From: Candidatus Ornithospirochaeta stercorigallinarum
Lineage (GTDB): Bacteria > Spirochaetota > Spirochaetia > Sphaerochaetales > Sphaerochaetaceae
Reading direction: 5' to 3'
Assembly (NCBI GenBank): GCA_018711525.1
Contig: DVIF01000090.1
Span: 1 to 37,290, forward strand
Length of the DNA: 37,290 nucleotides
The translations under genes and the position numbers were made by a program. Positions 1-37,290 of this stretch are shown piece by piece. How positions within the stretch are numbered: the stretch's first letter is position 1; the number at the start of each line of letters is the position of its first letter. A model generated the notes under the pieces. It worked only from the letters and a program-made list of their open reading frames with translations, did no database searches and was not told the DNA's origin.

Positions 1-30
1 GAACCAACCTACAGCCTTATTTTCCGCCAT
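1..30 (-). CDS. Possible 5' end of a gene running off the left edge (VOC/glyoxalase-like?)
   Basis: An ATG at position 30 on the minus strand opens a frame reading MAENKAVGWF that stays open to the window edge. Short VOC (glyoxalase/bleomycin-resistance) proteins often begin with a similar 'avgWFEi' strand, so this could be the first ten codons of such a protein. An in-frame TTG six codons upstream is an alternative start. No convincing Shine-Dalgarno sequence is visible. Ten codons cannot establish a family, so both the gene and its assignment are tentative. The rest of 31-188 shows no other gene I can support. Confidence 0.22.
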   Translation of the reverse strand, partial: MAENKAVGWF

Positions 31-188
31 AAAAGCCACTTTTGTCAAACTTCGGTTTCTTTCGCGGTTGCAATAAACTCTTCAAAAATGCATTTACTCG
101 GTTAGAGTTGCTTTTACATTTTCAATCGACCACATCTTCTGAACCATACTAAATCATATTGCCGGACACCTGTAAAGACAGGGCATCA

Positions 189-1007
189 TCACTCATCTCC
201 ATTCCTCTCCTCAAAAAGAGATAGCTCATAGACGACGATGAATCCGATGATGAAGAGGATCATAGCAATCAATATTCCCCAACCATCTGGAAGGCCTGGA
301 TAGATCTCCTTGATTGAGCCGAGAAGAAAACCGAGTATCATCATGTATGTGATCTTTGGATAGCGTTCCATCGCAATCTGCAGTATCTTTGTAAGAGCGA
401 GAATGCCTACCAGAAGTCCTAATACAATCGGTATGAGAGAGACGAACTGATTATTTGAGAGCGCACTTATGATCGGTTCATAAAGGCCAAGCACGAGTAG
501 AAGATAACTTGTGCTGATTCCAGGCAGGACAAGCCCTATCGAGACCAGTATCCCTCCCAGGATCTGGATCATCACATCGAAGAAGCTGACATCCAGGCTT
601 GGATTGAAGATCCCCTCAGGAATCAATTCGATCGAGAACACAAGGACAATCCCGATTATGATATATACCAGACTCGGGAGATCAAAGCCCTCGGAATGAG
701 CCTTTTTCACCATCATTGGAATCGTGCCGCATACCGCCCCGAGAAAGAGATACATCAGGATAAGTGAATACCTGGCTATCAGGACCTCAAGAGGACGGGC
801 TACTATCAGGATCCCCAGCAATGCAGCGACAACGAAGGTAAGAAGATACTTCAGGCTGCTGAAAAAAGTCTTTTTGGAGAAGATGGAAGGGATTGCCGCT
901 ATCAGCCTGTCATACTCTCCCAGGATCATCGCCATCGACCCACCGGATACACCCGGGATCATCATACTCGAACCAACAATAAAACCTTTAACTACCGTTT
1001 TGAGCAT
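189..1007 (-). CDS. DUF368 membrane protein, probable undecaprenyl-phosphate transporter (PopT family)
   Basis: The 272-residue polytopic membrane protein carries the two inverted signatures of DUF368. The N-terminal one is IPGVSGGSMAMILGEYDRLI (about residues 17-36), and a second PGIS...LGLYE copy lies near residues 162-178. DUF368 proteins were recently shown to help recycle undecaprenyl phosphate across the cytoplasmic membrane for envelope polymer synthesis. The gene is alone behind the ppdK terminator. There is no Shine-Dalgarno sequence before the ATG. A TATTAT hexamer lies 7 nt upstream of the start, so the transcript may be leaderless. Assignment to DUF368 is firm; the transport role is taken from the family. 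Confidence 0.88.
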   Translation of the reverse strand: MLKTVVKGFIVGSSMMIPGVSGGSMAMILGEYDRLIAAIPSIFSKKTFFSSLKYLLTFVVAALLGILIVARPLEVLIARYSLILMYLFLGAVCGTIPMMVKKAHSEGFDLPSLVYIIIGIVLVFSIELIPEGIFNPSLDVSFFDVMIQILGGILVSIGLVLPGISTSYLLLVLGLYEPIISALSNNQFVSLIPIVLGLLVGILALTKILQIAMERYPKITYMMILGFLLGSIKEIYPGLPDGWGILIAMILFIIGFIVVYELSLFEERNGDE

Positions 1008-1014
1008 AGAGTCA

Positions 1015-1020
1015 ATAATA
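1015..1020 (-). promoter_or_regulatory. Putative -10 element of the DUF368 gene
   Basis: TATTAT on the minus strand ends 7 nt before the ATG at 1007, which would place the transcription start at or next to the start codon. The expected -35 position falls inside the ppdK terminator stem and shows no good match to TTGACA. Confidence 0.35.
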
Positions 1021-1057
1021 CAAAAAGAAAAGGAAGCCGTGAAGAGCTTCCTTTTCT
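1016..1057 (-). terminator. Rho-independent terminator of ppdK
   Basis: A perfect 12-bp stem (1026-1037 with 1046-1057) and an 8-nt loop lie 10 bp beyond the ppdK stop codon. On the minus strand the stem is followed by TTTTTGTATT. This is a textbook intrinsic terminator that separates ppdK from the DUF368 gene. Confidence 0.9.
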
Positions 1058-1067
1058 AATTCCCCCA

Positions 1068-3776
1068 TTATTTGGATTGTGCAATCGCCGCCTGTGCAGC
1101 TGCAAGACGAGCAATTGGTACACGGAAAGGCGAACATGATACATAGTTGAGTCCGATTGTCTGACAGAATGCAATCGACTTCGGATCTCCTCCATGCTCT
1201 CCGCAGATACCGAGTTTGATATCAGGACGGACTGATCGTCCGAGCTCTGCAGCCATCTTGATGAGTTTTCCCACGCCATCCGTATCGATTGATGCAAACG
1301 GATCATAATCATAGAACTGCTTGTCCGGATCGTTTACATAATGTCCAAGGAATGAAGCGGCATCATCACGGCTGAAACCACATGTCATCTGCGTCAGGTC
1401 GTTTGTTCCGAAGGAGAAGAACTGAGCCTCACGGGCAATCTCATCTGCAGTAATCGCAGCACGCGGAACCTCGATCATAGTACCGATCTTATACTCGATC
1501 TTCATGCCCTGCTCGCTGAATACCTCTTCGATTGTCTCAACGGCCTTCTCCTTACAGAAGTTGAACTCCTTATATATACCTACAAGTGGAATCATGATCT
1601 CAGGATGTACATCGATACCCTTTCTCTTTACATCGATAGCAGCCTCGATAATAGCCCTGACCTGCATCTTAAGAATCTCAGGATAGACGATTGCAAGACG
1701 ACAACCACGGAATCCGAGCATTGGATTGAACTCGTGGAGGCTGTTGATCTTCTGTGCAATCTCCTCAAGGCTGATTCCCATTGTAAGAGCCATCTCATGA
1801 CGGCTGGTATGGTCGTTTGGAAGGAATTCATGGAGAGGAGGATCGAGAAGCCTGATTGTCACAGGAAGACCGCTGAGGGCCTCGAATATGCCTGCAAAAT
1901 CCTCTCTCTGCATAGGAAGAAGCTCTGCAAGAGCTGTTTCCCTGTCCTTTGTATTGCTGGCAAGAATCATCTTGCGCATGCTGATGATCCTCTTGCCTCC
2001 GAAGAACATATGCTCTGTCCTGCAAAGTCCCACACCTTCGGCTCCAAGTTGGACGGCGTGGCGTGCATCCTGAGGTGTATCGGCATTCGTCCTTACACCC
2101 ATGGTCTTGTATTCATTCACATAACCCATGAACTTCTTGTAGTTCTGGAAGAGAAGGGATTCCGACTCCCTCATGCTTCCTTCAAGAACCTGCATGATCT
2201 CACTTGGCTTTACAGGAATCTTCTGTGCATATACGGCACCGGTGAATCCATCGATTGCCATGTAGTCTCCTTCTGCGAGGATCTGACCATTGACCTCAAG
2301 CGTCTTCTTGATCTCATCAACGTGGATTTCACCACAACCTGAGACACAAGGGCATCCCATACCTCTGGCAACAACAGCAGCATGGCTTGTCATACCTCCA
2401 CGGCAGGTAACGATTCCACGGCTTACAGCCATTCCCCCGATATCCTCAGGACTTGTCTCAACACGTACAAGGAGGACATCCTTTCCCTCTGCTGCAGCCT
2501 TCTCAGCATCCTTTGCAGTGAAATAAATCTGGCCGCAGGCTCCTCCCGGGCTGGCATTGAGACCATGGGTTGCCTCCTTACAGGCAAGGTCACGGATGAT
2601 CTTGTTGTCCAAGATTGGAGCAAAGAGTTTGCTGAACTCCCCTGCAGGAACCCTTGATACCGCAGTCTTCTTGTCGATAAGCCCCTCTTCCACCATCTCA
2701 ACCTGGCTTCTGAGCCAGCTGAAGATCGTCCTCTTTCCATTTCTGGTCTGAAGCATGTAGAGCTTACCTTCCTGGATTGTGAATTCAAGATCCTGCATAT
2801 CCTTGTAATGTTTTTCAAGTATGCTTCTGATTTCAACAAGCTGGTTGTATGCATCAGGGTTTACATTCTTAAGTGTATCGATCGACTGAGGGGTCCTGAT
2901 ACCTGCTACGACATCCTCTCCCTGAGCGTTCATAAGATACTCACCGAAGAACTTGTTCTCTCCTGTGGACGGGTCACGAGTGAATGCAACACCTGTTCCA
3001 CTGGTCTCTCCCATATTGCCGAAGACCATGCACTGGACGTTTACAGCAGTACCAAGAAGACCACGGATATCATTCATGAGCCTGTATTTTATAGCTCTTT
3101 CATTATTCCAGCTCTTGAATACGGCATCAATCGCCTTGAACAGCTGATATTCAGGATCTGTCGGAAAGTCCTCCCCTGTTGCTTTCTTATACATGATCTT
3201 ATAGCGCTTGATGACTTCCTTGAGCATATCCACAGTAAGCTCATTGTCGAAATGGATTCCATTCTCATCTTTAACGCTCTGGAGGATGAATTCAAACTTC
3301 GCATGCTCAACCCCCATTACTACATCACCGAACATCTGGATGAATCTGCGGTAGCTGTCCCATGCGAAACGCTCGTTACCTGTCTTCTTGATAAGTGCTT
3401 CAAGGCTGTCTGGATTGAGGCCGAGATTGAGAACTGTATCCATCATTCCAGGCATAGACTGGGCAGCACCGCTTCTTACAGATACAAGTAGAGGATTCTC
3501 CTTGTCTCCAAGCTTCGCCCCCTGAAGCTCCTCAAGCCTCTTGAGATTGGCAAGGACCTCATCCTTCATTCCCTCAGGATAGCCGCCACCTGTCTTATCG
3601 AAGAAGGCACATGCCTCTGTTGTAATTGTAAATCCTGGAGGGACGGGAAGTCCGATACTGGTCATATCTGCGAGATTCGCACCCTTTCCCCCTAGAAGGG
3701 CCTTCATATCGGCAGCGCCCTCCGCCTTGCCACCTCCAAAGAAGTAGACATATTTCTTTTTTTCTGTTTTTGCCAT
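1068..3776 (-). CDS. ppdK: Pyruvate, phosphate dikinase
   Basis: PPDK interconverts pyruvate, ATP and phosphate with phosphoenolpyruvate, AMP and pyrophosphate in the cytosol. At 902 residues the protein has the usual bacterial length. The N-terminal ATP-grasp domain starts with GGKGANLADM and PPGFTITTEAC. The swivel domain holds the catalytic histidine in GGMTSHAAVVARGMGCPCVSG. The C-terminal PEP/pyruvate barrel ends with the active cysteine in GICGEHGGDP. I chose the ATG at 3776 (MAKTEKKK) over an in-frame start 13 codons upstream because GAGGTGA lies just before it. A strong terminator follows. The gene is probably monocistronic. PPDK is common in anaerobic fermenters that use pyrophosphate-linked glycolysis. 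Confidence 0.98.
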   Translation of the reverse strand: MAKTEKKKYVYFFGGGKAEGAADMKALLGGKGANLADMTSIGLPVPPGFTITTEACAFFDKTGGGYPEGMKDEVLANLKRLEELQGAKLGDKENPLLVSVRSGAAQSMPGMMDTVLNLGLNPDSLEALIKKTGNERFAWDSYRRFIQMFGDVVMGVEHAKFEFILQSVKDENGIHFDNELTVDMLKEVIKRYKIMYKKATGEDFPTDPEYQLFKAIDAVFKSWNNERAIKYRLMNDIRGLLGTAVNVQCMVFGNMGETSGTGVAFTRDPSTGENKFFGEYLMNAQGEDVVAGIRTPQSIDTLKNVNPDAYNQLVEIRSILEKHYKDMQDLEFTIQEGKLYMLQTRNGKRTIFSWLRSQVEMVEEGLIDKKTAVSRVPAGEFSKLFAPILDNKIIRDLACKEATHGLNASPGGACGQIYFTAKDAEKAAAEGKDVLLVRVETSPEDIGGMAVSRGIVTCRGGMTSHAAVVARGMGCPCVSGCGEIHVDEIKKTLEVNGQILAEGDYMAIDGFTGAVYAQKIPVKPSEIMQVLEGSMRESESLLFQNYKKFMGYVNEYKTMGVRTNADTPQDARHAVQLGAEGVGLCRTEHMFFGGKRIISMRKMILASNTKDRETALAELLPMQREDFAGIFEALSGLPVTIRLLDPPLHEFLPNDHTSRHEMALTMGISLEEIAQKINSLHEFNPMLGFRGCRLAIVYPEILKMQVRAIIEAAIDVKRKGIDVHPEIMIPLVGIYKEFNFCKEKAVETIEEVFSEQGMKIEYKIGTMIEVPRAAITADEIAREAQFFSFGTNDLTQMTCGFSRDDAASFLGHYVNDPDKQFYDYDPFASIDTDGVGKLIKMAAELGRSVRPDIKLGICGEHGGDPKSIAFCQTIGLNYVSCSPFRVPIARLAAAQAAIAQSK

Positions 3777-3899
3777 TTTCACCTCACTTGATAAATGCTT
3801 TATAGAGCTTACCATTTAAAATGAGTTAGGACAACAGAAAAGTGAATAATTGTATATATTGTAAGATGATATCAAATAAAATTGAAACGAGGTTTCATT

Positions 3900-3934
3900 T
3901 TTATAAAAGAAAAGGGGTGGATTTTACCCCACCC
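3900..3934 (-). terminator. Intrinsic terminator of the sigma factor gene
   Basis: GGGTGG (minus strand) pairs with CCACCC across an 8-nt loop (3915-3934), followed by CTTTTCTTTTATAA. It begins 7 bp after the stop codon of the sigma factor gene. Confidence 0.75.
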
Positions 3935-3941
3935 ATTCGAT

Positions 3942-4817
3942 TCAGCAAGCCAGAGTATAGCATTCGAGCTCCCTGCTCTGGCTGTTTTCCTTGAGCTTCT
4001 CAAGAGCCCTCTTCTCGATCTGTCTGATCCTTTCTTTCGTAAGCCCGAACTTAAGACCGATCTCCTTAAGGCTCATCGGCTTATTGCCATCAAGACCGTA
4101 GCGCATATTCAATATCGTCCTCTCCTTGTCGTTGAGAGTAAGTAGAAGCGCCCTGACCTCGCTTTTAAGGGACTCTCCCACAACCTCATCCTCAGGACCG
4201 TTCGAAGGGTCCTCGATGAAGGCAGAGAAAGTCGATGATGAATCCTCATCGTTTCTTATCGCTGAATCCAGGTTCACCATGTCCTGACTGATGGAAAGCA
4301 GGTCCTTTACAAGATTCTCCTCCAGCCCTGTCCTCTCACTTATCAGATGGAGGTCGTTCGGATCCTCGACGTTCTCATGGAGGATTTCACTCTGGGCTTT
4401 CTGGATCTGCATCAGCTCATTCGCCCTGTTGAGAGGAAGACGCACAGCCCTTGCCTTCTCACTGAGGGCTTTCATTATCGATTGCCTGATCCACCAGACT
4501 GCATATGATATGAAGTGATAGCCTTTTTCCGGCTCGAACTTCTCAAGCGCTGTGATAAGGCCGATGTTTCCCTCGTTTATCAAGTCCGAGAGAGCCATCC
4601 CCTGTCCTTTGTATTTTTTTGCAACAGAGACTACGAACCTGAGATTTGCGTTTATGATTCTATCAAACGCCTTCTTATCCCCGATCTTCGCTTTCAGTGC
4701 AAGCTCATATTCCTCTTCATAGCTCAGCATAGGAATCTTGTTAATCTGCTCGAGATATATTGAAAGAACCTCGTTATCCGAATCAAGATAAGCAGCATTT
4801 GACATTTCTTTTGACAT
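3942..4817 (-). CDS. Sigma-70 family RNA polymerase sigma factor (compact RpoD/RpoS type)
   Basis: This 291-residue sigma factor has regions 1.2 to 4.2 but no region 1.1 and no large non-conserved insert. Region 1.2 contains YLEQINKIPMLSYEEEYELA. Region 2 has NLRFVVSVAKKY, DLINEGNIGLI and SYAVWWIRQSI, which cover core binding, -10 recognition and promoter melting. Region 4.2 ends with SLKEIGLKFGLTKERIRQIE, the -35 helix-turn-helix. The ATG at 4817 is preceded by TAGGAG at 8 nt. Its size fits either a primary sigma of the short kind or an RpoS-like alternative factor. The sequence alone does not decide this, so I give no symbol. A terminator follows, and the 5' side is AT-rich. Confidence 0.93.
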   Translation of the reverse strand: MSKEMSNAAYLDSDNEVLSIYLEQINKIPMLSYEEEYELALKAKIGDKKAFDRIINANLRFVVSVAKKYKGQGMALSDLINEGNIGLITALEKFEPEKGYHFISYAVWWIRQSIMKALSEKARAVRLPLNRANELMQIQKAQSEILHENVEDPNDLHLISERTGLEENLVKDLLSISQDMVNLDSAIRNDEDSSSTFSAFIEDPSNGPEDEVVGESLKSEVRALLLTLNDKERTILNMRYGLDGNKPMSLKEIGLKFGLTKERIRQIEKRALEKLKENSQSRELECYTLAC

Positions 4818-4940
4818 TTTGTTTTCTCCTACATTATATAGTAAGCAAGAAATATGCCAAGTTATGATTTATCTATTTAATTTGTTATATTATAAATAAT
4901 TAAATATTATTTTGCTTTGTGTAGTTATCATAAACTAAGT

Positions 4941-5030
4941 CTCATTTTGACACACATGGACAAAAATCAGACAAATATGTGTTATTTTGACACTACAACA
5001 GGAAAATCAAACATAGCTGTGTCATTTTGA
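4941..5030. repeat. Degenerate 40-bp tandem repeat spanning the 3' end of the small unknown gene
   Basis: The 10-mers ctcattttga (4941), gttattttga (4981) and gtcattttga (5021) are spaced exactly 40 bp apart. Between the two right-hand units about 27 of 40 positions match by eye, including the ACACA and TGATTTT blocks. The stop codon of the gene at 4982-5371 lies inside this array, so its last roughly 15 codons come from one repeat unit and the next unit is untranslated. Confidence 0.6.
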
Positions 5031-5371
5031 ACCGGGAAAACAATCTTCACAGACATCAGGAGCCTGAACCTGCCCTTTTCAGTCTTGACAAATGGATTGC
5101 CCTTCAAAGAAGATAGGAACTCCTCATAAGTGGAATAAATGAGGTCGCTTATCATATCCCCTTCCGCAAGGGAGAGGAAGAAGCTCCTCTTTTCCTTGAG
5201 GTATTTCACAAGCTGGGAGCGATAGAAACAGAGGAAGTCGACGCATGTGTTTTCAACGGAAAGACGATCGATAAGCGCATCGCAGTACAAGTCGAACGCA
5301 TCTATCACATCACCTTTCCTCATACGCCTTTCAGCCTCTGAAAATAATCTTCCACTCTCCTCGAATCCCAT
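4982..5371 (-). CDS. Hypothetical protein, 129 residues
   Basis: I do not recognise this protein. It begins with an amphipathic helical stretch (SGRLFSEAERRMRKGDVIDAF) of the kind seen in TPR-like helical pairs. A central helical segment rich in Tyr, Phe and Leu follows, then a beta-like tail (RLLMSVKIVFPVQ...MFDFPVVV). No signal peptide or membrane segment is evident. AAGGGA lies about 8 nt before the ATG. The gene stands alone between the sigma factor gene and groES. Its last codons lie in a 40-bp tandem repeat, so the natural C-terminus may vary between relatives. Coding status rests on the Shine-Dalgarno sequence and the 129-codon open frame. Confidence 0.6.
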   Translation of the reverse strand: MGFEESGRLFSEAERRMRKGDVIDAFDLYCDALIDRLSVENTCVDFLCFYRSQLVKYLKEKRSFFLSLAEGDMISDLIYSTYEEFLSSLKGNPFVKTEKGRFRLLMSVKIVFPVQNDTAMFDFPVVVSK

Positions 5372-5518
5372 ATTCGCTATCCCTTAACAGAAATATAACA
5401 ACTTTAAGATAAAAGTTAAGAGAGCACGTTGAAATTTCTGAAGAAAGTTTATAAAAGAAATTCTTTCGCTCTGCCACTTCCGGAACTTCTTTTCATCGGG
5501 TTTTTCTTCATTATCTTC

Positions 5519-5547
5519 TTGCCGCTTTATCAAAGCTTATATATATT
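5519..5547 (+). promoter_or_regulatory. Probable sigma-70 promoter of groES
   Basis: TTGCCG (5519-5524) and TATATT (5542-5547) are separated by 17 bp, 34 bp upstream of the groES ATG. I looked for a CIRCE inverted repeat (HrcA operator) and found none. Confidence 0.5.
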
Positions 5548-5581
5548 ACTATATGAAATTGATATTTCGAGGTGATTAGAA

Positions 5582-5845
5582 ATGACAATCATACCACTTG
5601 GTGAAAGAGTTCTGCTTAAGGCAGAGAAGACAGAAGAAAAGACTGCAGGGGGAATCTTCATTCCTCAGGCTGCTCAGGAGAAGACACAGATAGCAACAGT
5701 AGTTGCCGTCGGAGACAGTGAGGAAATCAAGGTGAAAGTCGGAGACAAGGTCCTTCATGACAAATATGCAGGAACCGAGATCAAGGACTCCGGCGAGGAC
5801 TACCTGATTGTAAACGCACAGGATATCCTGGCAGTCATCAAATAA
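5582..5845 (+). CDS. groES: Co-chaperonin GroES (Cpn10)
   Basis: At 87 residues this is a standard GroES, the heptameric lid of the GroEL folding chamber. It opens with the conserved IIPLGERVLLK strand. The mobile loop segment EEKTAGGIFIPQAAQEK contacts GroEL, and YAGTEIK and DYLIVNAQDILAVI form the C-terminal beta-barrel. GAGGTGATTAG provides a strong Shine-Dalgarno sequence. groEL is not adjacent: the gene is followed by a terminator and convergent dinG. A split groES/groEL arrangement is known in some spirochaetes. Confidence 0.97.
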   Translation: MTIIPLGERVLLKAEKTEEKTAGGIFIPQAAQEKTQIATVVAVGDSEEIKVKVGDKVLHDKYAGTEIKDSGEDYLIVNAQDILAVIK

Positions 5846-5849
5846 TGAA

Positions 5850-5880
5850 ATAAGGACCGGGCGACCGGTCCTTATGTTTT
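5850..5880. terminator. Bidirectional terminator between groES and the DinG-like gene
   Basis: An 11-bp perfect stem, ATAAGGACCGG (5850-5860) with CCGGTCCTTAT (5865-5875), closes a 4-nt GCGA loop and is followed on the plus strand by GTTTT. It lies 5 bp after the groES stop and at the stop of the convergent helicase gene, so it probably serves both. The T-tract on the minus side is weak. Confidence 0.8.
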
Positions 5881-7951
5881 AATATAAGAAAGATTCTATC
5901 TTCTCACCTATATTATCAAGAGTACAGTCTTCAGGAAGATAGCACTCAGGGATGCTGTCGAAGAAGAACTTCCTATAGCTGCTTTTCACAAGACGTCCGT
6001 CAAGGACGATTACGACACCCTTGTCATCCTCACTTCTTATAAGGCGCCCCACTCCCTGTTTGAACTTTATCACAGCCTCAGGAAGAGTGATTTCAAAGAA
6101 ACTGCTGCGCTCCTGGCGTTCAAGCACACTTTGAAGTGCTTTGTTCATCGGACTTGTCGGAGATGAGAAGGGAAGTTTTACGATTATCAGAAGCCTGAGC
6201 GTCTCACCTGGAGCGTCAATGCCCTCCCAGAAGGAAGAGGTCGCAAAGAGGGAGGAATCCTTATCCTCTTTGAAACGCTCAAGAAGTCTCTTTTTGTTCA
6301 CTCTCCTTCCCTCCTGCTTCAATATGTTCATCCCTGGAAGTTTCTTTCTGACCATCTCTGTCACGGCATCAAGCATCTCGTTGCTTGTAAAGAGTACAAG
6401 AGCACCCCCTCCGCTCATGCTTATCGCATCAGAAATCGCTTCAGCAGAATATGAGAAATACGACTCGTCCTCCCCTTTCCTGTAAAGCATGCCGTCCCTG
6501 GGGACAAGAAGCATGAGATTCCTTTTGAAATCGAATGGAGAATCATATCTTCGAGCAATGACATCATACCCATCCAGTCCGATCCTTAATTCAAAATGGG
6601 AGAAATCCTGACCGATCGTAAGTGTGGCAGATGAGAATATCATGCTTCTGATCCTGTCATAGAACATTTTCCTCAGCAGTGAACCTACATGCATAGGACT
6701 GATGAGCATCGAATATCTTCCACTCCTTTCCCGGACAAAATAAGGTACGCTCTCCTGGTAGTCGAACGATGAGAAGAATGTCGTCAGCACCTCTGAATAG
6801 AGGAAGAAATATCCTATGTTCCTCATTGCAAGGGTAAATACCGCATCACCTTCACTTCCCTCCGAAGAGATTGATGATGTAAGGGCCAAGGCCGCATTAG
6901 CCATCCTTCTGCCAAGTTCCTCTGCAAGCTTTCTCAGTCCGCTCATATCATACGCAAGGCTCTTGTCCAGAAGGATTTCCGAATCCTTCCTGATTGCAGA
7001 GAGGAAGTACATCAGGCTCTGATCGAAGGTATCCGCATCTGTCTTGATTCCCTTCATTTCCTTGAGAAATGCATTTACAGCTCCTTTGCGGGTCTCATAA
7101 TTCTTCAGATATTCGATCTTATTCCTCCCTCCAAGGTCCTTCTCCTTCTTCTGAAGGTTGTCCATTGTCTTTCTCAGCTGCTCATAAGAATACGAAAGGC
7201 TCAGCAGCCTCTCCGATTCATCCTCAAGATGATGGGCCTCATCCAGTATCGCATAGTCGAATGCAGGAAGAACTGCATCATCCTCATAGTCGATATCGCT
7301 TTCGAGACGGTTTTTCCCATCAAGGATGAAAAGATGGTGGTTTGTAACGACAATACGTGCCTTCTTCGCCTTTTTTCTTGCTTCATAGAAGAAGCACTTT
7401 GTGAAAAAAGGACATTTTGCGCCTTTACAGGTATTGGCATCGGAGGCTATCTCATGAAAGAGAGAAAGAGCTCTTTTATCCTTCAAATCGGAAAGGGAAC
7501 CGCTCTCCGTTGAATACACCCAGTCGCGGAGTGCAGAGAAATCCGACATGTCATCATCCTTCAGGACAGCCAGTTCCTCCTCCTTCTCCTTGAAAGCTGA
7601 TAGACATACATAGTTGGAGCGGCCGAACAGGATGGCGCTCTCTATATCGGCACCAAGAGCTTTCCTTATAAGAGGTATGTCCTTCTCAAACAACTGGTTT
7701 TCCAATGTGATGGTGCTGGTTGCGACGACAATCCTCTTCCTCTTGTCTTTAAGTATTTCAAGAAAAGACGGAACGAGGTATGCAAAGCTCTTGCCGATTC
7801 CCGTTCCGGCCTCTAAGATGGCAATCTTCTCTTCTCTGAACGCAGTCTCGACGACACTTGCCATCTCATACTGGCTCTCGCGATAGCTGTAGAACGGCAA
7901 CGCCTTCTCAAGCACTCCACCCGGGCAGAGGATGTCATCAAGTTCCATCAT
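5879..7951 (-). CDS. DinG-like ATP-dependent DNA helicase (superfamily 2, XPD/DinG type)
   Basis: This 690-residue protein has the DinG/XPD layout. Walker A is GTGIGKS (about residues 48-54). Cysteines in a CKGAKCPFFTKC arrangement (about 175-186) look like the FeS cluster domain. The DEAH box is in YAILDEAHHLEDESE. Motif VI is a QGVGRLIRSEDDKGV stretch near the C-terminus. Such enzymes unwind DNA 5' to 3' and resolve structures such as R-loops and G-quadruplexes during repair. The gene overlaps the end of the response regulator gene by 14 nt (11 if the second ATG at 7948 is used), so it is translationally coupled and the last gene of the cvpA operon. A link between the kinase system and this helicase is not implied. 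Confidence 0.9.
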   Translation of the reverse strand: MMELDDILCPGGVLEKALPFYSYRESQYEMASVVETAFREEKIAILEAGTGIGKSFAYLVPSFLEILKDKRKRIVVATSTITLENQLFEKDIPLIRKALGADIESAILFGRSNYVCLSAFKEKEEELAVLKDDDMSDFSALRDWVYSTESGSLSDLKDKRALSLFHEIASDANTCKGAKCPFFTKCFFYEARKKAKKARIVVTNHHLFILDGKNRLESDIDYEDDAVLPAFDYAILDEAHHLEDESERLLSLSYSYEQLRKTMDNLQKKEKDLGGRNKIEYLKNYETRKGAVNAFLKEMKGIKTDADTFDQSLMYFLSAIRKDSEILLDKSLAYDMSGLRKLAEELGRRMANAALALTSSISSEGSEGDAVFTLAMRNIGYFFLYSEVLTTFFSSFDYQESVPYFVRERSGRYSMLISPMHVGSLLRKMFYDRIRSMIFSSATLTIGQDFSHFELRIGLDGYDVIARRYDSPFDFKRNLMLLVPRDGMLYRKGEDESYFSYSAEAISDAISMSGGGALVLFTSNEMLDAVTEMVRKKLPGMNILKQEGRRVNKKRLLERFKEDKDSSLFATSSFWEGIDAPGETLRLLIIVKLPFSSPTSPMNKALQSVLERQERSSFFEITLPEAVIKFKQGVGRLIRSEDDKGVVIVLDGRLVKSSYRKFFFDSIPECYLPEDCTLDNIGEKIESFLY

Positions 7952-9308
7952 GCCTACCCATGTACTCGTTAAGCTTCCTGTGCAGCGTCTTCCTTCCTAT
8001 CTCCAGAAGCTCACTTGCCCTGCTCTTGTTTCCAGCACAATACTCGATTGTGGAAAGGATGATCTTCCTCTCCGCCTCCTCCATTGTAACGGGAAGGTCT
8101 ATCGTAATCGAACTCTTGTTCTCGGCAACCTGTGATGTTATCTGGGCTGGAAGGTCCTCAAGCTGAATTATGTTCCCACGTGCAAGGACGACAGAACTCT
8201 CTATGCTGTTTTTCAGCTCCCTTATATTTCCCGGCCAGTCATATGAGAGAAGAGCCTTCCTCGCCTGAGAGCTGATCCCCTCGATCTTCCTTCCATCCTC
8301 CTTATTGAACTGATCAAGGAAATTGAGGGCGAGAAGCTCGATATCCTCCTTTCTCTCCCTGAGAGGAGGAACCTCGATATGGACTACATTGAGCCTGTAG
8401 TACAGATCCTCCCTGAATGCACCCTTCTTCACCTCTTCAAGCAGATTCCTGTTCGTCGCGGCTATGACACGTACATCAACCTTGATGGTCTTCTCCCCGC
8501 CGACACGCTCGAACTCCCGCTCCTGCAGGACCCTGAGGATCTTTACCTGTGTACTTGGATTTATCTCACCGATCTCATCAAGGAAGATCGTACCGCCGTC
8601 GGCAAGCTCGAACCTTCCCCTCTTCTGGGCTGTCGCACCTGTGAAGGCACCTTTCTCATGCCCGAAGAGCTCGGACTCAAGAAGACTTTCAGAGAGGGAT
8701 GCGCAATGTACTTTTATAAAAGGTTTGTCCTTACGGTCTGAAAGGGATACGATTGCATCGGCCACAAGCTCCTTGCCGGTCCCGCTCTCTCCTGTTATCA
8801 GGACACTTGCCTTCGTAGATGCCACCTGATTGATGATCTGCATCATCTCCGAGAGCTTTCCGCTCTTGCCTATTATCTTGGAATACCTCTGCTGGCTCCG
8901 AAGCTTGTTGATCTCCTCGGTAAGCTTCTTGTTCTGCTCTTGAAGCTGACTGTTCTTAATGCTCTTCTTGACAACCAAGATAAGCTTGTCGAGGTCGACG
9001 GGCTTTGTGAAGAAATCTATGGCTCCATCCCTCATCGTCTCAACTGCCGTCTCTATCGTGCCATGACCGGTGAGCACGATGACAGGAAGTGTCGGATAAG
9101 AGGCGCTTATCTTCTTTATAAGCTCATAGCCGTCCATCTCAGGCATCCTGAGGTCGGTGATGACAAGGTCGACGGAATTCGTGTTTATCTCATGCCATGC
9201 CTCAAGCCCGTTTCCTGCCGTCAGTACGGAAAACCCCTCATCCTCAAAAGCATATTTAAGGCCGCTGACGATATTGGCCTCGTCATCAGTGATTAAAATA
9301 GTCGCCAC
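7938..9308 (-). CDS. NtrC-family sigma-54-dependent response regulator
   Basis: The 456-residue protein has three modules. The receiver domain (1-120) carries acidic pocket DD8-9 and phospho-acceptor D52 in VITDLRMPEMDG. The AAA+ domain has Walker A GESGTGKE, the sigma-54-contacting GAFTGA loop and Walker B GTIFLDEIGE. A Fis-type helix-turn-helix at the C-terminus includes NKSRASELLEIGRKTLHRKL. It should activate RpoN promoters after phosphorylation by the kinase 3 bp upstream. The start is GTG, preceded by AAGGA. From memory, Borrelia rrp2 sits in the same order (cvpA, a further gene, hk2, rrp2), so this may be its ortholog. The target promoters are not visible in this window. Confidence 0.95.
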   Translation of the reverse strand: MATILITDDEANIVSGLKYAFEDEGFSVLTAGNGLEAWHEINTNSVDLVITDLRMPEMDGYELIKKISASYPTLPVIVLTGHGTIETAVETMRDGAIDFFTKPVDLDKLILVVKKSIKNSQLQEQNKKLTEEINKLRSQQRYSKIIGKSGKLSEMMQIINQVASTKASVLITGESGTGKELVADAIVSLSDRKDKPFIKVHCASLSESLLESELFGHEKGAFTGATAQKRGRFELADGGTIFLDEIGEINPSTQVKILRVLQEREFERVGGEKTIKVDVRVIAATNRNLLEEVKKGAFREDLYYRLNVVHIEVPPLRERKEDIELLALNFLDQFNKEDGRKIEGISSQARKALLSYDWPGNIRELKNSIESSVVLARGNIIQLEDLPAQITSQVAENKSSITIDLPVTMEEAERKIILSTIEYCAGNKSRASELLEIGRKTLHRKLNEYMGRHDGT

Positions 9309-9311
9309 TTT

Positions 9312-10460
9312 TCATTCCTTTTCTTTCAAAACCTTCCGCTGACTCTTGGGAATCGGGAATTTGAAAGTGAAACATGTCCCGACTCCGAGCTGGCTGTCAA
9401 GTGTTATCTCGGCAGAGTGTGCATTGACGATCTTGAGGACCGCAGTAAGGCCGAGCCCGGTCCCGCTTTCAGCCTTTGTGGTGTAATATGGCTCAAAGAT
9501 CCTCTTCTTCGTCTCCTCACTCATACCTGTTCCGTTATCTATGATGGAAAGCTTTACATAGTCCCCATCGCATTTGTCCTCGATTATGAGCTCCCCTCCT
9601 GTCTTCATCGCATAGAAGCTGTTGTTTATGACATTGAGGAAGGCACGCCTGAGAAGCTTCCTGTCCAGCATCAGGGAAGGGATGAACTTATCAAGGTGGA
9701 ATGTCATCTTTATGTTCTTTGTGACGGCTTCCACTGCTACGAAGTCCCCGAGCTCCATGATTATCTCGTTCAGACTGTCAAGCTTCAGGTCAACCTGCAT
9801 CGGTTTGACTGCGAAAAGGAAGTCGACGGCTATCTCATTGAGCCTCTCCGTCTCCTGCTCTATGATGTCTATGAATTCATTGGCCTTTTCCATCCCCTTC
9901 CCGCTTGCTATTGCCTTTCTCAAAAGTGAGGTGTATATCTGCATCGCTGCAAGGGGGTTTTTTATCTCGTGTGCCACCCCTGCCGCCATCGTCGTCATGC
10001 TTGCAAGTGCCTCAGTGTTCCTCAGCTTCATCTCCTTTTTAAGCGCATCCGTTATATCGTTGAACCTGATGTCTATGTACTCCACATCATTGAGCATGAA
10101 CGGCAGGAAAGAGATCCTTATCGTTTTGATCTCCCCCTCTCCGAATGAGAAATCGCGCTCATTCATGCTCTCATTCCCATCGAGGACCGATTTGAAATAC
10201 TTTTTCAGGTCAGGATCCTTTATGGAATCTGAAAAACTTTTACCGCTTGTACTTACAGGGATGAGCTTTGTGAGGTTCCTTGTAATCAGGAGGACCTCAT
10301 GGTCCTCTTTGGAAAGAACGATATGCCCCTCATCCTGCCTGTCGAGAACTTCCTTTAAAAGATCATATTCTCCCAGAGCAGAATCACAGAGCTTTCTCAG
10401 ATGCTCCTGGCTTATCTCTATGTTTGAACCGATTATCTTTCTAAGCAGCTTAACCGACAA
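9312..10460 (-). CDS. Soluble sensor histidine kinase (NtrB/Hk2-like)
   Basis: This 382-residue cytoplasmic kinase lacks membrane segments. A PAS-like sensor region covers about residues 60-140. The dimerisation H-box has the phospho-acceptor histidine in MAAGVAHEIKNPL (about H164). The N box is in FLNVINNSFYAM, and the ATP lid has DNGTGMSEE and GTGLGL. I place the start at TTG 10460 because AGGGAGG lies 6 nt upstream; the longer ATG start has no such signal. It then overlaps the preceding gene by 11 nt. It should phosphorylate the adjacent NtrC-type regulator. The stimulus is unknown. Confidence 0.92.
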   Translation of the reverse strand: MSVKLLRKIIGSNIEISQEHLRKLCDSALGEYDLLKEVLDRQDEGHIVLSKEDHEVLLITRNLTKLIPVSTSGKSFSDSIKDPDLKKYFKSVLDGNESMNERDFSFGEGEIKTIRISFLPFMLNDVEYIDIRFNDITDALKKEMKLRNTEALASMTTMAAGVAHEIKNPLAAMQIYTSLLRKAIASGKGMEKANEFIDIIEQETERLNEIAVDFLFAVKPMQVDLKLDSLNEIIMELGDFVAVEAVTKNIKMTFHLDKFIPSLMLDRKLLRRAFLNVINNSFYAMKTGGELIIEDKCDGDYVKLSIIDNGTGMSEETKKRIFEPYYTTKAESGTGLGLTAVLKIVNAHSAEITLDSQLGVGTCFTFKFPIPKSQRKVLKEKE

Positions 10461-11562
10461 ATCCCGCCTCCCTAAGTGCAAGGTCGAGTGCACTTCTCAT
10501 ATTCTGATTATACACCTCATTTGAAAGAGAGGCATCATCCAGGGCCTTTACGATGGAGTATGCCTTTGCAGCCTTGAGATGCCCATCAGAGAACGACCTT
10601 CTCAGGTCCTTGAGAACCATCGAAATGAAATACGGACGGTTCTTCTCCAAGGATGAGAAAATGTCATCAAGTTCGTCTATACCTGGATAATCCCCTGATA
10701 TCAAAGAGGAGGAGAACATCCTTGCACTCTCCGTTATCTTCATCCTGTCCTTCTCATCAGTACACATCTCAAATACAAAATCATTGAATGAGTCGTAATC
10801 CTTTGATGTAAGGAAGTTCTCTCTGAGATAGAGATTCAGCTCCTTATCAGGGAGAGGAGAGAAACTGTATTTCCTCAGCCGTGAGAGAATCGTCGTCAGG
10901 ATCCTGAGGCTGTTTGAAGAGATCAGGATGAAATAGCTCTCCTTGTACGGCTCCTCAAGAACCTTGAGAAGGGCATTGCGTACCGAATCATTCGAATTCT
11001 CGATGTTCTCTATTATCACCATCGCCTTACCGCTCTTCCTGACAAGGTAGTTCTGCACCGCCCTAACCTCGTCGACAGATAGAGAGCCTTTCTTCTTTCC
11101 CCTGTAGAGAAGATCCGGACGCATCGAGGCATTATATATGCTTTCGGAAATCCTTAAGACCTCATCCCTCTCCGTCTCTGTATCAAGCCTCTCCAGCTCG
11201 AAGAGGAGCTCAGAGATGTCTGCAGCAGCAGAGAAAAGCTTATCACGCCCCCCTTCCGAACCATCGGATTGCAATGCAGGATGGTACTGCATCAGAAGTA
11301 TCCTTATGCGTGAGATGAAATATGATATGAATCTGGAAGAGTATTTCTCTAAAAGCAGGTTATATGCAGCCTCAATCTGCAGCCCCAGGTTCCGCTCAGG
11401 AAAGAATATTATGTCGTCAATGCCCAGAAAAGACGCAAGGTCAAGGGCAAGGGAAAGCCTTCCCGAGGATTCGGGACCGGAGAAAAGAAGGGATGGCGCA
11501 AGGGAATCAGATTCATAGGATGAGACTATCTCCCTCCATATCGACTCTCTGTAGAGCTTCAA
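10450..11562 (-). CDS. DNA polymerase III delta'-like clamp-loader protein
   Basis: The 370-residue protein resembles HolB/delta'. It has an AAA+ fold with a degenerate P-loop (GPESSGRL, residues 29-36, arginine in place of the lysine). It also has the signature block VIIENIENSNDSVRNALLKVLEEP followed by ILTTILSRLRKYSF, matching the family 'aeamn..aaNaLLKtLEEPp ... lLpTIlSRc' pattern. Loss of the P-loop lysine fits a delta' subunit, which does not hydrolyse ATP. The zinc-binding cysteines are absent. The start is TTG, directly after the cvpA stop, with AGGAGG 8 nt upstream, so translation is coupled. The protein is divergent; another non-catalytic AAA+ role is possible. Confidence 0.72.
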   Translation of the reverse strand: MKLYRESIWREIVSSYESDSLAPSLLFSGPESSGRLSLALDLASFLGIDDIIFFPERNLGLQIEAAYNLLLEKYSSRFISYFISRIRILLMQYHPALQSDGSEGGRDKLFSAAADISELLFELERLDTETERDEVLRISESIYNASMRPDLLYRGKKKGSLSVDEVRAVQNYLVRKSGKAMVIIENIENSNDSVRNALLKVLEEPYKESYFILISSNSLRILTTILSRLRKYSFSPLPDKELNLYLRENFLTSKDYDSFNDFVFEMCTDEKDRMKITESARMFSSSLISGDYPGIDELDDIFSSLEKNRPYFISMVLKDLRRSFSDGHLKAAKAYSIVKALDDASLSNEVYNQNMRSALDLALREAGFVG

Positions 11563-12060
11563 TTACATGGCCTCCTGCACAAAGCTGACAGTACCTGAGA
11601 AGAAAGGTCGGATTATGTTGGCCACCAGCCATGATGAATCGAGGAAGTTCTTGACACTTTCAAGAGCACCCGTACTATCGATGATTGTCAGTATTATGCC
11701 AAGGACAAGGAGTGTGAATGCAAGTGAAAATAGTCCTCCAAGGATCTTATCGATTGCACTCAGCCCTATCTCATCAAGAAACGATGCGAAGATGGATGCA
11801 AGAAGTCTGACAAGCAGATAGCATCCGCCCATAAGCGCGATTACTGATATATATGTACTCCAGAGGGGAGAAAGCGTGCTGTTTTCTTCTATCACGGAAG
11901 AAAGCGGGATTGAAAAGAACTTTACGGCAAACACTCCCAGCACTAGACCTGGAAGCCAGCTTACGCTTTTAATAAGCCCCCTGATAATCCCTCCTGCAAG
12001 GGAGACAAGCAGGATAAGGGAAAGGACGGCATCAAGAACCCATGGTGATTGAATCTCCAT
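11563..12060 (-). CDS. cvpA: CvpA family membrane protein
   Basis: This 165-residue protein has four predicted membrane helices, beginning VLDAVLSLILLVSLAGGIIRGLI, the CvpA hallmark 'D....lill.....G...Gf'. CvpA proteins are linked to colicin V export, envelope stress resistance and purine regulon membership, but the molecular role is unclear. I chose the ATG at 12060 because AAGGAG lies 5-6 nt upstream; the open frame extends 19 codons further without a signal. It heads the operon with the delta'-like gene, kinase, regulator and helicase, and is divergent from secA across 79 bp. Confidence 0.85.
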   Translation of the reverse strand: MEIQSPWVLDAVLSLILLVSLAGGIIRGLIKSVSWLPGLVLGVFAVKFFSIPLSSVIEENSTLSPLWSTYISVIALMGGCYLLVRLLASIFASFLDEIGLSAIDKILGGLFSLAFTLLVLGIILTIIDSTGALESVKNFLDSSWLVANIIRPFFSGTVSFVQEAM

Positions 12061-12127
12061 AAAAACTCCTTGCAACCATATTAAACGAAAAACACCCTTT
12101 CTCCTACCATTTTCCATTTAATTTTAG

Positions 12128-12133
12128 TATATT
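12128..12133 (+). promoter_or_regulatory. Putative -10 element of secA (leaderless?)
   Basis: TATATT ends exactly 6 nt before the ATG at 12140, which would make that A the transcription start. No Shine-Dalgarno sequence precedes either ATG (12134 or 12140). The -35 region is a poor match. Confidence 0.35.
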
Positions 12134-12139
12134 ATGCTC

Positions 12140-14860
12140 ATGGCTAATTTCTTAACTGCCCTTTTCGGAGGGACGAAACACGACAGGGACATGAAACATC
12201 TTGCCCCGATAATCAAAAAGATAAACGACGAGGAGTCCTGGGCGAAAGGCCTTTCAGCGGAAGATTTCAAGAAGCAGACAGAGACATGGAAGAAGGAAGT
12301 CAAAGAAGGCAGGAGCCTTGATGAAATCCTTCCAAAGGCATATGCACTGGCGCGTGAGGCTGCATACAGGACCATTGGAGAGAGACACTATGATGTCCAG
12401 CTCATGGGTGCTGCAACCCTCCATGAAGGGAAGATCATGGAGCTCAAGACAGGAGAGGGAAAGACCCTTGCATGTGTGCCGGCTGCATACCTGAATGCAC
12501 TTGAAGGAGAGGGAGTGCATATCGTCACGGTCAACGACTACCTTGCCAGGAGAGACGCAGAATGGATGGCCCCGATCTATGAATATCTGGGGATGAGGGT
12601 CGGTGTCATAACAAGTGACATGGACACATCGGCAAAGAGAGAGAACTACAGCGCGGATGTCACATATGGAACAAACAATGAGTTCGGATTCGACTATCTG
12701 AGGGACAACATGAAGGCTAGTTTCGCCGACAAGATCCAGGCGAAGCATCACTATGCCATAGTCGATGAGATCGACAGCATCCTGATCGATGAGGCCAGAA
12801 CCCCACTTATAATCTCAGGACAGGGAGAGGACGACACACCGAAAGTAAGGGCTGCCGATTCGATAGTCCCTCTTCTCAAGGAATGTGAGAAGGATCCAGA
12901 GACGGGAACCTATTATGAGCTGACTGAGATGGAGAAGCTCGACAGGCAGACAGCTCTGAATTTCGATGAGAAAGGCGACTATAAGATCGACGAGAAAGAG
13001 AAGAAAGTCACTTTCACAAAGCAGGGCATGACACATATGGAAGAGCTTCTGAAGAAGACAGGGGCGCTGCTTCCAAGCAAGGATGATGACGGCAATACGG
13101 TATACAGCCTTTACGACGGGGAGAACTTCGAGCTCGTTCACTATGTGACGCAGGCGGTAAGGGCCCACCGTCTGTTCGAGAAGGATGTCGATTACCTTGT
13201 AAAAGACGGACAGGTGCAGATTGTCGACGAGTTCACAGGTCGTGTCCTTCAGGGAAGAAGGTATTCGGATGGACTTCATCAGGCGATTGAGGCGAAAGAG
13301 AACGTCAGGGTTCTGGGACAGAGCAAGACATTTGCTACCATCACATTCCAGAACTTCTTCAGAATGTACGACAAGCTCTCAGGCATGACCGGTACTGCGG
13401 ATACCGAGGCTGGGGAGTTCAAGGAGATATACGGTCTTGATGTTGTCGTAATACCTACCAACCGCCCTGTAATAAGAAAGGACCTCAAGGACCTGATCTA
13501 TTATGATGAGAAATCGAAATTCAACGCCATCGTAAATGATGTGAAGAGAATACATGAGACAGGACAGCCGATTCTGATCGGTACTGTCAGCATTGAGAAG
13601 TCCGAGCTTCTTTCATCACTTCTAAGAAGAGCGGGAATAAGGCATGAGGTATTGAACGCAAAGAACCATGCAAGGGAGGCCTACATCATCGGAGAGGCTG
13701 GAATGAAAGGGGCTGTCACAATTGCGACCAACATGGCAGGACGCGGAACCGATATCAAACTGGGAGGCTCCCCTGAACATCTTGCAAGGAAAAAATGTGG
13801 AACCGACGCCACCCTTGAAGAATACAGGAAGGCTCTGGAAGAGATAATGCCCGAATACAGGAAGGCTTATGAGGAGGTCAAGGCCCTTGGAGGACTTTAT
13901 ATCATAGGATCAGAGAGGCATGAATCAAGGAGAATCGACAATCAGCTGAGAGGAAGAAGCGGAAGACAGGGTGATCCAGGTACATCGAGGTTCTACGTAT
14001 CCCTTGAGGATCCTCTTATGAGGCTTTTTGCAAAAGAAGGGCTGAGGGAGATGATAGGACGCCTTGGCCTCAGTGATGGAAGCGCAATAGAGCACAAGAT
14101 GCTCGACAACGCCATAGAGAAGGCACAGGAAAGGGTTGAGGCGAGGAACTTCGAGATAAGAAAGCATCTGCTTGATTATGATGATGTTCTAAACGAGCAG
14201 AGAAACTACATCTACTCGGAGAGAGACAAGATCCTTCAGGATGAGAACCTTTCAGACAGGATTCTGAACAACGTAAGGAACGTCATAGATTATTATGTAG
14301 AGGAGAACAGGAAGGATCAGGAAAAGGCGCTGAGCGAGATAAAGGATTTCTTCCACATCACAGATGAATCCTTCACCCTTGAGAACGCCTACCCTCTTAT
14401 AGAGAAGAACATCCGGGACAAGGAGGCGAAAGTCACTAAACCAGAGTTCAACAGGTTCATCCGCTTCGTATATCTTAGGAACATCGATAAGAGATGGATC
14501 GACCATCTCGATGCTCTCGAAGAACTGAAGGATTCTGCACGCCTTATGAGCTATGCACAGAAGAATCCTTTAGTAGAATACAAGAATACTGCAAGTGATG
14601 CCTTCGACGACATGATAAGCGACATCAGCGACCAGGTCGTCAAGACCGTCGTATCAGTACGTGTTCTTACAGAAAGGGAGAGGAAAGAGAGGGTTCTCAA
14701 TGCAAGACATGCACAGGCTCAGAGCCAGACGGCTGTCTCAAGCAGAAGTGAGAGCGAGAACCAGCAGATAAGAAGGACAAGCCCGAAGATCGGCAGGAAC
14801 GACCCCTGCCCATGCGGTAGCGGCAAGAAATACAAGAACTGCTGTGGAAGGAATTTCTAA
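12140..14860 (+). CDS. secA: Preprotein translocase ATPase SecA
   Basis: SecA drives secretory proteins through SecYEG. The protein is 906 residues from the chosen start. Visible motifs are Walker A in KTGEGKT, the nucleotide-domain DEAD-equivalent [17 protein letters not shown], the [10 protein letters not shown] segment, [15 protein letters not shown], and the [21 protein letters not shown] motif of the second nucleotide-binding domain. The C-terminus is a SEC-C zinc tail ([16 protein letters not shown]), which in relatives binds SecB or ribosomes. Two ATGs lie two codons apart (12134, 12140). I prefer the second because an upstream TATATT would place the transcript start there. The gene is monocistronic with a strong terminator. 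Confidence 0.98.
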
Positions 14861-14868
14861 GGCACCGA

Positions 14869-14898
14869 CGGATTGGTTTTATCCAATCCGTTTTTTTT
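14869..14898 (+). terminator. Rho-independent terminator of secA
   Basis: An 8-bp stem (CGGATTGG 14869-14876 with CCAATCCG 14883-14890) and a 6-nt loop are followed by eight T residues. It ends at the stop codon of the convergent LytM-like gene. Confidence 0.92.
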
Positions 14899-15572
14899 CA
14901 GAAATATATGGCAGGATCCTGGGCTGAAGAGCCCTTCTCCAGTTTGAAAAAGAGTGTCGGGGTTTCAAATGACTTGTTGGAAGTACCTATGGATCCTATG
15001 ATATCCCCTCTTCTGACTTTATCCCCCGGCTTTACAAGAACCGTCTCAAGGCAGTAGTAGCTGCTCCTAAGACCGCTCTGGGAATGCGATATGGAGATAT
15101 AGCGTCCATATTCATTGCTGTTTCCAGCATCACTGACTATGCCGTCCGAAGCCGCATACACGGCAGAACCGGCTGCAGCTGAATATGTAATGCCGTCCAG
15201 AGTCTTTCCCTCATATATCTCATTGAACGAATGTGTGACGATTCCATCCGAGGGAGCACGGAAGGAGGAAGGAACGACCTTTTCATCAGGTAATGTGACA
15301 TCTAAGAAGACATCATCAGCAATGGACGACGTATCGTCGCTTCTCTCGACTGAGATCTCTTCGACATCAGGGATGTTCAGTTCCATGGCAGAGGTGTTTT
15401 CCTCCTCTATCGCCCCATCTCCATCATCTACTGGTTTGAAGATGATATAGACGATAATTGCGATAAGGATTATGAGAACGCCCATGAACGATATTACATA
15501 TGTCTTTTTATCCCCGCCCTTACCTCTTCTGGAAAAGGACTGTCCCATATCATCATAGTCGTTACGGCTCAT
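14898..15572 (-). CDS. Membrane-anchored LytM (M23) domain protein lacking the zinc ligands
   Basis: The 224-residue protein has a basic cytoplasmic N-terminus, one membrane helix (about 24-45), an acidic Ser/Glu-rich linker and a C-terminal M23/LytM-type barrel (about 105-224). The fold is indicated by GSAVYAASDGIV, YGRYISISH, LVKPGDKVRRGDIIGSIG and FFKLEKG. The catalytic positions are changed. Where active enzymes have HxGxD there is L125-D-G-I-T129, and HLHFE is replaced by TLFFK (206-210). It should therefore not be a zinc endopeptidase. In other bacteria such degenerate LytM proteins (EnvC, NlpD) control cell-wall amidases at division. It is divergent from the transpeptidase-less PBP relative. 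The start has no clear Shine-Dalgarno sequence. Confidence 0.8.
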   Translation of the reverse strand: MSRNDYDDMGQSFSRRGKGGDKKTYVISFMGVLIILIAIIVYIIFKPVDDGDGAIEEENTSAMELNIPDVEEISVERSDDTSSIADDVFLDVTLPDEKVVPSSFRAPSDGIVTHSFNEIYEGKTLDGITYSAAAGSAVYAASDGIVSDAGNSNEYGRYISISHSQSGLRSSYYCLETVLVKPGDKVRRGDIIGSIGTSNKSFETPTLFFKLEKGSSAQDPAIYF

Positions 15573-15671
15573 ACTTCAATCAAATTCCCTCGGAGGAAAT
15601 TATATCAGCAAAACATCCTATTTTGAAGAGGAGCATTGATTTTCTTCTTATCAAAGAGTAATTGTATATAC

Positions 15672-16634
15672 ATGTCAAAAAACAACAGAAGCGATAAGGA
15701 AGGGATGGGGATATCCCTTTTGGTTCTTCTTTTATCGATAGTATTGATAGTCAGGCTTATCGGAATATACATATCAGAGGGGGTTATAAACACAAACTAC
15801 CGCGACCCTCAGATCAACACCGACTATTTCAGAGGTACGATATACGACAGAAGCGGAAACATCCTTGCAATGGACAGGACTTCATATTTCATAGAGATAG
15901 AAGCAGAGAGGGTCAGCGAGGTCAGCAGGCTTGCTGCAATAATAGCCCCATATACTGATGAAGATGCCGTCACAATCGAGAATGAGATCAGGAGCAGTGA
16001 ATTCCTTTCCATACCATCCAACCTCCTTATGGCAGAAGAGGAGAGATTCTCCGAGATGCTGAAAAAGGAGAATCTGGATCATCTTGTCACAATCAAGGAG
16101 AAGAAGGAGAGGATATATCCCCTCTCAGAGCATGGAAGGCTGCTGATAGGAAGGGAAGGAGAAGCATCCTCGATATCTGCTGAAGCCCTCTATGATGATA
16201 TCCTGAAACCTGAACTGACACTTGATGCGCCTGTTTCCTCTGGAAAGGACATCACCCTATCTCTCAGTCAGAGAATCGAGTACATAGCAGACCACATAGT
16301 ATCAAGTTATGTGGGAGAGAGAAGTGATGAATACCTGATGCTTGCCATGCTGGACTACTCCACAGGAGAGATCTACGCACTCTCTCAGAACAATCCTGAT
16401 GATAAGGCGGTCGACTATTATGCCATCGAACAGGCACTCTCATCCCGACACTATTCGATACTCAAGCACAATGGTGGCATCAACATCGATACGCCGGATG
16501 ATTTCTCAGGTATCTCCTCAGACCGATATATAAGAGTCATCTACCGCTCAGGATTCGCACTCGTCTCATCTTCCTCCTCAAAAGAGATGAGGGACGATGC
16601 CCTGACCGAGTTTGAGACAATGCTCTCGCTCTGA
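15672..16634 (+). CDS. PBP-like protein with dimerisation domain but no transpeptidase domain
   Basis: This 320-residue protein starts like a class B penicillin-binding protein (FtsI/PBP2). A short cytoplasmic tail is followed by one membrane helix (about 14-35) and then the pedestal signature RGTIYDRSGNILAMD (54-68). Residues 193-237 (DITLSLSQRIEYIAD ... DYSTGEIYAL) match the start of the catalytic module. There the protein diverges and stops within 85 residues, whereas family members continue for about 300 more with SxxK, SxN and KTG. An SSSK near residue 303 lies in a serine run at the C-terminus and is not a credible active site. I place the start at ATG 15672; an in-frame TTG at 15636 is possible. 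It ends 1 bp before convergent flhF. I infer a non-catalytic relative of FtsI. Confidence 0.75.
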   Translation: MSKNNRSDKEGMGISLLVLLLSIVLIVRLIGIYISEGVINTNYRDPQINTDYFRGTIYDRSGNILAMDRTSYFIEIEAERVSEVSRLAAIIAPYTDEDAVTIENEIRSSEFLSIPSNLLMAEEERFSEMLKKENLDHLVTIKEKKERIYPLSEHGRLLIGREGEASSISAEALYDDILKPELTLDAPVSSGKDITLSLSQRIEYIADHIVSSYVGERSDEYLMLAMLDYSTGEIYALSQNNPDDKAVDYYAIEQALSSRHYSILKHNGGINIDTPDDFSGISSDRYIRVIYRSGFALVSSSSSKEMRDDALTEFETMLSL

Positions 16635-16635
16635 C

Positions 16636-17718
16636 CTACTGCACCTGATGATCGAACCGTTTAAGATCAAGATCCAGTGAATTAAGATACCTTAGCACGA
16701 CAAGGCTCTCAGCCTTTTCAATATCCTCAGGAACCCTCTGTCCGTTCGTAATATAGAGTAAAGGCAGCTTATGACGGAATGAAAACGACAGGAGGGTCCC
16801 TATTGTCGAACATTCATCGACCTTGCTTGCTATGATGCTGTCCATCTTCATATAGGAGCAGTAATTCTCATAAAGGGAATCCAGATCGTCTATCTTCGTA
16901 GTTGCGGAGGCGACGAATATGAATTCAGAATTCGCCCTGTTGAGGTTGTTGAGCATGCTCTTGAGCCTTAGATTCAGCTCATCATCATTTCTGCCGAGCC
17001 CCATCGTATCTATCAGGACTGCATCATAATCCGCTGCATCATTTAGTGCAGAAATGAAGAGCGCCTCATCACTTACGGTCCTCAGTGGAATCTGCAGTGC
17101 ATCGGTAAGCTTCTGGATCTGGTAGAACGACCCCACACGGTAGCTGTCAAGGCTTATTATGAAGACATCCTTTCCCATCTTCTTATAGTTGATGGCCATC
17201 TTTGCACATGTAGTGGTCTTTCCCGATCCAGTCGGTCCAAGGAGAACCTGGTATTTGTTTCCACCATTCTTTTCAAGAAGGAGGTTGTCTATCATACGGC
17301 TGGCGATTTCCATCTCGACCTTCTGGTCCAATGGGAAATCCCTCATTATGACAGACCATAGAGGTTCTGTGATATCGTTGGCTTTCAGGATCTTCTCGGC
17401 TTTTGAGACCTTCTCAAGCGAGCCTCTGTAGACCTCGGTATCCAGCCTCTCGCTGCTGGTAAGGGAATCGGGATTGGGAGTACGTGCCTCTTTTTCAAAT
17501 TCAAGGATCGACTCGTCATCGTTCACCTTCCCTTTCCTTCCATCCCCCTGCGCTATGTAGAGTGTCAGGTCGCACTTGTTCCTTTTCTTTGAAAAAAGGC
17601 CTCCACCCACCGTGTAGTCACGACGTGAGTGGATCCTTATGTTGTTACTACCATATTCCTGCTCAGCTTTCCTAAGCGCTTCTTCGTAGCTGTTTGCAGT
17701 TATGGTTACATATTTCAT
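16636..17718 (-). CDS. flhF: FlhF-like SRP-family GTPase without flagellar neighbours
   Basis: FlhF proteins are SRP-type GTPases that position flagella. This 360-residue protein has the FlhF N-terminal region (MKYVTITANSYEEALRKAEQ) and an NG domain. G1 is GPTGSGKTTT (161-170), G2 includes DSYRVGSFYQIQ, G3 is DTMGLGRND (usually DTAGR), G4 is SKVD, and the closing loop is TNGQRVPEDI. The nucleotide-binding core looks intact, so the gene is probably expressed and selected. It begins 16 bp after hslU and is followed by the convergent PBP-like gene. No flagellar gene or FlhG occurs in the window. Its role without a flagellum is unknown; polar localisation of another complex is one possibility. 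Confidence 0.85.
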   Translation of the reverse strand: MKYVTITANSYEEALRKAEQEYGSNNIRIHSRRDYTVGGGLFSKKRNKCDLTLYIAQGDGRKGKVNDDESILEFEKEARTPNPDSLTSSERLDTEVYRGSLEKVSKAEKILKANDITEPLWSVIMRDFPLDQKVEMEIASRMIDNLLLEKNGGNKYQVLLGPTGSGKTTTCAKMAINYKKMGKDVFIISLDSYRVGSFYQIQKLTDALQIPLRTVSDEALFISALNDAADYDAVLIDTMGLGRNDDELNLRLKSMLNNLNRANSEFIFVASATTKIDDLDSLYENYCSYMKMDSIIASKVDECSTIGTLLSFSFRHKLPLLYITNGQRVPEDIEKAESLVVLRYLNSLDLDLKRFDHQVQ

Positions 17719-17734
17719 TTCAAACCCGCCTGAA

Positions 17735-19096
17735 TTAGAGGATATACCTTGTAAGGTCCTGATTCTCTACGATATCGCCAAGTGCGGTATCGACATAGGA
17801 TGCATCAATAACGACACGCTCCCCCTTCTTTGCATCTGCATTGAACGAGAGGTCCTCGAGCAGCTTCTCCATAACGGTATGAAGTCTTCTTGCTCCTATG
17901 TTGTCAGCACTCGTATTGGCCTTCTCCGCAATCTCCGCAATATGGTGAAGAGCCTCATCTGTGAACTCAAGCTCAACGCCCTCTGTCTCAAGAAGAGCCT
18001 TGTACTGCTTTACTATGGCATTGTTCGGCTCGACAAGGATCCTATAGAAATCCTCGCTCTTGAGGTCTTTGAGTTCTACACGCAGAGGGAATCTTCCCTG
18101 AAGCTCAGGGATGAGGTCTGAAGGCTTAGAGATGCTGAATGCACCAGCTGCAATGAAGAGGATGTTCGTCGTATCGATCACACCCCACTTCGTCGAGACC
18201 TTTGTTCCCTCGACTATAGGAAGGATGTCACGCTGAACGCCCTCCCTTGAGACATCTGCATTGTTTGCACTTCCCCTGCTTGCAATCTTGTCAATCTCAT
18301 CTATGAAGATGATACCCATCTCCTCGCACCTTGTCTTAGCTTCGTCAATGACCTTGTCGTTATCCACAAGCTTGTCAAGCTCCTGTTCCCTGAGGATCTC
18401 CCTTGCACGCTTGACACTAACTTTTCTTTTCCTACCGTTCTTTCCTGAAGCAGAGAACATGTTGTTTATATCCTGGAATATGTTTCCAAGCTCCAGGCCT
18501 TCCTGCCCGGGAGCGCCAAAGACCCCGACTCCGCTTACCTTCATGCTCTGTGGTACGGACATCTCGACCTCCCTCTCTTCAAGGGCACCGGAGCGCAGGA
18601 GGTTGCGCATACTGTTTCTCACATCGATTATCTGTACATCGCTCTCCTTCTTCTCCTCATCGATTGCAGGAATGATGAGATCCAGAAGCTTCTCTTCGAT
18701 CTTATCCTCGACAAGTGCCTCGTTGGCCTTGAACATCTCCTCCCTTACAAGAGAGACGGACGCCCCCATGAGGTCACGAACCATCGACTCGACATCACGG
18801 CCGACATAGCCGACCTCAGTGTACTTCGTAGCCTCCACCTTGATGAATGGAGCGTTTGCAAGCCTTGCAATCCTACGGGCGATCTCTGTCTTTCCAACCC
18901 CTGTAGGTCCGATCATGATGATGTTCTTAGGGGTGACCTCAACCTTCATCTCGTCGGAAAGCCTTTTCCTTCTCACACGGTTCCTGATTGCAACGGCAAT
19001 AAGTTTCTTAGCATCCTCCTGCCCTATGATATATTCATCAAGTGCCTCGACGATCTCACGAGGCATCATATCATCAAGTCTCTTCTGATTATCCAT
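17735..19096 (-). CDS. hslU: HslU, ATPase subunit of the HslUV (ClpYQ) protease
   Basis: HslU unfolds substrates and feeds them to the HslV peptidase. The 453-residue protein has Walker [14 protein letters not shown], the variable I-domain (about 110-240, rich in charged residues), Walker [12 protein letters not shown] and the C-terminal segment ending in RYIL that inserts into HslV. The ATG at 19096 (MDNQKRLDD) overlaps the end of hslV by 8 nt, with GAGGTT just upstream inside hslV. The open frame extends seven codons further without a start signal. Confidence 0.97.
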
Positions 19097-19622
19097 TAAT
19101 AACCTCACATGTAACATTATGGTTTGTGTATATGCAGATGTCGCCGGCGACCTTCAAAGAACGCCTTGCAATCTCTTCAGCAGAGAAATCCACACCACTA
19201 TCGAGGTATGCCCTGGCTGCAGAGAGTGCGAAATTCCCTCCACTTCCTATGGCCATCGCATCCCCCTCAGGCTCAAGCACATCACCGTTTCCTGATATGA
19301 GGAACATCAGCTTTCCATCACTTGCAAGCATCATGGCCTCAAGATTCCTCAGCTGCTTATCCATCCTCCACTGCTTTGCAAGCTCCACAGCACTGCGTGT
19401 CAGGTCTCCGTTGAACTGCTTCAACTTCGCCTCAAAAAGCTCGAACAGGGTGAATGCATCTGCAGTTGCACCTGCAAAGCCGATAACCACCTTACCATCA
19501 TATAATCTTCTTACTTTTCTTGTATTTCCTTTTACGACAGTATCCCCTTGTGTGACCTGTCCATCACCAGCGACAGCCACCATGCCACCCTTGCGGACAG
19601 CTAAAATTGTCGTTCCGTGCAT
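19089..19622 (-). CDS. hslV: HslV, proteasome-like peptidase of HslUV
   Basis: At 177 residues this has normal HslV length. It begins [13 protein letters not shown], so the catalytic threonine would be residue 4 and exposing it needs removal of three residues. Conserved blocks include [19 protein letters not shown] and [16 protein letters not shown]. Two adjacent ATGs exist (19625, 19622). AGGAGG lies 4 nt from the first and 7 nt from the second, so I prefer the second. The gene forms an overlapping pair with hslU and lies 56-59 bp after the recombinase gene. Confidence 0.97.
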
Positions 19623-19681
19623 CATTTATCCTCCTAAAACCAAAACTAAAAATAACTTCTTATGAAGAAAACGGCAATCCT

Positions 19682-20560
19682 TCATGCATGAGGATGGGTC
19701 TCATCATATACCTTTTTAAGCTTCTTTGAGGAGACATGAGTGTATATCTGTGTCGTGGAGATACTCTCATGCCCCAGAAGCTCCTGTATGAATCTGATGT
19801 CAGCACCATGGTCCAGCATATGCGTTGCAAAGCTGTGCCGGAGCGTGTGAGGGCTGAGATTCTTATCCAGGGAAAGTACGTTCCTTGCATTATTGAAGAT
19901 CAGATGGGCGCTGCTGAATGTAAGCCTCTCCTTGTTCTTCCCGATAAAAAGTGCATCACACTCATGTCCATCAAGGTATGCCTCTCTTCTTGCGACATAA
20001 TCCCTGAGCTCGGAAACCACGCTTTTATTGAGAAACAGGAACCTCTGTTTATTCCCCTTGCCTGTTATCCCTATCCTCCTCTCACTCCATTCTATGTCAA
20101 AGATGTCGACACTCAACGCCTCCGAGATACGGGCTCCTGTGGAGTAGATGAAAAGAAAGAGGATATGGTCGCGTAGTGAAAGAAAGTCATCACCTTTGAG
20201 ACTTAGAAGCCTCGCGACCTCCTTCTCCGTAAGGACTGAGGGCAGACGCTTCTCATTCCGTTTGAGGGATATATCTTCAAATGGATTGTAGTCGATGATG
20301 CCGCCCCTCATAAGATAGTCATAGAACATCCTGAGCGCACTAAGCTTGCGGAGCATGCTCCTTTCTTTGAACTTCTCCATGAGAAGACGTACATACTCCC
20401 TTGCATCGGATGCTGTGACATCCTGATAGCCAAGGTCAAGGCGTTCCAGATATCCTGCAAACTGCCTCAAATCATTCTCATAGCCTATCCTCGTATTCTC
20501 ACTCTCACCTTTGACTGAGGTAAGGAAAGAGAGGAATGAATCAATCTCATCCATACTCAT
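19682..20560 (-). CDS. Tyrosine recombinase, XerC/XerD type (first of two)
   Basis: The 292-residue protein has an N-terminal SAM-like DNA-binding domain (1-90) and a complete catalytic domain. Active residues are Arg in STGARISE, Lys in GKGNKQR, HxxR in PHTLRHSFATHML, His in LLGHESISTTQ and nucleophile Tyr in IYTHV. Size and lack of extensions fit a chromosome dimer resolution enzyme at dif rather than an integrase. It overlaps the DprA-like gene by 4 nt (ATGA) and precedes hslV, the common dprA-(topA)-xerC-hslV-hslU order, so XerC is the likelier name. Which of the two recombinases is XerC cannot be settled here. Confidence 0.9.
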   Translation of the reverse strand: MSMDEIDSFLSFLTSVKGESENTRIGYENDLRQFAGYLERLDLGYQDVTASDAREYVRLLMEKFKERSMLRKLSALRMFYDYLMRGGIIDYNPFEDISLKRNEKRLPSVLTEKEVARLLSLKGDDFLSLRDHILFLFIYSTGARISEALSVDIFDIEWSERRIGITGKGNKQRFLFLNKSVVSELRDYVARREAYLDGHECDALFIGKNKERLTFSSAHLIFNNARNVLSLDKNLSPHTLRHSFATHMLDHGADIRFIQELLGHESISTTQIYTHVSSKKLKKVYDETHPHA

Positions 20561-21204
20561 ATATTATCATATCCACCCAGGTCCATCATCCTGAGATAGC
20601 ATCCATCCTCCTTGTACTCCTCATATGCCATGTACTCCGGATAGCTGAGCCATGAAGAGAATGTGTCGATCACTGCAGCCCCTTCTGATGCAAGCCTCCT
20701 GACACTCCTCTCGTAAAGGAAATCCCTCATTACAGCGACATCCATGCCCCTGTCCAGCGCCTCTGATGCCAGATAAGGATGGACTTTTCCTATAAATATC
20801 ATCTTATCTGAGAAATCCAGCATCCTCAATGCACTTTCCTTCAAAGAGAGAGAAGAATAGGTGGATGAATCGGTAAAGCTTATGAAAGACCCTGCAGAGA
20901 GAAGGACATACCTCTCGCAATCATCTATTCTCAAACATTCAAGAGACGGATGAATAACGACATCCATCCTTCCTCCTATATAAAGAACGGGAAGGTTGAG
21001 CGCCCTACGGGCTCTGAAACACCCATTTGTAAGGATATCATAACCATGCATGGACGCCTCAAGAGCGCTCTTTATGATATTCCTCTCATACCTCTTTTCA
21101 ATCTTTCCTGAGAAATAGAATATAACCCGCTTCCTCTTATCTGAGACAGGGGAACCAAAATAATAATACTTCCTGTCGGAATATACCGCTTCTTCTATCT
21201 TCAC
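20557..21204 (-). CDS. Divergent DprA/Smf-like protein
   Basis: The 215-residue protein has a Rossmann-like fold resembling DprA. It shows VIFYFSGK, then GYDILTNGCFRARRALNLP (where DprA has 'G..ivSGlA.GiD..AH'), VLYIGGRMDVVIHPS (where DprA has 'tiaVlg.GlD..YP..n'), and later DKMIFIGK and a segment with alternating hydrophobic residues. The canonical SGxAxGID and FPxRNR motifs are not conserved. DprA loads RecA on incoming single-stranded DNA during transformation. Position in front of xer-hslV-hslU is the stronger argument; topA, often between dprA and xer, is absent. The start is GTG without a Shine-Dalgarno sequence, with a T/A-rich -10-like stretch directly upstream. A lost or changed function is possible. 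Confidence 0.6.
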   Translation of the reverse strand: MKIEEAVYSDRKYYYFGSPVSDKRKRVIFYFSGKIEKRYERNIIKSALEASMHGYDILTNGCFRARRALNLPVLYIGGRMDVVIHPSLECLRIDDCERYVLLSAGSFISFTDSSTYSSLSLKESALRMLDFSDKMIFIGKVHPYLASEALDRGMDVAVMRDFLYERSVRRLASEGAAVIDTFSSWLSYPEYMAYEEYKEDGCYLRMMDLGGYDNI

Positions 21205-21274
21205 ATATAAATAAAACGAAAAGGGTGCAGAACGTTAAGTATTTTCAGAAAAAAACAGAGGATTCGGGAAGAAA

Positions 21275-22216
21275 TCACTCTTCATCTTCTTCATCTGCAT
21301 CCAAACCGGGAATCATGGAGAACCTGTCGAATGCATTCAAAAGCTGTCTGGTATCCAGATGAGTGTAGATCTGCGTCGTCTTGATATCGCTATGCCCGAG
21401 CATCTCCTTTAGGCTACTGATATCCGCACCGTTTTCAATCATATGTGTGGCGAATGAGTGCCTGAGGCTATGTACTGTCGCCTCAAGACCTAAAGATGTG
21501 ACATGCTCATGGAATCGCTTGTGGACCGCCTGCCTTGTCAGCGCATTTCCTGTGCGTCCGAGGAAAAGGGCTTCAGAGTGTCTTTTCGAGCGCATTGCGA
21601 GTTTCGGTCTGACATTGTCTATGTAATATGAGAGTACATTGTTTGCAATATGCCCGATGAAGACGATCCTCTCCTTGTTCCTCTTTCCCACAACCTTTAC
21701 AAAGCTCTTCTCCCTTGAATATGAAGAGAGGCTGAGGCTGATCGCCTCACTTATCCTCATCCCTGAGGAGTAGATCAGCTCGAAAAGAGCGTAATCCCGT
21801 ATCATCAGATCGTCCTCCTCTCCCCTGAATGAGAGCAGGATCTCCTCGACCTCCTCTCGGGAAAGAGTCTTCGGCAGGTATTCACGATTCTTGGGCCGGG
21901 TGAGCAGAAGTGCAGGGTTGTCCTTCCTGTAGCCCTCCTTCACTGTGAACGAGAAAAAAGAGCGGAGTGCCGAAAGTATCTTTGAAAGCGTCCTTTCATC
22001 AAGCATCCCCTCCTTCTTCCTCTCATCCATGAAGGAGACAAGGGTGTTGAAATCAACAGAGGAGATGTCAAGTTTTTCCCTCTCAAGGTAGGATAACAAA
22101 ATGGATGCCTCTGCAGAATAGGCATCCTTCGTCTTCATGCTTACGCGTTTCTCAAAAAGAAGATAATCGGAATACATCCTGATTATCTCCTTGTCTATGT
22201 CATTAATTTCTGTCAT
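21275..22216 (-). CDS. Tyrosine recombinase, XerC/XerD type (second of two)
   Basis: This 313-residue site-specific recombinase has all catalytic residues: Arg in SSGMRISE, Lys in VGKRNKER, HxxR in VHSLRHSFATHMI, His in LGHSDIKTTQ and Tyr in IYTHLD. An N-terminal core-binding domain covers about the first 100 residues. I chose the ATG at 22216 (MTEINDIDKE), which overlaps ftsZ by 14 nt and gives the usual N-terminal length. An alternative ATG at 22177 has an excellent AAGGAG 9 nt upstream. The acidic tail DADEEDEE is unusual. Placement directly after ftsZ couples dimer resolution with division genes. Confidence 0.9.
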   Translation of the reverse strand: MTEINDIDKEIIRMYSDYLLFEKRVSMKTKDAYSAEASILLSYLEREKLDISSVDFNTLVSFMDERKKEGMLDERTLSKILSALRSFFSFTVKEGYRKDNPALLLTRPKNREYLPKTLSREEVEEILLSFRGEEDDLMIRDYALFELIYSSGMRISEAISLSLSSYSREKSFVKVVGKRNKERIVFIGHIANNVLSYYIDNVRPKLAMRSKRHSEALFLGRTGNALTRQAVHKRFHEHVTSLGLEATVHSLRHSFATHMIENGADISSLKEMLGHSDIKTTQIYTHLDTRQLLNAFDRFSMIPGLDADEEDEE

Positions 22217-23471
22217 CGTCGTCACGCGAGTAACGCAGTACGGCTGGGATGGAATAGTCGTTGGTGTTGGCGCTTCTCTTTCCAAGCTGCTTCTGCAGGT
22301 CCTGCCATCTGTTGACAGTGATAGTGGCCGGGTCTGCGTTGAGCGCCGCCTCCCTCTCTTTCTCCTTCTCCTTTTCCCTCTCTCTTTCCTTCTCCTTCTC
22401 TTCTGCCGCTCTCAGGCTCTCTTCCTTCCTGGCCTCTGCAAAACGGTTCCTGTAGGACTCCGCCTCCCTCTCAAGAGGTGATGTTTCAGGACGTTTTTCA
22501 AACCCAGTGGCGACAACGGTCACCCTTATCCTGTCACCGAGGGCGGGATTGTAGGACTGACCAGCGATAACAAGCACATCATCCGCACAGTTTTCAGTAA
22601 TGATCTCCACAACATCCTGGTATTCCTGGATTGTAAGGTTATCCCCACCTGCAAGGTTGACAAGCACACTCTTTGCACCATCAATCGAGGCATTCTCAAG
22701 CAGAGGATTGCTTATTGCACACTTTGCAGCCTCGACAGCCCTGTTGGCCCCCTCGGCGTATCCCAGTCCGATAAGAGCATCCCCCTTGCCTTTCATGACG
22801 GTCTTTACATCTGCAAAGTCGATGTTTATCTCACCCGGTTCGGTGATAAGGTCGGAAATACCCTGGACAGACTGAAGAAGAGCACTATCGGCCATGATGA
22901 AGGCCTGTTTTATCGGGGTGTTGTTATCCACGATGTTAAGAAGATGCTGATTAGGAATGAGAATCAAGGTATCAACCTGTTTCCTCAGCCTCTCTATTCC
23001 CTGCTGGGCCAATATGAGCTTCTTCTTACCCTCAAATGCAAAAGGAAGGGTTACGACAGCAACAGTAAGGGCCCCGCAGTTCCTTGCAACCTCAGCGACA
23101 ACGGCAGCGGCTCCAGTACCGGTTCCCCCTCCCATTCCAGCAGTGATGAAGACCATATCTGCATTCTCAAGGGATGCTCTGATCTCATCCTTGCTCTCAA
23201 TGGCCGCCTTCTCTCCGATTTCGGGCTGACCTCCGGCACCAAGACCTCCTGTGAGCTCCTTTCCAATGGCAAGCCTCGTCTGGGCATTGGAGCGCTGAAG
23301 AGCCTGGACATCGGTATTCATCGCAATGAACTGGACTTTCTTAAGGCCTGCGGCAATCATACGGTTTATGGCATTTCCACCACCACCGCCGACACCGACT
23401 ACCTTGATGATTGTAGGAGCTGCCTGCTCCCCTGTTGTCGTATCCTCGATATCAAAAATGTCAAAACTCAT
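22203..23471 (-). CDS. ftsZ: Cell division protein FtsZ
   Basis: FtsZ is the tubulin-like GTPase that forms the division ring. The 422-residue protein has GVGGGGGNAINRM, the GTP-binding tubulin signature GMGGGTGTGAAAVVAEVA, and the T7 loop NIDFADVKTVMKGKG with catalytic aspartate. A highly charged linker (about 345-390, Glu/Lys/Arg repeats) leads to the conserved C-terminal peptide YSIPAVLRYSR, here followed by the acidic extension DDDDRN. GGGGGAG precedes the ATG at 23471; a TTG two codons upstream is an alternative. It lies 12 bp after ftsA and overlaps the recombinase gene. Confidence 0.98.
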   Translation of the reverse strand: MSFDIFDIEDTTTGEQAAPTIIKVVGVGGGGGNAINRMIAAGLKKVQFIAMNTDVQALQRSNAQTRLAIGKELTGGLGAGGQPEIGEKAAIESKDEIRASLENADMVFITAGMGGGTGTGAAAVVAEVARNCGALTVAVVTLPFAFEGKKKLILAQQGIERLRKQVDTLILIPNQHLLNIVDNNTPIKQAFIMADSALLQSVQGISDLITEPGEINIDFADVKTVMKGKGDALIGLGYAEGANRAVEAAKCAISNPLLENASIDGAKSVLVNLAGGDNLTIQEYQDVVEIITENCADDVLVIAGQSYNPALGDRIRVTVVATGFEKRPETSPLEREAESYRNRFAEARKEESLRAAEEKEKEREREKEKEKEREAALNADPATITVNRWQDLQKQLGKRSANTNDYSIPAVLRYSRDDDDRN

Positions 23472-23483
23472 ATCCAACTCCCC

Positions 23484-24719
23484 CTAAAACAGCTTACTGA
23501 AAAGACCCTTCATCTTCGAAGAGAATCCAGCCTTGTCCTTTCCCCTTGAAATATTATGGTTTCCACTGTCCCTATATTTTTTTGCTTCTATCTTTACAAG
23601 TCCAAGAACTGTAGAGTACTTGGGATCTATATACTGTCTGTCCAGGCCGTTGATAGCCTGGGGAAATCCAAGTCTGGCAGGAAGACGGAATATCTCCGCA
23701 GCAAGCTCTGTAGCTCCGCTTAGAAGACTTCCCCCTCCGACCAGGACAATTCCTGCTCCGAAGGAACCGGAGATGTCATGCTTCTCAAGCTCGCCCTGCA
23801 GAAGAGAGAATATCTCAGCCATCCTCGGCTCGATGACCTTCGCAAGCTCCTTTCGTGGGAAGCGGAAACTGGGTTTTCCTCCGACAGCAGGTGTTATGAT
23901 CATCTCGTCAGGACTTACGCTGGGAGTATGGCACGAGCCATCGCTTATCTTTATCGATTCGGCAGCTACGCGTGGAAGCTGGAGCATATATGCGATGTCC
24001 CCTGTGACATTGTCCCCTCCGAATCCGATTCCGCCTACGTAGACGGGAGAGCCCTGGAGGTAGCAGATCATGTTTGTGGTGCCGGCACCGATGTTGATGA
24101 CTATGGCACCCATCTCCTTCTCTTCATTCGTAAGGACGACCTCGCTGTCGGCCAGGGGCTGGAGCACCATCCTCTGGACCTGTATTCCTGCCTTCTGCAC
24201 GCATTTCCTCTGATTCTGGCAGATTGATGAAGAACCGAGGACAAGAAGAACCCTTGTCTCAAGACGATGACCGAGCATGTCGATAGGATCCTTTATTCCA
24301 GAACGTGAATCAACCTGGAAATCCTGTACGAGCGTATGCAGGATCTCAGAGTCCTGGGGGATGTCACGGGCACGGGCGATCTCAATGGATTTACGGATAT
24401 CATCATTCTTGATCTCCTGGTCCTTGCTTGTAATGCCGACAGCCCCGTTGCTGGATATACCCTCTATATGATCTCCTCCGATTCCGAGGATTGCGGAAGA
24501 CACCTCTGTCCCACTTTGAAGTTCAGCATCGCTGATAACACTGTTGATGGCCTTTAGAGTCTGCTCGATATTCACGATGCTCCCGGATTTGACCCCTTCG
24601 CTAGCTCTTTCTGCGATAGCCTCGATCATGAGCTGCCCATCCCTGTTGACAGATGCGATCACAGCCCTGATTGAACTTGTACCAATATCCAGTCCTAATA
24701 ACGTCTTATCCGTAGCCAC
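23484..24719 (-). CDS. ftsA: Cell division protein FtsA
   Basis: FtsA is the actin-like membrane tether for FtsZ. The 411-residue protein has the phosphate-1 motif LGLDIGTSSIRAVI, the 1C insertion, phosphate-2 in VINIGAGTTNMICY, the adenosine motif in IVLVGGGSLLSGATELA, and a C-terminal amphipathic helix (SSKMKGLFSKLF) that binds membrane. I chose GTG 24719, one base after the ftsQ-like stop; the open frame continues 17 codons upstream inside that gene. It precedes ftsZ by 12 bp. Confidence 0.96.
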   Translation of the reverse strand: MATDKTLLGLDIGTSSIRAVIASVNRDGQLMIEAIAERASEGVKSGSIVNIEQTLKAINSVISDAELQSGTEVSSAILGIGGDHIEGISSNGAVGITSKDQEIKNDDIRKSIEIARARDIPQDSEILHTLVQDFQVDSRSGIKDPIDMLGHRLETRVLLVLGSSSICQNQRKCVQKAGIQVQRMVLQPLADSEVVLTNEEKEMGAIVINIGAGTTNMICYLQGSPVYVGGIGFGGDNVTGDIAYMLQLPRVAAESIKISDGSCHTPSVSPDEMIITPAVGGKPSFRFPRKELAKVIEPRMAEIFSLLQGELEKHDISGSFGAGIVLVGGGSLLSGATELAAEIFRLPARLGFPQAINGLDRQYIDPKYSTVLGLVKIEAKKYRDSGNHNISRGKDKAGFSSKMKGLFSKLF

Positions 24720-24720
24720 T

Positions 24721-25443
24721 TCAACCCAACCGCCTAAAGAAAGTATCGTTTCCGATCTCAAAGACCTCATGGTCCAGGAAATCCATCCCGTCTATTTTTT
24801 CCAGACAGGAAGAGAGAAAAGAAGAGTCCGTCTCCCCTGTGATGAAAAGGATGAAATCCTTCTCCTTTCCATATAAGGTGAGAACTCCGAAACCGCTTCC
24901 GGAAGGAAGGGAATATCCTACTCTTCCAATCAAATTTTCATTATATCCGTTTTGCCCCTGAATATCCATCAACAATGCCAATATCGAGTCAAGTTCACCA
25001 CTCTCAGGAAAAGAGAGCACATAGGAAAGCATCTCCTCTGTCATCATGAACAGGATATACCTTGAGAGCAGAGGGGGCACATCTTTATATTCTATTTCGC
25101 CTATTCCTTCTTCAGAAAAGAAATAGAATCTCCTGCCATCACTTAGGACCAATCCCTTTTCATAGCTGATTGAAACATCAAAGGAGAGGAAACCGGAACT
25201 TGAGATCGAGACCTCATCTACATATGCAAGGCTCTCCAGATTACCTCTCAGGGACTGGAATCTCGAAGAAAAGAAATTCGAATCATCTGCTATATTCACA
25301 AAGCGCTCTATGCTGGCGACAGTCGATGAAAAGCAATCGGTGCCCAATGCCCTGACCCTGAAGAAATCCATATAGGAGAAGGCATATATGCATAAAAGGG
25401 CTGATAAGAAGAACATACTGAGGCTAATCACGAACTTTCTCAT
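24721..25443 (-). CDS. ftsQ: FtsQ/DivIB-like division protein
   Basis: This 240-residue protein has one N-terminal membrane helix (about 4-24) and an extracytoplasmic region beginning with a POTRA-like segment (FFRVRALG ... LAYVDEVSISS). Such proteins bridge the cytoplasmic ring to FtsW, FtsI and FtsL outside the membrane. Sequence conservation is low, so the name rests on topology, size and position between ftsW-like and ftsA genes. AGGAAGGGGG lies directly before the ATG at 25443, and the gene overlaps the ftsW-like gene by 20 nt. Confidence 0.8.
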   Translation of the reverse strand: MRKFVISLSMFFLSALLCIYAFSYMDFFRVRALGTDCFSSTVASIERFVNIADDSNFFSSRFQSLRGNLESLAYVDEVSISSSGFLSFDVSISYEKGLVLSDGRRFYFFSEEGIGEIEYKDVPPLLSRYILFMMTEEMLSYVLSFPESGELDSILALLMDIQGQNGYNENLIGRVGYSLPSGSGFGVLTLYGKEKDFILFITGETDSSFLSSCLEKIDGMDFLDHEVFEIGNDTFFRRLG

Positions 25444-26596
25444 ACCCCCTTCCTGTAATATGCATGAACCTATATAGGAAAGCACATTCTGTTATCGTAA
25501 GGAAATAGCTGAATCCGTCAGCACTGAAGAACGGCATTGAAATCCCACTGGATGGGATTACGGAGCATGAAGACAGCATGCTCAGCAATGACTTGAAGAC
25601 AATCATGAAAGAAAAAGACAGGGATACGATCCTTATATAATCATCCCCGCTCTTTTTACTCCTGTGAGCACATCTTATGTTCAAAAACAGGAAGAGGAAG
25701 AAGAAAAGGAGGATCATCAGAGTCCCTACAAGACCTACTTCCTCTGCGATGACCGCATAGACATATTCATCTTCGACATTACCTATCTGCCCAAGCTTAT
25801 AATAGGATGATCCTATCCCTTTGCCGAATATCCCACCTTCAGCAATAGCAGAAAGGCAGTTGGAGGCACTAAGGGCATCAGAGGTGTCCCAGTAGTAAGG
25901 CATGAGACGTGAGAAGAAACTGCTGAGGAATGTCTGGGATGAGAGGATCACAAAGACGACAAGTGTAAGATTGAACAGAAGATAGAAGAAAACATACCTC
26001 CTGCTCATCGATGCCGCATGAAGGGCGACACTCATCGTAAGGAAGAACAGTATCGAATAACAGAAGTTCTTCGAGAGCGTCATCATCAGCGTGATGAGAA
26101 GACTGAGGATGAAGAATGCAAGATAGAAATACCCCCTGCCCTCCTTCTCCCTTATCCTAGGCAGGATGTATGCAAGCATCAGCACAGATGAGAATATCAT
26201 GGCATCCGAACCATTTAGATCGGGAAACCCTGAGAGTATGCTCACATTCTCTCCACCGAGGGAAGAGATTACATTCATGGCAAGGAGGATGAAAGACAAA
26301 GGAAGAGTGAAATAGAAAAGCTTCTCAAGTTTTGCTCTCGGCATGAAGAAAAGGACGATTCCCGTTATCATGGCAAAGAAGCCGAATGTGACCATCTCCA
26401 AAAGATAATGATAATGGCTGAGCCCTTCGCGGATTGCACTATCATAACTGGCACTGTATGCCATGATGAGACCGAAGAGCATCAGGACTGCGACGACACA
26501 GAGGAATGTAAAGGGACTGAGGGAGCCTGAGAGCTCGTCAGTAGAATAATCAGTCAATGTAAAATCATCGTAATCCTTCGAGTATTCTTCTCTCAT
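25424..26596 (-). CDS. ftsW: Divergent FtsW-like SEDS family membrane protein
   Basis: SEDS proteins polymerise lipid II into glycan strands. This 390-residue protein has about ten membrane helices and the recognisable core GGIFGKGIGSSYYKLGQ and YAVIAEEVGLVG (256-290). Several family-defining residues are changed. Where active enzymes have PExHTDFIFA with the catalytic aspartate, there is GNVEDEYVYA (272-281, Glu at that position). QPSE is replaced by NGSD (128-131). The C-terminal PFxSxGGSS is PFFSADGFS (355-363). Polymerase activity is therefore doubtful. It heads a second half of the division cluster with its own likely promoter and is followed by ftsQ with a 20-nt overlap. Confidence 0.82.
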   Translation of the reverse strand: MREEYSKDYDDFTLTDYSTDELSGSLSPFTFLCVVAVLMLFGLIMAYSASYDSAIREGLSHYHYLLEMVTFGFFAMITGIVLFFMPRAKLEKLFYFTLPLSFILLAMNVISSLGGENVSILSGFPDLNGSDAMIFSSVLMLAYILPRIREKEGRGYFYLAFFILSLLITLMMTLSKNFCYSILFFLTMSVALHAASMSRRYVFFYLLFNLTLVVFVILSSQTFLSSFFSRLMPYYWDTSDALSASNCLSAIAEGGIFGKGIGSSYYKLGQIGNVEDEYVYAVIAEEVGLVGTLMILLFFFLFLFLNIRCAHRSKKSGDDYIRIVSLSFSFMIVFKSLLSMLSSCSVIPSSGISMPFFSADGFSYFLTITECAFLYRFMHITGRGYEKVRD

Positions 26597-26681
26597 CTTG
26601 TCGAGTGCTCACTCCATCCTTGATCGATTTACTTATCCGATATCATCTTGTGAAAAGATGAGCATCCGACATCCCTACTTT

Positions 26682-26709
26682 ATTATATATAGAGAGATAG
26701 ATAGGTAAA
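26682..26709 (-). promoter_or_regulatory. Probable promoter of ftsW-ftsQ-ftsA-ftsZ
   Basis: TATAAT (minus strand, 26687-26682) lies 16 bp from TTTACC (26709-26704), about 85 bp upstream of the ftsW-like ATG. A small hairpin (CATCTT/AAGATG, about 26644-26660) lies between promoter and gene. The rest of the 26597-26778 gap shows no coding sequence. Confidence 0.45.
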
Positions 26710-26751
26710 TCCTCTCATCTCAATTTATCATGCATCATTGCCATAGGCAAG

Positions 26752-26775
26752 CCTTAAGAAAAGGAGCTCCTCCTT
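26752..26775 (-). terminator. Possible weak terminator after the ftsL-like gene
   Basis: AAGGAG-GAG-CTCCTT (26775-26761 on the minus strand) is followed by TTCTTAA, 3 bp after the ftsL-like stop. The 3-nt loop and short T-tract make it weak. It would split the division cluster into two transcripts. Confidence 0.4.
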
Positions 26776-26778
26776 CAA

Positions 26779-27057
26779 TTAATTATGCGCAGAAAGACGC
26801 ATGGAAAGCTCGTTTACAGAGGCGAGCACCACCATATCCTCCCTTTCTGCCGCATTCTCCGCCATGCTCGTGCGTATGCGTCTCTCCTCCTGATCGAGTT
26901 CTGCAAGTGCGATCTCATCACTTCTGATCTTCATCTCCAGGCTGTGGTTCACACCAATCTGCCAGAGTGGGACGAAGAGTGCGAAGAACATGAATATGAA
27001 AGCCATTATGATTATGGCCTTCTCTTTTATATCGAATCTGAATGTACTCTCTCTCAT
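26779..27057 (-). CDS. ftsL: FtsL-like bitopic division protein
   Basis: The 92-residue protein has a short cytoplasmic N-terminus, one membrane helix (about 13-33) and a C-terminal stretch with heptad-like hydrophobic spacing (LEMKIRSDEIALAELDQEERRIR), the usual FtsL layout. FtsL proteins are too variable to identify by sequence, so the call rests on size, topology and its position straight after rsmH, with a 4-nt ATGA overlap. ftsI, which normally follows, is missing. Confidence 0.75.
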   Translation of the reverse strand: MRESTFRFDIKEKAIIIMAFIFMFFALFVPLWQIGVNHSLEMKIRSDEIALAELDQEERRIRTSMAENAAEREDMVVLASVNELSMRLSAHN

Positions 27058-27944
27058 ATCTTTTCAACCACCCTGAGTTTTGCGCTTCTGCTCGGCGCGT
27101 TCTCCTTCTCCTCCTCAGCTGTTGGAATGACAGGTTTCTTGGTTATTATCCTTATCTGAGGATTCTCCTTGGCCTCCTCATCCTTGAATGTCCACTTTAC
27201 AATCCTGTCTTCAAGGCTGTGGAAGGTTATGACCCCGATGCGTCCACCTCTCTTAAGCACCCTGATGGCTTCAAGAAGGGAAGGTCGTATCCTGTCGAGC
27301 TCGCCATTGACTTCAATCCTCAATGCCTGGAATGTCCTTGTCGCGGGATTGATTCTTCCATAGCGGTACTCTTTAGGAACAGCATGGAAGATTATATCTT
27401 CTGCCTCCTTGCTGGTCTTTATGGGCTCAAGTTTTCTTCTTTCGACGAACGCTCTTGCAATACGTCTTGAATATCTCTCTTCCCCATAACGATATATCAA
27501 ATCAGCAAGGTCTTCCTCGCTGTAGCTGTTGACGATATGTGCCGCACTTAGGGATGCGTTTTTATTGAGCCGCATGTCAAGTGGCTCGTCTTTTCTGAAC
27601 GAAAATCCCCTTCTGCTCTCCTCATAATGGAAAATAGAGATTCCGAGGTCAAAGAGGATTCTGTCTGCACTTTCACTTTCCGCATTCCTCAGATAGTCAT
27701 CAAACCATGCGTTCACAGCTTTGAACCTTCCAGGGTATACGGAAAGACGTTCTATCGCCTTCTTCTGGATCTCCTCATCCCGGTCGATGCCGATGACGTG
27801 CAGACGGGGAAAGCGCTCAAGGAAAAGGTTGCTATGGCCACCTTCCCCCGTCGTGCAGTCAATCATCACAGCATCTTCATCCGTACTCAACGCAAGATAT
27901 TCCAGCACGCTTTCATGAAGTACAGGGTAATGAAGGATCTCCAT
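27054..27944 (-). CDS. rsmH: 16S rRNA (cytosine-1402-N4) methyltransferase RsmH
   Basis: RsmH (MraW) methylates C1402 of 16S rRNA using S-adenosylmethionine. The 296-residue protein begins HYPVLHESVLEYL and has the SAM motif DCTTGEGGHS, FDLGIS, SFRKDEPLDMRLN, and the closing GVITFHSLEDRIVKW. The ATG at 27944 shares one base with the mraZ stop (TGATG) and has GAGGAG 9 nt upstream. Confidence 0.97.
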   Translation of the reverse strand: MEILHYPVLHESVLEYLALSTDEDAVMIDCTTGEGGHSNLFLERFPRLHVIGIDRDEEIQKKAIERLSVYPGRFKAVNAWFDDYLRNAESESADRILFDLGISIFHYEESRRGFSFRKDEPLDMRLNKNASLSAAHIVNSYSEEDLADLIYRYGEERYSRRIARAFVERRKLEPIKTSKEAEDIIFHAVPKEYRYGRINPATRTFQALRIEVNGELDRIRPSLLEAIRVLKRGGRIGVITFHSLEDRIVKWTFKDEEAKENPQIRIITKKPVIPTAEEEKENAPSRSAKLRVVEKI

Positions 27945-28399
27945 CACATCGTACTCCTCAGCCTATCAGCTAAGCTGGATATGCTCTCGCTCTCTTCTTC
28001 CATTGCCTTATTATAGATTTCAGAGTTCCAGACTTCTATTGCATAACCAGTTCCAACCAAGACTACCTCGCTCTTAGTCAGAATTGAATATTTCTCTCTC
28101 AAGTTCTGTGGTATGTTGATTCTTCCTGACGCATCCTGCTCTATGTATACGGCAGGAGAGATGAGTCTTCTAATTAGACTGCGCTTTCCGCTGTCAAACA
28201 TTGCGGTGTCAGAGGAAAGCACAGCCTGGGAAAACCGATCTTCGAAGTAGGAAGGAGTCATAAGCATCAAATGGTTCTCATCAAGACCGGGAAGTACAAC
28301 AAGCTCCTGGGACTGTAGAGCCTGACGCATGCGGGCAGGAAGTAGAATCCTACCTTTGTCATCAACGTTAGTACTGTAAATCCCCGTAATCATCTTCAT
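27944..28399 (-). CDS. mraZ: Transcriptional regulator MraZ
   Basis: MraZ is a ring-forming AbrB-fold DNA-binding protein that controls its own division cluster. At 151 residues it has both DxxGR repeats: DDKGRILLPARMR near the N-terminus and DASGRINIPQNLRE in the middle. I chose the ATG at 28399 (MKMITGIYS), preceded by GGTGA; an ATG two codons further is also possible. It is the first gene of mraZ-rsmH-ftsL, with a five-box operator-like array immediately upstream. Confidence 0.95.
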   Translation of the reverse strand: MKMITGIYSTNVDDKGRILLPARMRQALQSQELVVLPGLDENHLMLMTPSYFEDRFSQAVLSSDTAMFDSGKRSLIRRLISPAVYIEQDASGRINIPQNLREKYSILTKSEVVLVGTGYAIEVWNSEIYNKAMEEESESISSLADRLRSTM

Positions 28400-28407
28400 A
28401 AGTTTCA

Positions 28408-28463
28408 CCACTTTATGGGAAATGCCACCACTTCTTGACACTAACTTACACTAACTACCACTC
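28408..28463 (-). promoter_or_regulatory. Probable MraZ operator: five AGTG boxes on a 10-bp register
   Basis: CACT on the plus strand (AGTG on the minus strand) begins at 28409, 28429, 28439, 28449 and 28459, exactly multiples of 10 bp apart, with only the 28419 position empty. Three boxes extend to AGTGGT and two to TAGTGT. MraZ rings in other bacteria bind several short GTG- or TGGG-containing boxes at 10-bp spacing in front of mraZ. A possible promoter (TTGATA 28497-28492, 17 bp, TAGTTG 28474-28469) lies just upstream, so binding here would cover the start site. The array ends 9 bp before the mraZ ATG. Confidence 0.72.
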
Positions 28464-28650
28464 TTTTGCAACTAAAAATTTAATTTTTATTTATCAAAGA
28501 TATGAAAAACTGTGATGTTTTATTAAGAAAATATCTTTTTATTTATTACAGTATAAGAAATTAAAAATTTTTATGCTTTAAATTTCAAATTTCATTCCCG
28601 CTCGATGGGGGAAATTCCCATGATTGTTTAGGAAATGGGATGATATCAGC

Positions 28651-28694
28651 GAAAAAAAAAGATCCTCTCAATCTGAATTGTGATTGGAGGACCC
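28651..28694 (-). terminator. Rho-independent terminator of the GH57/DUF4912 operon
   Basis: A roughly 12-bp imperfect stem (28661-28673 with 28682-28693) is followed on the minus strand by nine T residues. It lies 25 bp after the GH57 stop. The remaining 28500-28650 stretch is AT-rich and holds no gene I can support. Confidence 0.85.
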
Positions 28695-28718
28695 TTGGAA
28701 ACGGGAAAAGAAGATTTC

Positions 28719-30317
28719 CTACTGACTCTTCTTCTCGGGGCGGAAGATATTGTAGTCGATGTTCGGGAATATCGCATTCCTCTTCTCCGCCTTGATAAGC
28801 CATTCGGTGTTCACCGTGTTCTTGCACATAGAGGAATATACCACATTGAATGACCCGAGATGATTCCTCAGCCTCTTCTCCGCATAGGTGACACTTGTAT
28901 TGTCATGCATGATGTACGGCCAGTCGGAACTCATCGCCAGGAGGACCTCCCTGCTCGCCTGGTTGAGGAACCTTCCCTTCAGCGATCCCTGGTCGGGGAA
29001 ACGCTCGGTAAGCTCCTCCATCCTCTCTATTGCCTGATGGATATGCCTGTAGATCCAGACATTCGAGCCGTCGAGCCATGTATCGGAGAAACCACCACGC
29101 CCCCATGAGCATCCGTTGATATACAGTCTCTCACTCTCGATATGAGGGTCCCTGAGACATTCTGAAGATGTGGTGAGCTTCACATCATCACTATCTGCAC
29201 ATTTCCTTAGGAGCTGCTCGAGGAACTCTATGCCCTCATACCATCTGTGTCCGAAAAGCTCTGCGTCATAACAGAGGTTGAAAAGAGGATTGTCGATTGA
29301 GAAGCTGGAAAGCATTATACCCTTCCGTGCTATGTGGTAAAGATAATTATCCACATGAAGGGCGACCTTGCTCCTGGCCTTATCGGGATCATAAAGCGCC
29401 TTCTCATCGGTCCTGCCTGTTATCTTGAAATACTTGAATCCAGTAAAGACCCTTACATCGGGCTCATGTATGTACGGACGGATATAGTCAAGTGGAAGGT
29501 CGTATCCGATATCCCGATAGAACTCCCTGTAGTCGACATCACATGGATAGCCGCTTGTGCTGTTCCAGATAAGACTTGTGATGCTCCAGTCACGGACAAA
29601 ACCATTTACACCGCTTGGAAGCTCAACAGGACGGTATCCACCGCCAAGACTCTTGTCGCGGCTTGAAATTACAGAATGGCTTGGAAGCTGGCAGTACTTG
29701 ATGCCGTATTTCTTAAGAACTTCATCGAGTCCGGGATAATATCCACACTCGGGGAGCCAGAATCCGTCAGGATGGTATCCGAAAACATCATGGAATGTGC
29801 TGATACCAAGGGAGACCTGGGCCTCTATTGCCGTAGGATACTCCATGTAAAGCGGCAGATAGGCATGGGTTGCAGCTGTGGTCATCAGTTCAATCCTGCC
29901 GTTCTTATTCAATCTTTTAAGAACAGGGATGATGCTGTTGCCGTTATCCTCGTAGAACTTCCAGTTCATCTCGAGTTTTTTCAAATACATGCTGGCAAGC
30001 CTGAGTGTATCCTTCTCCCCCTTCAGGCGTTGCTCCTCCTTCCTTCCCAGTTCCATATGAAGCTTCATATATGATGCGAAACGCTCATTCAGTGCCTCAT
30101 CTGTAAGCATTGTGAGAAGAGTCGGAGAGAAGCAGAAAGTCACTTTGAAATCAATTCCTTCCTCATCAAGACGATCCATGAGGGAGAGAAGAGGGATATA
30201 ACTCTCGTTAAGGGACTCGAAAAGCCAGTCTTCCTCTAAAAAGCGTGGATACTCAAGATGCCTTACATAAGGCAGGTGAGCATGTAATATCAAATTGATC
30301 CTGTTCTTATTACTCAT
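28719..30317 (-). CDS. GH57 glycoside hydrolase, 1,4-alpha-glucan branching enzyme type
   Basis: The 532-residue protein opens with the GH57 motif NLILHAHLPYVRH. The catalytic glutamate is in GFWLPECGYYPGLDEVL, and the catalytic aspartate in NLCYDAELFGHRWYEG. It has the C-terminal helical region typical of branching enzymes of this family (YINGCSWGRGGFSDTWLDGSN). These enzymes introduce alpha-1,6 branches in glycogen-like glucans. The ATG at 30317 follows GGAGGGGAGA and overlaps the DUF4912 gene by 8 nt, suggesting joint production. Branching rather than amylolytic activity is inferred from resemblance. Confidence 0.9.
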   Translation of the reverse strand: MSNKNRINLILHAHLPYVRHLEYPRFLEEDWLFESLNESYIPLLSLMDRLDEEGIDFKVTFCFSPTLLTMLTDEALNERFASYMKLHMELGRKEEQRLKGEKDTLRLASMYLKKLEMNWKFYEDNGNSIIPVLKRLNKNGRIELMTTAATHAYLPLYMEYPTAIEAQVSLGISTFHDVFGYHPDGFWLPECGYYPGLDEVLKKYGIKYCQLPSHSVISSRDKSLGGGYRPVELPSGVNGFVRDWSITSLIWNSTSGYPCDVDYREFYRDIGYDLPLDYIRPYIHEPDVRVFTGFKYFKITGRTDEKALYDPDKARSKVALHVDNYLYHIARKGIMLSSFSIDNPLFNLCYDAELFGHRWYEGIEFLEQLLRKCADSDDVKLTTSSECLRDPHIESERLYINGCSWGRGGFSDTWLDGSNVWIYRHIHQAIERMEELTERFPDQGSLKGRFLNQASREVLLAMSSDWPYIMHDNTSVTYAEKRLRNHLGSFNVVYSSMCKNTVNTEWLIKAEKRNAIFPNIDYNIFRPEKKSQ

Positions 30318-31014
30318 TCTCCCCTCCCTCTGCAAACTGCAATATCTCATCTACCAGAGAATTCTCAGCGACATAACCTTCCTTAGTCGTTAAAAGGGAG
30401 AGATAGATTTTGAAGAGATTGTCATTGTCCTTGATCTCTTCCTTGTGCTCAAGCCAATATGGCTGGGCAAGCTTTATACGGGATGAATGGGCAAGCTCCA
30501 GATCCTCACCAGCTGCATCTACAATCAGAGAGACATAGCACTCTCCACCATCGGATGGAAGAGAGACCGTCCACTCGGTATCCTCTATCGATACAGGGAT
30601 GTCGAAACTCTCATTGACCCCGTTCCTAACCACTGTTGTCCTGAGCTTCAATTCACCCTTCTTAAGATCTTCCAGCCTTGTCAGGTCCTGAGGGGAAATA
30701 CCCCAGTAGCAGTATGCCCAGTCGGGGTTCTTATAAAGAAGATGGATTTCAGTATTGGGATAGCTTTCAGGAAGCTCCTCGACACCCGGAAGCTCAACTA
30801 CGTTCTTATCTATGTCCCTATAGTCGGTTATGCCATAAAGGAAGCGTCTGTTGACATCAGCCCTTTCTGCTACATCATCCTCTTCCTCATAGATCTCTCG
30901 GAGAATCTGTATCAGCTCCTCCCTCTCAAGGGTCTCGTAGTTCTCTATGCCCTCACCTTCGGCAATGTTTCTTAGTTCTTGAGTTGATAGCGAATCAATT
31001 TTAATTAAAATCAT
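30310..31014 (-). CDS. DUF4912 domain protein
   Basis: The 234-residue protein has an N-terminal SAP/Rho-N-like helical motif (SLSTQELRNIAEGEGIENYETLEREELIQIL), then a DUF4912 region (about 85-200) with LLYKNPDWAYCYWGIS and SLIVDAAGEDLE. The function of DUF4912 is not known. The sequence resembles an immunoglobulin-like carbohydrate-associated module and is found beside GH57 genes. AAGGGA lies 7 nt before the ATG, and it is translationally coupled to the branching enzyme. A role in glucan binding or enzyme scaffolding is inferred only from context. Confidence 0.82.
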   Translation of the reverse strand: MILIKIDSLSTQELRNIAEGEGIENYETLEREELIQILREIYEEEDDVAERADVNRRFLYGITDYRDIDKNVVELPGVEELPESYPNTEIHLLYKNPDWAYCYWGISPQDLTRLEDLKKGELKLRTTVVRNGVNESFDIPVSIEDTEWTVSLPSDGGECYVSLIVDAAGEDLELAHSSRIKLAQPYWLEHKEEIKDNDNLFKIYLSLLTTKEGYVAENSLVDEILQFAEGGENE

Positions 31015-31036
31015 TCAGGGTCCCTTTGCTTTTTTA

Positions 31037-31066
31037 AATTTACCGAAATAAAGTGTTCTTAGTCAA
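31037..31066 (-). promoter_or_regulatory. Probable promoter of the DUF4912-GH57 operon
   Basis: TTGACT (31066-31061) and TAAATT (31042-31037) on the minus strand are 18 bp apart, 22 bp upstream of the ATG at 31014. Confidence 0.55.
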
Positions 31067-31134
31067 GTTTTCACACAAGATGGAACATATATTATGGCTA
31101 AAGTCTAAAATTTGCTTTCTTTTGAGCCCAATTA

Positions 31135-31143
31135 TGATAGAAT
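31135..31143 (+). promoter_or_regulatory. Extended -10 element of the GH57/DUF3536 gene
   Basis: TGATAGAAT fits an extended -10 (TGN-TANNAT). It ends 9 nt before the ATG at 31153, so the leader would be only about 2-4 nt. There is no Shine-Dalgarno sequence. Confidence 0.4.
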
Positions 31144-31152
31144 TTTCCTGAA

Positions 31153-33459
31153 ATGAACGAATTTGATGATTGTCTAGACCTGTGTCTCCACGCACACTTC
31201 TTCCAACCCCAGAGGGAGAACCCCCTTACAGGCATAATCGGAAGGCAGGAATCAGCCTATCCGTATATAAACTGGAATGAGAAGATATACAACGACTGCT
31301 ACAGTGCAAATGCACACTCCAGATATCTTAATGAATATGGAAAGATAAAGAGCATATCAAACAACTACGAGGATATCTCCTTCGACTTCGGTCCGATGCT
31401 GCTGCACTGGATTGAGAAATACCATTACTCCACATATGAGCTGATCATAGAGGCGGACAGGATTTCCAAAGAACGTCTCGGGCATGGCAATGCGATAGCA
31501 CATCCATTCAACCATACCATCCTTGCACTTGAGAGCGCTGAAGACCAGAAGATCCAGATCGACTGGGGCATCACAGACTTCCAGGCAAGGTTCAACAGGG
31601 ATCCTGATGGAATCTGGCTTCCTGAGGCTGCAGTCAATCCTGATGTGATAGACAGTGTCGCGGAATTCGGAATCAAATTCGTCATACTCTCCCCTAGGCA
31701 ATGCAAGAAGATAGGTTCGAAGACATTCAAGGAAGGCTATAATGTCCCGACAGACAGGCCTTTCCTTCTCGAAGGGAGAAAAGGAAGCAAGGTCGCCTGC
31801 TTCTTCTATAATCAGAAAATAGCAAACGACATATCGTTCAACCATATACTGACAAGTGCAGACAACCTCTATTCAGCGCTTATGGAAGAGAAGAAGAAGG
31901 GTTCTGCTTTCATCCAGAGTGCAACAGATGGAGAGATCTACGGACATTACGAGCCATATGCCGACATGGCACTCTCCGCACTGATAAAAAAAGTGAAGGA
32001 GCGCTCGGATTTCAGATTCACAAACTACGCCTCCTTCCTCGAAAGACATCCGGCAGAAGAGGTGGCTGAGCTGTACAGGGGCTCGGATGGAATCGGCTCC
32101 TCATGGTCGGCAGTCGACGGTATTGAGAGATGGTATAAGAAAATAGAGAACAGCACTGTTCCACAGGAGACGCTTCAGAAATGGAGGATGGGGCTTAGAA
32201 CAGCACATAACCGCCTGATAATCAAGGAAAAGGAGATTTTCAACAAGGAAGTAAAGAGGATTTTCTCTTCCTCTCTTGATTCAAGCACACTTCTGCATCT
32301 TGCGGCGAAGGCAATAACAAGGAATGAGGGGATGGACTGTCTCATAGCACGCCTGCACACCCTCCATGATTTTCCTCAGGAGAACAACAGGGACGTTGCA
32401 GCGCTTCTAAGCGCGATGATGCTCAATAGGTTCAGCATCACATCTTCAGGGTTCTTCTTCACAGATGTCGCAGAGATAGATCCAAGACAGAACATCAGAT
32501 ATGCACTCTACTCCATAGAACTGCTGCAGCCGTACTGCGATGGAGACCTGCTATTGCCATACCTCTCAGACCTGAGGAAAGTCAAAAGCAGCCATGGGCT
32601 CAATGCGATGGACATAGCATGTGAGGAGCTCAAGGGTTTGAAAGGGGATACGGAAGCCGCCCTTGCTTTCTATCTCAACTATTCATTCGCCAGACCTCTG
32701 GATACACTGAATGAATATGGGAAGTTCTCTCTCAAATCATTCGAGAGAGTCAGGAACAGGACGATCCTTACAATCCATGACAACCGTCTTCTTGCTGAAT
32801 ACAGGTATGAGATAGTCTCACTATCAACCATCGAATGGGGAATAGACCTCTATCTGACTGTGAAAGACGACAGGCATTCCGTCCCTAAGCATTACAGGAT
32901 ATTCAGCAAGGACATACCAGAGTATCTGACGATACTTACATCGAAATGGATCGATACAAAGCTCAACGAGGTGACTTACAACGAAAGCGACAGCCTGATC
33001 AGGAACCTCTACAACTATGCACTGCTTTCAAAGAATAACAATTATCTTCCTCTTCTGACAGAGACAAGGGAGAACCTCGGACTTGCACAGAAGATCATCA
33101 AGTCATCATTTGCAGTCTCCCTGAAGAATGAGATGGAGGAAGGGACGAGGATAAAGCTCGATACCCTCATCGAATTCGTTACAAGAAATGGAGATGATGA
33201 CGAGAGGGGAACACTCATGACACTCTTCTCCTCCTTCATGGACTCGATGGCAGAAAGCATCCACAAGGAAGGTCTGAAGAAGGAGAACGCAAGAAACCTC
33301 ATAGGGGCCTTGCGCCTTGTGAGGAGAAACGGATATCAGCCGGACATCACAACAGCCCAGAACGAGGTCTATCCATATTATACCGGTAAAAAGGAAATAG
33401 ATAGCAGGATCACGGAAAACCAGAGAAAGGAGATTTTCAGGGACTTAAACTTCGAGTAG
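31153..33459 (+). CDS. GH57 family protein with DUF3536 C-terminal domain
   Basis: The 768-residue protein begins with the GH57 pattern LCLHAHFFQPQREN. The likely nucleophile glutamate is in GIWLPEAAVN and the acid/base aspartate in QSATDGEIYGHYEPY. The large C-terminal part (about 300-600) corresponds to DUF3536, found in long GH57 proteins annotated as alpha-amylase or alpha-mannosidase. Substrate is not predictable from sequence. It is divergent from the DUF4912-branching enzyme operon, suggesting a shared role in storage glucan metabolism. Its 3' end overlaps the convergent recN tail by 15 bp, with no terminator visible. Confidence 0.85.
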   Translation: MNEFDDCLDLCLHAHFFQPQRENPLTGIIGRQESAYPYINWNEKIYNDCYSANAHSRYLNEYGKIKSISNNYEDISFDFGPMLLHWIEKYHYSTYELIIEADRISKERLGHGNAIAHPFNHTILALESAEDQKIQIDWGITDFQARFNRDPDGIWLPEAAVNPDVIDSVAEFGIKFVILSPRQCKKIGSKTFKEGYNVPTDRPFLLEGRKGSKVACFFYNQKIANDISFNHILTSADNLYSALMEEKKKGSAFIQSATDGEIYGHYEPYADMALSALIKKVKERSDFRFTNYASFLERHPAEEVAELYRGSDGIGSSWSAVDGIERWYKKIENSTVPQETLQKWRMGLRTAHNRLIIKEKEIFNKEVKRIFSSSLDSSTLLHLAAKAITRNEGMDCLIARLHTLHDFPQENNRDVAALLSAMMLNRFSITSSGFFFTDVAEIDPRQNIRYALYSIELLQPYCDGDLLLPYLSDLRKVKSSHGLNAMDIACEELKGLKGDTEAALAFYLNYSFARPLDTLNEYGKFSLKSFERVRNRTILTIHDNRLLAEYRYEIVSLSTIEWGIDLYLTVKDDRHSVPKHYRIFSKDIPEYLTILTSKWIDTKLNEVTYNESDSLIRNLYNYALLSKNNNYLPLLTETRENLGLAQKIIKSSFAVSLKNEMEEGTRIKLDTLIEFVTRNGDDDERGTLMTLFSSFMDSMAESIHKEGLKKENARNLIGALRLVRRNGYQPDITTAQNEVYPYYTGKKEIDSRITENQRKEIFRDLNFE

Positions 33460-35082
33460 GCTTTTCGCATGCTCGAGTGCAATCTCAGAGCCATCTCCTG
33501 ATAGGAGGCGGGCTATCTCCATGACCTTGTCATCCCCGCTTATATATCCAAGATGGCTTACGGTCCTGCCCTTCTCCACTTTCTTTGAAACAAGGATATG
33601 GTTGTCCGCCTTGCTTGCAATCTGTGCCAGATGGGTGATTGCTATGATCTGATGAGTACGGCTTATCTCCTTCATGACAGATGATACATTGCTTGCAGCA
33701 TGCCCGCTTATACCTGTATCGATTTCATCGAATATGAGGGTCTCGACATCCTCGCTGTCCAGGAAATTGCTCTTTATTGCAAGCATTATCCTGGAAAGCT
33801 CTCCGCCTGAGGCAGCATCCTCTATTGCGCTCATCTTCTCTCCCTTATTCGGGGCGATCTGGAACGATATCCGGTCATAGCCATGCTCGGTGAGACTGTC
33901 TTTAGAGATGTCTATCTTGAAGACAGCACTCTCCATGCTCAGCTCCTTGAGTGTCTTTGTGATGCTCTTTTCGAGTTTTTCAGCTCTCCTGAGGCGTAGG
34001 GAATGCAGGATATCGGCTTTTTCAAGGCACTCCGTCCTTTTATCATTTATCGCCTTCTCAAGCTGTTCAAGACGCATCTCGTCATCCTGACTTGAAGAAA
34101 GCAGCCCTTTTAGCTCCTCCCTTCTGCTTATCGCCATCTCAATCGAACCACCGTACTTCTTCCTCAATCTCTGCAGAAGAGCAAGACGGCTGTTAAGCTG
34201 TTCCAGTTCATATGGATCGAATGAATAGGAGGAAAGGTGCTCTGAAATGCTTTGAAGGATGTCATCGTTCTCTATTGAACATGATTCAAGACGGCAATAG
34301 AAATCCTCAAGATTCTCATCTTTGCCCTTAGCTTTTGAAAGGGAAGTAAGAGCCTGGGAAAGGGACTTTGAGGCCTCATCAAGGGAGGAGCGGACATCAT
34401 TCAGATGTTCGACAAGGAATTCACTGCTGCTGGCGATATCGAGTTTTTCCTTTATCTCATCATCCTCACCTAGCCTAAGCTCCGCATTCTCAAGTTCGTT
34501 GAGGCTGTATTCATAGTAGGATCTGTCTTCCTGTATCCTCTTGAGGTTTTCAAGCAAAGAAGACCTCTCACCCTCCAGATCCTTAAGCTCTAGAAAGGAA
34601 GAGGAATAGGAGTTGAGAGCTGTCCTTATATCACTGGAGCTATCAAGCATCCTTCTCTGTACATCCTTCTTCATGAGGCTCTGTGAAGAGTTCTGGCTTG
34701 TGATATCCACAAGGAGTCTTCCTATCTCCTGTCCTTCTGAGAGGGTTATCGAGACACCGTTGACGGTATAGAGGCTTCTTCCATTGCTTTTTATCTGGCG
34801 GCGGATGATTATGTATCCGTCATCCACATCTATGCCTTTCTCCTGGAGCAAAGAGAGAAGTGCCTTCCTTTCACTCCTGAATACCGCTTCAAGCTCTGCC
34901 TTATCCTCTCCTGCACGGATCTCATCCTTGTCGGCTTTGGCTCCGAGAATGAGGGAGATGGCTCCGAGGACTATGGACTTTCCCGATCCGGTCTCTCCTG
35001 TCAGGACGGTCATTCCATCATAAAGTTCAAGATTGATGGAAGGAATAAGAACGAAATTATTTATCTTAAGACTCTCAAGCAT
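33445..35082 (-). CDS. recN: DNA repair protein RecN
   Basis: RecN is an SMC-like ATPase that acts at double-strand breaks. The 545-residue protein has Walker A GETGSGKS near the N-terminus, a long coiled coil (about 150-370) rich in Glu, Leu and Ser, the signature motif AASGGELSRIMLAIK and Walker B TLIFDEIDTGISG. The ATG at 35082 (MLESLKINNFVLI) overlaps the nadK stop by 8 nt and is preceded by GGAGAG. Ten more upstream codons are open but carry no start signal. Confidence 0.96.
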   Translation of the reverse strand: MLESLKINNFVLIPSINLELYDGMTVLTGETGSGKSIVLGAISLILGAKADKDEIRAGEDKAELEAVFRSERKALLSLLQEKGIDVDDGYIIIRRQIKSNGRSLYTVNGVSITLSEGQEIGRLLVDITSQNSSQSLMKKDVQRRMLDSSSDIRTALNSYSSSFLELKDLEGERSSLLENLKRIQEDRSYYEYSLNELENAELRLGEDDEIKEKLDIASSSEFLVEHLNDVRSSLDEASKSLSQALTSLSKAKGKDENLEDFYCRLESCSIENDDILQSISEHLSSYSFDPYELEQLNSRLALLQRLRKKYGGSIEMAISRREELKGLLSSSQDDEMRLEQLEKAINDKRTECLEKADILHSLRLRRAEKLEKSITKTLKELSMESAVFKIDISKDSLTEHGYDRISFQIAPNKGEKMSAIEDAASGGELSRIMLAIKSNFLDSEDVETLIFDEIDTGISGHAASNVSSVMKEISRTHQIIAITHLAQIASKADNHILVSKKVEKGRTVSHLGYISGDDKVMEIARLLSGDGSEIALEHAKSLLEV

Positions 35083-35926
35083 GCATCTCTCCAGACCAGT
35101 TGAGTTTATCACGGATCACTTCAATGTAGTTCCTCTTGTGACTGAGAATGAGCAGGGCCTTGCTTCTCGATTTCTCGATATTCACCTCATCTCCTTCTTC
35201 CAGGTCTATCGAGACCTGTCCGTCTACAGATAGGACGACTCCTGTCCTCTGCCCTTCTGCCACCTTGATTGTGCAATTAGTCTCACTTCCCGTGACAAGA
35301 GGACGATTGGAAAGAGTGAACGGACAGATAGGAGTGATTATGAATGCCGAAATATCAGACATCAGTATGGGCCCGCCTGCCGCAAGACTATAACCTGTAG
35401 AACCTGTGGGAGTTGCGACAATTATCCCATCGGCCTTGAACAGACCTGAATATGTATTGTCAAGGTCCAGCTCAAGCTTTACAACCTTGCTTGTCCCACT
35501 TGAGGAGACAGTCGCCTCATTAAGTGCGTAGGATGAGAAAATCTTCTTCTTTTTCCTTGTAACCGAGACCTTCAGCATGAGACGACGCGAAAGGTTGTCC
35601 CCTACGTTCAGATACCGCTCGAATGCCTCCCTCCACTCGTTCTTCCCCACTTCCGTGATATAACCGAATGTACCCAGGTTCACTGGAAGGATCGGGAGTC
35701 CGAGCTCATGGACCTTCCTTGCAACATACAATACTGTACCATCCCCTCCAAGACTGATTACAAAATCGGTTGAATAAGGGATGCTGATATCATCAGACGT
35801 ACTCATCGTCATAATGGTTGAATGCCTTATCTGATGCTCATCAAGATAATCCTCTATCTCCTTGGAAAGAGGCATGGATTCCTTTTTCACACCATTTGCA
35901 ATGATCAATACTTCCTCTGGTCTCAC
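35075..35926 (-). CDS. nadK: NAD kinase
   Basis: NadK phosphorylates NAD to NADP. The 283-residue protein has the GGDGT motif in FVISLGGDGTVLYVAR, NLGTFGYITEV, the ALNEATVSS segment, and the GIIVATPTGSTGYSLAAGGP block. I prefer the GTG at 35926 because a perfect AAGGAG lies 7 nt upstream. An ATG at 35959 adds 11 residues but has no Shine-Dalgarno sequence. It lies 37 bp after the DegT-like gene (4 bp with the longer start) and is coupled to recN, a pairing common in bacteria. Confidence 0.96.
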   Translation of the reverse strand: MRPEEVLIIANGVKKESMPLSKEIEDYLDEHQIRHSTIMTMSTSDDISIPYSTDFVISLGGDGTVLYVARKVHELGLPILPVNLGTFGYITEVGKNEWREAFERYLNVGDNLSRRLMLKVSVTRKKKKIFSSYALNEATVSSSGTSKVVKLELDLDNTYSGLFKADGIIVATPTGSTGYSLAAGGPILMSDISAFIITPICPFTLSNRPLVTGSETNCTIKVAEGQRTGVVLSVDGQVSIDLEEGDEVNIEKSRSKALLILSHKRNYIEVIRDKLNWSGEMHA

Positions 35927-35963
35927 CTGAAATCTCCTTATCCGAAGAACCTTATCCATTGTA

Positions 35964-37007
35964 TCATATTTGGCCTACATGCCTTAATACCTTTTCTATG
36001 GTATCGACATCAGTACTCTTCAAAAACGGATAAAGAGGGAACGATAGGCAGCGTGAGAGCGGTCCGACCGCATTAGGATAGCGGTCATACTTTTCCTGGA
36101 AACGGTTGCCGATGCTGTCCTTGAATGAACGTCTTACCTCGATGCCGTATTTCTCAGCAAATGCAATTGCTTCATCGATCCTGGTCTCAATCATGACGGG
36201 GAAAGTGAATCCATTTGGATTGAAGTTTATATTTCCAGATAGGAAGGATTTACCATCACCTTTCTGAAGGCTCTGCTGGAAGGCTTTGAAGATCTCACGT
36301 CGACGCTCGATCGTACTTTCAATCTTCACCAGCTGGACTATACCCAGCGATGCGTTCATATCCGGAAGCTCATTGTATCTCTTCGTCTTATCAAGTTCCT
36401 TTTTGAGGGCATCGATATAATCATCCTTCCTGCTTACAGCTATCGCACCACCTGCAGTAGAGATGATTCCATCCTCTTCAAAAGAGCAAAGTACAATGTC
36501 TCCCAGCATTCCTGCCTTAAGTTCACCGAACTCAGAGCAGAGAGATTCAGAAACATCCTCAATAATCGGAATTGATAGCTCCCTATAGCCCTCCAGTTCC
36601 TTGTACATGCTTCCAAGTGGAGAAAAGACCACAATAGCCTTCACACCTGAGATCTCCATTCCATTCTGAACATCCTCGATGCTTGGAAGACCGAATTCAT
36701 CGACATCAGTAAAATAGGTCTCATAACCCATTTTCTTAATCACATACTCATAAATCTTCGGAGAAAACAGAGAGAGTGCAATGGTACTGCCTTTCTCCAG
36801 ATTCAAGGCAGAAAGAGAATACGCTATGACATCAGAAAATGAACGCAGTACGATACCGTCCTTTGAGCCGATGAAAGCAGAGAAAAGCTTTACAAACTCC
36901 CTTTTTTTCTCTCCAGGACCGATTTTCTCATCGACCATGGTCTGCAGGACAGCATCCATATCCTTCCTTGTCAATGTCGGTTTAGTAAATCTAATTGATA
37001 TTGCCAT
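35964..37007 (-). CDS. DegT/DnrJ/EryC1/StrS-family protein lacking the PLP lysine
   Basis: The 347-residue protein has the aspartate aminotransferase-like fold of sugar aminotransferases. The PLP pyridine aspartate is in IPIIEDVSESL (D151), and GMLGDIVLCSF leads into the cofactor loop. Active members continue with a lysine (for example SFHxTKxxTTGEGG). Here the loop is SFEEDGIISTAGG (175-187) with no lysine, so it cannot form the usual Schiff base. It may use PMP, act non-enzymatically or bind another ligand. No sugar biosynthesis genes are nearby. The start has no Shine-Dalgarno sequence, and a TATATT lies 6 nt upstream. Confidence 0.85.
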   Translation of the reverse strand: MAISIRFTKPTLTRKDMDAVLQTMVDEKIGPGEKKREFVKLFSAFIGSKDGIVLRSFSDVIAYSLSALNLEKGSTIALSLFSPKIYEYVIKKMGYETYFTDVDEFGLPSIEDVQNGMEISGVKAIVVFSPLGSMYKELEGYRELSIPIIEDVSESLCSEFGELKAGMLGDIVLCSFEEDGIISTAGGAIAVSRKDDYIDALKKELDKTKRYNELPDMNASLGIVQLVKIESTIERRREIFKAFQQSLQKGDGKSFLSGNINFNPNGFTFPVMIETRIDEAIAFAEKYGIEVRRSFKDSIGNRFQEKYDRYPNAVGPLSRCLSFPLYPFLKSTDVDTIEKVLRHVGQI

Positions 37008-37013
37008 AGATAA

Positions 37014-37019
37014 AATATA
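37014..37019 (-). promoter_or_regulatory. Putative -10 element of the DegT-like/nadK/recN operon
   Basis: TATATT on the minus strand ends exactly 6 nt before the ATG at 37007. ATGATA lies 17 bp further upstream as a weak -35. The transcript may be leaderless. Confidence 0.4.
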
Positions 37020-37156
37020 GCATAACGGGAAAAGATTATCATCAAAATCGAATTAATATTGAAATTATGTAAAATAATATCGTTATCATATAATATCTAT
37101 ATCGAATCGAATCATAAGCATATCATTCAGATGGGAAATCGATAATAAATCTGGAA

Positions 37157-37181
37157 TAAAAAAACCCCTCGAACAGGAGGG
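37157..37181 (-). terminator. Rho-independent terminator of the rRNA operon
   Basis: CCCTC (37081-direction, minus 37181-37177) pairs with GAGGG (37070-37066 equivalent, i.e. 37166-37170 on the map) across a 6-nt loop, followed on the minus strand by GTTTTTTTA. It lies about 20 bp after the 5S rRNA end. The rest of 37020-37156 is AT-rich and shows no gene. Confidence 0.8.
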
Positions 37182-37201
37182 AAAGAAAAGAAATAAAAAA
37201 A

Positions 37202-37290
37202 CCTGGCAGCTACCTACTCTCCCACGGACGTGCCGCAGTACCATCGGCGTGCGGGCGTTTCACTTACGTGTTCGGGATGGGAACGTGTGT
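37202..37290 (-). rRNA. rrf: 5S ribosomal RNA, 3' part (continues past the right edge)
   Basis: The plus strand reads as the complement of a bacterial 5S rRNA: the 3' terminal CTGCCAGG helix, the GAGAGTAGGTAG segment, the CCGATGGTACTG region and the GAAACGCCCGC block all appear in order on the minus strand. About 89 of an expected roughly 110-117 nt are in the window. The exact 3' end may differ by one or two bases. The 23S gene probably lies to the right. Confidence 0.95.

Follow-up and report, generated by a model that had tools for sequence, protein, structure and literature searches.

A spirochaete FtsI ortholog without a transpeptidase domain, with a motif-depleted FtsW partner, in a genus that appears to have lost peptidoglycan synthesis

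The window analysed here is a stretch of 37,290 nucleotides from Candidatus Ornithospirochaeta stercorigallinarum. Positions 15672-16634 (+) hold an open reading frame for a protein of 320 amino acids, running from ATG to TGA with zero internal stops; translation could also begin at a TTG 12 codons upstream. By its reading frame, Pfam content, gene order and homologs, we identify the protein as an FtsI ortholog without a transpeptidase domain (FtsI*). The earlier note on this DNA had described a penicillin-binding protein (PBP) relative with a membrane helix, the RGTIYDRSGNILA pedestal motif and the string TGEIYAL but no transpeptidase domain, and both the frame and the Pfam scan bear this out. 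An N-terminal membrane helix can be read from the sequence. The only Pfam match is the PBP dimerisation, or pedestal, domain (PF03717, 35.5 bits; cut-off 24.4) at residues 54-174 (15831..16193, +), which begins with RGTIYDRSGNILA (residues 54-66); the transpeptidase domain (PF00905) gives no Pfam match up to E 10. TGEIYAL (residues 231-237; 16362..16382, +) is read as a remnant of the first strand of that domain, since the profile alignment ends nearby. It is followed by 83 residues, the last 80 or so of which (16392..16631, +) form a faster-evolving tail that replaces the catalytic domain and, in the window's subgroup, has no detectable similarity to the transpeptidase domain.

A pattern search found neither S[CAS]N nor K[TS]G[TSV] in FtsI*, and its three SxxK strings all lie out of context; the ordered SxxK, SxN and KTG set of class B PBPs is lacking, as the note had said. 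The proteins matched in NCBIfam and PDB are class B PBPs, aligned over their N-terminal portions. The best NCBIfam score belongs to MrdA but, at 41.3 bits, does not pass the equivalog cut-off of 455, and we rejected an assignment to PBP2; FtsI is preferred because of the gene order and because the best NCBIfam match of the partner protein is FtsW. Five residues of the pedestal region (G55, D59, L65, R147, and E171), together with G191 just beyond the domain, are identical in all 41 aligned transpeptidase-less proteins.

We compared the locus with a family set of 139 genomes (the window's own and 138 others), 48 of which make up the window's genus (g1), and read 60 stretches from relatives around ftsI and ftsW. 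The g1 loci read in this way represent 28 of the 48 genomes, window included. Apart from stretch ends and single absent genes, g1 and the transpeptidase-positive relatives have in common the order secA, M23-like, ftsI, flhF, hslU, hslV, xer, x, xer, ftsZ, ftsA, ftsQ-like, ftsW. In a second transpeptidase-less clade, the M23-like gene and ftsI instead adjoin a mraZ-mraW-ftsW-ftsQ-ftsA-ftsZ cluster. FtsI measures 537-582 aa in 15 transpeptidase-positive loci (L084, a fused frame, left out), between 282 and 407 aa (median 319, taking the longest ORF) in the 28 g1 loci, and 328-391 aa in 12 second-clade loci. Profile-profile comparison of g1 sets with the 15 full-length relatives gives E-values from 2.5e-27 to 9.2e-42 (the latter for all 28 g1 proteins), and the alignment stops at or just past the first transpeptidase strand. 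FtsI* thus has the membrane helix and pedestal of a class B PBP and the gene-order position of FtsI, and the suggestion that it is an FtsI reduced to its non-catalytic part is upheld by this orthologous place and by the purifying selection described below.

Downstream, flhF (16636-17718, -) is convergent with ftsI and lies one base from the FtsI* stop, in agreement with the note's account of a clean frame ending 1 bp from that gene; flhF adjoins ftsI in 28 out of 28 g1 loci. The divergent neighbor on the other side encodes an M23/LytM-like protein (14898..15572, -; PF01551), found beside ftsI in all 28 g1 loci and in all but one (near a contig start) of 13 second-clade loci. Only one histidine column of this protein is conserved, even among 16 transpeptidase-positive loci, and for that reason we rejected it as an indicator that the wall was lost. 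M23 catalysis requires more metal ligands than one histidine, so the protein may act in regulation instead of hydrolysis. Elsewhere in the window, positions 189-1007 encode an undecaprenyl-phosphate translocase-like protein (PF04018), in a genome with no match to MraY; it perhaps serves another surface glycan.

The division cluster starts with mraZ and mraW (27054..28441, -). Between mraW and ftsW lies a gene for an FtsL-like protein of 92 aa with one membrane helix (26779..27057, -), named from its place and topology; it has no family match in Pfam or NCBIfam, and counterparts occur in 28/28 g1 and 6/7 second-clade loci. An FtsQ-like protein of 254 aa (24721..25485, -), lying between ftsW and ftsA, is likewise without a Pfam or NCBIfam match and is named from its place and its profile relatives. 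FtsA (23484..24770, -; PF14450) and FtsZ (22203..23477, -; PF00091 and PF12327; TIGR00065, 429 bits) follow. The gap between mraW and ftsW measures 276-458 bases in 35 transpeptidase-less loci of g1 and the second clade. Six other loci, positive or intermediate, show both genes, with a gap of 2.1-2.7 kb that holds mraY, a segment absent here.

The partner protein, FtsW* (390 aa; 25424..26596, -), passes the FtsW/SEDS family threshold (PF01098, 124.1 bits; cut-off 26.4), and its TIGR02614 score of 159.5 bits is below the equivalog cut-off (337.5). Three conserved elements (the RW loop, QPSE-K, and an ECL4 stretch with two arginines and an aspartate) are kept in the FtsW of all 15 transpeptidase-positive loci and of two intermediate loci, the residue before the RW loop being R or K in the positives and R or Q in the intermediates. 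We take RW and QPSE-K to be part of the lipid II site. In g1, the RW loop, the QPSE glutamate, the following lysine, and both ECL4 arginines are each kept in none of the 28 loci. The ECL4 aspartate is aligned in 13 of the 28 loci; FtsW* of the window carries W at that position and a D in the next column. The seven second-clade loci are similar: none has the RW loop, the glutamate or the lysine, one arginine is present in two loci and the other in none, and the aspartate is present in one. FtsW* therefore lacks the conserved motif set of SEDS glycosyltransferases. Two other stretches, EE-G and PFFS, are retained in g1: of 28 loci, 25, 28 and 28 have the E, E and G, and 28, 28, 26 and 28 the P, F, F and S. 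The ECL4 aspartate is described as the putative catalytic residue, and the FtsI pedestal as touching ECL4 (PMC8998562, PMC7614612), a contact tied to FtsW activation (PMC8998562). The earlier note had proposed that the truncated protein is retained as a structural partner for the FtsW-like protein. An FtsW-like gene is indeed present in the same neighborhood, but since FtsW* has lost its own motifs, FtsI* would not be the structural partner of a working FtsW.

Matches in the family searches were counted at E ≤ 0.001 (E ≤ 0.01 for FtsI homologs). PF00905 occurs in 59 of the 139 genomes, with exactly one match in each, and in 0/48 g1 genomes, 25 of which are at least 90% complete. MraY (TIGR00445) is found in 63 genomes (13 above the curated cut-off), again with no match in the 48 of g1. 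The two calls agree in 131 of 139 genomes, the exceptions being two genomes with a transpeptidase and no MraY match (G097 and G111) and six with MraY and no transpeptidase match (G003, G004, G006, G025, G103, and G107). No genome out of 139 has MurC (TIGR01082) above the curated cut-off; the profile reaches 327 bits in transpeptidase-positive genomes, which mostly have four to seven Mur-ligase-like matches, and at best 41.6 bits in g1 (for a MurD-like protein), where there are zero to two. The PF00912 glycosyltransferase has no match in the 139 genomes, and YkuD (L,D-transpeptidase) is found in two (G006:C148:6068-6523 and G118:C88:2107-2562) and in none of the 48 g1 genomes. For wall synthesis, the gene-by-gene searches covered these five families and MurD. 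FtsZ is present in 135/139 genomes and FtsW/RodA in 132/139, including 48/48 in g1, where the best FtsW/RodA score is ≤154 bits, compared with 163.8-310 bits in transpeptidase-positive genomes (the two lowest of these reflecting partial profile coverage only). The lack of MraY, PF00912, PF00905, YkuD, or strong MurC matches in g1 suggests that the context of FtsI* is a loss of peptidoglycan synthesis.

FtsI homologs were found in 126 of the 139 family genomes and 44 of the 48 in g1 (four have none), with no internal stop in any of the matches listed. A recent truncation or an assembly error is rejected, since all of the g1 homologs are without a PF00905 match; the note's view that this is not a fresh pseudogene stands, and the frame breaks and near-unity dN/dS expected of one are absent. 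Full-length orthologs, which the note had named together with a recent truncation as evidence against its reading, do exist in sister genera, but recent truncation of the window's copy is not supported. Nor has the transpeptidase moved to another gene: the search for an intact class B PBP across the window's genome (83% complete) found no PF00905 match, as in the rest of g1. Takeover by an L,D-transpeptidase is rejected on the YkuD result. The PF00905 controls were positive in 10 of 14 named genomes. The FtsI of G004 scores 30.7 bits by hmmscan while the family genome search found no match in that genome, which indicates that strongly degenerate transpeptidase domains can escape the genome search. 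Direct scanning of five short FtsI proteins (those of the window, L039, L045, L053, and L066) again gave no PF00905 match. A single-protein search with FtsI found no relative in the named genomes' contigs, and an alignment-based search found 10 loci. In one transpeptidase-less genome, a contig (L166, G132:C62) carries MurF and a Ddl-like ORF; these were set aside as probable, though unproven, contamination.

In a phylum sample, 362 of 389 genomes have a transpeptidase; among the 27 genomes lacking one, at least 20 (all those listed) are members of g1. In an rpoB tree built from 52 genomes, g1 does not group with the second transpeptidase-less clade (g3, g4, g8, g14, g18, and g21). The sister group of that clade comprises g7 and g10, which include transpeptidase-bearing genomes, and g22 forms a third transpeptidase-less branch. 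Three changes are needed on this tree, two of them forced by well-supported branches; it is a tree of one gene, with a long-branch warning for G031 in g1 and G137 in g22. Since nearly every genome of the phylum sample carries the transpeptidase domain, we interpret the changes as independent losses. Similarity to the C-terminal end of that domain is detectable in the second clade (E 1.7e-9 for 12 proteins, with L073, a contig-end fragment, left out; the reversed control gives 0.18), weakly so in one g1 subgroup of four (E 0.0086), not clearly in 14 pooled g1 proteins (E 0.086), and not in the window's subgroup of six (E 0.34). In the second clade, therefore, the domain was excised internally, and simple truncation as the sole route had to be amended.

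Two further genomes, both of genus g2, have intermediate FtsI proteins: 472 aa in G004 (L095, 11946-13364), with residual PF00905 similarity over part of the domain, and 478 aa in G006 (L096, 1209-2645). The SxN and KTG patterns are gone from both, and matches for MraY and MurC, as well as the FtsW motifs, are present, which hints at the order of wall loss. The three g22 genomes (G136-G138; 87%-95% complete) show neither an FtsI nor an FtsW match and have FtsZ (partial in G138), so that the FtsI-FtsW pair appears to be dispensable there.

We favor, at a probability of roughly 70%, the explanation that peptidoglycan synthesis was lost and that a catalytically empty FtsW-FtsI-FtsL-FtsQ complex was kept as a divisome scaffold. 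FtsI* would be the family's single class B PBP, which shed its transpeptidase domain in a lineage whose cells, judging from their gene content, may be without peptidoglycan, and which was kept as the membrane-anchored pedestal of the complex. FtsW* would probably be unable to bind or polymerise lipid II. Together with the FtsL-like and FtsQ-like proteins, the two may form an enzymatically empty membrane complex, recruited by FtsA and FtsZ at the division site, whose periplasmic part would link inner-membrane constriction to the envelope and stabilise or signal to the Z-ring. The strongest counter-argument to the scaffold mechanism is g22, with its FtsZ and no FtsI or FtsW match; the MurD-like protein of 40/48 g1 genomes and the aligned FtsW aspartate in 13/28 loci also count against the favored explanation.

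The best-surviving alternative, which we nonetheless consider unlikely, is that after wall loss ftsI and ftsW became functionless and are on their way out, as their absence from the g22 matches could suggest. Conservation is much lower in FtsI and FtsW than in FtsZ and FtsA (mean distances of 1.86 and 1.31, against 0.24 and 0.25), and the FtsI tail evolves faster than the pedestal (pedestal/tail dN/dS 0.120/0.132, 0.069/0.100, 0.078/0.123, and 0.069/0.257 in four close g1 pairs; Nei-Gojobori, more distant pairs being near saturation). However, dN/dS for the whole of ftsI in the same pairs is 0.124, 0.078, 0.094, and 0.114, indicating purifying selection; values for ftsW are 0.037, 0.097, 0.023, and 0.022, and those for ftsA in close g1 pairs 0.004-0.025. 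The open frames, the six invariant residues, and the similar outcome in two separate clades also speak against decay, as does the residual correlation between the two partners. Across 23 g1 genomes (four near-copies and one locus missing a gene left out of the 28), with the background of five other genes removed, FtsI and FtsW distances have a partial r of 0.62 (Mantel P = 0.001), a stronger correlation than in any other of the 13 pairs compared (P uncorrected). FtsW also correlates with FtsA (0.57, P = 0.001), the M23-like protein (0.33, P = 0.008), FtsZ (0.31, P = 0.008), and FtsQ (0.22, P = 0.035), and FtsI with flhF (0.27, P = 0.004) and FtsA (0.24, P = 0.040); FtsI-FtsQ is at 0.05 (P = 0.34). 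The method is not fully specific, since flhF, a mere neighbor, also correlates with FtsI.

Slightly less probable still is a cryptic peptidoglycan, in which unknown enzymes replace MraY, the FtsW activity, and the transpeptidase, and are regulated by FtsI* and FtsW*. The M23-like gene next to ftsI and the translocase-like gene of the window are in keeping with this, as are the murotetrapeptides reported for the relative Bullifex porci (PMC7738495); Bullifex, however, is reported to have mur genes and mraY, and none of the four enzyme families searched (PF00905, MraY, PF00912, YkuD) has a match in the 48 g1 genomes. The retained MurD-like protein points both ways. An ortholog of MurD is carried by the window's own genome (G000:C65:67-1347, locus L178), and that of G035 scores 181.5 bits with TIGR01087 (cut-off 211.95). 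In an alignment of 20 of the 40 g1 copies with 17 positive and five second-clade rows, the D-H-x-N-x-Y block, invariant in the positives, is lost in g1 (0/20 at each of four columns); K220 is kept in 0/20, N145 in 1/20, and H298 in 2/20, with the P-loop lysine in 19/20. The second-clade rows have N145 in 5/5, D and K220 in 2/5 each, and H, N, and Y in 0/5. The lost positions presumably serve substrate binding or catalysis.

That FtsI* has left division for another envelope job, for example with the M23-like protein that so regularly adjoins it, is the least probable alternative, as FtsI-M23 co-divergence is low (partial r 0.12, P = 0.14, against 0.62 with FtsW) and relatives with a full FtsI have the same neighbor.

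Beyond the scaffold explanation for g1, we give somewhat better than even odds to a wider proposal: within a single gut spirochaete family, two or more lineages would have independently abandoned peptidoglycan and would rely for division on FtsZ, FtsA and an empty FtsQ-FtsL-FtsW-FtsI set, retaining a cytoplasmic pseudo-MurD as well, and the core divisome would have a conserved job besides septal wall synthesis. As long as the wall is essential, it is difficult to ask whether FtsW and FtsI have any role in division besides the synthesis and cross-linking of septal peptidoglycan. Seemingly wall-less lineages in which selection maintains both proteins, shorn of their active parts, may highlight the residues and contacts that serve a non-enzymatic job, candidates being the pedestal motif, the EE-G and PFFS stretches of FtsW, and the FtsL helix. 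If the proposal is true, evolution has twice run a separation-of-function experiment on the core divisome.

Among the open-licence papers listed by the literature searches, titles and abstract openings contain no description of a transpeptidase-less FtsI or of peptidoglycan loss in g1; the subject of PMC12236494 is the loss of spiral shape. Within the family, one TPase is reported for Sphaerochaeta coccoides (PMC4423922), and Sphaerochaeta and Bullifex porci are reported to have mur genes and to be missing PBP1a, 2 and C, with Bullifex unaffected by beta-lactams (PMC7738495). The full-length FtsI proteins of relatives are orthologous to FtsI* by gene order and sequence, but those relatives keep the transpeptidase and mur genes, whereas g1 shows neither, save the MurD-like protein. 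Compared with FtsI/PBP3 and the FtsWIQBL core divisome, the window has the orthologous gene, the membrane helix, the pedestal, and the partners nearby; unlike there, the transpeptidase domain and FtsW motifs are missing, and the lipid II pathway genes tested have no match. Peptidoglycan-negative bacteria, as outlined in PMC8406291, are classed by joint enzyme loss, 20 of 4,985 closed genomes having lost aPBP, bPBP, and SEDS together; g1 resembles them, at the level of gene content, in the loss of most peptidoglycan genes and differs in that a SEDS protein and a bPBP remain without their active parts. Finally, cells can require a division PBP for something other than transpeptidation (PMC8078798), and Bacillus PBP2B and Staphylococcus PBP1 are similar to the proposed FtsI* in having a protein role separate from cross-linking; in contrast to FtsI*, both keep the domain and have a working FtsW to activate.
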